Assembly (NCBI GenBank): GCA_016926255.1
Contig: JAFGOY010000014.1
Span: 1 to 39,025 of the forward strand
DNA: 39,025 nt
Direction: 5' to 3'
Source: Anaerolineae bacterium
GTDB taxonomy: Bacteria; Chloroflexota; Anaerolineae; Aggregatilineales; UBA3940
Both the position numbers and the translations under genes were made by a program. Position 1 is the stretch's first letter. The number at the start of each line of letters is the position of its first letter. The notes under the pieces are model-generated. The model worked only from the letters and a program-made list of their open reading frames with translations. It made no database searches and was not told the origin of the DNA. Positions 1 to 39,025 of this stretch are shown here, one piece after another.

Positions 1-2
1 CC

Positions 3-1367
3 GTCGCCCGCAGCGGTGAGCATCTCGTCATCACCGATACCGACCACCCCCTGCTCAAAGACGTGGCCGACAAACCCGACTGGCAGCCGGTGAAAGCGAT
101 GCTTTGCTTCCCGTTGAAGAGCGCCGGAGAAGTCATCGGCGTGTTCAATATGGCCCTCTCCGAAAGCCAGGACATCACCGAAGAGACCCTCCATTACCTC
201 GACCTGCTGGCGTCTCAGGCAGCGGCAGCGGTCGCTAAAGCGCGTCTCACCGAGGAAATCCGCGCCAGCCGTGACCGCCTCCAGGCGATCCTCAACAGCA
301 TCAACGATGGTATCCTCATGTTCGATATGCAGGGCTACCTGTTGATGGCGAACCGGCGTGTCGAAGATTTACTCGGCCAGCAGTTGACCCATTACGTTAA
401 CCAGCATTTCCTGCATATCTTGAGAGACCTCTCGTCGAGAATGCCCGGCGAAGATTTTTTCTCCCCGAAAAACGGTGTTTCGATTGCCCGCGCTGTCAGG
501 GATAATCCGGGCCAGACTTCAACCCGCGAATACACCATCGAGACAGCTCAACCTCCCAGGGTCATTTCCGAGATAGCACTGCCCGTTTTCGGCTACGACG
601 ACGAAGTCCTGGGGCGTCTTTACATCATGCGCGATGTCTCCCACGAGCGCGAGGTCGAGTTGTACCGCCAGGAAGTCTCCAACATGATCGTCCACGACCT
701 GCGCAGCCCGCTTTCCGGCATCATCACCGGGCTGTACATCGCCATGGCCGAAACCGCCGAACTCAAAGGCCGTGACGGGATTTCCACCCTGGAATCGACC
801 CTGGAGGTATCGCTGAACTCGGCAGAGGCGATGCTCCAACTCGTCGAACAGATTCTGGATGTCAACAAACTGGAAGCAAACGAAGTCCCCCTCATCCTGG
901 AACCGGTCCACCTTCCGGCAATGGCCCAACAAGCGTATGAGAAGTTGAAAAGCACGGCCATCACCAGCGAGATCGAAGTGACGATCAGCGCCCCCGACCA
1001 ACTGCACCCCATTCCTGCCGACGCGGACAAGATCGAACGGGTGATCATCAATCTGCTGGATAATGCGCTCCGCTTCACCCCGCAGGGCGGCCAGGTGCGG
1101 ATCGAGATTGCCGCCGATGGCGGGACACAGCAGGTCAGTATTATCGATACCGGCGACGGCGTACCATTGGAGATCAGGGAACGGATCTTTGAACGCTTCT
1201 TCCAGGGCGCTCCGCACTTGAGAAAACGCGGCCCACGCGGTTCTGGCCTGGGGCTGACGTTTTGCCAGCTTGTTGTTCATGCGCACAATGGCCGCATCTG
1301 GGTTGACGATGGACCGGAAGGCGGCGCGGCATTTCATTTTACACTGCAAAACACCAGCCAATCCTGA
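3..1367 (+). CDS. GAF-PAS sensor histidine kinase, N-terminus cut off by the window edge
   Basis: The frame is open from the first base with no stop, so the gene begins outside the window; an internal GTG at 63 is not a credible start because GAF sequence runs through it. Visible order: tail of a GAF domain (ending near SQAAAAVAKARL), a short helical linker, a PAS domain (starting DRLQAILNSINDGILMF), a HisKA dimerisation domain with H-box IVHDLRSPLSG (phospho-acceptor His at codon 693-695), and a HATPase domain with N-box NLLDNALRFTP, G1 DTGDGVP and G2 GSGLGLTF. All motifs needed for autophosphorylation are present. There is no receiver domain and no response regulator nearby. The PAS-HisKA-HATPase half closely resembles the next gene, 105 bp downstream, so the pair probably arose by duplication. 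The ligand is unknown. The kinase assignment is certain. Confidence 0.93.
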   Translation, partial: VARSGEHLVITDTDHPLLKDVADKPDWQPVKAMLCFPLKSAGEVIGVFNMALSESQDITEETLHYLDLLASQAAAAVAKARLTEEIRASRDRLQAILNSINDGILMFDMQGYLLMANRRVEDLLGQQLTHYVNQHFLHILRDLSSRMPGEDFFSPKNGVSIARAVRDNPGQTSTREYTIETAQPPRVISEIALPVFGYDDEVLGRLYIMRDVSHEREVELYRQEVSNMIVHDLRSPLSGIITGLYIAMAETAELKGRDGISTLESTLEVSLNSAEAMLQLVEQILDVNKLEANEVPLILEPVHLPAMAQQAYEKLKSTAITSEIEVTISAPDQLHPIPADADKIERVIINLLDNALRFTPQGGQVRIEIAADGGTQQVSIIDTGDGVPLEIRERIFERFFQGAPHLRKRGPRGSGLGLTFCQLVVHAHNGRIWVDDGPEGGAAFHFTLQNTSQS

Positions 1368-1472
1368 TTCTGCTGCGATTTAGAAAGAAGCGCACCATTC
1401 GAATTTGCACCGGATAGGCAGTAGTGGGTTTCAGACTGAGCACAGGTGGGAAAATTAGGGTAAGATTACGGT

Positions 1473-4400
1473 ATGGATACGGTTAAAACGCGCGTCAGAA
1501 TTTTCCATTGGGTGCTTGGAATCGGGGGCATCATTCTCGCTGCCGCTTTCTGGCCCAAACTCGCCAGCCAGAATTTCCTGGAATGGCTGGTTCTGGGCTC
1601 CTCGGTGCTGATGGTCGCCCTGCTCCTTTATCTATCCATAAACCTGGGCTGGGGTAAAATCACCTTCCTCCCCGCCGCTGTAATGATGATCTACCTGTCC
1701 CTCGGCCTGAATGTCAGCCTCTTAACCGTAGCTGCCGGGCTGCTGATTGGCTCTCTCTCCCATCTCGTCGAAGAAAACCGGCGGGCCGAATTCGTTGATC
1801 CGCTCTGGTGGCAGACAGTCGGGCGGGTGCTCTACCCGATCGGGCAGTACGGTATCGGATTGGCCGCGGCTGAAACCAGCTATCGCCTGCTGGGTGGCAG
1901 CGCCCCCCTGACGGTCATCAATTCACTGGAAATGCTGCTTCCGGCAGCAATCGTCCCGATTGCCTTTCTGATCACCATCGACGCGATTATTGTTCTCGAA
2001 TTGTGGCTGCGTGATCCGGCGGCCCTCAAGCAAATCAAAGAGACTTACAAGATCGCCCTTGCTATCCAGCTCCTGCCGATGGTGCTTGCTCCCTTCACCG
2101 CGATCACCATTACCCGCCTGGGCCCGCTGACCTTCATCATCTACGAGATCATCGTCATGACTCTCGCACTCGTCGTCAGGCGTCTGATGGTTGCCCAGGA
2201 GCGTCTTCAGAAGCAGGTGACCCGCATTCGTTCCGTCTCGGTAATGAACCAGGCCATCCGCACCTCAATTGACATCGACGAACTGCTCCACAGCGTTTAT
2301 ATCCAGGTTGCCAGCCTGATGAACGTCCGCAACCTGATCATCGTCCTGACCGACCAGCAGAGTGAAACCCGAGAATGGCTGCCGCGCTACCTGATTATCG
2401 ACGGCAAGAAAATCGAGCAGCCGTCCCGCGACTATGTCGACGGGTTTTGCAGGCAGGTGCTCGATACGCAGGTGACGCTCGTCGCCGAGTCGGTCAGCCG
2501 GGCAGCGGCGCGCCTTGTGATCAGCCGCGCACCCAAAGCGCGCACCTGGATGGGCATCCCCCTTCTTTCGTCCGGCACGGTCATCGGGTGTATGGCGACC
2601 TGGTTGGGCGAAGATCAGCAGCCGGAGCGCACCTTTAACGAAGCCGATGTCGACCTGCTGACCACCATCGCTGTTCAGGCAGAAGTCGCGATGCAGAACG
2701 CGCTGCTTTACGAAGGCGCCCAGAAGCACGCGGCACAGTTGGCCCGCCTGAATCAGATCAGCGCGTTGATGAACGCTTCTCTCAACCCGGAGAGCCTGCT
2801 CGAACTGGTGACCGAATCCCTGATCGAGGTTGCCGGGTGTAACAAAGCCGCCATCTACCTGCTGGAACAAAACAAAAGCGACCCCCGGATGCTCCTGACC
2901 TATGCTCAGGGCATCGACGAAGCGCATATCAACACCATCAAGGAGAGCCGCTCGGCAGTCTCCGAGAATGAACGGAAATTGATCCTCGAAGAGGGAACGA
3001 TTATCACCGTTTCCGATATTAAAGATGCCATAATAGACGAAACCAGCAGCGCCCACTACCTCGCCGAGGAGTCCAACCTTATCGCCTACGCCTACGTCCC
3101 TCTTCGCGCCCAGAATCGAAATCTCGGCATGCTCGCCGTCTACTATGATGACATCCACAGCTTTAGCGAGAGCGAGATCGAGCTGCTGGTGACGTTTGCG
3201 AACCAGGCCGCTCTCGCGGTGACCAACGCCCGCATCTACCAGCAGGTTGACCTCCAGCTTGCGCGGCGCATCGGCCAGATCGTCCAGATGTCGGATATCA
3301 GCCAGCGCCTCAGCGCGACGCTCGACCTTGAAGCGATCTTTAAGCTGATCATCGATTCGGCCATCGATGGGTGCAGCGCCGATGCCGGTGTGCTCGTTCT
3401 GGCCGGTGACCCGGAAACCGGCTACCAGCAGGACAGTCAGCCGCATATGGTCGCCTGGCGGGGCTTCGACCCGGCCAACTCCACGCGGGCCCCGCACCGC
3501 ATCGCCGAAGAACTGGCAATCGGCGACGTGATGGAAAAGGGCGAAACGCGGATTTCCACCTCCGACGATCCCAAGACTTCCAACCCGCGCTCGCAGCTCA
3601 CTGTCCCGGTGCTGCTCGAAGGCAAGGTAATCGGCGCGATGGCACTGGAGAGCAATTCGGCCAATGCCTTCAACCAAGAAGACCTCAGCTTTGTCAGCCA
3701 GCTTGCGATCCAGGCCGCGGTCGCCATTCGTAATGCGCAGCTTTATCGCAACGTGCAGGTCGTCCGTGACCGTCTGCACGCGATCCTCGACACCTCGAAC
3801 GACGGCCTGTTGATGATCGACCCGAAGATGCGGATCGTCATGACCAACACCCGGATGGGCGAATTCTGGGATTTCGCCCGCAGCGACTTTGTCCCCCGTT
3901 CACCCGACCAGTTCATCGCCGATCCGTTAAGCTCGTTGGGCGAAGGGTTGGGTTACAAAGAGGGCGAACTGGCCTTGTTGATCAAAACAGGGATCAACAA
4001 CCCCGGTATGGAAGCCAAGACCGATCTGTATACCACCCGGCCCCAGCAGGGCCGGTCGCAGCGCTATGTCGAGCGGGTTGTTTCCCCGGTCCGTGACGAA
4101 CGCGGGGCCTTTATCGGCCTGCTTTTGCTTTTCCGCGATGTCACCGAGCAGAAAGAACTGGAAGAAGCCCGTCAGAACCTGACCAGTATGATCGTTCACG
4201 AACTGCGCTCGCCGCTTCAGGCGGTGATGGGCAGCATGAGCCTCATCCACAGGGCTACCCCGGAAAAAGACCCGGTGATCGAACAGGCCACCGAAGTCAG
4301 CCAGCGGGCGGTCAAGAAACTGCTCAACCTCGTCAACAACATGCTCGACGTCTCGCGCATGGAACAGGGCGAGATGGTTCTCGATACCGGTGCCGAGGAA

Positions 4401-5102
4401 GTGATCGACATCGTCAAGGATGTCACCGAAGAGATCATGCCGCTCGCCAAAGAGATGAACGCGATGGTCAACATGGAGATACCCGGTTCCCTGCCAAAAG
4501 TGCGCGTTGACCGGGATATGATCGAGCGGGTGGCGATCAACCTGCTCGACAATGCCCTGAAGTACACCGATCCGGGTACCCTCGTTTCGATTGGTGCGGA
4601 GCTGCGTCCGCCTGAAATCGGAACGAAAGGGCCTTCCGATTCGACTCAGCAGTTGGATAAGGATATCCTGAAACACACGATGGTCGAAGTCTTCGTCACC
4701 GATAACGGGCCTGGGGTGCCCGACGAATACAAAGAACTGATTTTCGACCAGTTCTCACAAATCCCCGGCAGGAAAGGCCGCCGCCGCAGTGCAGGTCTCG
4801 GCCTGTCATTCTGCAAACTGGCGATTGAATCACATGGGGGGCGCATCTGGGTAGAAGACAACCCGGCGGGCGGCAGTGTCTTTCGCTTCACGCTGCCCGT
4901 CGTCGGTCGGGAGGATAAAGCCGCCAGTGACGAGAACGCGCTGGTCGTCCCGAAAAGCGAGGACGCCAAAACCAGTGCCGGGGGCAAAACCGAAACTGAG
5001 ACTGAGACCGAAACCGAAGCCGGGGCAGAGACTAAGGCCGAAACCGAAGCCAGAACTAAAGCTGAGACAGCTGATACCGGGAAAACCGGGGGAAAAGAAT
5101 AA
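1473..5102 (+). CDS. Membrane-bound multi-GAF/PAS sensor histidine kinase
   Basis: The 1209-residue protein starts with about seven or eight hydrophobic segments (residues ~10-240), a membrane sensor resembling MASE-type domains in layout, though I cannot name the family. Three GAF domains follow (~255-412, ~420-592, ~600-760), then PAS (~765-890), HisKA with IVHELRSPLQA (His909), and HATPase with NLLDNALKYT (~1023), DNGPGVP (~1077) and AGLGLSF (~1107). After the catalytic domain is a ~65-residue tail containing a low-complexity Thr/Glu/Ala/Lys stretch built on a TETE repeat, absent from the preceding paralogue. No receiver domain is fused. ATG at 1473 follows only a weak purine stretch. Tandem placement after another kinase suggests the two may sense different signals and feed one regulator elsewhere; that is inference. 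Confidence 0.93.
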   Translation: MDTVKTRVRIFHWVLGIGGIILAAAFWPKLASQNFLEWLVLGSSVLMVALLLYLSINLGWGKITFLPAAVMMIYLSLGLNVSLLTVAAGLLIGSLSHLVEENRRAEFVDPLWWQTVGRVLYPIGQYGIGLAAAETSYRLLGGSAPLTVINSLEMLLPAAIVPIAFLITIDAIIVLELWLRDPAALKQIKETYKIALAIQLLPMVLAPFTAITITRLGPLTFIIYEIIVMTLALVVRRLMVAQERLQKQVTRIRSVSVMNQAIRTSIDIDELLHSVYIQVASLMNVRNLIIVLTDQQSETREWLPRYLIIDGKKIEQPSRDYVDGFCRQVLDTQVTLVAESVSRAAARLVISRAPKARTWMGIPLLSSGTVIGCMATWLGEDQQPERTFNEADVDLLTTIAVQAEVAMQNALLYEGAQKHAAQLARLNQISALMNASLNPESLLELVTESLIEVAGCNKAAIYLLEQNKSDPRMLLTYAQGIDEAHINTIKESRSAVSENERKLILEEGTIITVSDIKDAIIDETSSAHYLAEESNLIAYAYVPLRAQNRNLGMLAVYYDDIHSFSESEIELLVTFANQAALAVTNARIYQQVDLQLARRIGQIVQMSDISQRLSATLDLEAIFKLIIDSAIDGCSADAGVLVLAGDPETGYQQDSQPHMVAWRGFDPANSTRAPHRIAEELAIGDVMEKGETRISTSDDPKTSNPRSQLTVPVLLEGKVIGAMALESNSANAFNQEDLSFVSQLAIQAAVAIRNAQLYRNVQVVRDRLHAILDTSNDGLLMIDPKMRIVMTNTRMGEFWDFARSDFVPRSPDQFIADPLSSLGEGLGYKEGELALLIKTGINNPGMEAKTDLYTTRPQQGRSQRYVERVVSPVRDERGAFIGLLLLFRDVTEQKELEEARQNLTSMIVHELRSPLQAVMGSMSLIHRATPEKDPVIEQATEVSQRAVKKLLNLVNNMLDVSRMEQGEMVLDTGAEEVIDIVKDVTEEIMPLAKEMNAMVNMEIPGSLPKVRVDRDMIERVAINLLDNALKYTDPGTLVSIGAELRPPEIGTKGPSDSTQQLDKDILKHTMVEVFVTDNGPGVPDEYKELIFDQFSQIPGRKGRRRSAGLGLSFCKLAIESHGGRIWVEDNPAGGSVFRFTLPVVGREDKAASDENALVVPKSEDAKTSAGGKTETETETETEAGAETKAETEARTKAETADTGKTGGKE

Positions 5103-5112
5103 AAAGCCCGGT

Positions 5113-5400
5113 CTACAAACCCGGCAGGCGGCGCTGCTTCTCCGATGGCTTACGGAACACGGTCACGCGGCGCGGACGGGCCAGCTTGCGCAGGTTCTCG
5201 ATCACGTGACTGTAGGTTCGGCGGTAACCGGCGGCTTTCAGGTATCCCTCGATGACGTAGGGCGGCACCTCAAGCAGCAGCACCTCAAAAACGCGGCTCG
5301 CGTCGTTGAGATAGGCGTTGTACGTGCTGCTCGCGATCTCTTCCTGATCCCGTCGTTCAGCCAGCCATTCCTCGTAGCGATGCAGGACTGTCGAAGCCAT
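5113..5400 (-). CDS. Small conserved-looking protein of unknown function
   Basis: About 95 residues, convergent with the histidine kinase and separated from its stop by 10 bp. I prefer the ATG at 5400 because AAGGAG lies just upstream; an in-frame GTG at 5415 would include that SD. The protein is rich in charged residues, with a predicted helical N-terminal half (EEWLAERRDQEEIASSTY) and a basic C-terminus (RKLARPRRVTVFRKPSEKQR). There is no signal peptide or membrane segment. The basic tail would suit nucleic-acid binding, but I recognise no family and assign no function. A good SD and coding-like composition support it as real. Confidence 0.6.
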   Translation of the reverse strand: MASTVLHRYEEWLAERRDQEEIASSTYNAYLNDASRVFEVLLLEVPPYVIEGYLKAAGYRRTYSHVIENLRKLARPRRVTVFRKPSEKQRRLPGL

Positions 5401-5483
5401 AGGCGCTCCTTCCACACAAGCACCTCTGTCGGGTAATGAACCGGTGCAGTTCCCAAAAGAAATGCCTTCGGTTTGATATTTTC

Positions 5484-5492
5484 AGTATAGCA
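5484..5492 (-). promoter_or_regulatory. Possible extended -10 promoter for the small gene
   Basis: On the minus strand TGCTATACT reads as an extended -10 element (TG-n-TATACT), 84 bp upstream of the ATG at 5400. No good -35 is visible. Position and orientation fit; otherwise unsupported. Confidence 0.3.
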
Positions 5493-5540
5493 TAACTGGA
5501 TTTTTGTGGCCGGAGCGTCGACGCTTATTGTACAGCCGGG

Positions 5541-5566
5541 CGTAGGGGCGAGGCTTGCCCTCGCTC
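5541..5566. repeat. GTAGGGGC-type palindromic repeat, copy 1
   Basis: GTAGGG is followed by the hairpin GCGAGG-CTTGC-CCTCGC (5548-5564). It belongs to a family seen also near 8603, 21831 and 33801, in which flanks such as GTAGGG...GCCC are kept while the palindrome sequence differs. It lies in the 190-bp gap between the small gene and the acyltransferase. Confidence 0.6.
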
Positions 5567-5590
5567 AATCCTCACGTTCTTCTATAAGAC

Positions 5591-6262
5591 TCAAGTATTG
5601 ACCAGCGGATGTTCCCGATATATCCCCCGGTACTCCTCCGGGAGCAGCCGCGCCAGAGAGATCATTACCTGCTCGGTCAGATCGGTTAATTGATCGGCGC
5701 GCACACGGCCTTCGGCCAGCCAGAAGGGTTCGCCAAAGCGGACGAATACATCGGCCCGGCGAAGGTGCTTGATCGACGGGATGATGTTCTCCACGCCCCA
5801 GATCACCACCGGTTGAACCGGCACCCCGGCCCGTGTTGCCAGGAACGCCGCGCCGTCTTTCCCGTTCGAGAGTTCCCCGGTCTTGCTGCGTGTCCCCTCG
5901 ACCGCCACCGCCAGCGGTTGGCCGTCCTCCAGCACGTTGAGTGCCTGCCGCAGCGCGTCCCGGTCGACCTCGCCCCGGTTGATGAAGATCGCGCCGAGGA
6001 CTTTCAGCAGCGGCCCGAAGACATGCTTCTCATATTTTTCGGCGGCCAGCGGGCGGGGAATGCGCGGCAGGTTAGTGCCGATCACCGGCGTGTCGAAGTA
6101 GTGGAGATGGTTGCTCACGTAGATGAACGGGCCGTCTTCGGGGACGTTCTCAACCCCTTCGACATGGATACGTGAAAACATCCTGACGAGCAAACGCATT
6201 AATCTTATGGTGGGCTTGTGCAGCCATGTACGTCGGGGGTATCGGATATCCTGGTGAACCAT
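5591..6262 (-). CDS. 1-acyl-sn-glycerol-3-phosphate acyltransferase family protein (PlsC-like)
   Basis: Predicted to transfer an acyl chain to lysophosphatidic acid or a related acceptor in membrane phospholipid synthesis. Visible family motifs in order: NHLHYFD (the HX4D catalytic motif), FINRGEVDRDALRQ (block II, acceptor binding), VEGTRSKTGEL (block III, EGTRS) and a downstream VPVQPVVIWG block. Length (223 residues) is normal. The enzyme probably sits at the inner membrane face; the N-terminus is amphipathic and basic, not a clear transmembrane helix. ATG at 6262 is preceded by GAGGAG; an in-frame ATG at 6274 has no SD and would give four more residues. Acyl-acceptor specificity cannot be read from sequence. 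The 182 bp upstream to the next gene is AT-rich and contains no gene I can support. Confidence 0.9.
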   Translation of the reverse strand: MVHQDIRYPRRTWLHKPTIRLMRLLVRMFSRIHVEGVENVPEDGPFIYVSNHLHYFDTPVIGTNLPRIPRPLAAEKYEKHVFGPLLKVLGAIFINRGEVDRDALRQALNVLEDGQPLAVAVEGTRSKTGELSNGKDGAAFLATRAGVPVQPVVIWGVENIIPSIKHLRRADVFVRFGEPFWLAEGRVRADQLTDLTEQVMISLARLLPEEYRGIYREHPLVNT

Positions 6263-6444
6263 TAGTCTCCTCATGCGGCGGTCGAAAATCCGCAGGTGTT
6301 TCTGTTTGTATAACGCTTTTTGATGCGATATGTTGCGTTATAACCCGATAACGATCTATCCGTAAGTCGTTTTGCACGATTCGTTATCTTTCCGAAATGA
6401 ACGAAGTGAATTTACAGATAGTAGTGAAGATACCTCACTGACAC

Positions 6445-7422
6445 CTATAGATCGAACGCCCGCCTCACTGCCCGGCAGATTGCCAGGCTGATCCACAATC
6501 CCGGCTTCGGATCGCCCGCCCCTTTCAGCAGATTGAGTTTCCACGCGCCGGTAGTTAACTGCCGGTCGACAAACCAGTCGATCACCTCCTGAATGGGCCG
6601 GTTTCCCGCGTCGAAGCCCAGCCGGGTCAGCGAATCGAACGCCGACAGCAGATCGGTGAACCAGAACGGGAACGTAAACCGGTACCAGAAATCCTCGCCC
6701 TGCCTGCCGGGATATTCGCCCCGTTTAAACAGGCGCGTCATCAGGTATCGTCCGGCCTGCTGCGCCGCTTCGTGATCCCGATAGCGCGGATGCGCGGCGA
6801 AGGCCCGCAGCACGCAGCCGGTCACCAAGTGTGAGTTGGGTTTGCCCCGGTCGGGCTGGATCAGATCGGAGAACATGTTCTCCCGGCTGAGCTTCTCCCC
6901 TGCCGTCAGCGCCGGGATCGCCCAGCCGCCGCCCGCCTGCCGGATCGCGAGCAGCCAATCGAATCCTTTCTCGATACGCGGATCGTCGCCGTACCCGGCC
7001 TTGATCAGCAGTTCCATGATCCCGCCGCTGTAGTTCGGCGTGTACTGAGTCCCATAGATACCCCGGAAGTCGCCCTCCCCCGTCTGGAATTCGAACAGGA
7101 ATTCTGCCGCCTTTTGCAGCGGCGGATGATCGCGCGTCATTCCATACTTTTCGACCAGCACCCCCACCTGTCGATATGTTTCGATCTGGTCGTAGTTTTC
7201 CTCCGTCCTGACCTCGTCCTTCCCACCCGGATACTTCCACGATCCGTCGTCCCGCTGTTTCCTCAGAATCTTTTCCACGTAGGACAGCGCCCACAGATCG
7301 TCGACCGGGCCGGGGTCTTCGTCCAGCAGGTCACGGCGGGTGAAATACACCAGCGCCGGGTTGCCCGATTCGAGCAGCGGCCCGACCGGGTCGTATCGAA
7401 AACATGATCGCCAATTGCCCAT
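6445..7422 (-). CDS. Alpha/alpha-toroid (prenyltransferase/terpene-cyclase-fold) protein, copy 1
   Basis: The 325-residue protein is built of repeated helical pairs with QW-like signatures: QRDDGSWKYPGG, QTGEGDFRGIYG, IRQAGGGWAIP, TTGAWKL. This is the pattern of the alpha/alpha-toroid superfamily (squalene-hopene cyclases, prenyltransferases, pectate-lyase-like). The cyclase DXDD motif is absent and it is about half the length of a squalene-hopene cyclase, so it is not a complete triterpene cyclase. There is no signal peptide. A paralogue lies at 24223-25242; both begin with the same pattern (P-x-LLE..NP-x-V-x-YF-x-RDL). ATG at 7422 is preceded by AAGGAG. It is divergent from the glycosyltransferase with only 45 bp between starts, so the two may share a control region. 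Biochemical function unknown. Confidence 0.8.
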   Translation of the reverse strand: MGNWRSCFRYDPVGPLLESGNPALVYFTRRDLLDEDPGPVDDLWALSYVEKILRKQRDDGSWKYPGGKDEVRTEENYDQIETYRQVGVLVEKYGMTRDHPPLQKAAEFLFEFQTGEGDFRGIYGTQYTPNYSGGIMELLIKAGYGDDPRIEKGFDWLLAIRQAGGGWAIPALTAGEKLSRENMFSDLIQPDRGKPNSHLVTGCVLRAFAAHPRYRDHEAAQQAGRYLMTRLFKRGEYPGRQGEDFWYRFTFPFWFTDLLSAFDSLTRLGFDAGNRPIQEVIDWFVDRQLTTGAWKLNLLKGAGDPKPGLWISLAICRAVRRAFDL

Positions 7423-7467
7423 CGTCGTCTCCTTTTCGGGTGTGTCATTTCAGGATACACTCAACTC

Positions 7468-8601
7468 ATGAAAGTAACCATCGATGTTTCAGCCGCCATC
7501 AACGGGAAGGCCGGGCTGGGTCGCTACGCGGCATCGCTCGCCGGAGCCATCGCCGCCGAGCATCCCGGCAGTGTTCAACTCTTTGCCAACCGCACCCCAC
7601 AATCGACCATCCCCCCCACCCTTGCCGATCTCCCCCTGGAAACCGTCGGCGCCGGGTACAAGCCCTGGCGGATGGCCGTCTGGGTCGGCCAGATGTTCAA
7701 GGTCGCTTACAACCGCGCCGCCGCCGGTTCCGATCTCTACCACGCGACCGAGCACCTGCTCCCGCCAGTCAAAAACGTCCCCACCGTCCTGACCGTCCAC
7801 GACCTGATCTTCAATCTGTTTCCGCAGCATCACAAGCGGCTCAACTACTGGTATCTCAATGCCGCGATGCCCCTCTATGTCAAACGCGCCAACCACGTGA
7901 TCGCCATCAGCGAGTCGACCAAACGCGACCTGATGCGGCTGTACGGCACGCCGGAGGAGAAGATCAGCGTCGTCTACGAGGCCGCCGCCCCGCACTTCAA
8001 GCCCCAATCCGCCGATAGCATCGCGGCGGTTCGCCAGAAATACGATCTCCCCGACCGCTACCTGCTGTCGGTCGGCACCATCGAACCGCGCAAGAACCTT
8101 GCCCGGCTGGTCGAGGTGCTGTCGGTCGTACGCCATGAGCACCCCAACCTGAAGCTCGTCATCGCCGGGTCGCAGGGCTGGCTGGTCGAGAGTTTTTTCG
8201 AGGCGCTCGACCGCTTCGACCAGCGCGACGCGGTGATCATCACTGGCTTCGTCCCCGAAGACGATCTCCCCCCGCTCTATGCCGGTGCGACTGTCGCCGT
8301 TCTCGCTTCGCTCTACGAGGGGTTTGGATTACCCGTCCTGGAGGCGATGGCCTGCGGTACACCCATCGCCTGCTCCTCGACTTCCAGCGTTGGCGAGATT
8401 GCCGGGAACGCCGCGCTGACCTTCGACCCCGAATGCCCCGGCGAGATCACCGCCGCGCTGCGCCAACTGCTCAACGACCCCGCCCTGTGTGACGATCTGC
8501 GCGAGAAGGGCCTCGCCCACGCCGATCGATTCTCGTGGCAGCGTGCCGCCCGCGAAACCTGGGCGGTATATGAGAAAGCCATCAATCAAATCGGGTCGTA
8601 G
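7468..8601 (+). CDS. Family 4 glycosyltransferase (GT-B, retaining)
   Basis: Predicted cytoplasmic glycosyltransferase transferring a sugar from a nucleotide-sugar donor to a glycan or lipid acceptor. The N-terminal Rossmann half carries an acceptor-side pattern (STKRDLMRLYGTPEEK). The C-terminal half has VGTIEPRKNLARLVEV, the donor-binding loop GFVPEDDLPPLYAGA and the EX7E motif in YEGFGLPVLEAM. Length (377) is typical for GT4 enzymes related to mannosyl- and rhamnosyltransferases. No SD is obvious; translation may begin from a weakly led message. A homologue lies at 11518-12669 with the two HEAT genes and a phosphorylase between them. Donor and acceptor are not predictable. Confidence 0.93.
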   Translation: MKVTIDVSAAINGKAGLGRYAASLAGAIAAEHPGSVQLFANRTPQSTIPPTLADLPLETVGAGYKPWRMAVWVGQMFKVAYNRAAAGSDLYHATEHLLPPVKNVPTVLTVHDLIFNLFPQHHKRLNYWYLNAAMPLYVKRANHVIAISESTKRDLMRLYGTPEEKISVVYEAAAPHFKPQSADSIAAVRQKYDLPDRYLLSVGTIEPRKNLARLVEVLSVVRHEHPNLKLVIAGSQGWLVESFFEALDRFDQRDAVIITGFVPEDDLPPLYAGATVAVLASLYEGFGLPVLEAMACGTPIACSSTSSVGEIAGNAALTFDPECPGEITAALRQLLNDPALCDDLREKGLAHADRFSWQRAARETWAVYEKAINQIGS

Positions 8602-8602
8602 G

Positions 8603-8623
8603 GGGTACAGCGTTGCTGTGCCC
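8603..8623. repeat. GTAGGGG-type palindromic repeat, copy 2
   Basis: Directly after the glycosyltransferase stop (8601) is a 9-bp stem with one wobble: GGGTACAGC-GTT-GCTGTGCCC, flanked by GTAGG and GCCAGTCG. The same GCCAGTCG flank follows the copy at 33801. It may act as a 3'-end hairpin, but it lacks a T-run. Confidence 0.6.
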
Positions 8624-8660
8624 GCCAGTCGCCCACGCAGCCGGAAGACCGGCTGCCAGA

Positions 8661-8720
8661 GACCTATCGTTTTTAGCCCGGTGCTTTAGCGCCGGGAATC
8701 GGAGGATTTCATCCTCCGAA
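8661..8720. repeat. TTTAGCCCGG palindromic repeat, copy 1 (two hairpins)
   Basis: TTTTAGCCCGG begins a hairpin CCCGGTGC-TTTA-GCGCCGGG (8677-8696, one wobble), followed by a second perfect hairpin CGGAGGAT-TTC-ATCCTCCG (8700-8718). The same first hairpin recurs at 14511-14535 and, interrupted, at 18461-18667. The second stem ends 14 bp before the ATG of the first HEAT gene, so it would lie in that gene's leader if transcribed with the glycosyltransferase. Confidence 0.75.
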
Positions 8721-8732
8721 TTGCAACCACCC

Positions 8733-9677
8733 ATGAAAAAGCGATCACCGCCGCCCGATGATGATTATTCGCCCTCGCTGAGCGAGGACTCGCTTTACTA
8801 CCGGCCCGATCAACCGGCGGGCGGATTCGCGCCCAAGCTCGGCGGTGAAGCCGCCTATACCCACCTCCTCGATGCCTTAAATCACCCCCTGTGGCATATC
8901 CGGCGGCGGGTAGTGACGCAGCTGGCTGCCACCGGCGATCCCCGCTGCCTCGATGCCGTCGCCGCCGCCCTTGACGACGAAAACAAGAAAGTCCGTGAAG
9001 CGGTGATCCAGGTCCTCGCCAATGCCACCGACCGCCGCGCGGTGCCTCGCCTCCTCGAATCGCTCACCGATCCCTCGTCCCGCGTCCGCTCCGCCGCTGC
9101 CCAGGCGCTTGGACAAATCCGCCACCCGGACAGCGTCGGCGGGCTGGTCGACGCCTTGTGCAGTGACGACGGCAGTCTGCGGATTTATGCGCTCCGCGCC
9201 CTGGTGCTGATCGGCCCGGAGTCGATCCCTGCTCTGACGATGGCGGTTAGCAATCCACAGTGGCGGGTTCGACTGGCGGCGCTCTGGGCGCTGGGTGCGA
9301 TCATCCTCGAATCGGGCACCGACCCGCCCCCGGTCGAACAGGGCATCGCCGCTCTTCGAGCCGCCCTCGTTGACAATCACCCCGAGGTGAGTCACGCCGC
9401 CGCCCGCGAGCTTGGCAAACTCGGCGACCCTGCCGCCGCCCCCGTCCTGCTGGCCATGATCCACTCCGACAACCCCTTCGACCGTGAAGACGCAGTAGTG
9501 ATGCTCGGCCAGCTTCGCGAAACGCAGGCCGTCGATGGGCTGATTCCCCTTCTCGACGACATGGGCCGGGGCTGGCGCGGTCGGGTCAGCGATGCGGCAG
9601 CGGTGGCCTTAGCTCGGATCGGCACCCCCGCCGCGCGTGAGGCGCTCAAAAAGTGGCAGTCCCGCGAACAAACTTGA
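8733..9677 (+). CDS. HEAT-repeat protein, copy 1
   Basis: A protein of about 314 residues made of roughly eight HEAT/PBS-lyase-type repeats with the typical D-P-x-x-x-V-R-x-A-A-x-x-A-L-G pattern (RSAAAQALGQIRHPDS, REAVIQVLANATDRRAV, SHAAARELGKLGDPAAA). Such alpha-solenoids are binding scaffolds; in PBS lyases they handle bilin attachment, but no phycobiliproteins are here. There is no signal peptide, so it is cytoplasmic. ATG at 8733 is chosen because the repeat element ends just upstream and MKKRSPPPDDD is a normal hydrophilic start; the frame is open back to 8613, where it would translate the palindromic repeat. No strong SD. It is a paralogue of the next gene, 67 bp downstream; both end in a matching GRGWRG / ERGWRG...SAAVAL..IGTP segment. 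The partner protein is unknown. Confidence 0.85.
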   Translation: MKKRSPPPDDDYSPSLSEDSLYYRPDQPAGGFAPKLGGEAAYTHLLDALNHPLWHIRRRVVTQLAATGDPRCLDAVAAALDDENKKVREAVIQVLANATDRRAVPRLLESLTDPSSRVRSAAAQALGQIRHPDSVGGLVDALCSDDGSLRIYALRALVLIGPESIPALTMAVSNPQWRVRLAALWALGAIILESGTDPPPVEQGIAALRAALVDNHPEVSHAAARELGKLGDPAAAPVLLAMIHSDNPFDREDAVVMLGQLRETQAVDGLIPLLDDMGRGWRGRVSDAAAVALARIGTPAAREALKKWQSREQT

Positions 9678-9744
9678 CTTATTCGCAAAACGAACGATCA
9701 TTATAAACACGAGGTATACTGGTCTGAAGGAAGGACAGCGCACC

Positions 9745-10599
9745 ATGTTCGACAATCCACCCCCGGAACAAGAGTATACATTCTACTATCCTGCCTCCGC
9801 CCTGGATGTTGATTCTCTATCTCTGATTGGCGATCTCTCCAGAATGCTTGAGGAAGGCTATTCCGTAGATAGCCTGATCGGTTTCCTCGATGACCGCCGC
9901 CGCCCGGTACGTGATGCCGTCGCCCATGCGCTGGCCGAACTCAACGAGCCGGGGCTGGTCTATACCCTGATCGACCTGATGCAGAACGGATCGCACCAGG
10001 CGATGGCGGCATCGGCTCAGGCGCTTGGCCTGCTCGGTGATCCCTTCGCCATCCCCGACCTGGTCGCCGCATTGCGCAGCGCCGACGGCAATCTCAGGCT
10101 CTATGCTGCCGGGGCGCTGGTTCGCCTCGGCGATTCCTCCGTCCCGGCCCTGATGGAAGCCACCACCGACGAAGATTGGCGCGTGCGGCTGGCCGCCGTT
10201 TGGACACTCGGTGAATTGATGAACCAGATTCGCGGCCAGGATTCCTGGGATCAGGCCCTTGCCATCCTCTACGAAGCTCTCGACGACCCGAACCTGGAAG
10301 TCAACCACATTGCCGCGCGTGGCCTGGGGCGCATCGGCGACCCGATCGTGATCCCCTACCTGTACCAGAACCTGGAAAGCAGCAACTCATATGCCCGCGA
10401 GGATGCCATCGCCTTCCTTGGCGAGTTCGGTGAGGTCGACGCCGTCCCTTACCTGATCGACTTGCTGGGCGATTATGAACGCGGCTGGCGCGGGCTGATC
10501 TGCGACTCGGCGGCGGTGGCCCTCACGTTGATCGGTACACCGGAAGCACTCGCTGCCGTCGACGAATGGAATGCACAGCAGCAGCAGGAAGAGGAGTAG
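9745..10599 (+). CDS. HEAT-repeat protein, copy 2
   Basis: A protein of about 284 residues with six or seven HEAT repeats (RDAVAHALAELNEPGLV, MAASAQALGLLGDPFAI, NHIAARGLGRIGDPIVI) and the C-terminal signature ERGWRGLICDSAAVAL shared with the preceding paralogue. The N-terminus, MFDNPPPEQEYTFYYP, is acidic and proline-rich. The C-terminus ends in a Gln/Glu run (QQQQEEE). ATG at 9745 has AAGGAAGGA upstream; the frame is open further back into the previous gene, but without a better start. It is the second gene of an apparent operon with the first HEAT gene. Cytoplasmic scaffold by inference; no enzymatic motif. Confidence 0.87.
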   Translation: MFDNPPPEQEYTFYYPASALDVDSLSLIGDLSRMLEEGYSVDSLIGFLDDRRRPVRDAVAHALAELNEPGLVYTLIDLMQNGSHQAMAASAQALGLLGDPFAIPDLVAALRSADGNLRLYAAGALVRLGDSSVPALMEATTDEDWRVRLAAVWTLGELMNQIRGQDSWDQALAILYEALDDPNLEVNHIAARGLGRIGDPIVIPYLYQNLESSNSYAREDAIAFLGEFGEVDAVPYLIDLLGDYERGWRGLICDSAAVALTLIGTPEALAAVDEWNAQQQQEEE

Positions 10600-10625
10600 C
10601 GCTAATATTTGACAGCCCTCCACCT

Positions 10626-10710
10626 ATCAAGCTCTGACTCTCGTCACAGCTTGATCGTCCTCCCCCCTTGCAAGGGGGAGAAGCCGAACCCGGGTTCGGT
10701 GGAGAGGGCT
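10626..10710. repeat. CCCCC/GGGGG bipartite hairpin repeat, copy 1
   Basis: Palindrome CCCCCTTG/CAAGGGGG (10663-10678) is followed at once by CCGAACCC/GGGTTCGG (10684-10699) and then GAGAGGG. This two-hairpin plan, C-run/G-run stem followed by a variable stem and a G-run, recurs near 28.7, 29.8, 30.9 and 33.9 kb. An extra stem ATCAAGCT...AGCTTGAT (10626-10655) precedes it. It fills most of the 142-bp gap between the second HEAT gene and the phosphorylase. Confidence 0.75.
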
Positions 10711-10741
10711 TACCACCAGCCACAGCCTAGCAGGAGGCACA

Positions 10742-11521
10742 ATGCCCGTACCTCTCGCAAAACGCCAGTACCCCATTCTTGAATACGACGACGACCCCTC
10801 GGCGATCATCGAACCGACCTCTATCGTGGGTCCAATTGATATCGCCGAGCATTGTGTATTGTGCTTCTTCCATGACGTGATCACCACCCTGAACGAAGCC
10901 GGGCGGCTGAAAAAGGTCAGTGATCACTATTCGGAGATCGGCTATCATCCGGTCTACGAGGCCGAATTCGATGGCAAACGCTTCGCCCTGATGCAGCCCG
11001 GCGTCGGTGCGCCGCTCTCCGGCTACCTGTTCGACGAGTTGATCGCGCTTGGCTGCAAGAAATTCATCGCCTGCGGCGGCGCGGGCGTGCTCGACCCTGA
11101 GATTACCGTCGGGCACCTGATTGTCCCCACATCGGCCATCCGTGACGAGGGCACCTCGTATCACTACCTGCCGCCCAGCCGCGAAGTCGCCCCCAGCCCG
11201 GAAGCGGTCGCCGCGATTGAACGCGTCCTGACCGCCCACAAAATCCCCTACCTGACCGGTAAAACCTGGACCAACGACGCGATCTTCCGCGAGACGCCCG
11301 GCAAGGTGCAGCTTCGCCGCTCCGAGGGCTGCCTCGCCGTCGAGATGGAAGCCTCGGCCTTTTTTGCCATCGCCCGGTTCCGGGGCGTGACCTTCGGGCA
11401 GATTCTCTACGGCGGCGACGACGTCAGCGGCGGCGAATGGGACGAACGCGATTGGGTCGCGCAGACGTCGACCCGCGAAAAACTGCTCTGGCTCGCAGCG
11501 GAGGCGTGTCTGGAATTATGA
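10742..11521 (+). CDS. Nucleoside phosphorylase (PNP/UDP phosphorylase family)
   Basis: Predicted to split a nucleoside with phosphate into a base and ribose-1-phosphate (uridine or purine nucleoside phosphorylase type). Visible family features: MQPGVGAPLSG early in the fold, CGGAGVLDPEI (the G-G-A/T-G substrate loop), and VEMEASAFFAIARFRGV, the conserved EMEAS segment that binds the ribose hydroxyls. Length 259 is typical of hexameric phosphorylases. A near-perfect AGGAGG precedes ATG at 10742. The stop overlaps the start of the next glycosyltransferase (ATGA), so the two are translationally coupled. The base preferred is not clear from the motifs I can see. Why a phosphorylase is coupled to a glycosyltransferase is unexplained; recovery of nucleosides is one guess. 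Confidence 0.88.
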   Translation: MPVPLAKRQYPILEYDDDPSAIIEPTSIVGPIDIAEHCVLCFFHDVITTLNEAGRLKKVSDHYSEIGYHPVYEAEFDGKRFALMQPGVGAPLSGYLFDELIALGCKKFIACGGAGVLDPEITVGHLIVPTSAIRDEGTSYHYLPPSREVAPSPEAVAAIERVLTAHKIPYLTGKTWTNDAIFRETPGKVQLRRSEGCLAVEMEASAFFAIARFRGVTFGQILYGGDDVSGGEWDERDWVAQTSTREKLLWLAAEACLEL

Positions 11522-12669
11522 TTCAACAGACGACTGCGATAGGCATCGACTATACCGCCGCCGCCCACCAGTCCGCCGGGATCGGGCGGCTGGTTCGGGA
11601 ACTGACCCGCGCCCTGGCCGAACAGCATCCTGAGCAGGATGTACGGCTGTTTGTCGCCGGGGCCAGGGCCTGCGATCTCCCCCCCTATCCGGGCCGGTTC
11701 GAATACCGCACCTCGCGCCTTTCCGAGCGGAACCACTCCCGGCTGTGGCACCGCCTGCGCCTCCCGCTTCCGGTCGAACTATGGACGGGCGATATCGACC
11801 TGTTCCACGCCACCGATTTCACCCTCCCGCCCACGCACAGCAAAACCCGCACCGTCCTGACCATCCCCGACCTGTCCTACGAGCGCTACCCCTCGGAGAC
11901 GATGCCCGGCATGCTCAAGTATCTGCAAACGGTGGTGCCCCGATCCGTCAAACACGCCGATCACGTGATCGCCATCTCGGAGACGACCCGCGCCGATCTG
12001 ATTGACCTGTACGGCACGCCCCCCGAAAAAGTCAGTTCGATCCCGCTGGGCGTCGATCCGCGCTTCTCCACGCAGCGGACGCCGGAGCAGGTCCGGCACC
12101 TGCGAGAGAAATACCGCCTCCCCGAAGGTCCCTTCGTGCTGACCGTCGGCACGATGCAGCCGCGCAAAAACCACCGGCGGCTGATCGAAGCGTTCTACCG
12201 CCTCCCCGAATCGCTGCGGATGGCCTATACGCTGGTCATCGCCGGGGGGAAAGGCTGGGGCTACGACGAGGTTGAGGAGTACGTCAGGCAGTTGGGGCCG
12301 GATCGCCGGGTGGTATTCACCGGCTTTGTCGACGACGGCGATCTCCCCGGCCTGTACCGCGCCGCCACCGTTTTCGCCTATCCCGCGCTCTATGAAGGGT
12401 TTGGCCTGCCGGTGCTCGAAGCGATGGCCTCCGGTGTCCCCGTGCTGACGAGTAATATCTCCTCGCTGCCCGAAGTCACCGGGCCGGTCTCCGCTGCCCT
12501 GATCGATCCTCTCAGTGTCGACGAGATCGCCACCGGGCTTGAACAGCTTCTTGAAGACAGCGACCTGCGCGATCGTCTGAGAGAACTCGGCATCGAACGT
12601 GCCGCGTCCTTCACCTGGGCCAACACCGCCGAACAGGTCTGGTCGATCTACAAGAGTTTGCTCACCTAG
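11518..12669 (+). CDS. Family 4 glycosyltransferase (GT-B), second copy
   Basis: A 383-residue GT4 enzyme homologous to the one at 7468. Shared blocks: the DLFHATDF/HDL-like segment, ISETTRADLIDLYGTPPEK, VGTMQPRKNHRRLIEAFY, the loop GFVDDGDLPGLYRAAT and the EX7E motif YEGFGLPVLEAM. The start ATG at 11518 overlaps the phosphorylase stop by four bases and has GGAGG about 14 nt upstream. The frame is open back to 11437, but that stretch lies entirely within the phosphorylase gene and is not used here. Predicted cytoplasmic or membrane-peripheral enzyme acting in glycan or glycolipid assembly; donor and acceptor unknown. It ends exactly where the convergent kinase gene ends, with no intergenic base. 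Confidence 0.93.
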   Translation: MIQQTTAIGIDYTAAAHQSAGIGRLVRELTRALAEQHPEQDVRLFVAGARACDLPPYPGRFEYRTSRLSERNHSRLWHRLRLPLPVELWTGDIDLFHATDFTLPPTHSKTRTVLTIPDLSYERYPSETMPGMLKYLQTVVPRSVKHADHVIAISETTRADLIDLYGTPPEKVSSIPLGVDPRFSTQRTPEQVRHLREKYRLPEGPFVLTVGTMQPRKNHRRLIEAFYRLPESLRMAYTLVIAGGKGWGYDEVEEYVRQLGPDRRVVFTGFVDDGDLPGLYRAATVFAYPALYEGFGLPVLEAMASGVPVLTSNISSLPEVTGPVSAALIDPLSVDEIATGLEQLLEDSDLRDRLRELGIERAASFTWANTAEQVWSIYKSLLT

Positions 12670-14388
12670 CTACTCGGTTACTGTCAGACTGCATACTTTG
12701 TAGTCCCAGAGCCACTGCGATTCGATCACGTATTCACCCGGCGAAAGCTGTATGGTGAAATAGCCTGTAAATCCCCAGCCCGGCGACGGATCATTAAGCC
12801 CATTGGAATGCCATTGAACATCAGATAACTGTACTTCTGTAGGCTGCACCACCTGGCCATTGACACGCACCGTCGGAGCGGTACCCGCAATCTCGGCATA
12901 GGCCGCAGCTTCATTCGACCATCGTCCGATCCCGCGGCCAATACTGAATCGCCCTGCTGGCCCGGTATCTGGCTCACATCGACTTGTTGGGTCATCTTTA
13001 TCTGACTTGATATCAGTCACACTCGGCGCCGGGGTCAGCGTGTCCGTTGGGATTGGCGTGATGGTTGGCGGCAATGTGATCGTCGGCGTGCCGGTCGGCG
13101 TCAGAGCAATGATCGTCGCCGTTGCATTCTCGTCTACAACATTTTGAGTTGCCGTCAGTCGCGCTTCAAGACTTTGCTGCGTTCTGGTCGCCGCTATGTT
13201 TGCCTGCCCTGTCGCCGTCATATGCTCGACAAATGCCACCGCCTGTGTCGGATCGAGTGTCGCATCTGGATTCTCCGCCAGCGTTGACAGGGCTTCGAAC
13301 GTCGCCTCGACATCCTGCGTGGGTTGGCTAATATCAACCGTCTGGTTTGCCCGCCTGATCCACAGCCCACCGACGATCACCATACCCACCACCAGCAGAC
13401 CAAAAACTGCCGCCATTCCCCACCCCGTCCGACGGCCACGCGGTTTGCGCCGCGCCCTGCGCCGCACATCCTGTGTCACCTGATCGGATGGCCGATTGTT
13501 GGACAGTTCATCGGTGATCGCCAGCAGATCGTCTGACCGGCGTTCTATTGTTTCTTCCAGTCCGCCAATCGCCTCGACCAGCGCCCAGGCCAGCCCGCCC
13601 GCCGTCTGGTAGCGGTCATCGGGGTTCTTTGCCAGGGCTTTGAGGATCACCCGTTCGATCGTGCGCGGCAGGCCGGGGTTGATCGCGCGAGGCAACAGCA
13701 GCGGTTCGTTAGCATGGGCAAGGATCACCGCGAATGGTGTGTCGGCCTCGAAGGGCACCCGCCCTGTCACCATCTCATACAGGACTATCCCCAGCGAATA
13801 GACATCGCTCCGCGCATCGACTCCTGTCCCCATCCCATGTTCCGGGGCCATATAGGTCGGGGTGCCCATCGCCGTCCCGGTCTTCGTCAGGTGCGAGGTC
13901 GCCTCAAGCACTTTCGCGATCCCGAAGTCGGTGAGATACGCATCCCCATTCCGGTCGACCAGGATATTGGCCGGTTTGATGTCCCGGTGGACGATCCCGT
14001 GCTCGTGCGCGTAATCGAGTGCGCTCGCCATCTGGCTGACGATCCGGGCCGCGTCGCTCAGCGGCATCACCCCGCCAAACCGCTTGATCACATCCTTCAG
14101 TGTCCCGGCTTGCAGATAGCGCATTGCCAGGTAGGTGATCCCGTTGTCCTCGCCGAAATCGTAGACCGGCACAATCGCCTTATGTTCCAGATTGGCGATG
14201 ATCCGTGCTTCCTGTGCAAAGCGTTCCAGGTAAGTTTCGTCTTCCGCGTAGTGATCGGGGAGAATCTTAAGCGCCACAAAGCGATCAAAAGCAGGCTGGT
14301 AGGCTTTGAACACCTTCGCCATCCCGCCCATCCCAATCGGCTCGATCACCCGGTAGCCGCCAATATCCTGCCCTATATATTGTGACAT
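12670..14388 (-). CDS. PknB-type Ser/Thr protein kinase with extracellular C-terminal domain
   Basis: A 572-residue transmembrane kinase. Kinase domain ~11-275: glycine loop IGMGGMAKVFKA, Lys41 (VALKIL), HRDIKPANIL (His134, catalytic Asp136), DFG at 154-156, GTPTYMAPE activation-segment end; all catalytic residues are present. A basic juxtamembrane stretch (RRRARRKPRGRR) precedes one membrane helix (~322-344). Outside the membrane lie a Thr/Ala-rich linker, a TPTGTPTITLPPTITPIPT spacer, and a ~110-residue C-terminal domain with two cysteines (471, 566) and beta-strand-like sequence. It has no PASTA repeats, so the sensed ligand differs from that of classical PknB. ATG at 14388 has AAAGGGA upstream. 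It is preceded on the same strand by the WD40 lipoprotein gene, but a terminator lies between them. Confidence 0.95.
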   Translation of the reverse strand: MSQYIGQDIGGYRVIEPIGMGGMAKVFKAYQPAFDRFVALKILPDHYAEDETYLERFAQEARIIANLEHKAIVPVYDFGEDNGITYLAMRYLQAGTLKDVIKRFGGVMPLSDAARIVSQMASALDYAHEHGIVHRDIKPANILVDRNGDAYLTDFGIAKVLEATSHLTKTGTAMGTPTYMAPEHGMGTGVDARSDVYSLGIVLYEMVTGRVPFEADTPFAVILAHANEPLLLPRAINPGLPRTIERVILKALAKNPDDRYQTAGGLAWALVEAIGGLEETIERRSDDLLAITDELSNNRPSDQVTQDVRRRARRKPRGRRTGWGMAAVFGLLVVGMVIVGGLWIRRANQTVDISQPTQDVEATFEALSTLAENPDATLDPTQAVAFVEHMTATGQANIAATRTQQSLEARLTATQNVVDENATATIIALTPTGTPTITLPPTITPIPTDTLTPAPSVTDIKSDKDDPTSRCEPDTGPAGRFSIGRGIGRWSNEAAAYAEIAGTAPTVRVNGQVVQPTEVQLSDVQWHSNGLNDPSPGWGFTGYFTIQLSPGEYVIESQWLWDYKVCSLTVTE

Positions 14389-14432
14389 GTGGCCCGTTCC
14401 CTTTGTTTCGAGGAGATGCCGCTTACGGTTTC

Positions 14433-14438
14433 ATTATA
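14433..14438 (-). promoter_or_regulatory. Possible -10 element for the Ser/Thr kinase
   Basis: The minus strand reads TGGTATATAATG between the WD40 terminator and the kinase start: a perfect TATAAT, or an extended TG-G-TATATA. It sits about 45 bp upstream of ATG 14388. The -35 region falls in the terminator stem and matches poorly. Its location fits a kinase-specific promoter. Confidence 0.4.
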
Positions 14439-14444
14439 TACCAT

Positions 14445-14479
14445 AAAAAAGAGGCGGCGGATCGATCCGATCCACCGCC
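14445..14479 (-). terminator. Rho-independent terminator after the WD40 lipoprotein gene
   Basis: Read on the minus strand: an 11-bp stem GGCGGTGGATC-GGATC-GATCCGCCGCC with one G-T wobble, then TC and six T. It lies 66 bp past the WD40 stop and before the kinase start, so it should separate the two transcripts. Confidence 0.8.
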
Positions 14480-14510
14480 CCATTGATTCTGCTGCCTGTA
14501 AGTATCAACT

Positions 14511-14535
14511 TTAGCCCGGTACTTCACCGCCGGGA
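14511..14535. repeat. TTTAGCCCGG palindromic repeat, copy 2 (short)
   Basis: TTTAGCCCGGT-ACTTCACC-GCCGGG forms a 6-bp stem with one wobble. The upstream flank (CTGCCTGTAAGTATCAAC) resembles the flanks at 8651 and 18441. It lies between the WD40 stop and the terminator. Confidence 0.65.
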
Positions 14536-14544
14536 AAGCGAAGG

Positions 14545-15687
14545 CTACTCGCGCAAATCCCACACCTTCACCGATTGATCCTCCGATGCAGAAGCCAGGA
14601 AGATGCTGTCCGGCGACCACGCCAGGTCGGTGATCGTATCGCTGTGGGCAAACTCGACCCGCTCTACCCCCCATGTCTCCGTATCGAAGATGATGATCCG
14701 CCCGTCATCGGTGCCCGCCGCCAGCTTCGAAATGTCAGGCGACCACGCAATCACGACCCGCGTGCCCAGCCCCGGCAGCGTGCGGACGACCTCGCCGGTC
14801 AGCGTATCGTAGACCCGAACCTCGCCGTTGTAGTCGGTTCCGGCGGCAAAATGCCAGGTGTCCGGTGCCCAGGCGATGCTCTGTACGCCGTCTTCCAGGC
14901 TGATCTCGTAGGCCATCTCGCCGGTATCCATGTTCCACAGGATGATCCGGCCATCCGGATCGCCGGTTGCCAGCCAGGTACCATCATATGACCACGCGAC
15001 GGCGGTCACCTGGTCTTCGTGCGCCTCGAACTCATACCACGTTTCGTCGGTTGTCACATCGAACACGTAGATGATCGGCGGCACGCCGCTCCCGGCGATG
15101 ATCCGCCCATCCGGGCTGAAAGAGACATCGTCGATCCACGAGATTTTCTCCGGAACGTTGTAGGTATGGACAACCGAATCAACGCGAACGTCCCACAGCA
15201 CGATCGGGTCGATTTCAATGCTGTGGAAGGCTTTGCCACCCGCCACCGCCAGCATGCTTGTACCGGGCAGCCAGGTCAGGTCGCCGATCCCGTCGCCCCG
15301 ATCATACATCCCGATCGTTGTCAGCGTCCCGGGATCCCAGATCAGCACGAGGCCCTTGCTGTCGCCGCTGGCGAGCATCGTCCCATCCGGCGACCATGCC
15401 AGCGCCTCGATGGGCAGCGAGTGATGCGACGGGATGCGTCCGGGTTCTTCCTCTTCCGGCGCGGTGGCGGGTTCTTCACCCATCTCCTCGACCGGCTCCG
15501 CCTCGATCTCCGATCCCGGCGGCGGCTCGTCGACCGCCGGGGCAGCATCGGGAACTGCCGTCGGGGGGGGTGCCGCGGGCGGCGGCGCGCTTCCCCCACC
15601 CCCGCAGGCAATCATCAACGCCGTTGCGATCAAGACCGGCAAAACGATCCCACTAAAACGCCTGAACAGACTTCGCTTCGCTTCCAT
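14545..15687 (-). CDS. Seven-bladed WD40 lipoprotein
   Basis: A protein of about 380 residues, exported and lipid-anchored. I choose ATG 15687 because GGGAG lies 6 nt upstream and the product starts with a compact lipoprotein signal: basic MEAKRSLFRRF, hydrophobic core, lipobox ALMIAC. Upstream in-frame ATGs (15693, 15702) and 15720 would add residues before the signal. After the cysteine comes a Gly/Ser then Pro/Glu-rich spacer, then seven WD repeats, each with a W/F-S-P-D-G-like turn (AWSPDGTMLASG, AWSYDGTWLATG, AWSPDSIFLASA) and a terminal WD/FD/YD, ending in VWDLRE: a complete beta-propeller, used as a protein-binding platform. Most WD40 proteins are cytoplasmic, so an extracytoplasmic one is worth noting. 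It is downstream of the GH116 gene on the same strand. Confidence 0.9.
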   Translation of the reverse strand: MEAKRSLFRRFSGIVLPVLIATALMIACGGGGSAPPPAAPPPTAVPDAAPAVDEPPPGSEIEAEPVEEMGEEPATAPEEEEPGRIPSHHSLPIEALAWSPDGTMLASGDSKGLVLIWDPGTLTTIGMYDRGDGIGDLTWLPGTSMLAVAGGKAFHSIEIDPIVLWDVRVDSVVHTYNVPEKISWIDDVSFSPDGRIIAGSGVPPIIYVFDVTTDETWYEFEAHEDQVTAVAWSYDGTWLATGDPDGRIILWNMDTGEMAYEISLEDGVQSIAWAPDTWHFAAGTDYNGEVRVYDTLTGEVVRTLPGLGTRVVIAWSPDISKLAAGTDDGRIIIFDTETWGVERVEFAHSDTITDLAWSPDSIFLASASEDQSVKVWDLRE

Positions 15688-15751
15688 ATCCATCTCCCTC
15701 ATTGACTCGGCGTGTACCATCTGGAATCCCAGTTACCTGGCTATTCTAAAG

Positions 15752-15802
15752 TGGGAGTTTTGGCTGTACCAAAACTCCCATTAATACGCCTGCGGCGTAT
15801 TA
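15752..15802. repeat. Two adjacent perfect hairpins at the 3' end of the GH116 gene
   Basis: Stem 1: TGGGAGTTTTGG-CTGTA-CCAAAACTCCCA (15752-15780, 12 bp perfect). Stem 2: TAATACGCC-TGC-GGCGTATTA (15782-15802, 9 bp perfect), which overlaps the GH116 stop codon at 15800. Neither is followed by a clear T-run. They may stabilise the mRNA end or attenuate read-through into the WD40 gene. Function is inference. Confidence 0.65.
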
Positions 15803-18289
15803 TCCCCGCCGATCCCAGGCCCACTGCATCGCCCAGATTGCCAGCGGGCGCATATAGGCCAGCGAACGGTGCCGACCTTTATACGTCCACGCTTCGGGGG
15901 TGCAGAACCAGTAGCCAAGTTCCTCGTACGTCTGCTTGTAGATACCTTCGGCGGTGGCGAAGGCTTCTTCGCTCATGTCAAGCTGGAGCATCGCAGCGGC
16001 GACGGCGTAAGTTGTCCCCGTCCATACTTCCTGAGACTGCATCGTCGACGCATCGACGCGCCCATCCGGGCGCATCCCGTTGACCGCCCCCATCGTGCCG
16101 CTTTCGAAAAGCCTGACGTTGTGATCGAACACGACCTTCAACGCGCTTTGAGCGTTCGCCTCAGAGACGATCCCCGGCAGGCCGCAGGCGCGGGCATACC
16201 AGTCACCCGCCAGTTGATCGGCCATGATACTCGTCGCCTGGGCGCTGCGGCTGGCGTCGTAGGCGTAGTATTCGCCCGTCCAGAGCAGGTCTTCATACGC
16301 CCGCTGACCCTTCGCCAGCGTATCACGGTATGATTTTGCTGCCTCTCCCTGATCGAGGATGTCGGCCATCTCCGCCGCTGCCGCAAGCGCAGCCAGCCAG
16401 AGGCCGCCGCTGTAGGCGCTCGGCCCGCTGACCGACCATGTATCGTAGGTCTGGTCGGGATAGCCCTCGTTTTCAATCAGGCCGTCCTCGTCCACGTCGA
16501 ACTGCCTCGCGTAGTCTATTGCCTCCACCACTGCGTCCCACACTTCCACCAGGAAATCAATGTCCTGCGTAGCGACGAAATCCCGGTAAATCTGGAGTAC
16601 GAATTTCGGGTTGAGGTCTTTCCAGCGGCTCACGTCCTGGAAGTCATAAGCGTTGACGCGGTACCAGGGGTCTTCGGTTGGCCCGCCGATGTCATGCGGG
16701 ATCGCACCGCGCACCTTGCGGGGCGCGCGGTGCCCGGAGAGCACCATCTTCAACTCTTCGGGGTGTTCGGCAGTCAGCGCGCGGGCGATATCGCGCTGGA
16801 GGCTCAGTTCCAGTTCAGGCCACAGTGAAGCCAGCGCGAACGACGCATAAAAATGCACGTCGTAGGTGTTGTACATCCGGTATTCGTGACCTTCGAGGTA
16901 GGCGAAATGCCCATAGTCGCCGGGTTCCGGGGCACAGGGAGCCGCGTCCTCCGGCATGTCCGGCTGATCGCCACCGGCCAGCCCATCCGTCCAGACCGTG
17001 CCCCCGTCAGTGATATAGTACGCCTCGTTGAACAGCGCCGACTTGTACCAGTCAGGTAGGCGCGGATCGTCGAGGATCGACTCCTGCCATGCGCCGATCT
17101 GTGTTTCCCAGTCGCTATACTGGTCCAATGCCTCGCAGACGATACGTGGGGCCGATTCGCCGTTCTTACCATAGAACCGCGTGTAGCGTCGATACCAGCC
17201 GCGTCCCTCTCCGAAGCGGGCGATGGGCATATCCCACCCCAACGCAAAGGCTACCTCGCATTTTCCCCCGGCGGGCACGGTGACCGTCGCACACACCGCC
17301 GCGCCGATTGCGATCCGCTCGTTCGACGGCTTCTCATCTTCGACGTTTTCCAGTTCACCGTCGGTACGGAAATCGTGCCAGACATCCATGCCGGAGCCGT
17401 TGGTCACAAAGCGAGTGCGGTAGCTGACCTTCACCTCGTCAGTGCCCTGTGCGGCGATAGCGAACGAGAGCGGGTCTTCATAATATTCCTGTTCGTCGAG
17501 TACCTGCCCTTCGTCGAGCGGTTTGGGCTGGCGATAGTTGTGCTTCATCACCACGCCGCTGATCGGGCCAGACGGCCCGCCGTCGCTGAAAGCACTGTTG
17601 ACGTGCCCGCCCTCGAAATCCGACCCGGCTCCAAAGCCGTTCTGAAAGGTGAACATCAACCCGACTTTCATCTCGGTATCACTCGTGTTCTCGACCGTCC
17701 AGGCGAAGACGCCCGCCGGAAGGCTGCTTTCCTTGTAATTGTGCGGGAGAACCGGCGATACCTGTCGGCAGGTCAGATTGAGACCCGGAGCCACCCCGTT
17801 GTATTCCGTCCAGGCGCGGGGATAGAGTGCGTGGTAGGTCGACTTGCTTCCGGGCAGCTCCCAGGCCCACCCCGACAGCGCCCCACCGACCGGCTTGCCG
17901 GGGTAAAGCACCTGGGCTGTCCCCTTCTTGCCAGGCTGCTTCACGTACACCGAGAACTGGTCGGCGGCGACGGTTTCATACTGGTAGATACCGGGACGCA
18001 TCTGCCACCGGCTGAAATCGCCCTGCCACCCGCGCGTGATCGTCCCGCCGCCCAATCCGCCCAGCGGCACGCCCAGGTACGGACCGGGATCGAATGTATT
18101 GAACGGGTCCATGAGCGGCAGGCGGCCCGATTTGCGGGCCTTTTTGTTCGCCCGGTTGATGCGAATGATCGCTGGCAGCATCTCCAGGATAATATCAAAC
18201 GATGGGTTGCCGGGTCGTCCCGGAGATTCAAGCACCTTGTCTAAACGGCGGCTCCAGGCGGCCTCAGGTATCTGCGGTGAAGCAGTCAT
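15800..18289 (-). CDS. GH116 beta-glucosidase / non-lysosomal glucosylceramidase (GBA2-like)
   Basis: Predicted retaining beta-glycosidase acting on beta-glucosides or glucosylceramide-like lipids. The 829-residue protein has the GH116 plan: an N-terminal beta-sandwich domain (~60-350, starting near YLGVPLGGLGGGTI) and a C-terminal (alpha/alpha)6 catalytic barrel. The nucleophile block YLEGHEYRMYNTYDVHFY (~465-480) and the acid/base block GYPDQTYDTW (~609-618) are intact, as is the C-terminal RSLAYMRPLAIWAMQ. As I recall the human GBA2 sequence, these blocks match it nearly residue for residue. There is no signal peptide, so it is probably cytoplasmic. ATG 18289 is favoured by AAGGAG 10 nt upstream; a TTG at 18295 is possible. 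The WD40 lipoprotein follows 112 bp downstream and may be co-transcribed. Confidence 0.93.
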   Translation of the reverse strand: MTASPQIPEAAWSRRLDKVLESPGRPGNPSFDIILEMLPAIIRINRANKKARKSGRLPLMDPFNTFDPGPYLGVPLGGLGGGTITRGWQGDFSRWQMRPGIYQYETVAADQFSVYVKQPGKKGTAQVLYPGKPVGGALSGWAWELPGSKSTYHALYPRAWTEYNGVAPGLNLTCRQVSPVLPHNYKESSLPAGVFAWTVENTSDTEMKVGLMFTFQNGFGAGSDFEGGHVNSAFSDGGPSGPISGVVMKHNYRQPKPLDEGQVLDEQEYYEDPLSFAIAAQGTDEVKVSYRTRFVTNGSGMDVWHDFRTDGELENVEDEKPSNERIAIGAAVCATVTVPAGGKCEVAFALGWDMPIARFGEGRGWYRRYTRFYGKNGESAPRIVCEALDQYSDWETQIGAWQESILDDPRLPDWYKSALFNEAYYITDGGTVWTDGLAGGDQPDMPEDAAPCAPEPGDYGHFAYLEGHEYRMYNTYDVHFYASFALASLWPELELSLQRDIARALTAEHPEELKMVLSGHRAPRKVRGAIPHDIGGPTEDPWYRVNAYDFQDVSRWKDLNPKFVLQIYRDFVATQDIDFLVEVWDAVVEAIDYARQFDVDEDGLIENEGYPDQTYDTWSVSGPSAYSGGLWLAALAAAAEMADILDQGEAAKSYRDTLAKGQRAYEDLLWTGEYYAYDASRSAQATSIMADQLAGDWYARACGLPGIVSEANAQSALKVVFDHNVRLFESGTMGAVNGMRPDGRVDASTMQSQEVWTGTTYAVAAAMLQLDMSEEAFATAEGIYKQTYEELGYWFCTPEAWTYKGRHRSLAYMRPLAIWAMQWAWDRRG

Positions 18290-18460
18290 ATTCAAAACGC
18301 TCCTTCGGTTTTAATCAGGTGGAGACAACAATCACTGCCTATGATACATCGGGAGGGGGTATCAGGAAAGGGGGATGCCGTGAAGTGGGCGTATAAACAA
18401 ACCATCCCGTACAGGCGCAGCGCGCTGCGTCCCGTTTGCTGCTACAGGCAGCCTATCGAT

Positions 18461-18667
18461 TTTAGCCCGGCGCTTTAAGGCTTGTCCGTAGTTAAAATGC
18501 TTACCGCAGAATTCATTCTGCGGCTATTAGCGATATGTCGCCTCCGGCGACAACTGCGTGTTGGCGGTAAGGTCGACCGCAGGTCGACGTATCGCTATTA
18601 GCCTGGGTATTTATCCCCAGGTACAAAATCACCACTTCCTAATTCCAGACAAGCCTTTTAGCGCCGG
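18461..18667. repeat. TTTAGCCCGG palindromic repeat, copy 3, split by an insertion
   Basis: The left half TTTAGCCCGGCGCTTTA (18461-18477) and the right half TTTAGCGCCGG (18657-18667) together rebuild the CCCGGCGC-TTTA-GCGCCGG hairpin seen at 8677-8696. The preceding flank GCCTATCGAT matches ACCTATCGTT before copy 1. The TTTA loop is present on both sides of the insert. Confidence 0.8.
18478..18656. mobile_element. 179-bp MITE-like element with terminal inverted repeats and a TTTA duplication
   Basis: Perfect 9-bp terminal inverted repeats AGGCTTGTC (18478-18486) and GACAAGCCT (18648-18656), flanked by a 4-bp direct repeat TTTA (18474-18477 and 18657-18660). Removing the element restores the loop of the host palindromic repeat. 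It contains no ORF. Inside are four successive hairpins: CCGCAGAAT-TC-ATTCTGCGG, TGTCGCC-TCC-GGCGACA, GTCGACC-GCA-GGTCGAC and CCTGGG...CCCAGG, two of them starting with TTAGC as the host repeat does. Taking one more base into the repeats gives 10-bp ends with a 2-bp duplication, so the exact boundary is slightly ambiguous. The mobilising transposase is not in the window. Confidence 0.75.
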
Positions 18668-18718
18668 AGAATAATCCAAAAATTTTCTTTACAGAGCATT
18701 AAGCGATTATCTCTGTTG

Positions 18719-19522
18719 CTAATCCGGCAGCATACCTTTCATTTGCTTGTAGATATACCCTGCGGCCCATCTGGGGTTTACCCGATAGATGAAATCCATA
18801 AACTTCGCATCGCTGCCCACCAGCACGCGATATTTGTCGCGCTCCATGCCATCGACGATCATACGCGCCGCATCTTCAGGAGATGTCATACGCATGGTGG
18901 AACTCTCGGCATCCTGGTCGCCAACGCTCACCCCTGAATGGGCGGCGATGTTGGTGGCAATCGCGCCGGGGAATACAACCGTTACCCTGACGTTCGTCTT
19001 GGTGAGTTCAGAGTGCAGCCCTTCGGTCAGCAGTTTGACGGCAGCCTTGGATGCGCCGTACATCGATTGCCCTGGGAAGGGGAAAAAGCCACCCATACTG
19101 GACACATTGACAAGATGGGCCTCCGGTCGTTCCAGCAGATGGGGCAGGAACGCTTTGGTCATATAGACCACACCATAGAAATTCACATTCATGACCCGAT
19201 CGATAGCGTCATAATCAAGGTCATTGACGCGCACAAAGGGCTGGATAATGCCCGCGTTATTGATCACGCCATCGACTGTCCCATGTTTTGAGATCACGGC
19301 GGCGGGCAGCGCTTCCACAGCAGCACGATCGGTGACATTGACGACATACGTCGATAGGTTATCTTTCCCGTCACCGGCTAACTCGACGGTTTCCTTCAAC
19401 CCCGCTTCACTGATATCGAGTGCGGCGACTTTCGCGCCTTTCCTGAGCAGCAGCAAAACCAGATCCCGTCCGATGCCGCTCCCGCCGCCGGTTACCACGA
19501 TCACTTTGTTTGAAACCTTCAT
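18719..19522 (-). CDS. Short-chain dehydrogenase/reductase (SDR family)
   Basis: A 267-residue classical SDR, predicted NAD(P)(H)-dependent oxidoreductase. Motifs: TGGGSGIG cofactor loop (TGxxxGxG) near residue 11, an Asp in VAALDIS at the end of beta-2 suggesting NAD(H) preference, NNAGI (~90), catalytic Ser in VNVSSMGG (~143), and YGASKAA (YxxxK, ~156). All catalytic residues are intact. The C-terminus is an extension similar to membrane-associated SDRs (MDFIYRVNPRWAAGYIYKQM). ATG 19522 has AAGGAG 7 nt upstream. The substrate is not predictable. It appears to be transcribed alone, from a 150-bp gap that contains an operator-like dyad. Confidence 0.93.
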   Translation of the reverse strand: MKVSNKVIVVTGGGSGIGRDLVLLLLRKGAKVAALDISEAGLKETVELAGDGKDNLSTYVVNVTDRAAVEALPAAVISKHGTVDGVINNAGIIQPFVRVNDLDYDAIDRVMNVNFYGVVYMTKAFLPHLLERPEAHLVNVSSMGGFFPFPGQSMYGASKAAVKLLTEGLHSELTKTNVRVTVVFPGAIATNIAAHSGVSVGDQDAESSTMRMTSPEDAARMIVDGMERDKYRVLVGSDAKFMDFIYRVNPRWAAGYIYKQMKGMLPD

Positions 19523-19602
19523 GTCGTCTCCTTAGGGAACTCATAGTTATAAGGTTTTGTCTGATCAGATGATAGCAAGGCAACCCAATAGAAAGCATAG
19601 TA

Positions 19603-19620
19603 TTTGACACGAGAGTCAAA
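19603..19620 (-). promoter_or_regulatory. Operator-like dyad TTTGAC-N6-GTCAAA upstream of the SDR gene
   Basis: A perfect 6-bp inverted repeat with a 6-bp centre, about 80 bp upstream of the SDR start. On the SDR strand the left arm also contains TTGACT, resembling a -35 element, but no well-spaced -10 follows. The spacing would suit a dimeric repressor such as a TetR-type protein; no such gene is adjacent. Confidence 0.35.
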
Positions 19621-19672
19621 ACAGTTGAACGGTTCTAACGATTAAACTCGATTGTCGTCGGCATTTTGCCGA

Positions 19673-20788
19673 TCACCCCAACCACTCGTGCAGCGCATAC
19701 ACCTGAAGCGGCTCCGACTTGCCCGGCACCTCGACAAGCGGCATCTCACTCGCCGATACCCTCTCCCGGATGGCTTCGTACACCCGCTCGCTGATCAGGA
19801 TGTCGGTGCCCCACAGCTTGTTCAACCCTTCGATCCGCGAGGCCGTGTTGACCGGGTCGCCGACCACTGTGTACTGCATCCGGCGCGGGCTGCCCACCGT
19901 CCCGGCGACCATTTCCCCAACGTCGATCCCGATCCCGACCTGCATCGGCCTGTGCCCCTCCGCCCGCCACCCAATATTGAACTCGGCCAGCGTCTCGCGG
20001 ATCGCCAGCGCCGCACGCACGGCCTGCCCCACATGGTCAGGCGATGGAATCGGCGCGCCGAAGACCGCCAGCAGTGCATCGCCACCGTAATCGTTGATCC
20101 GCCCGTGTTCGGCTTCCAGCACCGGCTCGATCGCCGAGAAATACCGGTTGAGAAAACTGACCACCGCGCGCGGGGACATCGATTCGGTGAGCGCGGTGTA
20201 CTCCCGGATATCGCAGATCAGCGCCGCCGCGACGAGCAGCTGCCCGTCGAAATCCACCCCGTGTTCAACGACCTTTTTAGCCAGGTCGGGGTTCACGTAG
20301 CGGCCAAACGCATCCGACAGGCGCTTGTGCGCCGTTTGATCGTGCAGCGCGATCACCCACCCGGAGATCGGCGGGCTGTCGATCCGTGCCGCCGATACCA
20401 GCAGCGAGCAGCCATCCTGCTGACAATCACGCCCGGCAATGTGTTCCACAGACACTTCGACCAGTTCGAAATGTTCCTCACCGGTGGCGCACCGGTCGAG
20501 CAGCGCGGACAGATCGGCGGAGATCAACACGTCGGTCAGGGGGCGGCCCAGCAGGTCTTCAAGGATCACCCCGGTAATTTTACAGAAACCGGCGTTCGCC
20601 TTGAGAACGAAATACTCCTCGTCGGTGACGACCAATCCACCCGGCACGCTGGTAAAGACGGCATCCAGCAGATGGTAAGCCGATACAAGCTGCCTGCGCC
20701 GCGCCCGATTTGCGACAAATACACGCGCCAGGTCCCGGCCATACTGGATCGACTGCTCGTGCTGTTCTTCCCTTTCCGGATCGTCCAT
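19673..20788 (-). CDS. PAS-domain class III adenylate/guanylate cyclase-like protein
   Basis: About 371 residues: an N-terminal helix, a PAS domain (~30-150, starting HLLDAVFTSVPGGLVVTDE), a short linker (DAFGRYVNPDLAKKV, the usual pre-cyclase segment) and a class III cyclase domain (~180-365). The two metal-binding Asp are present (CDIREYT, Asp193; GGDALLAVFG, Asp237), as are the transition-state Asn and Arg of VNTASR. The Lys that reads the base, four residues before the second Asp, is replaced by Asp233 (INDYGGD), so nucleotide choice or activity is uncertain. No membrane segment. Start: ATG 20788 follows GGGAG; the frame is open to 20917, but that extension would overlap the next gene and lacks an SD. 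Would make cAMP or cGMP if active. Confidence 0.88.
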   Translation of the reverse strand: MDDPEREEQHEQSIQYGRDLARVFVANRARRRQLVSAYHLLDAVFTSVPGGLVVTDEEYFVLKANAGFCKITGVILEDLLGRPLTDVLISADLSALLDRCATGEEHFELVEVSVEHIAGRDCQQDGCSLLVSAARIDSPPISGWVIALHDQTAHKRLSDAFGRYVNPDLAKKVVEHGVDFDGQLLVAAALICDIREYTALTESMSPRAVVSFLNRYFSAIEPVLEAEHGRINDYGGDALLAVFGAPIPSPDHVGQAVRAALAIRETLAEFNIGWRAEGHRPMQVGIGIDVGEMVAGTVGSPRRMQYTVVGDPVNTASRIEGLNKLWGTDILISERVYEAIRERVSASEMPLVEVPGKSEPLQVYALHEWLG

Positions 20789-20870
20789 CTGTCTCCCGCT
20801 GCCAACCTGAATAACTACATCTGTCCATAGTATAGCAGGAAGCGGTGAAGGCGATACGTGGGCGTGCCCC

Positions 20871-21800
20871 TCATGGCACCGGCGGCCATTCGCCCCAGGG
20901 CAGCGGGTATGTGGCATCGTGGGTGTGGACTACCGTCAACCACTGGCCTGAATCGTCATCACCGGCCCAGATTGCCAGCGTACCGGCATCGCTTCCACCC
21001 AGGGCCGAACCTTCGAAGTCGATGGGCAGCGTCATTCCTTCGGACGCCTCGGCGAATATGTCGGTCGTAGGCCCGCTGGTGCCGGGATTGCATTCCGCCG
21101 GGCAGTTGACCCGCACCTGGTCGAACAGCACTTCGACGTAGCCGTCCTCCCCGGAGAACTCCCATTTGTTCCCCACCGGCTCGACCCGCCCCGTGAAGTC
21201 GCCCCAGATGTATACCTCCCCGGAGTCGAGAGAGTGTCCGCAGTCGTCACGAATGATCTCCGCCCCCCCGGTGATATACCCAGTCACGCTGCCCATTACC
21301 AGGTCGAACTCGACATATACTTCCAGTTCGTAGAACAGGGCACGGGCAATGATTTCCTTCACATGGCACACCGGTTCGTCCGAAACATTCAATCCAAAAT
21401 CCCGCCAGTAAATTTCCGCAACGTCGAAATCGCTGTCTTCTGAAATATCCAGGTCGTAGCTGTCGAGGACGATCAACATGTCGACCGGATCAATCAGTTC
21501 GTCGACCGGCTCACCCTCGGTAGCCGTCGGCTCGACCTCGACGGTTGGTTCCGGCGACGCGGTCGGCGTAGGTGCGACTTCGATCAAAACTTCCGGCGTC
21601 ACGGTCGCCGCCACAGTCGGCGGCAGAACGACCACCCCTTCGGTTGGAACAGGCTGCGCGAGTGTCCAGAACGCCAGCCCACCTGAAAGAGCCACCACGA
21701 CCAGCGCACAGACAACAGCAGCCACCAGCAAGGCGACAACGACAATGACAATGATCAGCGCGGTGCGCCGGCCCTGCTCAGTTTTCGATCTCGATTCCAT
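20871..21800 (-). CDS. Membrane-anchored extracellular protein of unknown function
   Basis: A 309-residue protein with a short basic N-terminus (MESRSKTEQGRR), one long hydrophobic segment (~14-48), then a Pro/Thr/Val/Glu-rich linker (APTPTASPEPTVEVEPTATE), typical of anchored surface proteins, and an acidic ~190-residue C-terminal domain rich in predicted beta-strand with four cysteines (CHV, DDCGH, NCPAECNP). I recognise no family. A GGGGGTGGGGG tract precedes ATG 21800. It lies between the propeller lipoprotein (72 bp upstream) and the cyclase (82 bp downstream), all on one strand, so it may share their transcript. Confidence 0.75.
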   Translation of the reverse strand: MESRSKTEQGRRTALIIVIVVVALLVAAVVCALVVVALSGGLAFWTLAQPVPTEGVVVLPPTVAATVTPEVLIEVAPTPTASPEPTVEVEPTATEGEPVDELIDPVDMLIVLDSYDLDISEDSDFDVAEIYWRDFGLNVSDEPVCHVKEIIARALFYELEVYVEFDLVMGSVTGYITGGAEIIRDDCGHSLDSGEVYIWGDFTGRVEPVGNKWEFSGEDGYVEVLFDQVRVNCPAECNPGTSGPTTDIFAEASEGMTLPIDFEGSALGGSDAGTLAIWAGDDDSGQWLTVVHTHDATYPLPWGEWPPVP

Positions 21801-21830
21801 CCCCCACCCCCTGAATCCATAGACCGTAGG

Positions 21831-21847
21831 GCCGCTGTGACAGCGGC
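21831..21847. repeat. GTAGGG-type palindromic repeat, copy 3
   Basis: ACCGTAGG precedes a perfect 7-bp stem GCCGCTG-TGA-CAGCGGC. The flank-plus-variable-hairpin plan matches the copies at 5541, 8603 and 33801. It occupies most of the 72-bp gap between two minus-strand genes. Confidence 0.6.
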
Positions 21848-21872
21848 TCTCCGGAAAACCACCATACCGACC

Positions 21873-24191
21873 CTATTCCTGGTAAATCCGGTAAATCCCG
21901 CCCGCACAGACGAAGTAAATATCACCCTCGCTGTCAGCCGTCACCGCCCCGGGGTCGACCGGTAGATTGCGGGCCAGGATAGTCGCCCCTCCCTCCGGCG
22001 TGATACGGTGAATCTCAAACTCCGGGTTGACCAGCCAGTACAGATAGCCCTGCGGCCCGGCGTCTATGTTACTCATCACACAGCAGCCCTCCCAGGTGAT
22101 GTCATAGACGATCTCGGTGGTGCCCGCTGCCGGATCGACACGCAGCACCCACCGGTCGACCTGAGGGCCGGATATCGCCCGTTCCGCTTCGTCGGCGTAG
22201 ACATACAGCGTTCCATCCGGCGCAACCCCGACGAAGAAGTTGTTCGCCGCCTTCGGCAGCGATATCGGATACTCGGCGATCTTGCCCCCCTGCGAAAACT
22301 CGATCAGTTTGTCACCGCCGTGATACGTACCGAACGCATGGCCCGATACCGGATCGAAGGCAATAGATATCAACCCGCCCACGCCATTGATCCGGGCCAG
22401 TGTGTCACTGCCCGGTGCGATATAAGCGGCATAGGCATCCACCCCCGGATCATGGACGCTCACATACATCCCACCGTCGGGCGTAAGGGCGACATCGTTG
22501 AAATAGCCTGCCACATCATCGATGACCACTTCGCGGTTGCCATCGTCCGTATATCTGACTACCTGCGCGGGATACTCGGCACCGCAGCTCCAGGTGCCAA
22601 CATAGATCGCGTCATCCGGGCCAGCATCCAGCGCCCAGGTATTGACACCCATATTGGTGACGAGTGTCGCATTTTCGGCGGTTTCCATATCGAGCCGGGT
22701 GATCACACTCCAGGTCGGATCGACGAAGATCACCCGGCCGCTGTCATCGAAGACGAAATCGGCCTGATGGACGGCGCAGTCACTCTGCGATCCGGGTACC
22801 TCGGTCATTTCACCGGTTTCAGTGTCGAGCCGCACAAAGCCATCTATGGCTGTATTCAGGTAGAAGCTGCCGTCCGGCCCAAACCCGATATCCATCGGGT
22901 CGAGGTGGAGGATGCCTTCTACCAGCACGGTTTGCGTGCCGTCCGGATCGATCCGAATGACGCTCCCTGGGCCGAGATCAGAGACATAGATGGTTCCATC
23001 TTCGGTCACAATGACATCCCAGATTCGTTCAAACCCGGCTGCAATTTCGATGCTCTCGTTGTTAGGCTGCATCTCGTATATGCCTGAGTAGCCGTGATAG
23101 ACGCCGATCAGACGCCCGTCAGGAGCTACCGTTCCAATGTGCCCCATATGGCTCTGGCCCCACACCTCATACGAGCCATCCGGCGACACCTGCATGATGT
23201 ACCCGCCGTTCCACACATAGATCGTATCACCCGGCCCACCGGCACTGAACTCCGCACCACGCGGCGGCAGATCGAGGATGCGGGTTACCTCAGCGGTTTC
23301 CGGGTCAAAAACCGATATTCCCGCGTTTGGCGGCCCGTGATGCAGGTAGAACAGACCGCTCTCGCTGCGGACAATCGCCGTCAGGTCAGGGGCAGGTGGC
23401 GCAAACAGTAACTCGGCATTGTAGCCCGGCGGCAGTTCGAACCACCCGGCAAGGGATGGCCGGGCCATGGGAACTTCGCCTTCAAACTGCACCGCTTCGG
23501 GATCTGGCTCATCGACGGCAGCTACCACTGCTGCTGCATCGACTTCATTGACAACGGGCGTCCCCGCCGGATTCAGCCTGTCGGCTTCACGCCAATCGGG
23601 AGGCTGGCAGCACTGGCCGACCATCACCCGGACTTCGGCCAGTTCCAACCGTTCCGGCAACTCGAAATCGCGCAGGTCGATCCTCGCCTCGAAAGCATCG
23701 CCCAGTGCATAACTTGAATACTGCGACTCGCCAATCTCCTGGAACCCGGAAGTGATCTCCGAGCGGAACCCTCTTGGATTTCCGGGCGACCAGGAGATCA
23801 GGAACCGCCTGCCGTCCGACGCAAATTCCATGTCGAACTGTACCAGCGGCAGGGTCGGATCGGGGGTTTCGATCAGGAAATACAGTGCATTCTGATTCTG
23901 AAAGGCGTAAGTAGTCGTCAGGTCGAGGAAGCCCGCTTCGCCGTCGCCCGCCGGGTCGTCTACCACGATCTCGCGTCCAGCCCAGTCGTCGGCCTTCCCG
24001 TCGATGGTAATCTGTGTTTCGCCCGGTTCGCCCGAAAAGTCCGGTTCGGCGGGTTGAGCGCCGCCTGCTTCCTGCTCGGCAGGCGATTCCTCCGCTGCTT
24101 CATCCGGTTGGTCAGCCGGGGCGGTGTCGCTGCCGGAGCAGGCGGCCACAAACAGGCAGACAAGAATGAGTATGATTGCACGCTTCATCAT
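21873..24191 (-). CDS. Two-module lipoprotein: beta-sandwich-like module plus beta-propeller
   Basis: A 772-residue lipoprotein with signal MMKRAIILILVCLFVAAC (lipobox FVAAC, Cys18) and an acidic spacer to ~55. Module 1 (~56-217) runs from TQITIDGKADDWAGREI to NPAGTPVVNEVDA; the IDG-x-x-DDW opening resembles CBM9/DOMON-like sugar- or ligand-binding beta-sandwich domains. The same module makes up the separate protein at 25322-25924, including a shared Gly-x-Cys-Cys motif. Module 2 (~250-772) is a beta-propeller of NHL/SMP-30-like blades (DGTIYVSDLGPGSVIRIDPDG, VSPDGSYEVW, GPDGSFYLNTAIDGFVRLD split here into its parts). Two adjacent ATGs (24191, 24188) follow GGAGGAG. The role outside the cell is unknown; binding or lactonase-like activity are both possible. 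Confidence 0.85.
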   Translation of the reverse strand: MMKRAIILILVCLFVAACSGSDTAPADQPDEAAEESPAEQEAGGAQPAEPDFSGEPGETQITIDGKADDWAGREIVVDDPAGDGEAGFLDLTTTYAFQNQNALYFLIETPDPTLPLVQFDMEFASDGRRFLISWSPGNPRGFRSEITSGFQEIGESQYSSYALGDAFEARIDLRDFELPERLELAEVRVMVGQCCQPPDWREADRLNPAGTPVVNEVDAAAVVAAVDEPDPEAVQFEGEVPMARPSLAGWFELPPGYNAELLFAPPAPDLTAIVRSESGLFYLHHGPPNAGISVFDPETAEVTRILDLPPRGAEFSAGGPGDTIYVWNGGYIMQVSPDGSYEVWGQSHMGHIGTVAPDGRLIGVYHGYSGIYEMQPNNESIEIAAGFERIWDVIVTEDGTIYVSDLGPGSVIRIDPDGTQTVLVEGILHLDPMDIGFGPDGSFYLNTAIDGFVRLDTETGEMTEVPGSQSDCAVHQADFVFDDSGRVIFVDPTWSVITRLDMETAENATLVTNMGVNTWALDAGPDDAIYVGTWSCGAEYPAQVVRYTDDGNREVVIDDVAGYFNDVALTPDGGMYVSVHDPGVDAYAAYIAPGSDTLARINGVGGLISIAFDPVSGHAFGTYHGGDKLIEFSQGGKIAEYPISLPKAANNFFVGVAPDGTLYVYADEAERAISGPQVDRWVLRVDPAAGTTEIVYDITWEGCCVMSNIDAGPQGYLYWLVNPEFEIHRITPEGGATILARNLPVDPGAVTADSEGDIYFVCAGGIYRIYQE

Positions 24192-24222
24192 GATGGTCTC
24201 CTCCTTTGATGATAGACGATGA

Positions 24223-25242
24223 TTATGATGAATTGAGCCATTCGATAGGCACGATCCCCGAACGTTTCAGCACCCGCAGAGCGCGAAGCGTCACCCATTT
24301 GCTGGGTTTCCCTTTCTGCTCGATGTCGATCCACATTTTGCCGTTGTAGCTGTATCCCATCTTCCAGCGCCCCTGATCGTCCTGCTTCGAAAGCACCAGC
24401 CTGACCGCCCCATCCAGCCGGGGATCGTCGATCACCCCGGCCCCGGCCAGCGCTTCGAGATTGAGCAGCACGTCGGTGATATACCCTATCGGATAGCCAA
24501 ACTTGAACCAGTTCGAACTGATGTATTTGACATGGGGATAATCCGCCAGCGCGACGTTATAGCCCAGCAGGAAATCGACACATGCTTCAATCGCAGAATC
24601 AACGATTGGAGTTCGCTCCGCCGCCGTGACTCGATTCAGCGCCATCAGTGCCCGGATCGCACCCCAGGCGCAGGCCAGTCCACCGTTGTAATTGCAGACA
24701 AATTCTGGCCCCCGGAGGCCGGAATCGTAGTAGCGTTCGTAGCCATCGCCGGTCACCGACCGCGCCAGCGCGTCGATTGCGCGTTCGATCCGTTCATCGC
24801 CTGCATACCCCAGTGTGATCATCGCGTCGATCATGTTTCCCCATATGCAGTGAAGCGCACCGCTGGGCGATCCGTTGTGCGAGAACGTCCCGTTTTCTGT
24901 GTAGATATTGTCGAAGATCGTTTCAGCAGCCCGCCGCAGTCGTGGTTCCTGAGTATCGCAGCCAAGCTGGATGAGGAACATCACCTGCCACACGGTTCCA
25001 CGATATTTGGGGACGTAGGCCCGATCCGATCTGACCCAGTAGCCACCCGGCTCCTGCGCATCGAGGATCACCGGCACCGGGCCGCTCTGCATCACCGCCG
25101 CCTGCGCCTCGGCCACCTGTGGATCGTCGGCGGGCAGGTCGCGCAGATCGCGCAGGGCAAAATACCTCACGCCGGGGTTGGCGGAATCCGGTTCGAGCAG
25201 CCAGGGGATCGCGTTGGCGGTCAGCGTATGGTCACCGGTCAT
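24223..25242 (-). CDS. Alpha/alpha-toroid (prenyltransferase/terpene-cyclase-fold) protein, copy 2
   Basis: A 339-residue cytoplasmic protein with toroid repeats (DAQEPGGYWVRSD, YTENGTFSHNG, SKQDDQGRWKMGYSY) and the same N-terminal pattern as the protein at 6445 (PWLLEPDSANPGVRYFALRDL versus PLLESGNPALVYFTRRDL). A conserved Cys/His-rich middle (GALHCIWGNMIDAM, FVCNYNGGLACAWGAIRALM) could bind metal as in protein prenyltransferases, but this is speculative. No DXDD motif and no signal peptide. ATG 25242 has only a weak SD. It lies between the two lipoproteins that share a module, 79 bp after one and 31 bp before the other, suggesting one operon. Function unknown. Confidence 0.8.
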   Translation of the reverse strand: MTGDHTLTANAIPWLLEPDSANPGVRYFALRDLRDLPADDPQVAEAQAAVMQSGPVPVILDAQEPGGYWVRSDRAYVPKYRGTVWQVMFLIQLGCDTQEPRLRRAAETIFDNIYTENGTFSHNGSPSGALHCIWGNMIDAMITLGYAGDERIERAIDALARSVTGDGYERYYDSGLRGPEFVCNYNGGLACAWGAIRALMALNRVTAAERTPIVDSAIEACVDFLLGYNVALADYPHVKYISSNWFKFGYPIGYITDVLLNLEALAGAGVIDDPRLDGAVRLVLSKQDDQGRWKMGYSYNGKMWIDIEQKGKPSKWVTLRALRVLKRSGIVPIEWLNSS

Positions 25243-25321
25243 GATCTGTTCTCACCTGTAGGGGCTTATGGTCATGTACAGTCTATCATAACGTGGGGGG
25301 AGATCGAAAGCGCAGTGCGGG

Positions 25322-25924
25322 TCAGTCACCCGGCGCATCGACCTCGTTGACGACCGGCGTTCCTGGCGGATTGACGAGATCGGCCTCGTGCCATTCCGGG
25401 AACAGGCAGCACTCACCGGCCATCACCCTGATTTCGGTCAGCGCCAGCGTTTCGGGCGAATCGAGATCGCGCAGGTCGATGCGTACTTCCAGCGCGTCGC
25501 CCAGCGCAAAGCTCGACCAGCCTGTATCACGGATGAACCCCGGCTTGAAGCCCTCTTCGGTCTGGCTAACGTATTCCTCACCGATGTTGCCCACACCTCC
25601 CACCGGTTCACCCGGCATCCAGGAAACAAGATACTGCTCCCCATCAAGCGCAAGCTCGATGTCGAACTGCATCACTCGCAGCGCCGGGTCGTCAAACTCG
25701 GCCAGGATATACAGCGCGTCCCGGTTGACGAAAGCATAGACCGCCCCGATATCCAGGTAGCCTGCCTCCGCATCGCCCATCGGGTCTTCGAGGATCACAT
25801 CCCGGCCTGCCCAATCGTCGACCTGTCCATCGATGATGATCCGCGTTTCGCCCGGCTTCTCAGCAATCGCACAGGCGGTGAGGATCAGGCAGACAGCCGC
25901 ACAAGCAACGCCCCGAATCTTCAT
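25322..25924 (-). CDS. Lipoprotein consisting of the module shared with the propeller lipoprotein
   Basis: About 200 residues. ATG 25924 is chosen because GGGAGAG lies upstream and the product begins with a clean lipoprotein signal (MKIRGVACAAVCLILTAC); a GTG at 25939 would lie inside that SD. The mature part is one module, opening TRIIIDGQVDDWAGRDVIL and closing PPGTPVVNEVDA, alignable along its whole length with residues ~56-217 of the protein at 21873-24191, including GECC versus GQCC and a matching IDLRD block. The protein stops just after the shared block, where the other continues into the propeller. Predicted extracytoplasmic, possibly ligand- or sugar-binding; no enzymatic motif. Confidence 0.82.
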   Translation of the reverse strand: MKIRGVACAAVCLILTACAIAEKPGETRIIIDGQVDDWAGRDVILEDPMGDAEAGYLDIGAVYAFVNRDALYILAEFDDPALRVMQFDIELALDGEQYLVSWMPGEPVGGVGNIGEEYVSQTEEGFKPGFIRDTGWSSFALGDALEVRIDLRDLDSPETLALTEIRVMAGECCLFPEWHEADLVNPPGTPVVNEVDAPGD

Positions 25925-26031
25925 GAGATTCTCTCCCACTGTCAGGCTAAACGAAAAAATCCCGGTTGGCTTCCGGATTCAGCTACAGTCTATCACAATA
26001 TCGATTCTCGCCGGATACAGGTTCTTTTTGT

Positions 26032-26049
26032 GTAATTCGCGTAATTCGC
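26032..26049. repeat. Two tandem copies of GTAATTCGC
   Basis: GTAATTCGC is repeated directly (26032-26040, 26041-26049), just past the TPR gene stop. Too short to interpret. Confidence 0.5.
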
Positions 26050-26065
26050 GGATAAATCTGTTTTT

Positions 26066-27049
26066 CTATTCGATCCGTCGGTGGCGGCGCGTCGCCGTCG
26101 GTGAAGGCGTATCGTCTTCCGCTTCTTCGTCCACCAGCTTGAGCTTCGGGAATCGACCGGTCGTATCCTCCGGCGTGGGGAGTCCGGCAGCGCGGCGTCT
26201 GGCCCGCAGTTCGGCCAGTTCCCGCTCGTCTTTCGCCAGGTCGGGGTCTTCAAGAATCGCTTCGAGTGCGACGGCGCGGGCGAGCAGCGCCTCGGCTTCC
26301 TTTAGCTGGCCGATCCGTTCGTAGAGCTTGGCAAGGTTGTAGCTTGTGATCGCCTCGCCGGGCCGGTCGTCGATCTGCTGGCGCAGGTTGAGCGCCCACT
26401 CGTAGAGCGCAATCGCCCGGTCGGTCTGCCCCATCGTGTTGTAGACCATCGCCATCGCGTGCCGGGTGCTCGCCTCCCCACCCCGATCTTTCCGTGCCAG
26501 GCGAATCTCAAGCGCCTGTTTGTGTGCGGCCAGCGCCTCCTGGTGATTCCCCATTCGCCGGTAGGCCATCCCGATCACGTCGAGCGTCGAGGCTTCGGCA
26601 TCTTTGTCGCCTGCATCCCAGATAATCGCCAATGCCTGCTCGTAATAGCCGATTGCCCCGCCGGGATCGTTCTGCTGATCGAGCAGCAGCCCGATGCAGT
26701 TGAGCGCCGTCGCCTCCCCAACCGGATTGTTCAGCGTGCGGTAGAGCGCCGCCGCCTGTTCGTAGGCTTTGGCCGCCTCCGGTATTTCACGCCGCTTCCA
26801 GTACGCCGACGCCAGCCCGCTCAGAGCCATCGCTTCCCCCTGGCGGTCGTTGGCATTCCTATAGCGTTCGACGGCCTGCCGGTACAGCGTAATCGCTTCC
26901 TCGGCGCGTCCCAGTGCCGCGAACGCCGCCCCCAGTCGGCCCGCGCCGCCGGTCGGCTCGTGCGCCTCCGCCTCGTCGATCAATTCCTGCCGGTTGACGG
27001 CATAGCTGGCGGTCGTGTCTTCTTTTGGGGTGGAATCGTTGTCTGCCAT
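26066..27049 (-). CDS. Tetratricopeptide-repeat protein
   Basis: A 327-residue cytoplasmic protein with about six TPR units at a ~40-residue period (GEAMALSGLASAYWKRREI, GEATALNCIGLLLDQQND, AEASTLDVIGMAYRRMGN, GEASTRHAMAMVYNTMGQ, GEAITSYNLAKLYERIGQ). The 40-residue spacing and the Gly-Glu-Ala opening are those of kinesin-light-chain/LGN-type TPRs common in signalling scaffolds. The C-terminal ~70 residues are charged helix followed by a basic, probably disordered tail (SPTATRRHRRIE). There is no signal peptide. A weak AAAAAGA precedes ATG 27049. Partner unknown. Confidence 0.88.
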   Translation of the reverse strand: MADNDSTPKEDTTASYAVNRQELIDEAEAHEPTGGAGRLGAAFAALGRAEEAITLYRQAVERYRNANDRQGEAMALSGLASAYWKRREIPEAAKAYEQAAALYRTLNNPVGEATALNCIGLLLDQQNDPGGAIGYYEQALAIIWDAGDKDAEASTLDVIGMAYRRMGNHQEALAAHKQALEIRLARKDRGGEASTRHAMAMVYNTMGQTDRAIALYEWALNLRQQIDDRPGEAITSYNLAKLYERIGQLKEAEALLARAVALEAILEDPDLAKDERELAELRARRRAAGLPTPEDTTGRFPKLKLVDEEAEDDTPSPTATRRHRRIE

Positions 27050-27107
27050 GTTCTTTTTATGCTCTTTTCATCCGCGCCCTGAATCCCTTATTAGAGACGT
27101 CTGTTCT

Positions 27108-27128
27108 CCCTTCTCCCTGAGGGAAGGG
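27108..27128. repeat. Imperfect hairpin in the TPR/GH spacer
   Basis: CCCTT-CT-CCC-TGA-GGG-AAGGG forms a stem of 5+3 bp with a bulge, followed by GCCGGGGATGAGGG and a T-run on the plus strand. It resembles dispersed CTCCCTGAGGGA-type intergenic repeats. Not positioned to terminate either neighbouring gene. Confidence 0.45.
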
Positions 27129-27153
27129 CCGGGGATGAGGGCTTTTTCACGCT

Positions 27154-28593
27154 CTAAAATCCTCCGGCACGGAGCACACACTGGGGCGTTGTCGGGTAGT
27201 GGATCATAAACCAGCCGCGTACCACCTCGCTCGACATCTGTGTTGACCCCGCCGCGTTCAGGTTGATCGCGATCATGTAGATGCCCGGATCGAATCCCCC
27301 GGCATCCACGAATACATCTACTGTATCACCACTTCGCGCTGCGTCAACACTGGTCGATACCAGGGGCCGCCCTTCCCCGTTGACCGGTTCGATCTGGACG
27401 GTCACCGGCTCCGGTTCGCCCCGCACCATCACCTCGAAGCTGCCCAGTTGAAACATCCCCAGGCAGCCTGCCTCGCCGCTGGTGGTCATACCATGAACAA
27501 CCGCCCCTAGTTCGGGGCGGTATTCAAGCGGTGGTCGGCGCGGTAAGTTTCGGATGGCTTCGACTGCCGGAAGTGGTGAGCCATCCCTGTTCAGAATGGC
27601 GTACCATCGCAGGTGGCTGCAGGGCGATTCGTAGCCCTCGTCGAATTGGTTCCAGTTGAGGTTCCACAGGAACATCGGCCCGGCCCAGGTCCAGTTGCGG
27701 GCGGCGAAATCGAAAGCCCGCGCAGTGTAATCGGCCTGAACGTCCCGCGAGACCTTCATCCAATCGAAATACATGAACTCCGGGTCAGCGCTGCATTGCA
27801 GCCCCTCCTCTGCCGGGTCGCGCACCCAGCCAAACTCGGTGATCCAGATTTGCTTGTCGCGCACGCCGTTGTCCCAGAGCAGTTTGTACATCAACTCGGT
27901 GCGCCGGAACGAGAACGGGTTCTGGTAAGGGTCGGCTTCCGGCGGCTGGTTGAAACCGTATGGGTGGTAGCCAAAAGCATCGAAATATTGCGCGCCCCCG
28001 GCGTCGAGCATCTGCTGGGCGAAGACGAAATCGTCGACATTCATCCCGTCGGCGGTGGAATCGGTGGGAGCCAGCCCGCCAGACACGACGATGATGTGCG
28101 GCGCGACCGCTTTGAACGCGGTGTAAGCATCGGCCAGCACGGAGACGTATTCGGCGGCGTTGGGCGGATTGCCGCCCCACTCGGCGGAAAAGTTGACCTC
28201 GTTGGCGATCTCGACCGCGTCGACGCCCCGTGCATCCAGTTCGGCGGCCAGGTCGTACAGCCCCGACCGCCACGCGTCGATCTCCCATTCAGGTGGATAG
28301 CCGTTCCTTTCGATGCGATACAGGATTCGGGCATTGGGATAGTACTGAATCTGGTCGGTGTCGTAGACCTTGACCCAGTCCATCCCCATATATTCGACCA
28401 GGTCGGCGCGCTGATCGATCCAGGGGCCGACGCTGATCCCGTACCCACCGTAGCGGAGGATATCGGACGGCTGGGCCAGGACGCCCGGCCCGGCGCTCGT
28501 CCACATCGCGACGACCAGCGTCAGCAGCAAAAAGCAGATGACGGCGAGGCGTGCGTATTGTTTGATGGCGTATCGAAATCCGTTGTTGCGCAT
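27154..28593 (-). CDS. Secreted glycoside hydrolase-like protein, clan GH-A type fold
   Basis: A 479-residue exported protein with a basic N-terminus, hydrophobic segment ~16-34 and a possible signal-peptidase site near VLAQP. The body (~45-350) looks like a (beta/alpha)8 barrel: EIANEVNF (Asn131-Glu132, the NE pair of a clan-A acid/base at strand 4) and WITEFGW (Glu253, nucleophile at strand 7), plus AFGYHPYG between them. These fit GH5/GH39-like enzymes; the exact family is uncertain. The last ~110 residues form a separate beta-rich domain. No SD is apparent before ATG 28593. Substrate unknown; the position of both Glu supports catalytic competence. Confidence 0.82.
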   Translation of the reverse strand: MRNNGFRYAIKQYARLAVICFLLLTLVVAMWTSAGPGVLAQPSDILRYGGYGISVGPWIDQRADLVEYMGMDWVKVYDTDQIQYYPNARILYRIERNGYPPEWEIDAWRSGLYDLAAELDARGVDAVEIANEVNFSAEWGGNPPNAAEYVSVLADAYTAFKAVAPHIIVVSGGLAPTDSTADGMNVDDFVFAQQMLDAGGAQYFDAFGYHPYGFNQPPEADPYQNPFSFRRTELMYKLLWDNGVRDKQIWITEFGWVRDPAEEGLQCSADPEFMYFDWMKVSRDVQADYTARAFDFAARNWTWAGPMFLWNLNWNQFDEGYESPCSHLRWYAILNRDGSPLPAVEAIRNLPRRPPLEYRPELGAVVHGMTTSGEAGCLGMFQLGSFEVMVRGEPEPVTVQIEPVNGEGRPLVSTSVDAARSGDTVDVFVDAGGFDPGIYMIAINLNAAGSTQMSSEVVRGWFMIHYPTTPQCVLRAGGF

Positions 28594-28703
28594 GAATTAG
28601 AGGATAACAAAAATCGACGGAGGTTGAAAGTGGGAGATGAGGGCCAGTAGGCTGATCGTTGGGCAGTTGACAATTTGAACCTGCCACACTACGCGCAAAC
28701 ACA

Positions 28704-28757
28704 GATCGCCCCCAATACTGGGGGAGATGGCCGACGTATGTCGGCCAGAGGGGGTTA
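28704..28757. repeat. CCCCC/GGGGG bipartite hairpin repeat, copy 2
   Basis: GATCG, then stem CCCCC-AATACT-GGGGG (28709-28724), then stem TGGCCGAC-GTAT-GTCGGCCA (28728-28747), then GAGGGGGTTATTG. It lies in the 220-bp gap upstream of the GH gene, where I see no clear promoter. Confidence 0.8.
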
Positions 28758-28813
28758 TTGTCCTGGAAGGTAGATTACAGCCATGTCAAGGAAATGGCTT
28801 GATCGTTCGATTG

Positions 28814-29080
28814 CTACAGGTCGGAAAACTGACGCGGATCAATATCCTTTGTCGTTAATGGTCTGTTGATCACTATTTGCCAAACGAAACCATCTTCTTC
28901 CCCATGTCTTTGCAGCATGAAATCTTGAACGGCGATTTCAGGCACTTGCGCAAGCATTTCAAACTGTTCCTTTGGGACAGTGAATTGGATAGAAAGATTG
29001 TCGATTGGATCTAGTCCTTGGGATTTTAGAATTCTTTCTATCTCGTCGATTATAAGTTTTGGTGAGAACTCAATATTCAT
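28814..29080 (-). CDS. AT-rich small protein of unknown function
   Basis: 88 residues, no signal peptide or membrane segment. It begins MNIEFSPKLIIDEIERILKS and contains a predicted helix then beta-strands (NLSIQFTVPKEQF, FVWQIVINRPLTT). Base composition is clearly lower in G+C than its neighbours (about a third G+C in part of it), and codon use is less biased to C/G endings, which suggests recent acquisition. The SD is weak (GAGG 11 nt from ATG 29080). I recognise no family. Size and composition resemble small accessory proteins such as immunity proteins, but nothing beside it is a toxin. Confidence 0.6.
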   Translation of the reverse strand: MNIEFSPKLIIDEIERILKSQGLDPIDNLSIQFTVPKEQFEMLAQVPEIAVQDFMLQRHGEEDGFVWQIVINRPLTTKDIDPRQFSDL

Positions 29081-29170
29081 GGCATATTCGCCTCTACTAC
29101 ATTCGGGATCGCCATTGGCTGGAACTTGCTATTAGCGAAACACAACTTCTGACAGTCCGGGTTGTATGAC

Positions 29171-29755
29171 TCACTCGAACTCATCCAACATCGCAGTGGC
29201 CTCATCCAACTGCACGATGCAGGTTTTAATCATCCCAGCACCCGAAGCCACTCTGAAGTCTTCCAGGTGCAGAATACCCTCGGCCAGCAGATCGGTGGCT
29301 TCGTCGCAGACCTGCGAGGCATCGATGATCGCCGCGTGGATGTCGGTGGCCTCCTCCGGCGGCGTGACTGCCGTCAGCGCAAAATAGTCGTCGCCGACAG
29401 TCATCAGGTGCGGGCCGATGGAATCCAGCCAGTCGAAATCGCCGTACAGCATGGGGTTGACATCGACCAGCAGCAGATCGATCTCACGCGCGGAGTCGAT
29501 GATCTCCTCCGCCAGCGGCAGCACTTTGTCGCGGTAGGCGATCGCTTCCGGCGATATCGTTGGCTCTGACGTCGCTGTCGGCGGAACAGGTGTGAATGTT
29601 GCCGTCGGTAATGGGGTCTCCGTCGGCAGCGGCGTTTCCGTCACCGATACCTCCGTCGGCTCGACGGTCTCCACCACCGCCGGTTGATCGACACACCCGG
29701 TCACCACAACGAGCAGCGACACCAACAGTACAGCCGTAAACAGTTGCTTGATCAT
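29171..29755 (-). CDS. Lipoprotein of unknown function
   Basis: About 194 residues. ATG 29755 gives a compact lipoprotein signal MIKQLFTAVLLVSLLVVVTGC (lipobox VVTGC); the frame is open to 29827, but that extension precedes the signal and is unlikely to be translated. After the cysteine is a Pro/Thr-rich spacer (TETPLPTETPLPTATFTPVP), then a ~130-residue helical, acidic domain (EEIIDSAREIDLLLVDVNP ... DEATAMLDEF). It is probably a surface-displayed helical-bundle domain. No family recognised and no catalytic motif. Confidence 0.75.
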   Translation of the reverse strand: MIKQLFTAVLLVSLLVVVTGCVDQPAVVETVEPTEVSVTETPLPTETPLPTATFTPVPPTATSEPTISPEAIAYRDKVLPLAEEIIDSAREIDLLLVDVNPMLYGDFDWLDSIGPHLMTVGDDYFALTAVTPPEEATDIHAAIIDASQVCDEATDLLAEGILHLEDFRVASGAGMIKTCIVQLDEATAMLDEFE

Positions 29756-29828
29756 CGCCCTGATTCCCCTTGACTCAGATTTGAATCCATCCCATTTCAC
29801 AACTGCAGCACATTGAATCGCTCTCATA

Positions 29829-29885
29829 TCTGCCCCCTGAAAGGGGGAAGTGGCAGGTCGAAGACCTGTCGAAGGGGGTGGATCG
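29829..29885. repeat. CCCCC/GGGGG bipartite hairpin repeat, copy 3
   Basis: Stem CCCCCT-GAA-AGGGGG (29833-29847), AAGTGG, stem CAGGTC-GAA-GACCTG (29854-29868), then GTCGAAGGGGGTGGATC. The AAGTGG ... TCGAAGGGGGT frame is shared with the copy at 33870. Confidence 0.8.
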
Positions 29886-29984
29886 TGGCCCCCAAATCGA
29901 CCTCATTTTTCCCGAATTTAAAAGCCCTCACACGCCACCAGTCTATCCGAAAACGCGCCGCAGGGATATTCTATCGACACCCTC

Positions 29985-30015
29985 TTGACTCTCCAGTCAC
30001 TGGAGGGTGCATACT
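29985..30015 (+). promoter_or_regulatory. MerR-type promoter/operator upstream of the MerR gene
   Basis: -35 TTGACT (29985-29990), -10 CATACT (30010-30015), spacer exactly 19 bp. The perfect dyad CTCCAGT-C-ACTGGAG (29991-30005) occupies the spacer, extending to 10-bp arms with one mismatch. An over-long 19-bp spacer with a central dyad is the hallmark of promoters activated by MerR-family DNA distortion (as for BmrR and ZntR). It drives the MerR gene itself, implying autoregulation. Confidence 0.85.
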
Positions 30016-30059
30016 ATGGGTGGAATTCCTGATTCGAATCATGCGCATGAGGAGAAACG

Positions 30060-30875
30060 ATGTTCAAAATTGGTGACTTTTCAAAACTCAGCCGGGTGCC
30101 GGTCAAAACGCTGCGTTACTACGACGAGATCGACCTGTTCCAGCCCGATCACGTCGATCAGTTCACCGGGTATCGCTACTACTCGGTTGAGCAGCTACCG
30201 CGTTTGAATCGCATCCTTGCGCTGCGCAATCTCGGTTTTACGCTGAAAGAGATCGCCGAGCTGATCTCAGGCGACCTGCCGCCGGAGCAAATCCGGGGCA
30301 TGCTCCAGATGAAGCAGTCCGAGATCGAGCAGCACCTCGAAGCGGAACACGCGCGGCTGGCCCTGGTCGAAGCCCGGTTGAGGCAGATCGAACAGGAGAA
30401 TACGATGAGTGAATACGATGTGGTGATCAAAGAAATCGAGGCGCAGAAGATCGCCTCTGTACGCGAAACGCTCGAAAACTACGGGCAGGCCGGGATGCTG
30501 CTCGGCAAGCTGATGATGGCCCTCGGTCAGTCGGGCGGACAGCCCATCGGGGCACCGCTGTGCCTCTATCATGACCCGGAATACAAGGAAAAAGATGTCG
30601 ATGTCGAAGCCGCGATCCCGGTCGCCGGGAACGTCACCGGGGGGAACGGGCTGACCGTCCGCGAGCTTTCCGGCGGCACCGTCGCCTCGACCATCCACAA
30701 AGGGTCGTTCGACAAGGTCGGCGAGGCGTATACGGCAGTTGCCAAATGGATCGAGGCGAACAACTACGAGATCGCCGACTGCGCGCGGGAAATCTACCTG
30801 AAGATGATGCCGGATATGCCAGAAGAGGAGTTCCTCACCGAGATTCAGTGGCCGGTCAAACCCGCCAAAAGCTGA
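30060..30875 (+). CDS. MerR-family regulator with C-terminal GyrI-like effector domain
   Basis: A 271-residue transcription factor. Residues 1-68 are the MerR winged helix (MFKIGDFSKLSRVPVKTLRY, then the wing TGYRYYSVEQL), ~75-118 a dimerising coiled coil (QMKQSEIEQHLEAEHARLAL), and ~122-271 a GyrI-like/BmrR-type ligand-binding domain (IKEIEAQKIASVRETLENY, AIPVAGNV, IHKGSFDKVGEAYTAV, EIYLKMMP). The GyrI-like domain binds hydrophobic drugs or cations, sometimes through a conserved Glu; EVEAAIPV-like DVEAAIPV and the C-terminal EIQWPV strand are intact. No cysteine cluster for metals. GAGGAG sits 5 nt before ATG 30060. It is monocistronic, with an excellent terminator after it; no efflux pump is adjacent downstream, though an MFS gene lies 1.7 kb away. 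Confidence 0.95.
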   Translation: MFKIGDFSKLSRVPVKTLRYYDEIDLFQPDHVDQFTGYRYYSVEQLPRLNRILALRNLGFTLKEIAELISGDLPPEQIRGMLQMKQSEIEQHLEAEHARLALVEARLRQIEQENTMSEYDVVIKEIEAQKIASVRETLENYGQAGMLLGKLMMALGQSGGQPIGAPLCLYHDPEYKEKDVDVEAAIPVAGNVTGGNGLTVRELSGGTVASTIHKGSFDKVGEAYTAVAKWIEANNYEIADCAREIYLKMMPDMPEEEFLTEIQWPVKPAKS

Positions 30876-30896
30876 TCGGCGAAAACTGAACAACGC

Positions 30897-30928
30897 AAAA
30901 GGCCGCGCCTGATCGGTGCGGCCTTTTT
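30897..30928 (+). terminator. Rho-independent terminator after the MerR gene
   Basis: AAAA, then a 9-bp stem GGCCGCGCC-TGATC-GGTGCGGCC (one wobble), then TTTTT. It starts 22 bp after the MerR stop. The A-run on the left makes it potentially bidirectional. Confidence 0.9.
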
Positions 30929-30980
30929 GATCGCCCCCCGTGGGGGAGATGACCCGTAGGGTCAGAGGGGGTGATTCTCC
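30929..30980. repeat. CCCCC/GGGGG bipartite hairpin repeat, copy 4
   Basis: GATCG, stem CCCCC-CGT-GGGGG (30934-30946), AGA, stem TGACCC-GTA-GGGTCA (30950-30964), GAGGGGGTGATTCTCC. It abuts the MerR terminator. Same order and spacing as copy 2 but a different second stem. Confidence 0.8.
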
Positions 30981-30999
30981 ACGTCCAAAACATACAACA

Positions 31000-31034
31000 C
31001 CCTGATCGCCCCCCCAACCTGGGGGCGATCAGGG
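31000..31034. repeat. Long perfect hairpin, simplified CCCCC repeat
   Basis: A 14-bp perfect stem CCCTGATCGCCCCC-CCAACCT-GGGGGCGATCAGGG. It shares GATCGCCCCC with copies 2 and 4 but lacks the second stem. It lies 43 bp downstream of the end of the PLP-enzyme gene (minus strand) and may mark its 3' end; there is no T-run. Confidence 0.75.
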
Positions 31035-31076
31035 ACTCGAATCGTAACTAACCAAACTAATTCACGGCGAGAACAC

Positions 31077-32261
31077 CTATAGATTCTTCAGCGCCCCCTC
31101 CAGATCGCCGATCAAATCGTCGATGTCCTCGATCCCCACCGAATACCGGATCAGGCTCTCCGGGATGCCCGCCGCCGCCCGTTCCTCCGCCGTCAGTTCG
31201 ACGTGGCTGGTCGTCGCCGGAGGCCCGACAATCGTCTCGACCGCGCCCAGGTTGGCGGCGGCATGGGCATAGCGCAGGCGGGGCAGGAAGCGCTTCACGG
31301 TATCGAAATCGCCCTTCAGAATGAAGGACAGCATCCCCCCGAATCCGCGCATCTGCCGCTTTGCGATCGCGTGTCCGGGGTGCGATTCCAATCCGGGGTA
31401 GAAAACCTGCTCCACCGCCGGGTGTGATTCAAGGTAACGGGCGACCGCCATCGCGTTTTCGTTCTGCTGCCTGATCCGCAGGTGCAGCGTCTTCATCCCC
31501 CGCAGCAGCAGGTAAGCCGCCATCGGGTGCAGCGTCGCCCCGTTGATCTCCCGGTAATGGTAGACCGCGTCGATCAGCTCCCGCGAGCCACAGATCACCC
31601 CGCCGAGCGCGTCGGCATGTCCGCCTAAATACTTCGTCGCGCTGTGAAGAACAAGATCGGCCCCCAGTTCCAGCGGATTCTGGTTGATCGGCGTGGCGAA
31701 TGTATTGTCGACGATCACCGTCACCCCGACCCTGTGCCCCGCAGCCGCCAGCCGTTCGATGTCCATCACTTTGACCGTCGGATTGGTCGGCGATTCGAGG
31801 TAGAGAATCTTGCAGCCTTTTGCAATCTCCGCTTCGATGGCCTCGTGATCGGTCGTATCGCACAGCGCCACGTCAATATTCAACCGGGGCAGAAACTCGG
31901 TGAACAGAAGGTTCGTCCCGCCGTAGGTATCCTTCACCGAGACGACCCGGTCGCCGGGCGAAAGGAAAGCGTGCAGTGTGCTGCTGATGATCCCCATCCC
32001 GGTCGAGGCGCTGGTTGCCGCTTCGGCACCTTCGAGGGCGCGAATTTTCTGCTCGAACGCGGCGACCGTCGGGTTGGTGTTGCGGCTGTAGATGTGCCCC
32101 GGCTCCTCGCCGGTCGCCACCCGCAGCCACTCGTCGACGTCCCGGTAGCCGAACGATACGCTGTGAACGACCGGTACCTGTGTCGCGCCCTGCATGAGGT
32201 ATTCTTCTTCACCGGCCCAGACGGCTAACGTTCCCCGGCCCGGCTGTTTATCACTGCTCAC
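31077..32261 (-). CDS. Cys/Met-metabolism PLP-dependent enzyme (cystathionine gamma-synthase family)
   Basis: A fold-type I PLP enzyme of ~394 residues, predicted to act in transsulfuration or homoserine-ester sulfhydrylation. Family signatures: YSRNTNPTVAAFEQKIRALEG (first 20 residues typical of the family's N-terminal substrate segment), SVKDTYGGTNLLF, VIVDNTFATP (Asp binding the pyridine nitrogen) and SATKYLGGHADALGG with the PLP-binding Lys. The Arg near the C-terminus (ESLIRYSVGIEDIDDLI) binds the substrate carboxylate. Start: GTG at 32261 has AGGAGG 9 nt upstream; an ATG-initiated frame reaching 32321 would include the SD and adds a non-conserved 20 residues. Gamma-synthase, gamma-lyase and O-acetylhomoserine sulfhydrylase cannot be separated reliably here. 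It is divergent from the MFS gene. Confidence 0.92.
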   Translation of the reverse strand: MSSDKQPGRGTLAVWAGEEEYLMQGATQVPVVHSVSFGYRDVDEWLRVATGEEPGHIYSRNTNPTVAAFEQKIRALEGAEAATSASTGMGIISSTLHAFLSPGDRVVSVKDTYGGTNLLFTEFLPRLNIDVALCDTTDHEAIEAEIAKGCKILYLESPTNPTVKVMDIERLAAAGHRVGVTVIVDNTFATPINQNPLELGADLVLHSATKYLGGHADALGGVICGSRELIDAVYHYREINGATLHPMAAYLLLRGMKTLHLRIRQQNENAMAVARYLESHPAVEQVFYPGLESHPGHAIAKRQMRGFGGMLSFILKGDFDTVKRFLPRLRYAHAAANLGAVETIVGPPATTSHVELTAEERAAAGIPESLIRYSVGIEDIDDLIGDLEGALKNL

Positions 32262-32497
32262 GATTAGTTTCCTCCTGTAGAATGTTGAACACTGATAGTA
32301 TATCGCTGCTTTGCCGATCAACGAGCATTGACGGCCACCCAGAACGCATACCTATCTTTTACCCTCCTTTCCGCCGATTCTGGTAGCGGTTCCACCCGGA
32401 CGATGTATACTCAACCCCGGATAAATAACAGTGATGAGTAAATACCACCACCTGCCCCCTGATCTACCACCAATGGCCGATCACAGAAGAAACCCCA

Positions 32498-32524
32498 TAC
32501 AGTATCATGTAATTTGATACTGTA
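32498..32524 (+). promoter_or_regulatory. Perfect inverted repeat abutting the MFS ribosome-binding site
   Basis: TACAGTATCA-TGTAATT-TGATACTGTA: perfect 10-bp arms, 7-bp centre. The right arm runs directly into AAGGAAGG, the MFS SD. It could be a repressor operator or an mRNA hairpin controlling access to the SD. The remaining ~235 bp to the divergent PLP-enzyme start show no clear -35/-10 pair; a weak TTGATC...TACTAT lies on the minus strand near 32315-32300. Confidence 0.65.
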
Positions 32525-32537
32525 AGGAAGGAACACC

Positions 32538-33719
32538 ATGAATACAATCACGACCGGACAAACAACTACGACATCGAACAGGCTCCGGGTTGCAGTTGGC
32601 TACTTTCTCACCTTTATGTCGCTGGGCGTCGTCGCCGCTTCATTAGGCCCGGCGCTCCCGACCCTGGCCGAACGAACCGGCGTCGGATTTGCTCAGATCA
32701 GCATCCTGCTCACCGCCCGCTCGATTGGATACATGGTCGGTTCGCCGCTGGCGGGCCGTCTCTTAGACCGTGTCAAACCTCACGCCGTGATGATCGTCGG
32801 TTTAGTCGTGATGATCGCCACGATGCTCGCCGTCCCGGAAATCCCGATCCTGTGGATACTGGTCGCCATTCTCGTGCTGATGGGGATCGCCGAGTCCGCC
32901 GCCGATGTGGGGGGCAACACCCTGCTGTCCTGGCTGTACCGTGAAGATGTCGGCCCGTTTATGAACGCGCTCCACTTCTGCTGGGGAATCGGCAACGTCA
33001 TCGCCCCGGCTATCATGGTTCAGGCATTCCTGCTCGGCGGTGATCTCCGCTGGGCATTCATCGCCCTGTCGGTGCTGATCCTCCCGCCCATCCTCTGGAT
33101 CATGTTCCAGCCCGCACCGGTCAACCCGCGCCCGGTCACCGTGGAAGACAGCCAGCCGATCAACTGGCTGCCGGTGGGCCTGTTCACCGCCTTTCTGCTT
33201 CTCTATGTTGGCCTCGAAATCAACTTCGGTTCCTGGATATTTACCTACGCCGTCGAGCGTGGCTTCGCCGATGAAACGGCAGGCTTGCTCAATTCGGCTT
33301 ACTGGGGCGCGTTTACTGTGGGCCGCCTGTTGTCGATCCCGCTGGCGAGCAAGCTCAGGCCGTCGCAGTTGATTCAGAGTGAACTGGTGCTGGCCGCGAT
33401 CAGCCTCGCGGTGATGACCCTCTGGCAGGATGCGCCCATCGCCCTGTGGATCGGTACCATTGGGCTGGGCTTTTCACTCTCGGCCATCTTCCCGACCACG
33501 ATCTCCCTCGCTGAAAGGCGAATAGGCATCTCCGGCAAGATCACCGGGATATTCATGGCCGGGGCTGGCCTCGGTGGGCTGATCCTTCCCCTGGCCATCG
33601 GATATGGCATCGAGAGCGTCGGCCCGCAGGCGTTTATCTACATCATGCTGACGATTCTCGCCCTGCTGCTGATCGTCTACCGGGTCGTGCTGAGGGTAGC
33701 AAAAACCCCGGCGGAATAA
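32538..33719 (+). CDS. MFS transporter
   Basis: A 393-residue integral membrane protein with about twelve hydrophobic helices in two halves. The first intracellular loop carries the MFS motif A-like GYMVGSPLAGRLLDRVKPH between helices 2 and 3; the second half has GAFTVGRLLSIPLASKLRPS. The overall pattern, an N-terminal RVAVGYFLTFMSLGVVAASL followed by a long helix-rich core, resembles FucP/sugar-type or multidrug MFS members; the substrate cannot be told. SD AAGGAAGG is well placed before ATG 32538. It is preceded by a perfect dyad, so its expression is probably controlled. A link with the MerR regulator 1.7 kb away is possible but their dyads differ. Confidence 0.92.
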   Translation: MNTITTGQTTTTSNRLRVAVGYFLTFMSLGVVAASLGPALPTLAERTGVGFAQISILLTARSIGYMVGSPLAGRLLDRVKPHAVMIVGLVVMIATMLAVPEIPILWILVAILVLMGIAESAADVGGNTLLSWLYREDVGPFMNALHFCWGIGNVIAPAIMVQAFLLGGDLRWAFIALSVLILPPILWIMFQPAPVNPRPVTVEDSQPINWLPVGLFTAFLLLYVGLEINFGSWIFTYAVERGFADETAGLLNSAYWGAFTVGRLLSIPLASKLRPSQLIQSELVLAAISLAVMTLWQDAPIALWIGTIGLGFSLSAIFPTTISLAERRIGISGKITGIFMAGAGLGGLILPLAIGYGIESVGPQAFIYIMLTILALLLIVYRVVLRVAKTPAE

Positions 33720-33800
33720 TCCGCCTCGCCCATAGTCAAACTATAACGATTGAAGCCTCCGTGTGGATTTCAGTCGGGGAATTAATTCGATCCGCCGGTA

Positions 33801-33822
33801 GGGGCAGGGCTGGTCCCTGCCC
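33801..33822. repeat. GTAGGGGC-type palindromic repeat, copy 4
   Basis: CGGTAGGGGCAGGG, stem GGGCAGGG-CTGGT-CCCTGCCC (33802-33822), then GCCAGTCG, the flank seen after copy 2. It lies in the 297-bp gap after the MFS gene, which otherwise holds only the next repeat. Confidence 0.7.
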
Positions 33823-33869
33823 GCCAGTCGTCCAGTTTATCGATTCGTTACTTACGATTCGTGCCCCAC

Positions 33870-33938
33870 CTGCCCCCTTGGGGGAAGTGGCGAACTGAGG
33901 TTCGTGTGCGAACCGAAGATTCGTCGAAGGGGGTAATC
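33870..33938. repeat. CCCCC/GGGGG bipartite hairpin repeat, copy 5
   Basis: Stem CCCCC-TT-GGGGG (33873-33884), AAGTGG, a nested second stem GGTTCG-TGTG-CGAACC (33899-33914) within outer CGAA...TTCG, then TCGAAGGGGGTAATCTCC. Upstream of the membrane-protein gene cluster. Confidence 0.8.
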
Positions 33939-34016
33939 TCCCTCCCTCCGCTTTTCGATTTCCCACCCGGCGAGTATCATATCTCAAAACATCACCACCT
34001 GGGACGGGAGTGACAC

Positions 34017-34862
34017 ATGTTCAAACACTGGACCGATAACCCGATCTACGCGCGGCTGAAAAAGGCCGATAAACCCTGCGTCAAACCAGCAATGTGGATC
34101 ACTGGCATTATCGGCCTCGCCGGGTTGATCTATAGCATCTGGCTGCTGATCACTATCTCAGGCCTGGGCAATACATCGTCGGCCATCACTTCGATTATCA
34201 GAAGCATTCTCTCGACCATCACCTGGCTGCTGATACTGGTCATTCCGCTGATTGTCGCCATCACCGGCATTACCCTGACCGGCAAAGACATCAACAGCGA
34301 GTCCTACCAACTGGTCAGGATGACCGGGCTGTCGAACAAAACGCTGATACGGGGATATGCGCTGGCCGCCTGCCACCGGCAGCGGGTACTGATCGCGTTG
34401 GTCGCTGCCCTGTCGCCAACATCAGCGCTGCTGAACCTGCTGATTGAGGATTGGCCGGTTGCGCTGTGGCTGGCGATCCCAGCGGTACTGTTTGAAACAA
34501 TACAAAATCTGGCGCTTATCGTCATCATAACCTTTGCCGCAACCGGGCTGGCTCTGAAGCTGAAACGACCGGCGGTATCAATCGGAATCGTGCTGGGCAT
34601 CAGGCTGCTTTTCGGGCTGATTATCGCCCTGACACTTACAATGGCCTCCTTTCTCCTTGCCTTTCTGATGACCTGGCGAGCAGCCGGTAATTATGATGCT
34701 CTTTCCCGGCAGAGCGATATCTTCATGCTGATGGTCGTCCCCTGTACAAATGTCCTGCTGGCTCTGATACTGGCCGGAATCGCGTTATGGCTGATGCGGG
34801 ACAATCAGGCAGGCAGCAGCACTCAACAAGGAAGCGACCATGTTCAACCACTGGAACGATAA
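34017..34862 (+). CDS. Six-helix membrane protein, tandem paralogue A
   Basis: 281 residues. It starts MFKHWTDNPIYARLKKADK, then hydrophobic segments near 26-45 and 63-88, a conserved cytoplasmic-type loop (GKDINSESYQLVRMTGLSNK, then RGYALAACHRQRVL), and four more segments (~120-140, 146-175, 183-215, 243-262). The six-helix plan with a polar loop after helix 2 resembles ABC-2 transporter permeases, whose coupling loop sits there and often reads ..E.YELL..TPLS...I..GK. I therefore suspect an ABC-2-like permease, but no ATPase gene is in the window. The last 23 bp overlap paralogue B in another frame; the stop TAA lies inside B's codons for Asp-Asn. It is the most divergent of the three (K/R in place of B and C's A/K). 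Confidence 0.8.
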   Translation: MFKHWTDNPIYARLKKADKPCVKPAMWITGIIGLAGLIYSIWLLITISGLGNTSSAITSIIRSILSTITWLLILVIPLIVAITGITLTGKDINSESYQLVRMTGLSNKTLIRGYALAACHRQRVLIALVAALSPTSALLNLLIEDWPVALWLAIPAVLFETIQNLALIVIITFAATGLALKLKRPAVSIGIVLGIRLLFGLIIALTLTMASFLLAFLMTWRAAGNYDALSRQSDIFMLMVVPCTNVLLALILAGIALWLMRDNQAGSSTQQGSDHVQPLER

Positions 34863-35706
34863 CCCGATCTACGCCCGGCTGGCGAAAAAGGACAGCGCCT
34901 TCGTCAAACCCGTCTTCTGGATCGCCGGAATCGCCGGAGTCGCCGGGCTGATTATCTCCGCGTGGCACCTTTACGGTGTGATTGCCAACAACGCCACTTT
35001 ATCTGCGGGCGTTCTCCTTACCGCGTTTGTTGCCTGGCTGCTGATGGCAAGCGCCCCGGTCGCCGTCGCATTGACCGCCGCCACATTGACTGGCAGCGAC
35101 ATCGACAGTGAGGCGTATCAACTGGTGAAGATCACCGGCCTCTCGCGGCGAACCATCGCTAGAGGCTACCTGTTCGCCGCCTTCCGCCGACGACGCCTCC
35201 TCCTCACGCTGACCGTCGCCCTGGTACCCACCGCCATCGTCGGGATGCTGGCATCACTCCTTTCGACGGCCTACTCCCAGCCCTATTCGAACCCGGCTCC
35301 TCCCTCCATCGATATCGTGCTGCCCGATGTAACCCGCACCGTCACCATTCTATCCGCCTATGCGATTGGCTTCCTTGCCCTGACTATCATCCTCGGCGCA
35401 CTGAGCGTTGGATTGGCACTCTGGTGGAAAAAACAGGCGGCGACAGTCGCGGTTTCGGCCACCCTGTCGATTGTCGTCGTTCTGGTGGCGATCCTCAGCA
35501 TCCTCACACTGATCGGCGGCCCGGTAGCAAGTGGCACACTTTATTCGGAACTCACTTCGGCCCCCACCGAAATCTGGATCAGCGTTGGGGCCTGCGCCCT
35601 CCTGCCGACAACTCTCGCCGGACTATCTCTCTGGCTGATACGCATGGATAATACCACCACGACTAATCAAACAGGAGCCGATCATGTTCAAACACTGGAT
35701 GGATAA
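34840..35706 (+). CDS. Six-helix membrane protein, tandem paralogue B
   Basis: 288 residues, starting MFNHWNDNPIYARLAKKDSA. The N-terminal 60 residues are almost the same as in paralogue C (FVKPVFWIAGIAGVAGLII). Six hydrophobic segments, and the loop GSDIDSEAYQLVKITGLSRR followed by RGYLFAAFRRRRLLL. The start codon lies inside the end of A (23-nt overlap, +1 frame), with its SD (AAGGAAG) also inside A, so translation is probably coupled. Its own end overlaps C in the same way. Its C-terminal tail (TGADHVQTLDG) is encoded by the same bases as the SD and start of C, matching A's tail (GSDHVQPLER). Confidence 0.82.
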   Translation: MFNHWNDNPIYARLAKKDSAFVKPVFWIAGIAGVAGLIISAWHLYGVIANNATLSAGVLLTAFVAWLLMASAPVAVALTAATLTGSDIDSEAYQLVKITGLSRRTIARGYLFAAFRRRRLLLTLTVALVPTAIVGMLASLLSTAYSQPYSNPAPPSIDIVLPDVTRTVTILSAYAIGFLALTIILGALSVGLALWWKKQAATVAVSATLSIVVVLVAILSILTLIGGPVASGTLYSELTSAPTEIWISVGACALLPTTLAGLSLWLIRMDNTTTTNQTGADHVQTLDG

Positions 35707-36508
35707 CCCGATCTACACCCGCCTCGCCAAAAAGGACAGCTTCTTCGTCAAACCCGTATTCTGGATCGCCGGAATCGCCGGGGTCGCCGCGCTGATTATC
35801 TCCGCGTGGCACCTTTACAACGTCATCGCCCACAACGCCGAATTCACCCTCGGCATCTTCCTCACGGCGCTTACCGCCTGGTTCTTGATGCTGTCCAGCC
35901 CGGTCGCCGTCGCCCTGACCGCCGCATCAATCGCCGGGGGAGATATCAACAGTGAAGCCTGCCAACTGGTGAAGATCACCGGCCTGTCTCAGCGAACCTT
36001 TGCCCGTGGCTACCTGATGGCCGCCCTCCGTCGCCGGAGACTCCTCCTCGCGCTGACCGTCGCCCTGGCCCCCACCGCCATTGTTGGGATGCTCGGTGCT
36101 ATGCTGTCCATGTCCCACAACCTGGGTTACCTGGTTTATGCCAACCCGAACCAGGTCCCGGTCGCTTTCGTGCCAATGGATGTACTTGGCGTGGCCGCCA
36201 TGTTATCCGCCTATGGGATTGGCTTACTCGCGCTGACTGTCATCCTCGGTGCAATAGGTGTTGGCCTGGTGCTCTGGTGGAAAAAACAGGTCGCCGTTGC
36301 CGCCACGACTGCCCTGTCGACTGGCATGATCATGATCGGGGCTATTGTCATCCTTACGCTGACCGGCCCGCTGGTGGGTGGGATACGCTACTCAGAATTC
36401 CCTTCGCCCCTCAAATCGATAGCGATCACTACCGGGGTCTGTGCCCTGCTGCCAATGGCCCTCGTGGGGCTGTCCCTCTGGCTGATGCGCGCCGACCGGG
36501 ATGAATAA
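35684..36508 (+). CDS. Six-helix membrane protein, tandem paralogue C
   Basis: 274 residues, starting MFKHWMDNPIYTRLAKKDSF. Loop GGDINSEACQLVKITGLSQR followed by RGYLMAALRRRRLLL; later segments end at LVGLSLWLMRADRDE. Close to B, especially the first 150 residues and the LWWKKQ segment before helix 5. Start within B, with SD ACAGGAG before ATG. Unlike A and B it lacks the ~12-residue tail, because no fourth gene follows; the tails of A and B are thus by-products of the overlap. It ends 9 bp before the convergent LRR gene's stop. Confidence 0.82.
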   Translation: MFKHWMDNPIYTRLAKKDSFFVKPVFWIAGIAGVAALIISAWHLYNVIAHNAEFTLGIFLTALTAWFLMLSSPVAVALTAASIAGGDINSEACQLVKITGLSQRTFARGYLMAALRRRRLLLALTVALAPTAIVGMLGAMLSMSHNLGYLVYANPNQVPVAFVPMDVLGVAAMLSAYGIGLLALTVILGAIGVGLVLWWKKQVAVAATTALSTGMIMIGAIVILTLTGPLVGGIRYSEFPSPLKSIAITTGVCALLPMALVGLSLWLMRADRDE

Positions 36509-36517
36509 TCTAGACTC

Positions 36518-37354
36518 CTATTGCCCCTGATCCACCACGTCCGGGCATAGATCATCCGGATCGAGGAACAGGTCGGGCATCTGGCACAATCCGGGCGGAA
36601 TCTCGGTGATCGGATTACCGGCAAAATGCAGGAAACTCAGGTTAAGCTGGCCGATATCCGCAGATAGTTCAGTGATACGATTGTCCCGGATATCCAACCG
36701 TGTCAGGTTCGATAGCTGGCCGATTTCAGACGGCAGCACGGTCAGTTGATTATCCCACAGGTCCAGGTAGGACAGATTCGACAGTTGGCTTACTTCTTCG
36801 GGCAGGGCGGTCAGCCGGTTTTGACTGGCCGCCAGAGTCTCCAGACTCGCCAGCTGCCCGATCTCGGCGGGCAGTTCGGCCAGTTGATTGCCGCTCAGGT
36901 CCAGCACTTCCAGATTGCTCAGCAACCCGATTTCGGACGGCAGTTCGGTGAGTTGATTCTCGTTGAGATACAATCGCCTCAGGGCGGTCAATTGGCCGAT
37001 CTCAGGGGGCAGTTCCGCCAGCTGATTCCGATCCAGGTACAGGTATCTCAGCCCCGTCAGTTCGAAAACCTCGTCGGGCACCTCGCTGATAGCCAGGTTC
37101 GACAATGCGATCTGGCTGACACGCCCCCCGGCACACCTGACGCTTTCCCACGCGCAGGGCTTGCAGACTCCCTGCTCATCTTCCACGATTTCCCCGCCGA
37201 CCGCCCTGTCGATGGCGATCAACGTCTCGTATTCGTCAACCGATAGATAGAGATCGTCCGTCTTCTGGCATCTCGCCCCGACGGAACCACACCCTACCAG
37301 CGAGACCATCAACGCAGTGACCACAATCAATCGTACAAATCGTCTCTTCTTCAT
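36518..37354 (-). CDS. Leucine-rich-repeat lipoprotein, copy 1
   Basis: 278 residues. Signal MKKRRFVRLIVVTALMVSLVGC is typical (20-residue portion MKKRRFVRLIVVTALMVSLV then Gly-Cys), lipobox SLVGC. The N-terminal region before the repeats (EYETLIAIDRAVGG, then CAWESVRCAGGRVSQIAL) resembles the plant LRR N-cap (D-x-ALL...C-x-W-x-GV-x-C...GRV-x-x-L). About eight 23-residue repeats follow, of the L-x-x-L-x-L-x-x-N-x-L-x-x-LP-x-EI-x-x-L type. A C-terminal cap NPITEIPPGLC...DDLC closes the solenoid and is shared by all three LRR proteins here. A binding scaffold outside the cell; ligand unknown. ATG 37354 overlaps the upstream LRR gene's stop (ATGA). Confidence 0.9.
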   Translation of the reverse strand: MKKRRFVRLIVVTALMVSLVGCGSVGARCQKTDDLYLSVDEYETLIAIDRAVGGEIVEDEQGVCKPCAWESVRCAGGRVSQIALSNLAISEVPDEVFELTGLRYLYLDRNQLAELPPEIGQLTALRRLYLNENQLTELPSEIGLLSNLEVLDLSGNQLAELPAEIGQLASLETLAASQNRLTALPEEVSQLSNLSYLDLWDNQLTVLPSEIGQLSNLTRLDIRDNRITELSADIGQLNLSFLHFAGNPITEIPPGLCQMPDLFLDPDDLCPDVVDQGQ

Positions 37355-38166
37355 TGATCCTCACACAACCCCGCCGGATCGATTCGCAGATCGGGCATCG
37401 CGCAGATTTCCGGCGGAATCTCGGTGATCGGGTTGCCGGTGACGTTGATGTATTCCAGATCGGGCATCTGGCTGATTTCGGAGGGAAGTTCGGTAAGCAG
37501 ATTTCCACCGAGATACAAATGGGTCAAACTTTGTAACTGCTCGATTTCGGGCGGGAGTTCAGTTAACTCATTGTCACTGAGAAACAGAACCTGCAAGTCT
37601 GACATCTCGACAACTGCAGGGGGCAGTGCCGTTAAGTTGTTTTCGCTGAGGCCCAGGTGTGTCAAACCTGACAACTGGCTAAATTCGGCAGGCAGATCGG
37701 TAAGTCGATTGTCCCTCAGATACAGAATCTGCAAATGGCTCAGACAACTCACTTCAATGGGCAGTTCAGTCAGCCGGTTTCCAACGAGATTCAACAATAC
37801 CAGTTCTTTCAGTTGAGCAATCTCAGGAGGCACCCGGCTGATACCCTGTTGACGTATGCCCAGATCAACAATGTGCCCGCCTGAACAATTGGCATATGTA
37901 AAAGCTCGCCCTGTGAAAGCACAGGGCGATGGGACATACCTGCACGGCCACACTCCGGTTGCTGAGATGAATGACGTCCCCGCAGCTTTATCAATCGCCA
38001 CAAGCGCGTCATACTCGCTCGTCGGTATCCCGATATTCGACTGTCCGCTGTACTTCGCCTGACAGCTTGCCACTGCCGCTTTGGGCGTCCAGCCGCTCGC
38101 GCACCCCGCCAGCCCGACTATCAGCGCGGTGACGATACCCAGCGGCACGAATCGCCTCTTCATCAT
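37351..38166 (-). CDS. Leucine-rich-repeat lipoprotein, copy 2
   Basis: 271 residues, signal MMKRRFVPLGIVTALIVGLA then Gly-Cys (lipobox GLAGC). N-cap-like region: EYDALVAIDKAAG, then two cysteine-containing stretches (PCRYVPSPCAF, YANCSGGHIVDLGI). About seven LRRs (NRLTELPIEV, DNRLTDLPAEF, ENNLTALPPAV, DNELTELPPEI, GNLLTELPSEI) and the C-cap NPITEIPPEIC...AGLC. The stop overlaps the start of copy 1 by four bases, so these two form one translationally coupled unit. The start ATG 38166 (or 38163) lacks a strong SD but gives a perfect lipoprotein signal. Confidence 0.9.
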   Translation of the reverse strand: MMKRRFVPLGIVTALIVGLAGCASGWTPKAAVASCQAKYSGQSNIGIPTSEYDALVAIDKAAGTSFISATGVWPCRYVPSPCAFTGRAFTYANCSGGHIVDLGIRQQGISRVPPEIAQLKELVLLNLVGNRLTELPIEVSCLSHLQILYLRDNRLTDLPAEFSQLSGLTHLGLSENNLTALPPAVVEMSDLQVLFLSDNELTELPPEIEQLQSLTHLYLGGNLLTELPSEISQMPDLEYINVTGNPITEIPPEICAMPDLRIDPAGLCEDQ

Positions 38167-38258
38167 TCCCCCTCACACAACCCACCCTTGATCTTGATTC
38201 TATCACGTACGGGCAACTCTCGCGGTCGCCCTCACCTCGATCTCGATTCCGTCCCGTA

Positions 38259-38280
38259 CGGGCATAGCATGCTATGCCCG
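38259..38280. repeat. 22-bp perfect palindrome in the LRR spacer
   Basis: CGGGCATAGCA followed by its exact complement TGCTATGCCCG. The segment before it, CTCGATTCCGTCCCGTACGGG, is an imperfect second copy of CTTGATTCTATCACGTACGGG about 60 bp upstream (near 38196-38216). It fills the 123-bp gap between LRR copies 2 and 3. Confidence 0.65.
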
Positions 38281-38289
38281 CGCAGTTCC

Positions 38290-39025
38290 TCACTCCTCAC
38301 ACAACCCCGCTGGCTCAACTATAAGTCCCGGTTTTTGGCAGACTTCATGTGGAAGTTTCGTGATTGGGTTGCCAAGAAGCCCCAAAATAGTCAGGTCGGG
38401 AATTTGGCCAACCTCTGGTGGAAGTTCGGTCAATTGATTGTAATTAAGAAATAAGTAATCAAGATTTACCAGTTGCTCGATTTCTGGAGGTAGTTCCGTT
38501 AAATTGTTTCCTTCAAGATACAACCTATCTAATTCTGATAAACAGATCAATTCGGAAGGCAGTTCATGCAACTTGTTATCTTCAATCCAGAGAACCTGCA
38601 AACCTGCCAGTTGCTCAAACTCAGTTGGCAGTCCAGTCAGTTGGTTTCCACCAACATACATGACATTCAAGTTTGTTAGTTGCCCTATTTCAGGGGGAAG
38701 TTCAGTTAGCTGGTTTCCGCTGATATCCAATATTCTCAACTTTGGAAGTTGACATATCTCAGGTGTGAGTTCCGTCAGGCGGTTCCCCATAAGATGCAAA
38801 TAGATAAGGTTTGACAGTTGTCCAATTGAAGGAGAAAGTACAGCCAGTCGATTTACACTAAGGTCCAATGTATCCAGGTTTGATAGATGTCCAATTTCGG
38901 GAGGTAGATCAATCAGATGGTTATTATTCAGATATAACGATTTTGTTGGCGAAGTCCCCGAAGTATACTGGCGGAAAAACGGGAGAAGCCAGCCATGCTC
39001 CAACCGAGCACCAATCACGAGATAC
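38290..39025 (-). CDS. Leucine-rich-repeat protein, copy 3 (5' end missing or beyond the window)
   Basis: About nine LRRs (NNNHLIDLPPEI, SGNQLTELPPEI, GGNQLTGLPTEF, YNQLTELPPEV) and the C-cap NPITKLPHEVC...AGLC shared with copies 1 and 2. No signal peptide or N-cap is seen: before the first repeat the frame reads non-LRR sequence (LLPFFRQYTSGTSPTKS) and stays open to the window edge. An in-frame GTG at 39018 has no SD. G+C is far lower (about 42% in a sampled 60 bp) than in copy 1 (about 67%), and the composition rises again around 38945 where the LRR stops. Either the gene continues outside, or its 5' part was replaced and this is a remnant. Confidence 0.7.
   Translation of the reverse strand, partial: YLVIGARLEHGWLLPFFRQYTSGTSPTKSLYLNNNHLIDLPPEIGHLSNLDTLDLSVNRLAVLSPSIGQLSNLIYLHLMGNRLTELTPEICQLPKLRILDISGNQLTELPPEIGQLTNLNVMYVGGNQLTGLPTEFEQLAGLQVLWIEDNKLHELPSELICLSELDRLYLEGNNLTELPPEIEQLVNLDYLFLNYNQLTELPPEVGQIPDLTILGLLGNPITKLPHEVCQKPGLIVEPAGLCEE
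38943..38969 (+). promoter_or_regulatory. Possible promoter for a plus-strand gene at the window end
   Basis: TTGTTG (38943-38948) and TATACT (38964-38969) with a 15-bp spacer, followed by GGGAGAAG and ATG at 38995. The spacing is short; support is modest. Confidence 0.25.
38995..39025 (+). CDS. Possible start of a plus-strand gene, cut by the window end
   Basis: ATG 38995 has GGGAG 9 nt upstream and a promoter-like pair further up; only MLQPSTNHEI is visible. If real it conflicts with the minus-strand LRR frame and supports the idea that the latter is truncated. Too short to judge alone. Confidence 0.2.
   Translation, partial: MLQPSTNHEI

Follow-up and report, generated by a model that had tools for sequence, protein, structure and literature searches.

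Three tandem ABC-2-like membrane proteins with a repeated 23-nt gene overlap in an Anaerolineae genome

Canonical ABC-2 permeases, as represented by PF12679 and PF12698 and by the ABC-MoxR-DUF58 operons of Anaerolineae (NPxxKELRxRMRG), have in common with the three proteins described here an NP elbow, six transmembrane (TM) helices and an LLxxTxLS loop after TM2. In the canonical permeases this region carries SGExERxT and GK, a match to PF12679 is obtained in the best cases and an ATPase is encoded beside the permease, whereas the proteins of the present locus show DxxSE, GY and RxR, have no Pfam match and lack an adjoining ATPase. NosY, the ABC-2 type permease of NosDFY, is the top Foldseek match to the model of one of the three proteins and likewise has a coupling helix between TM2 and TM3, but it works with the NosF ATPase and with NosD, and such genes are absent here. 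Type V transmembrane domains (TMDs) contain re-entrant helices between TM5 and TM6 (PMC8386196). Within the literature that was searched, nothing was found on orphan ABC-2 permeases or on NosDFY structures.

The window, i.e. the whole 39,025-nt contig analysed, contains three genes in tandem on the forward strand, A (34017-34862, 281 aa), B (34840-35706, 288 aa) and C (35684-36508, 274 aa), which encode ABC-2-like six-TM paralogues. The A/B overlap (34840-34862, +), where the tail of A is read across the start of B, and the B/C overlap (35684-35706, +), which is collinear with it, both measure exactly 23 nt and share the same phase, and the stop codons of A and B are both the TAA within GATAAC. 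All three proteins start with MF(K/N)HWxDNPIY and have the loop D-I-(N/D)-S-E-x-x-Q-L-V-x-x-TGLS in common, and C, which terminates at LWLMRADRDE, lacks the overlap tail. On each of these points (the tandem paralogues and their equal overlaps in one phase, the shared start motif and loop, and the missing tail of the last copy) the ORF coordinates, stops and protein sequences agree with the initial annotation of this DNA. Each gene is preceded by its own Shine-Dalgarno-like sequence on the same strand, namely GGGAG for A (34006-34010), AAGGAAG for B (34828-34834, within A) and AGGAG for C (35673-35677, within B). B and C are 63% identical at the protein level, and A is about 40% identical to either of them (about 38-41% in the comparison with B). 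The dN/dS ratio between B and C, about 0.42 by NG86 and 0.22 by YN00, indicates purifying selection, and therefore B and C are maintained genes. Promoter and terminator scans gave signals that were not usefully above those of shuffled sequences. Elsewhere in the window, two proteins encoded on the reverse strand at 6445-7422 and 24223-25242 are alike in length and their starts, PLLESGNPALVYFTRRDL and WLLEPDSANPGVRYFALRDL, are alike by eye, and they may be paralogues.

A profile of A, B and C first recovered homologues within their own taxonomic family and order, and a curated alignment of 26 members (A3) then served as the basis of the family profile. Sequence searches of Pfam, NCBIfam and the PDB gave no usable name for the family, the rows corresponding to the Mas receptor being set aside as probably compositional, and a scan of the 26 members with the curated ABC-2 models PF01061, PF12679, PF12698 and PF12730 produced a sole match, to PF12698, whose E value of 0.25 is far under the cut-off. 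The A3 profile matches, with E values of about 1e-6 to 1e-7, permeases that adjoin ABC ATPases, recognised by Walker A and signature patterns, in further genomes of this class. A second alignment (A4) comprised 20 canonical ABC-2 permeases from those operons, most of them encoded beside ABC ATPases; several match PF12679 or PF12698, and one ATPase neighbour matches PF00005. When A3 and A4 were compared with hhalign, a probability of 97 and an E value of 6e-11 were obtained over 181-183 columns, while the controls, one reversed and 12 column-shuffled alignments, gave E values of 0.03 to 0.95.

For B, AlphaFold2 (pLDDT 85, pTM 0.80) predicted a helix at residues 9-17, regarded as the elbow, followed by six long TM helices, with a short helix at residues 91-98 between TM2 and TM3 that would be the coupling helix and is conserved in the family. 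On this reading, the N-terminal elbow helix would be placed at DNPIY and the coupling helix would be cytoplasmic. The model of B has no re-entrant helices between TM5 and TM6, only about nine residues separating helices 199-231 and 241-272. The top two Foldseek rows were NosY, with probabilities of 0.95 and 0.93 and weak E values of 0.17-0.2. The best 50 VIA rows, which include NosY, ABCG, ABCA, CcmB, LptG and a mycobacterial efflux pump, were all TMDs of ABC exporters; their Z scores (8.5-10.4) are below the value of 13 advised for helical proteins, so the weight of this search lies in the consistency of the list and not in the score. Taken together, the profile-profile comparison, the model with its structure searches and the existence of distant members in ABC operons make it very probable that A, B and C are ABC-2-like membrane proteins, as had been suggested from their anatomy and from the loop after helix 2, and the structural similarity to ABC-2 permeases whose absence would have refuted that suggestion was found, at modest scores. 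The three proteins would be transmembrane subunits that share ancestry with ABC-2-type exporter permeases and have diverged from them, and their fold would be type V-like. The absence of a Pfam match and a structural Z of about 10, modest for helical proteins, would also fit an unrelated six-TM family whose ABC-2 likeness arose by convergence of helical hairpins. Nevertheless, such an origin is very improbable, since the profile-profile match is far beyond the shuffled controls, the NP elbow and the LTxLS loop lie at matching places in the family and in the ABC-2 permeases, and operon-resident family members exist.

The two equal overlaps raised a question about their origin. The tails of A and B, taken from the conserved TGGCTGAT to the stop codon, are 75 nt each and collinear without any indel, and 22 of their 44 bases outside the overlap are identical, a level that 0.14% of shuffles reach. 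In the tree, A, B and C are monophyletic (99/96), and B and C are sisters (99/95). Because the A and B tails are collinear and alike in sequence, the two equal overlaps would not be two independent events, and there are good grounds in the nucleotide pattern to regard them as a duplicated junction, most simply explained by one copied origin; that both measure 23 nt would then reflect a single ancestral junction copied during gene duplication. Two local tandem duplications would have generated the three-gene array, the first creating the overlapping junction and the second copying it. The initial annotation had also proposed a two-frame constraint on the start motif. This proposal was rejected, because the start of A carries the same ATGTTCAAACACTGG..GATAACCCG with no gene of annotated length overlapping it from upstream, where the equivalent frame is open for only 46 codons, and DNP starts are also present in unlinked single homologues. 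The presence of the Asp-Asn codons in the non-overlapped A and of DNP starts in unlinked homologues suggests that the motif is held by the protein, as part of the elbow helix, and that the overlap follows from the motif.

The A3 profile revealed members in each of the nine genomes searched of the taxonomic family (E up to 1e-4) and in 23 of the 154 genomes of the order (E up to 1e-8); one scan of genome contigs had returned no relative. Elsewhere, the family loci consist mostly of single genes without an ATPase neighbour, the search for an ATPase at these loci having used only Walker A and signature patterns, on several contigs short enough for a nearby one to be missed. One locus (G001:C215) has a tandem pair with a short gap between stop and start, plus a third copy, and further clusters were found at L140:325-1791 (G052:C225), in L135 (G040:C294) and in L136 (G342:C37). 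The 23-nt overlap was not repeated in any other family cluster looked at (G001, G040, G052 and G342). A, B and C belong to an Anaerolineae family of mostly orphan genes without an adjoining ATPase, and since the homologues are mostly single and the tandem pair of G001 has no overlap, both the array and the overlaps seem to be a local feature of the lineage.

This distribution bears on the proposal of the initial annotation that A, B and C form a heteromeric permease-like complex produced by coupled translation, a reading in which coupling over the 23-nt overlaps would fix the subunit ratio. Homologous loci occurring as single genes without the overlap had been named as a finding that would refute it, and most homologous loci are of this kind, the G001 pair being non-overlapping. 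The overlaps are real, and coupling would be compatible with an overlap of 23 nt in which the downstream gene has its own Shine-Dalgarno site within the upstream one. However, the common coupling overlaps, which are enriched in heteromeric complexes, are of 4 and 1 nt and not of 23 (PMC10666635), each of the three genes has a Shine-Dalgarno-like site of its own, the junction was apparently copied along with the gene, and an ABC transporter with two TMDs has no place for three subunits unless alternative pairings occur. A coupled heteromer is therefore an unlikely explanation of the array.

The whole 39-kb window contig contains no ABC ATPase and no PF00005 match, which extends to its full length the earlier remark that no obvious ATPase lies nearby. 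The nearest PF00005-type ORF, on the probably linked contig C21, encodes a dual-NBD protein that scores above the cut-off for ABC-F (translation-factor type) and was ruled out as a partner. An ABC ORF of about 600 aa located a few kb from an orphan, present only at the two syntenic loci G001:C426 and G008:C207, was also discarded, its length and N-terminus resembling those of an exporter with its own TM region. With no ABC ATPase on the window contig and the C21 ORF being ABC-F, the orphans, if they are energised, would have to be energised in trans.

Distant family members were found within operons. Contig C15 of the same genome carries, all in one direction, genes for an ABC ATPase, a family member, a canonical ABC-2 permease, another membrane ORF, MoxR and DUF58 (L111:56-7397). 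The family member, which lies directly between the ATPase and the ABC-2 permease, was detected with 42.6 bits and an E value of 2.6e-11 (Z=10,000), and its reversed sequence was not reported as a match. A similar operon in G001:C272 (L143), with MoxR and an extra ORF between the two permeases, has a distant family member beside the ATPase (E 1.4e-12). The small NP-type permeases of C15 and G001 (L111:5496-6443 and L143:5131-6072) match the family profile over most of their length and resemble the family in an NPLL elbow and in LWRLR, which takes the place of ALxRxR, but differ from it in the adjoining ABC ATPase, a longer N-terminus and a separate tree branch. Both operons contain two different permeases for one ATPase. 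In the tree the operon-resident members fall apart from the orphans at a weak split (77/53), and with no supported grouping a direct descent of the orphans from the operon-resident members does not have tree support. A, B and C may form homo- or heterodimers in the membrane and may still be energised by a nucleotide-binding subunit encoded elsewhere, for which the first candidate would be the ATPase of the C15 operon (L111:6447-7397), beside the distant family member.

The segment through which such an ATPase would dock is the coupling loop, at 34287-34346 in A (residues 91-110), 35098-35157 in B (residues 87-106, including the model helix 91-98) and 35942-36001 in C (residues 87-106), all on the forward strand. 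Its mean conservation is 2.08 bits compared with 1.1-1.3 in the TM helices, so that only the N-terminal elbow ranks before it as a conserved stretch of the family, and this conservation of the putative docking segment among orphans favours a retained ATPase contact. Within the same segment, the invariant Lys of the canonical permeases (GK) is replaced by Tyr (GY) in the family, and the invariant Glu by Asp, substitutions that may have changed or abolished coupling. Judged from the sequences, the chance that an ATPase docks on A, B and C in trans falls somewhat short of even. The two substitutions also suit an ATP-independent derivative in which the ABC-2 fold was kept and ATPase coupling was lost, with A, B and C acting as anchors, sensors or scaffolds, for example for extracytoplasmic leucine-rich repeat (LRR) lipoproteins. 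Such a derivative would agree with the orphan state of the family at nearly all loci seen and with a permease-like domain in G008 that is fused to a seventh TM helix and a long LRR domain; the high conservation of the coupling segment and the distant members that still adjoin an ABC ATPase argue in the other direction, and we consider the loss of ATPase coupling a serious but less probable alternative.

Three LRR lipoprotein genes adjoin the array on the reverse strand. The first (36518-37354), convergent with C, encodes a signal with Cys and an LRR domain; it is followed by the second (37351-38166) and by the 3' part of the third (38290-38938), which is interrupted at position 38938 by GATTTTGTTGGCGAAGTC. 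This 18-bp end repeat and a 7-bp putative target duplication, ATATAAC, form the end (38932-38956, no strand assigned) of an insertion-sequence-like element that runs on to the window end (38932-39025) and has its counterpart at the end of contig C21 (G000:C21:17547-17639, L041:10548-10640). In the rest of the genome GATTTTGTTGGCGAAGTC recurs nowhere but close to the ends of contigs C21 and C20, and the copy on C21 interrupts the 5' half of an LRR lipoprotein, apparently the 5' part of the third one. GTTATAT is common to both halves at the break, and their in-frame join yields one LRR protein; C21 and the window contig (C36) are therefore predicted to be neighbours across one insertion element. 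The family member on C21 (C21:13516-14325) would then be a fourth paralogue of the same cluster, separated from C by about 6 kb and the element. The fusion in G008:C229 (L150:3478-5772, reverse strand) is a 764-aa ORF whose N-terminal domain matches the six-TM family (E 8e-16) and which differs from it in carrying the seventh TM helix and the long LRR domain in one chain. The location of the array beside three LRR lipoproteins, together with this fusion, suggests that A, B and C would act together with the adjoining lipoproteins. Since no LRR gene is located near most loci of the family, the association being limited to this locus and the fusion, a functional partnership stays a lead, and we advance it tentatively.

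Considered as a whole, the best explanation, which we hold to be slightly better than even, is that A, B and C are ABC-2-derived proteins, locally triplicated, which would be energised in trans and would act with LRR lipoproteins. It is conceivable, at rather long odds, that the ABC-2-derived domain now serves as a partner of extracytoplasmic LRR lipoproteins, either free of an ATPase or sharing one, in a surface-sensing or adhesion module whose genes multiply together and are sometimes fused. For the study of overlapping genes, the locus indicates that identical overlaps may recur because a junction was copied, and that they are not necessarily evidence of dual-frame selection. For this family, it raises the question of whether the membrane domain of an exporter may share an ATPase in trans or may have found a use without one, a question that can be tested in a family which lacks a Pfam model, has members in all nine genomes searched of its taxonomic family and includes one LRR fusion.
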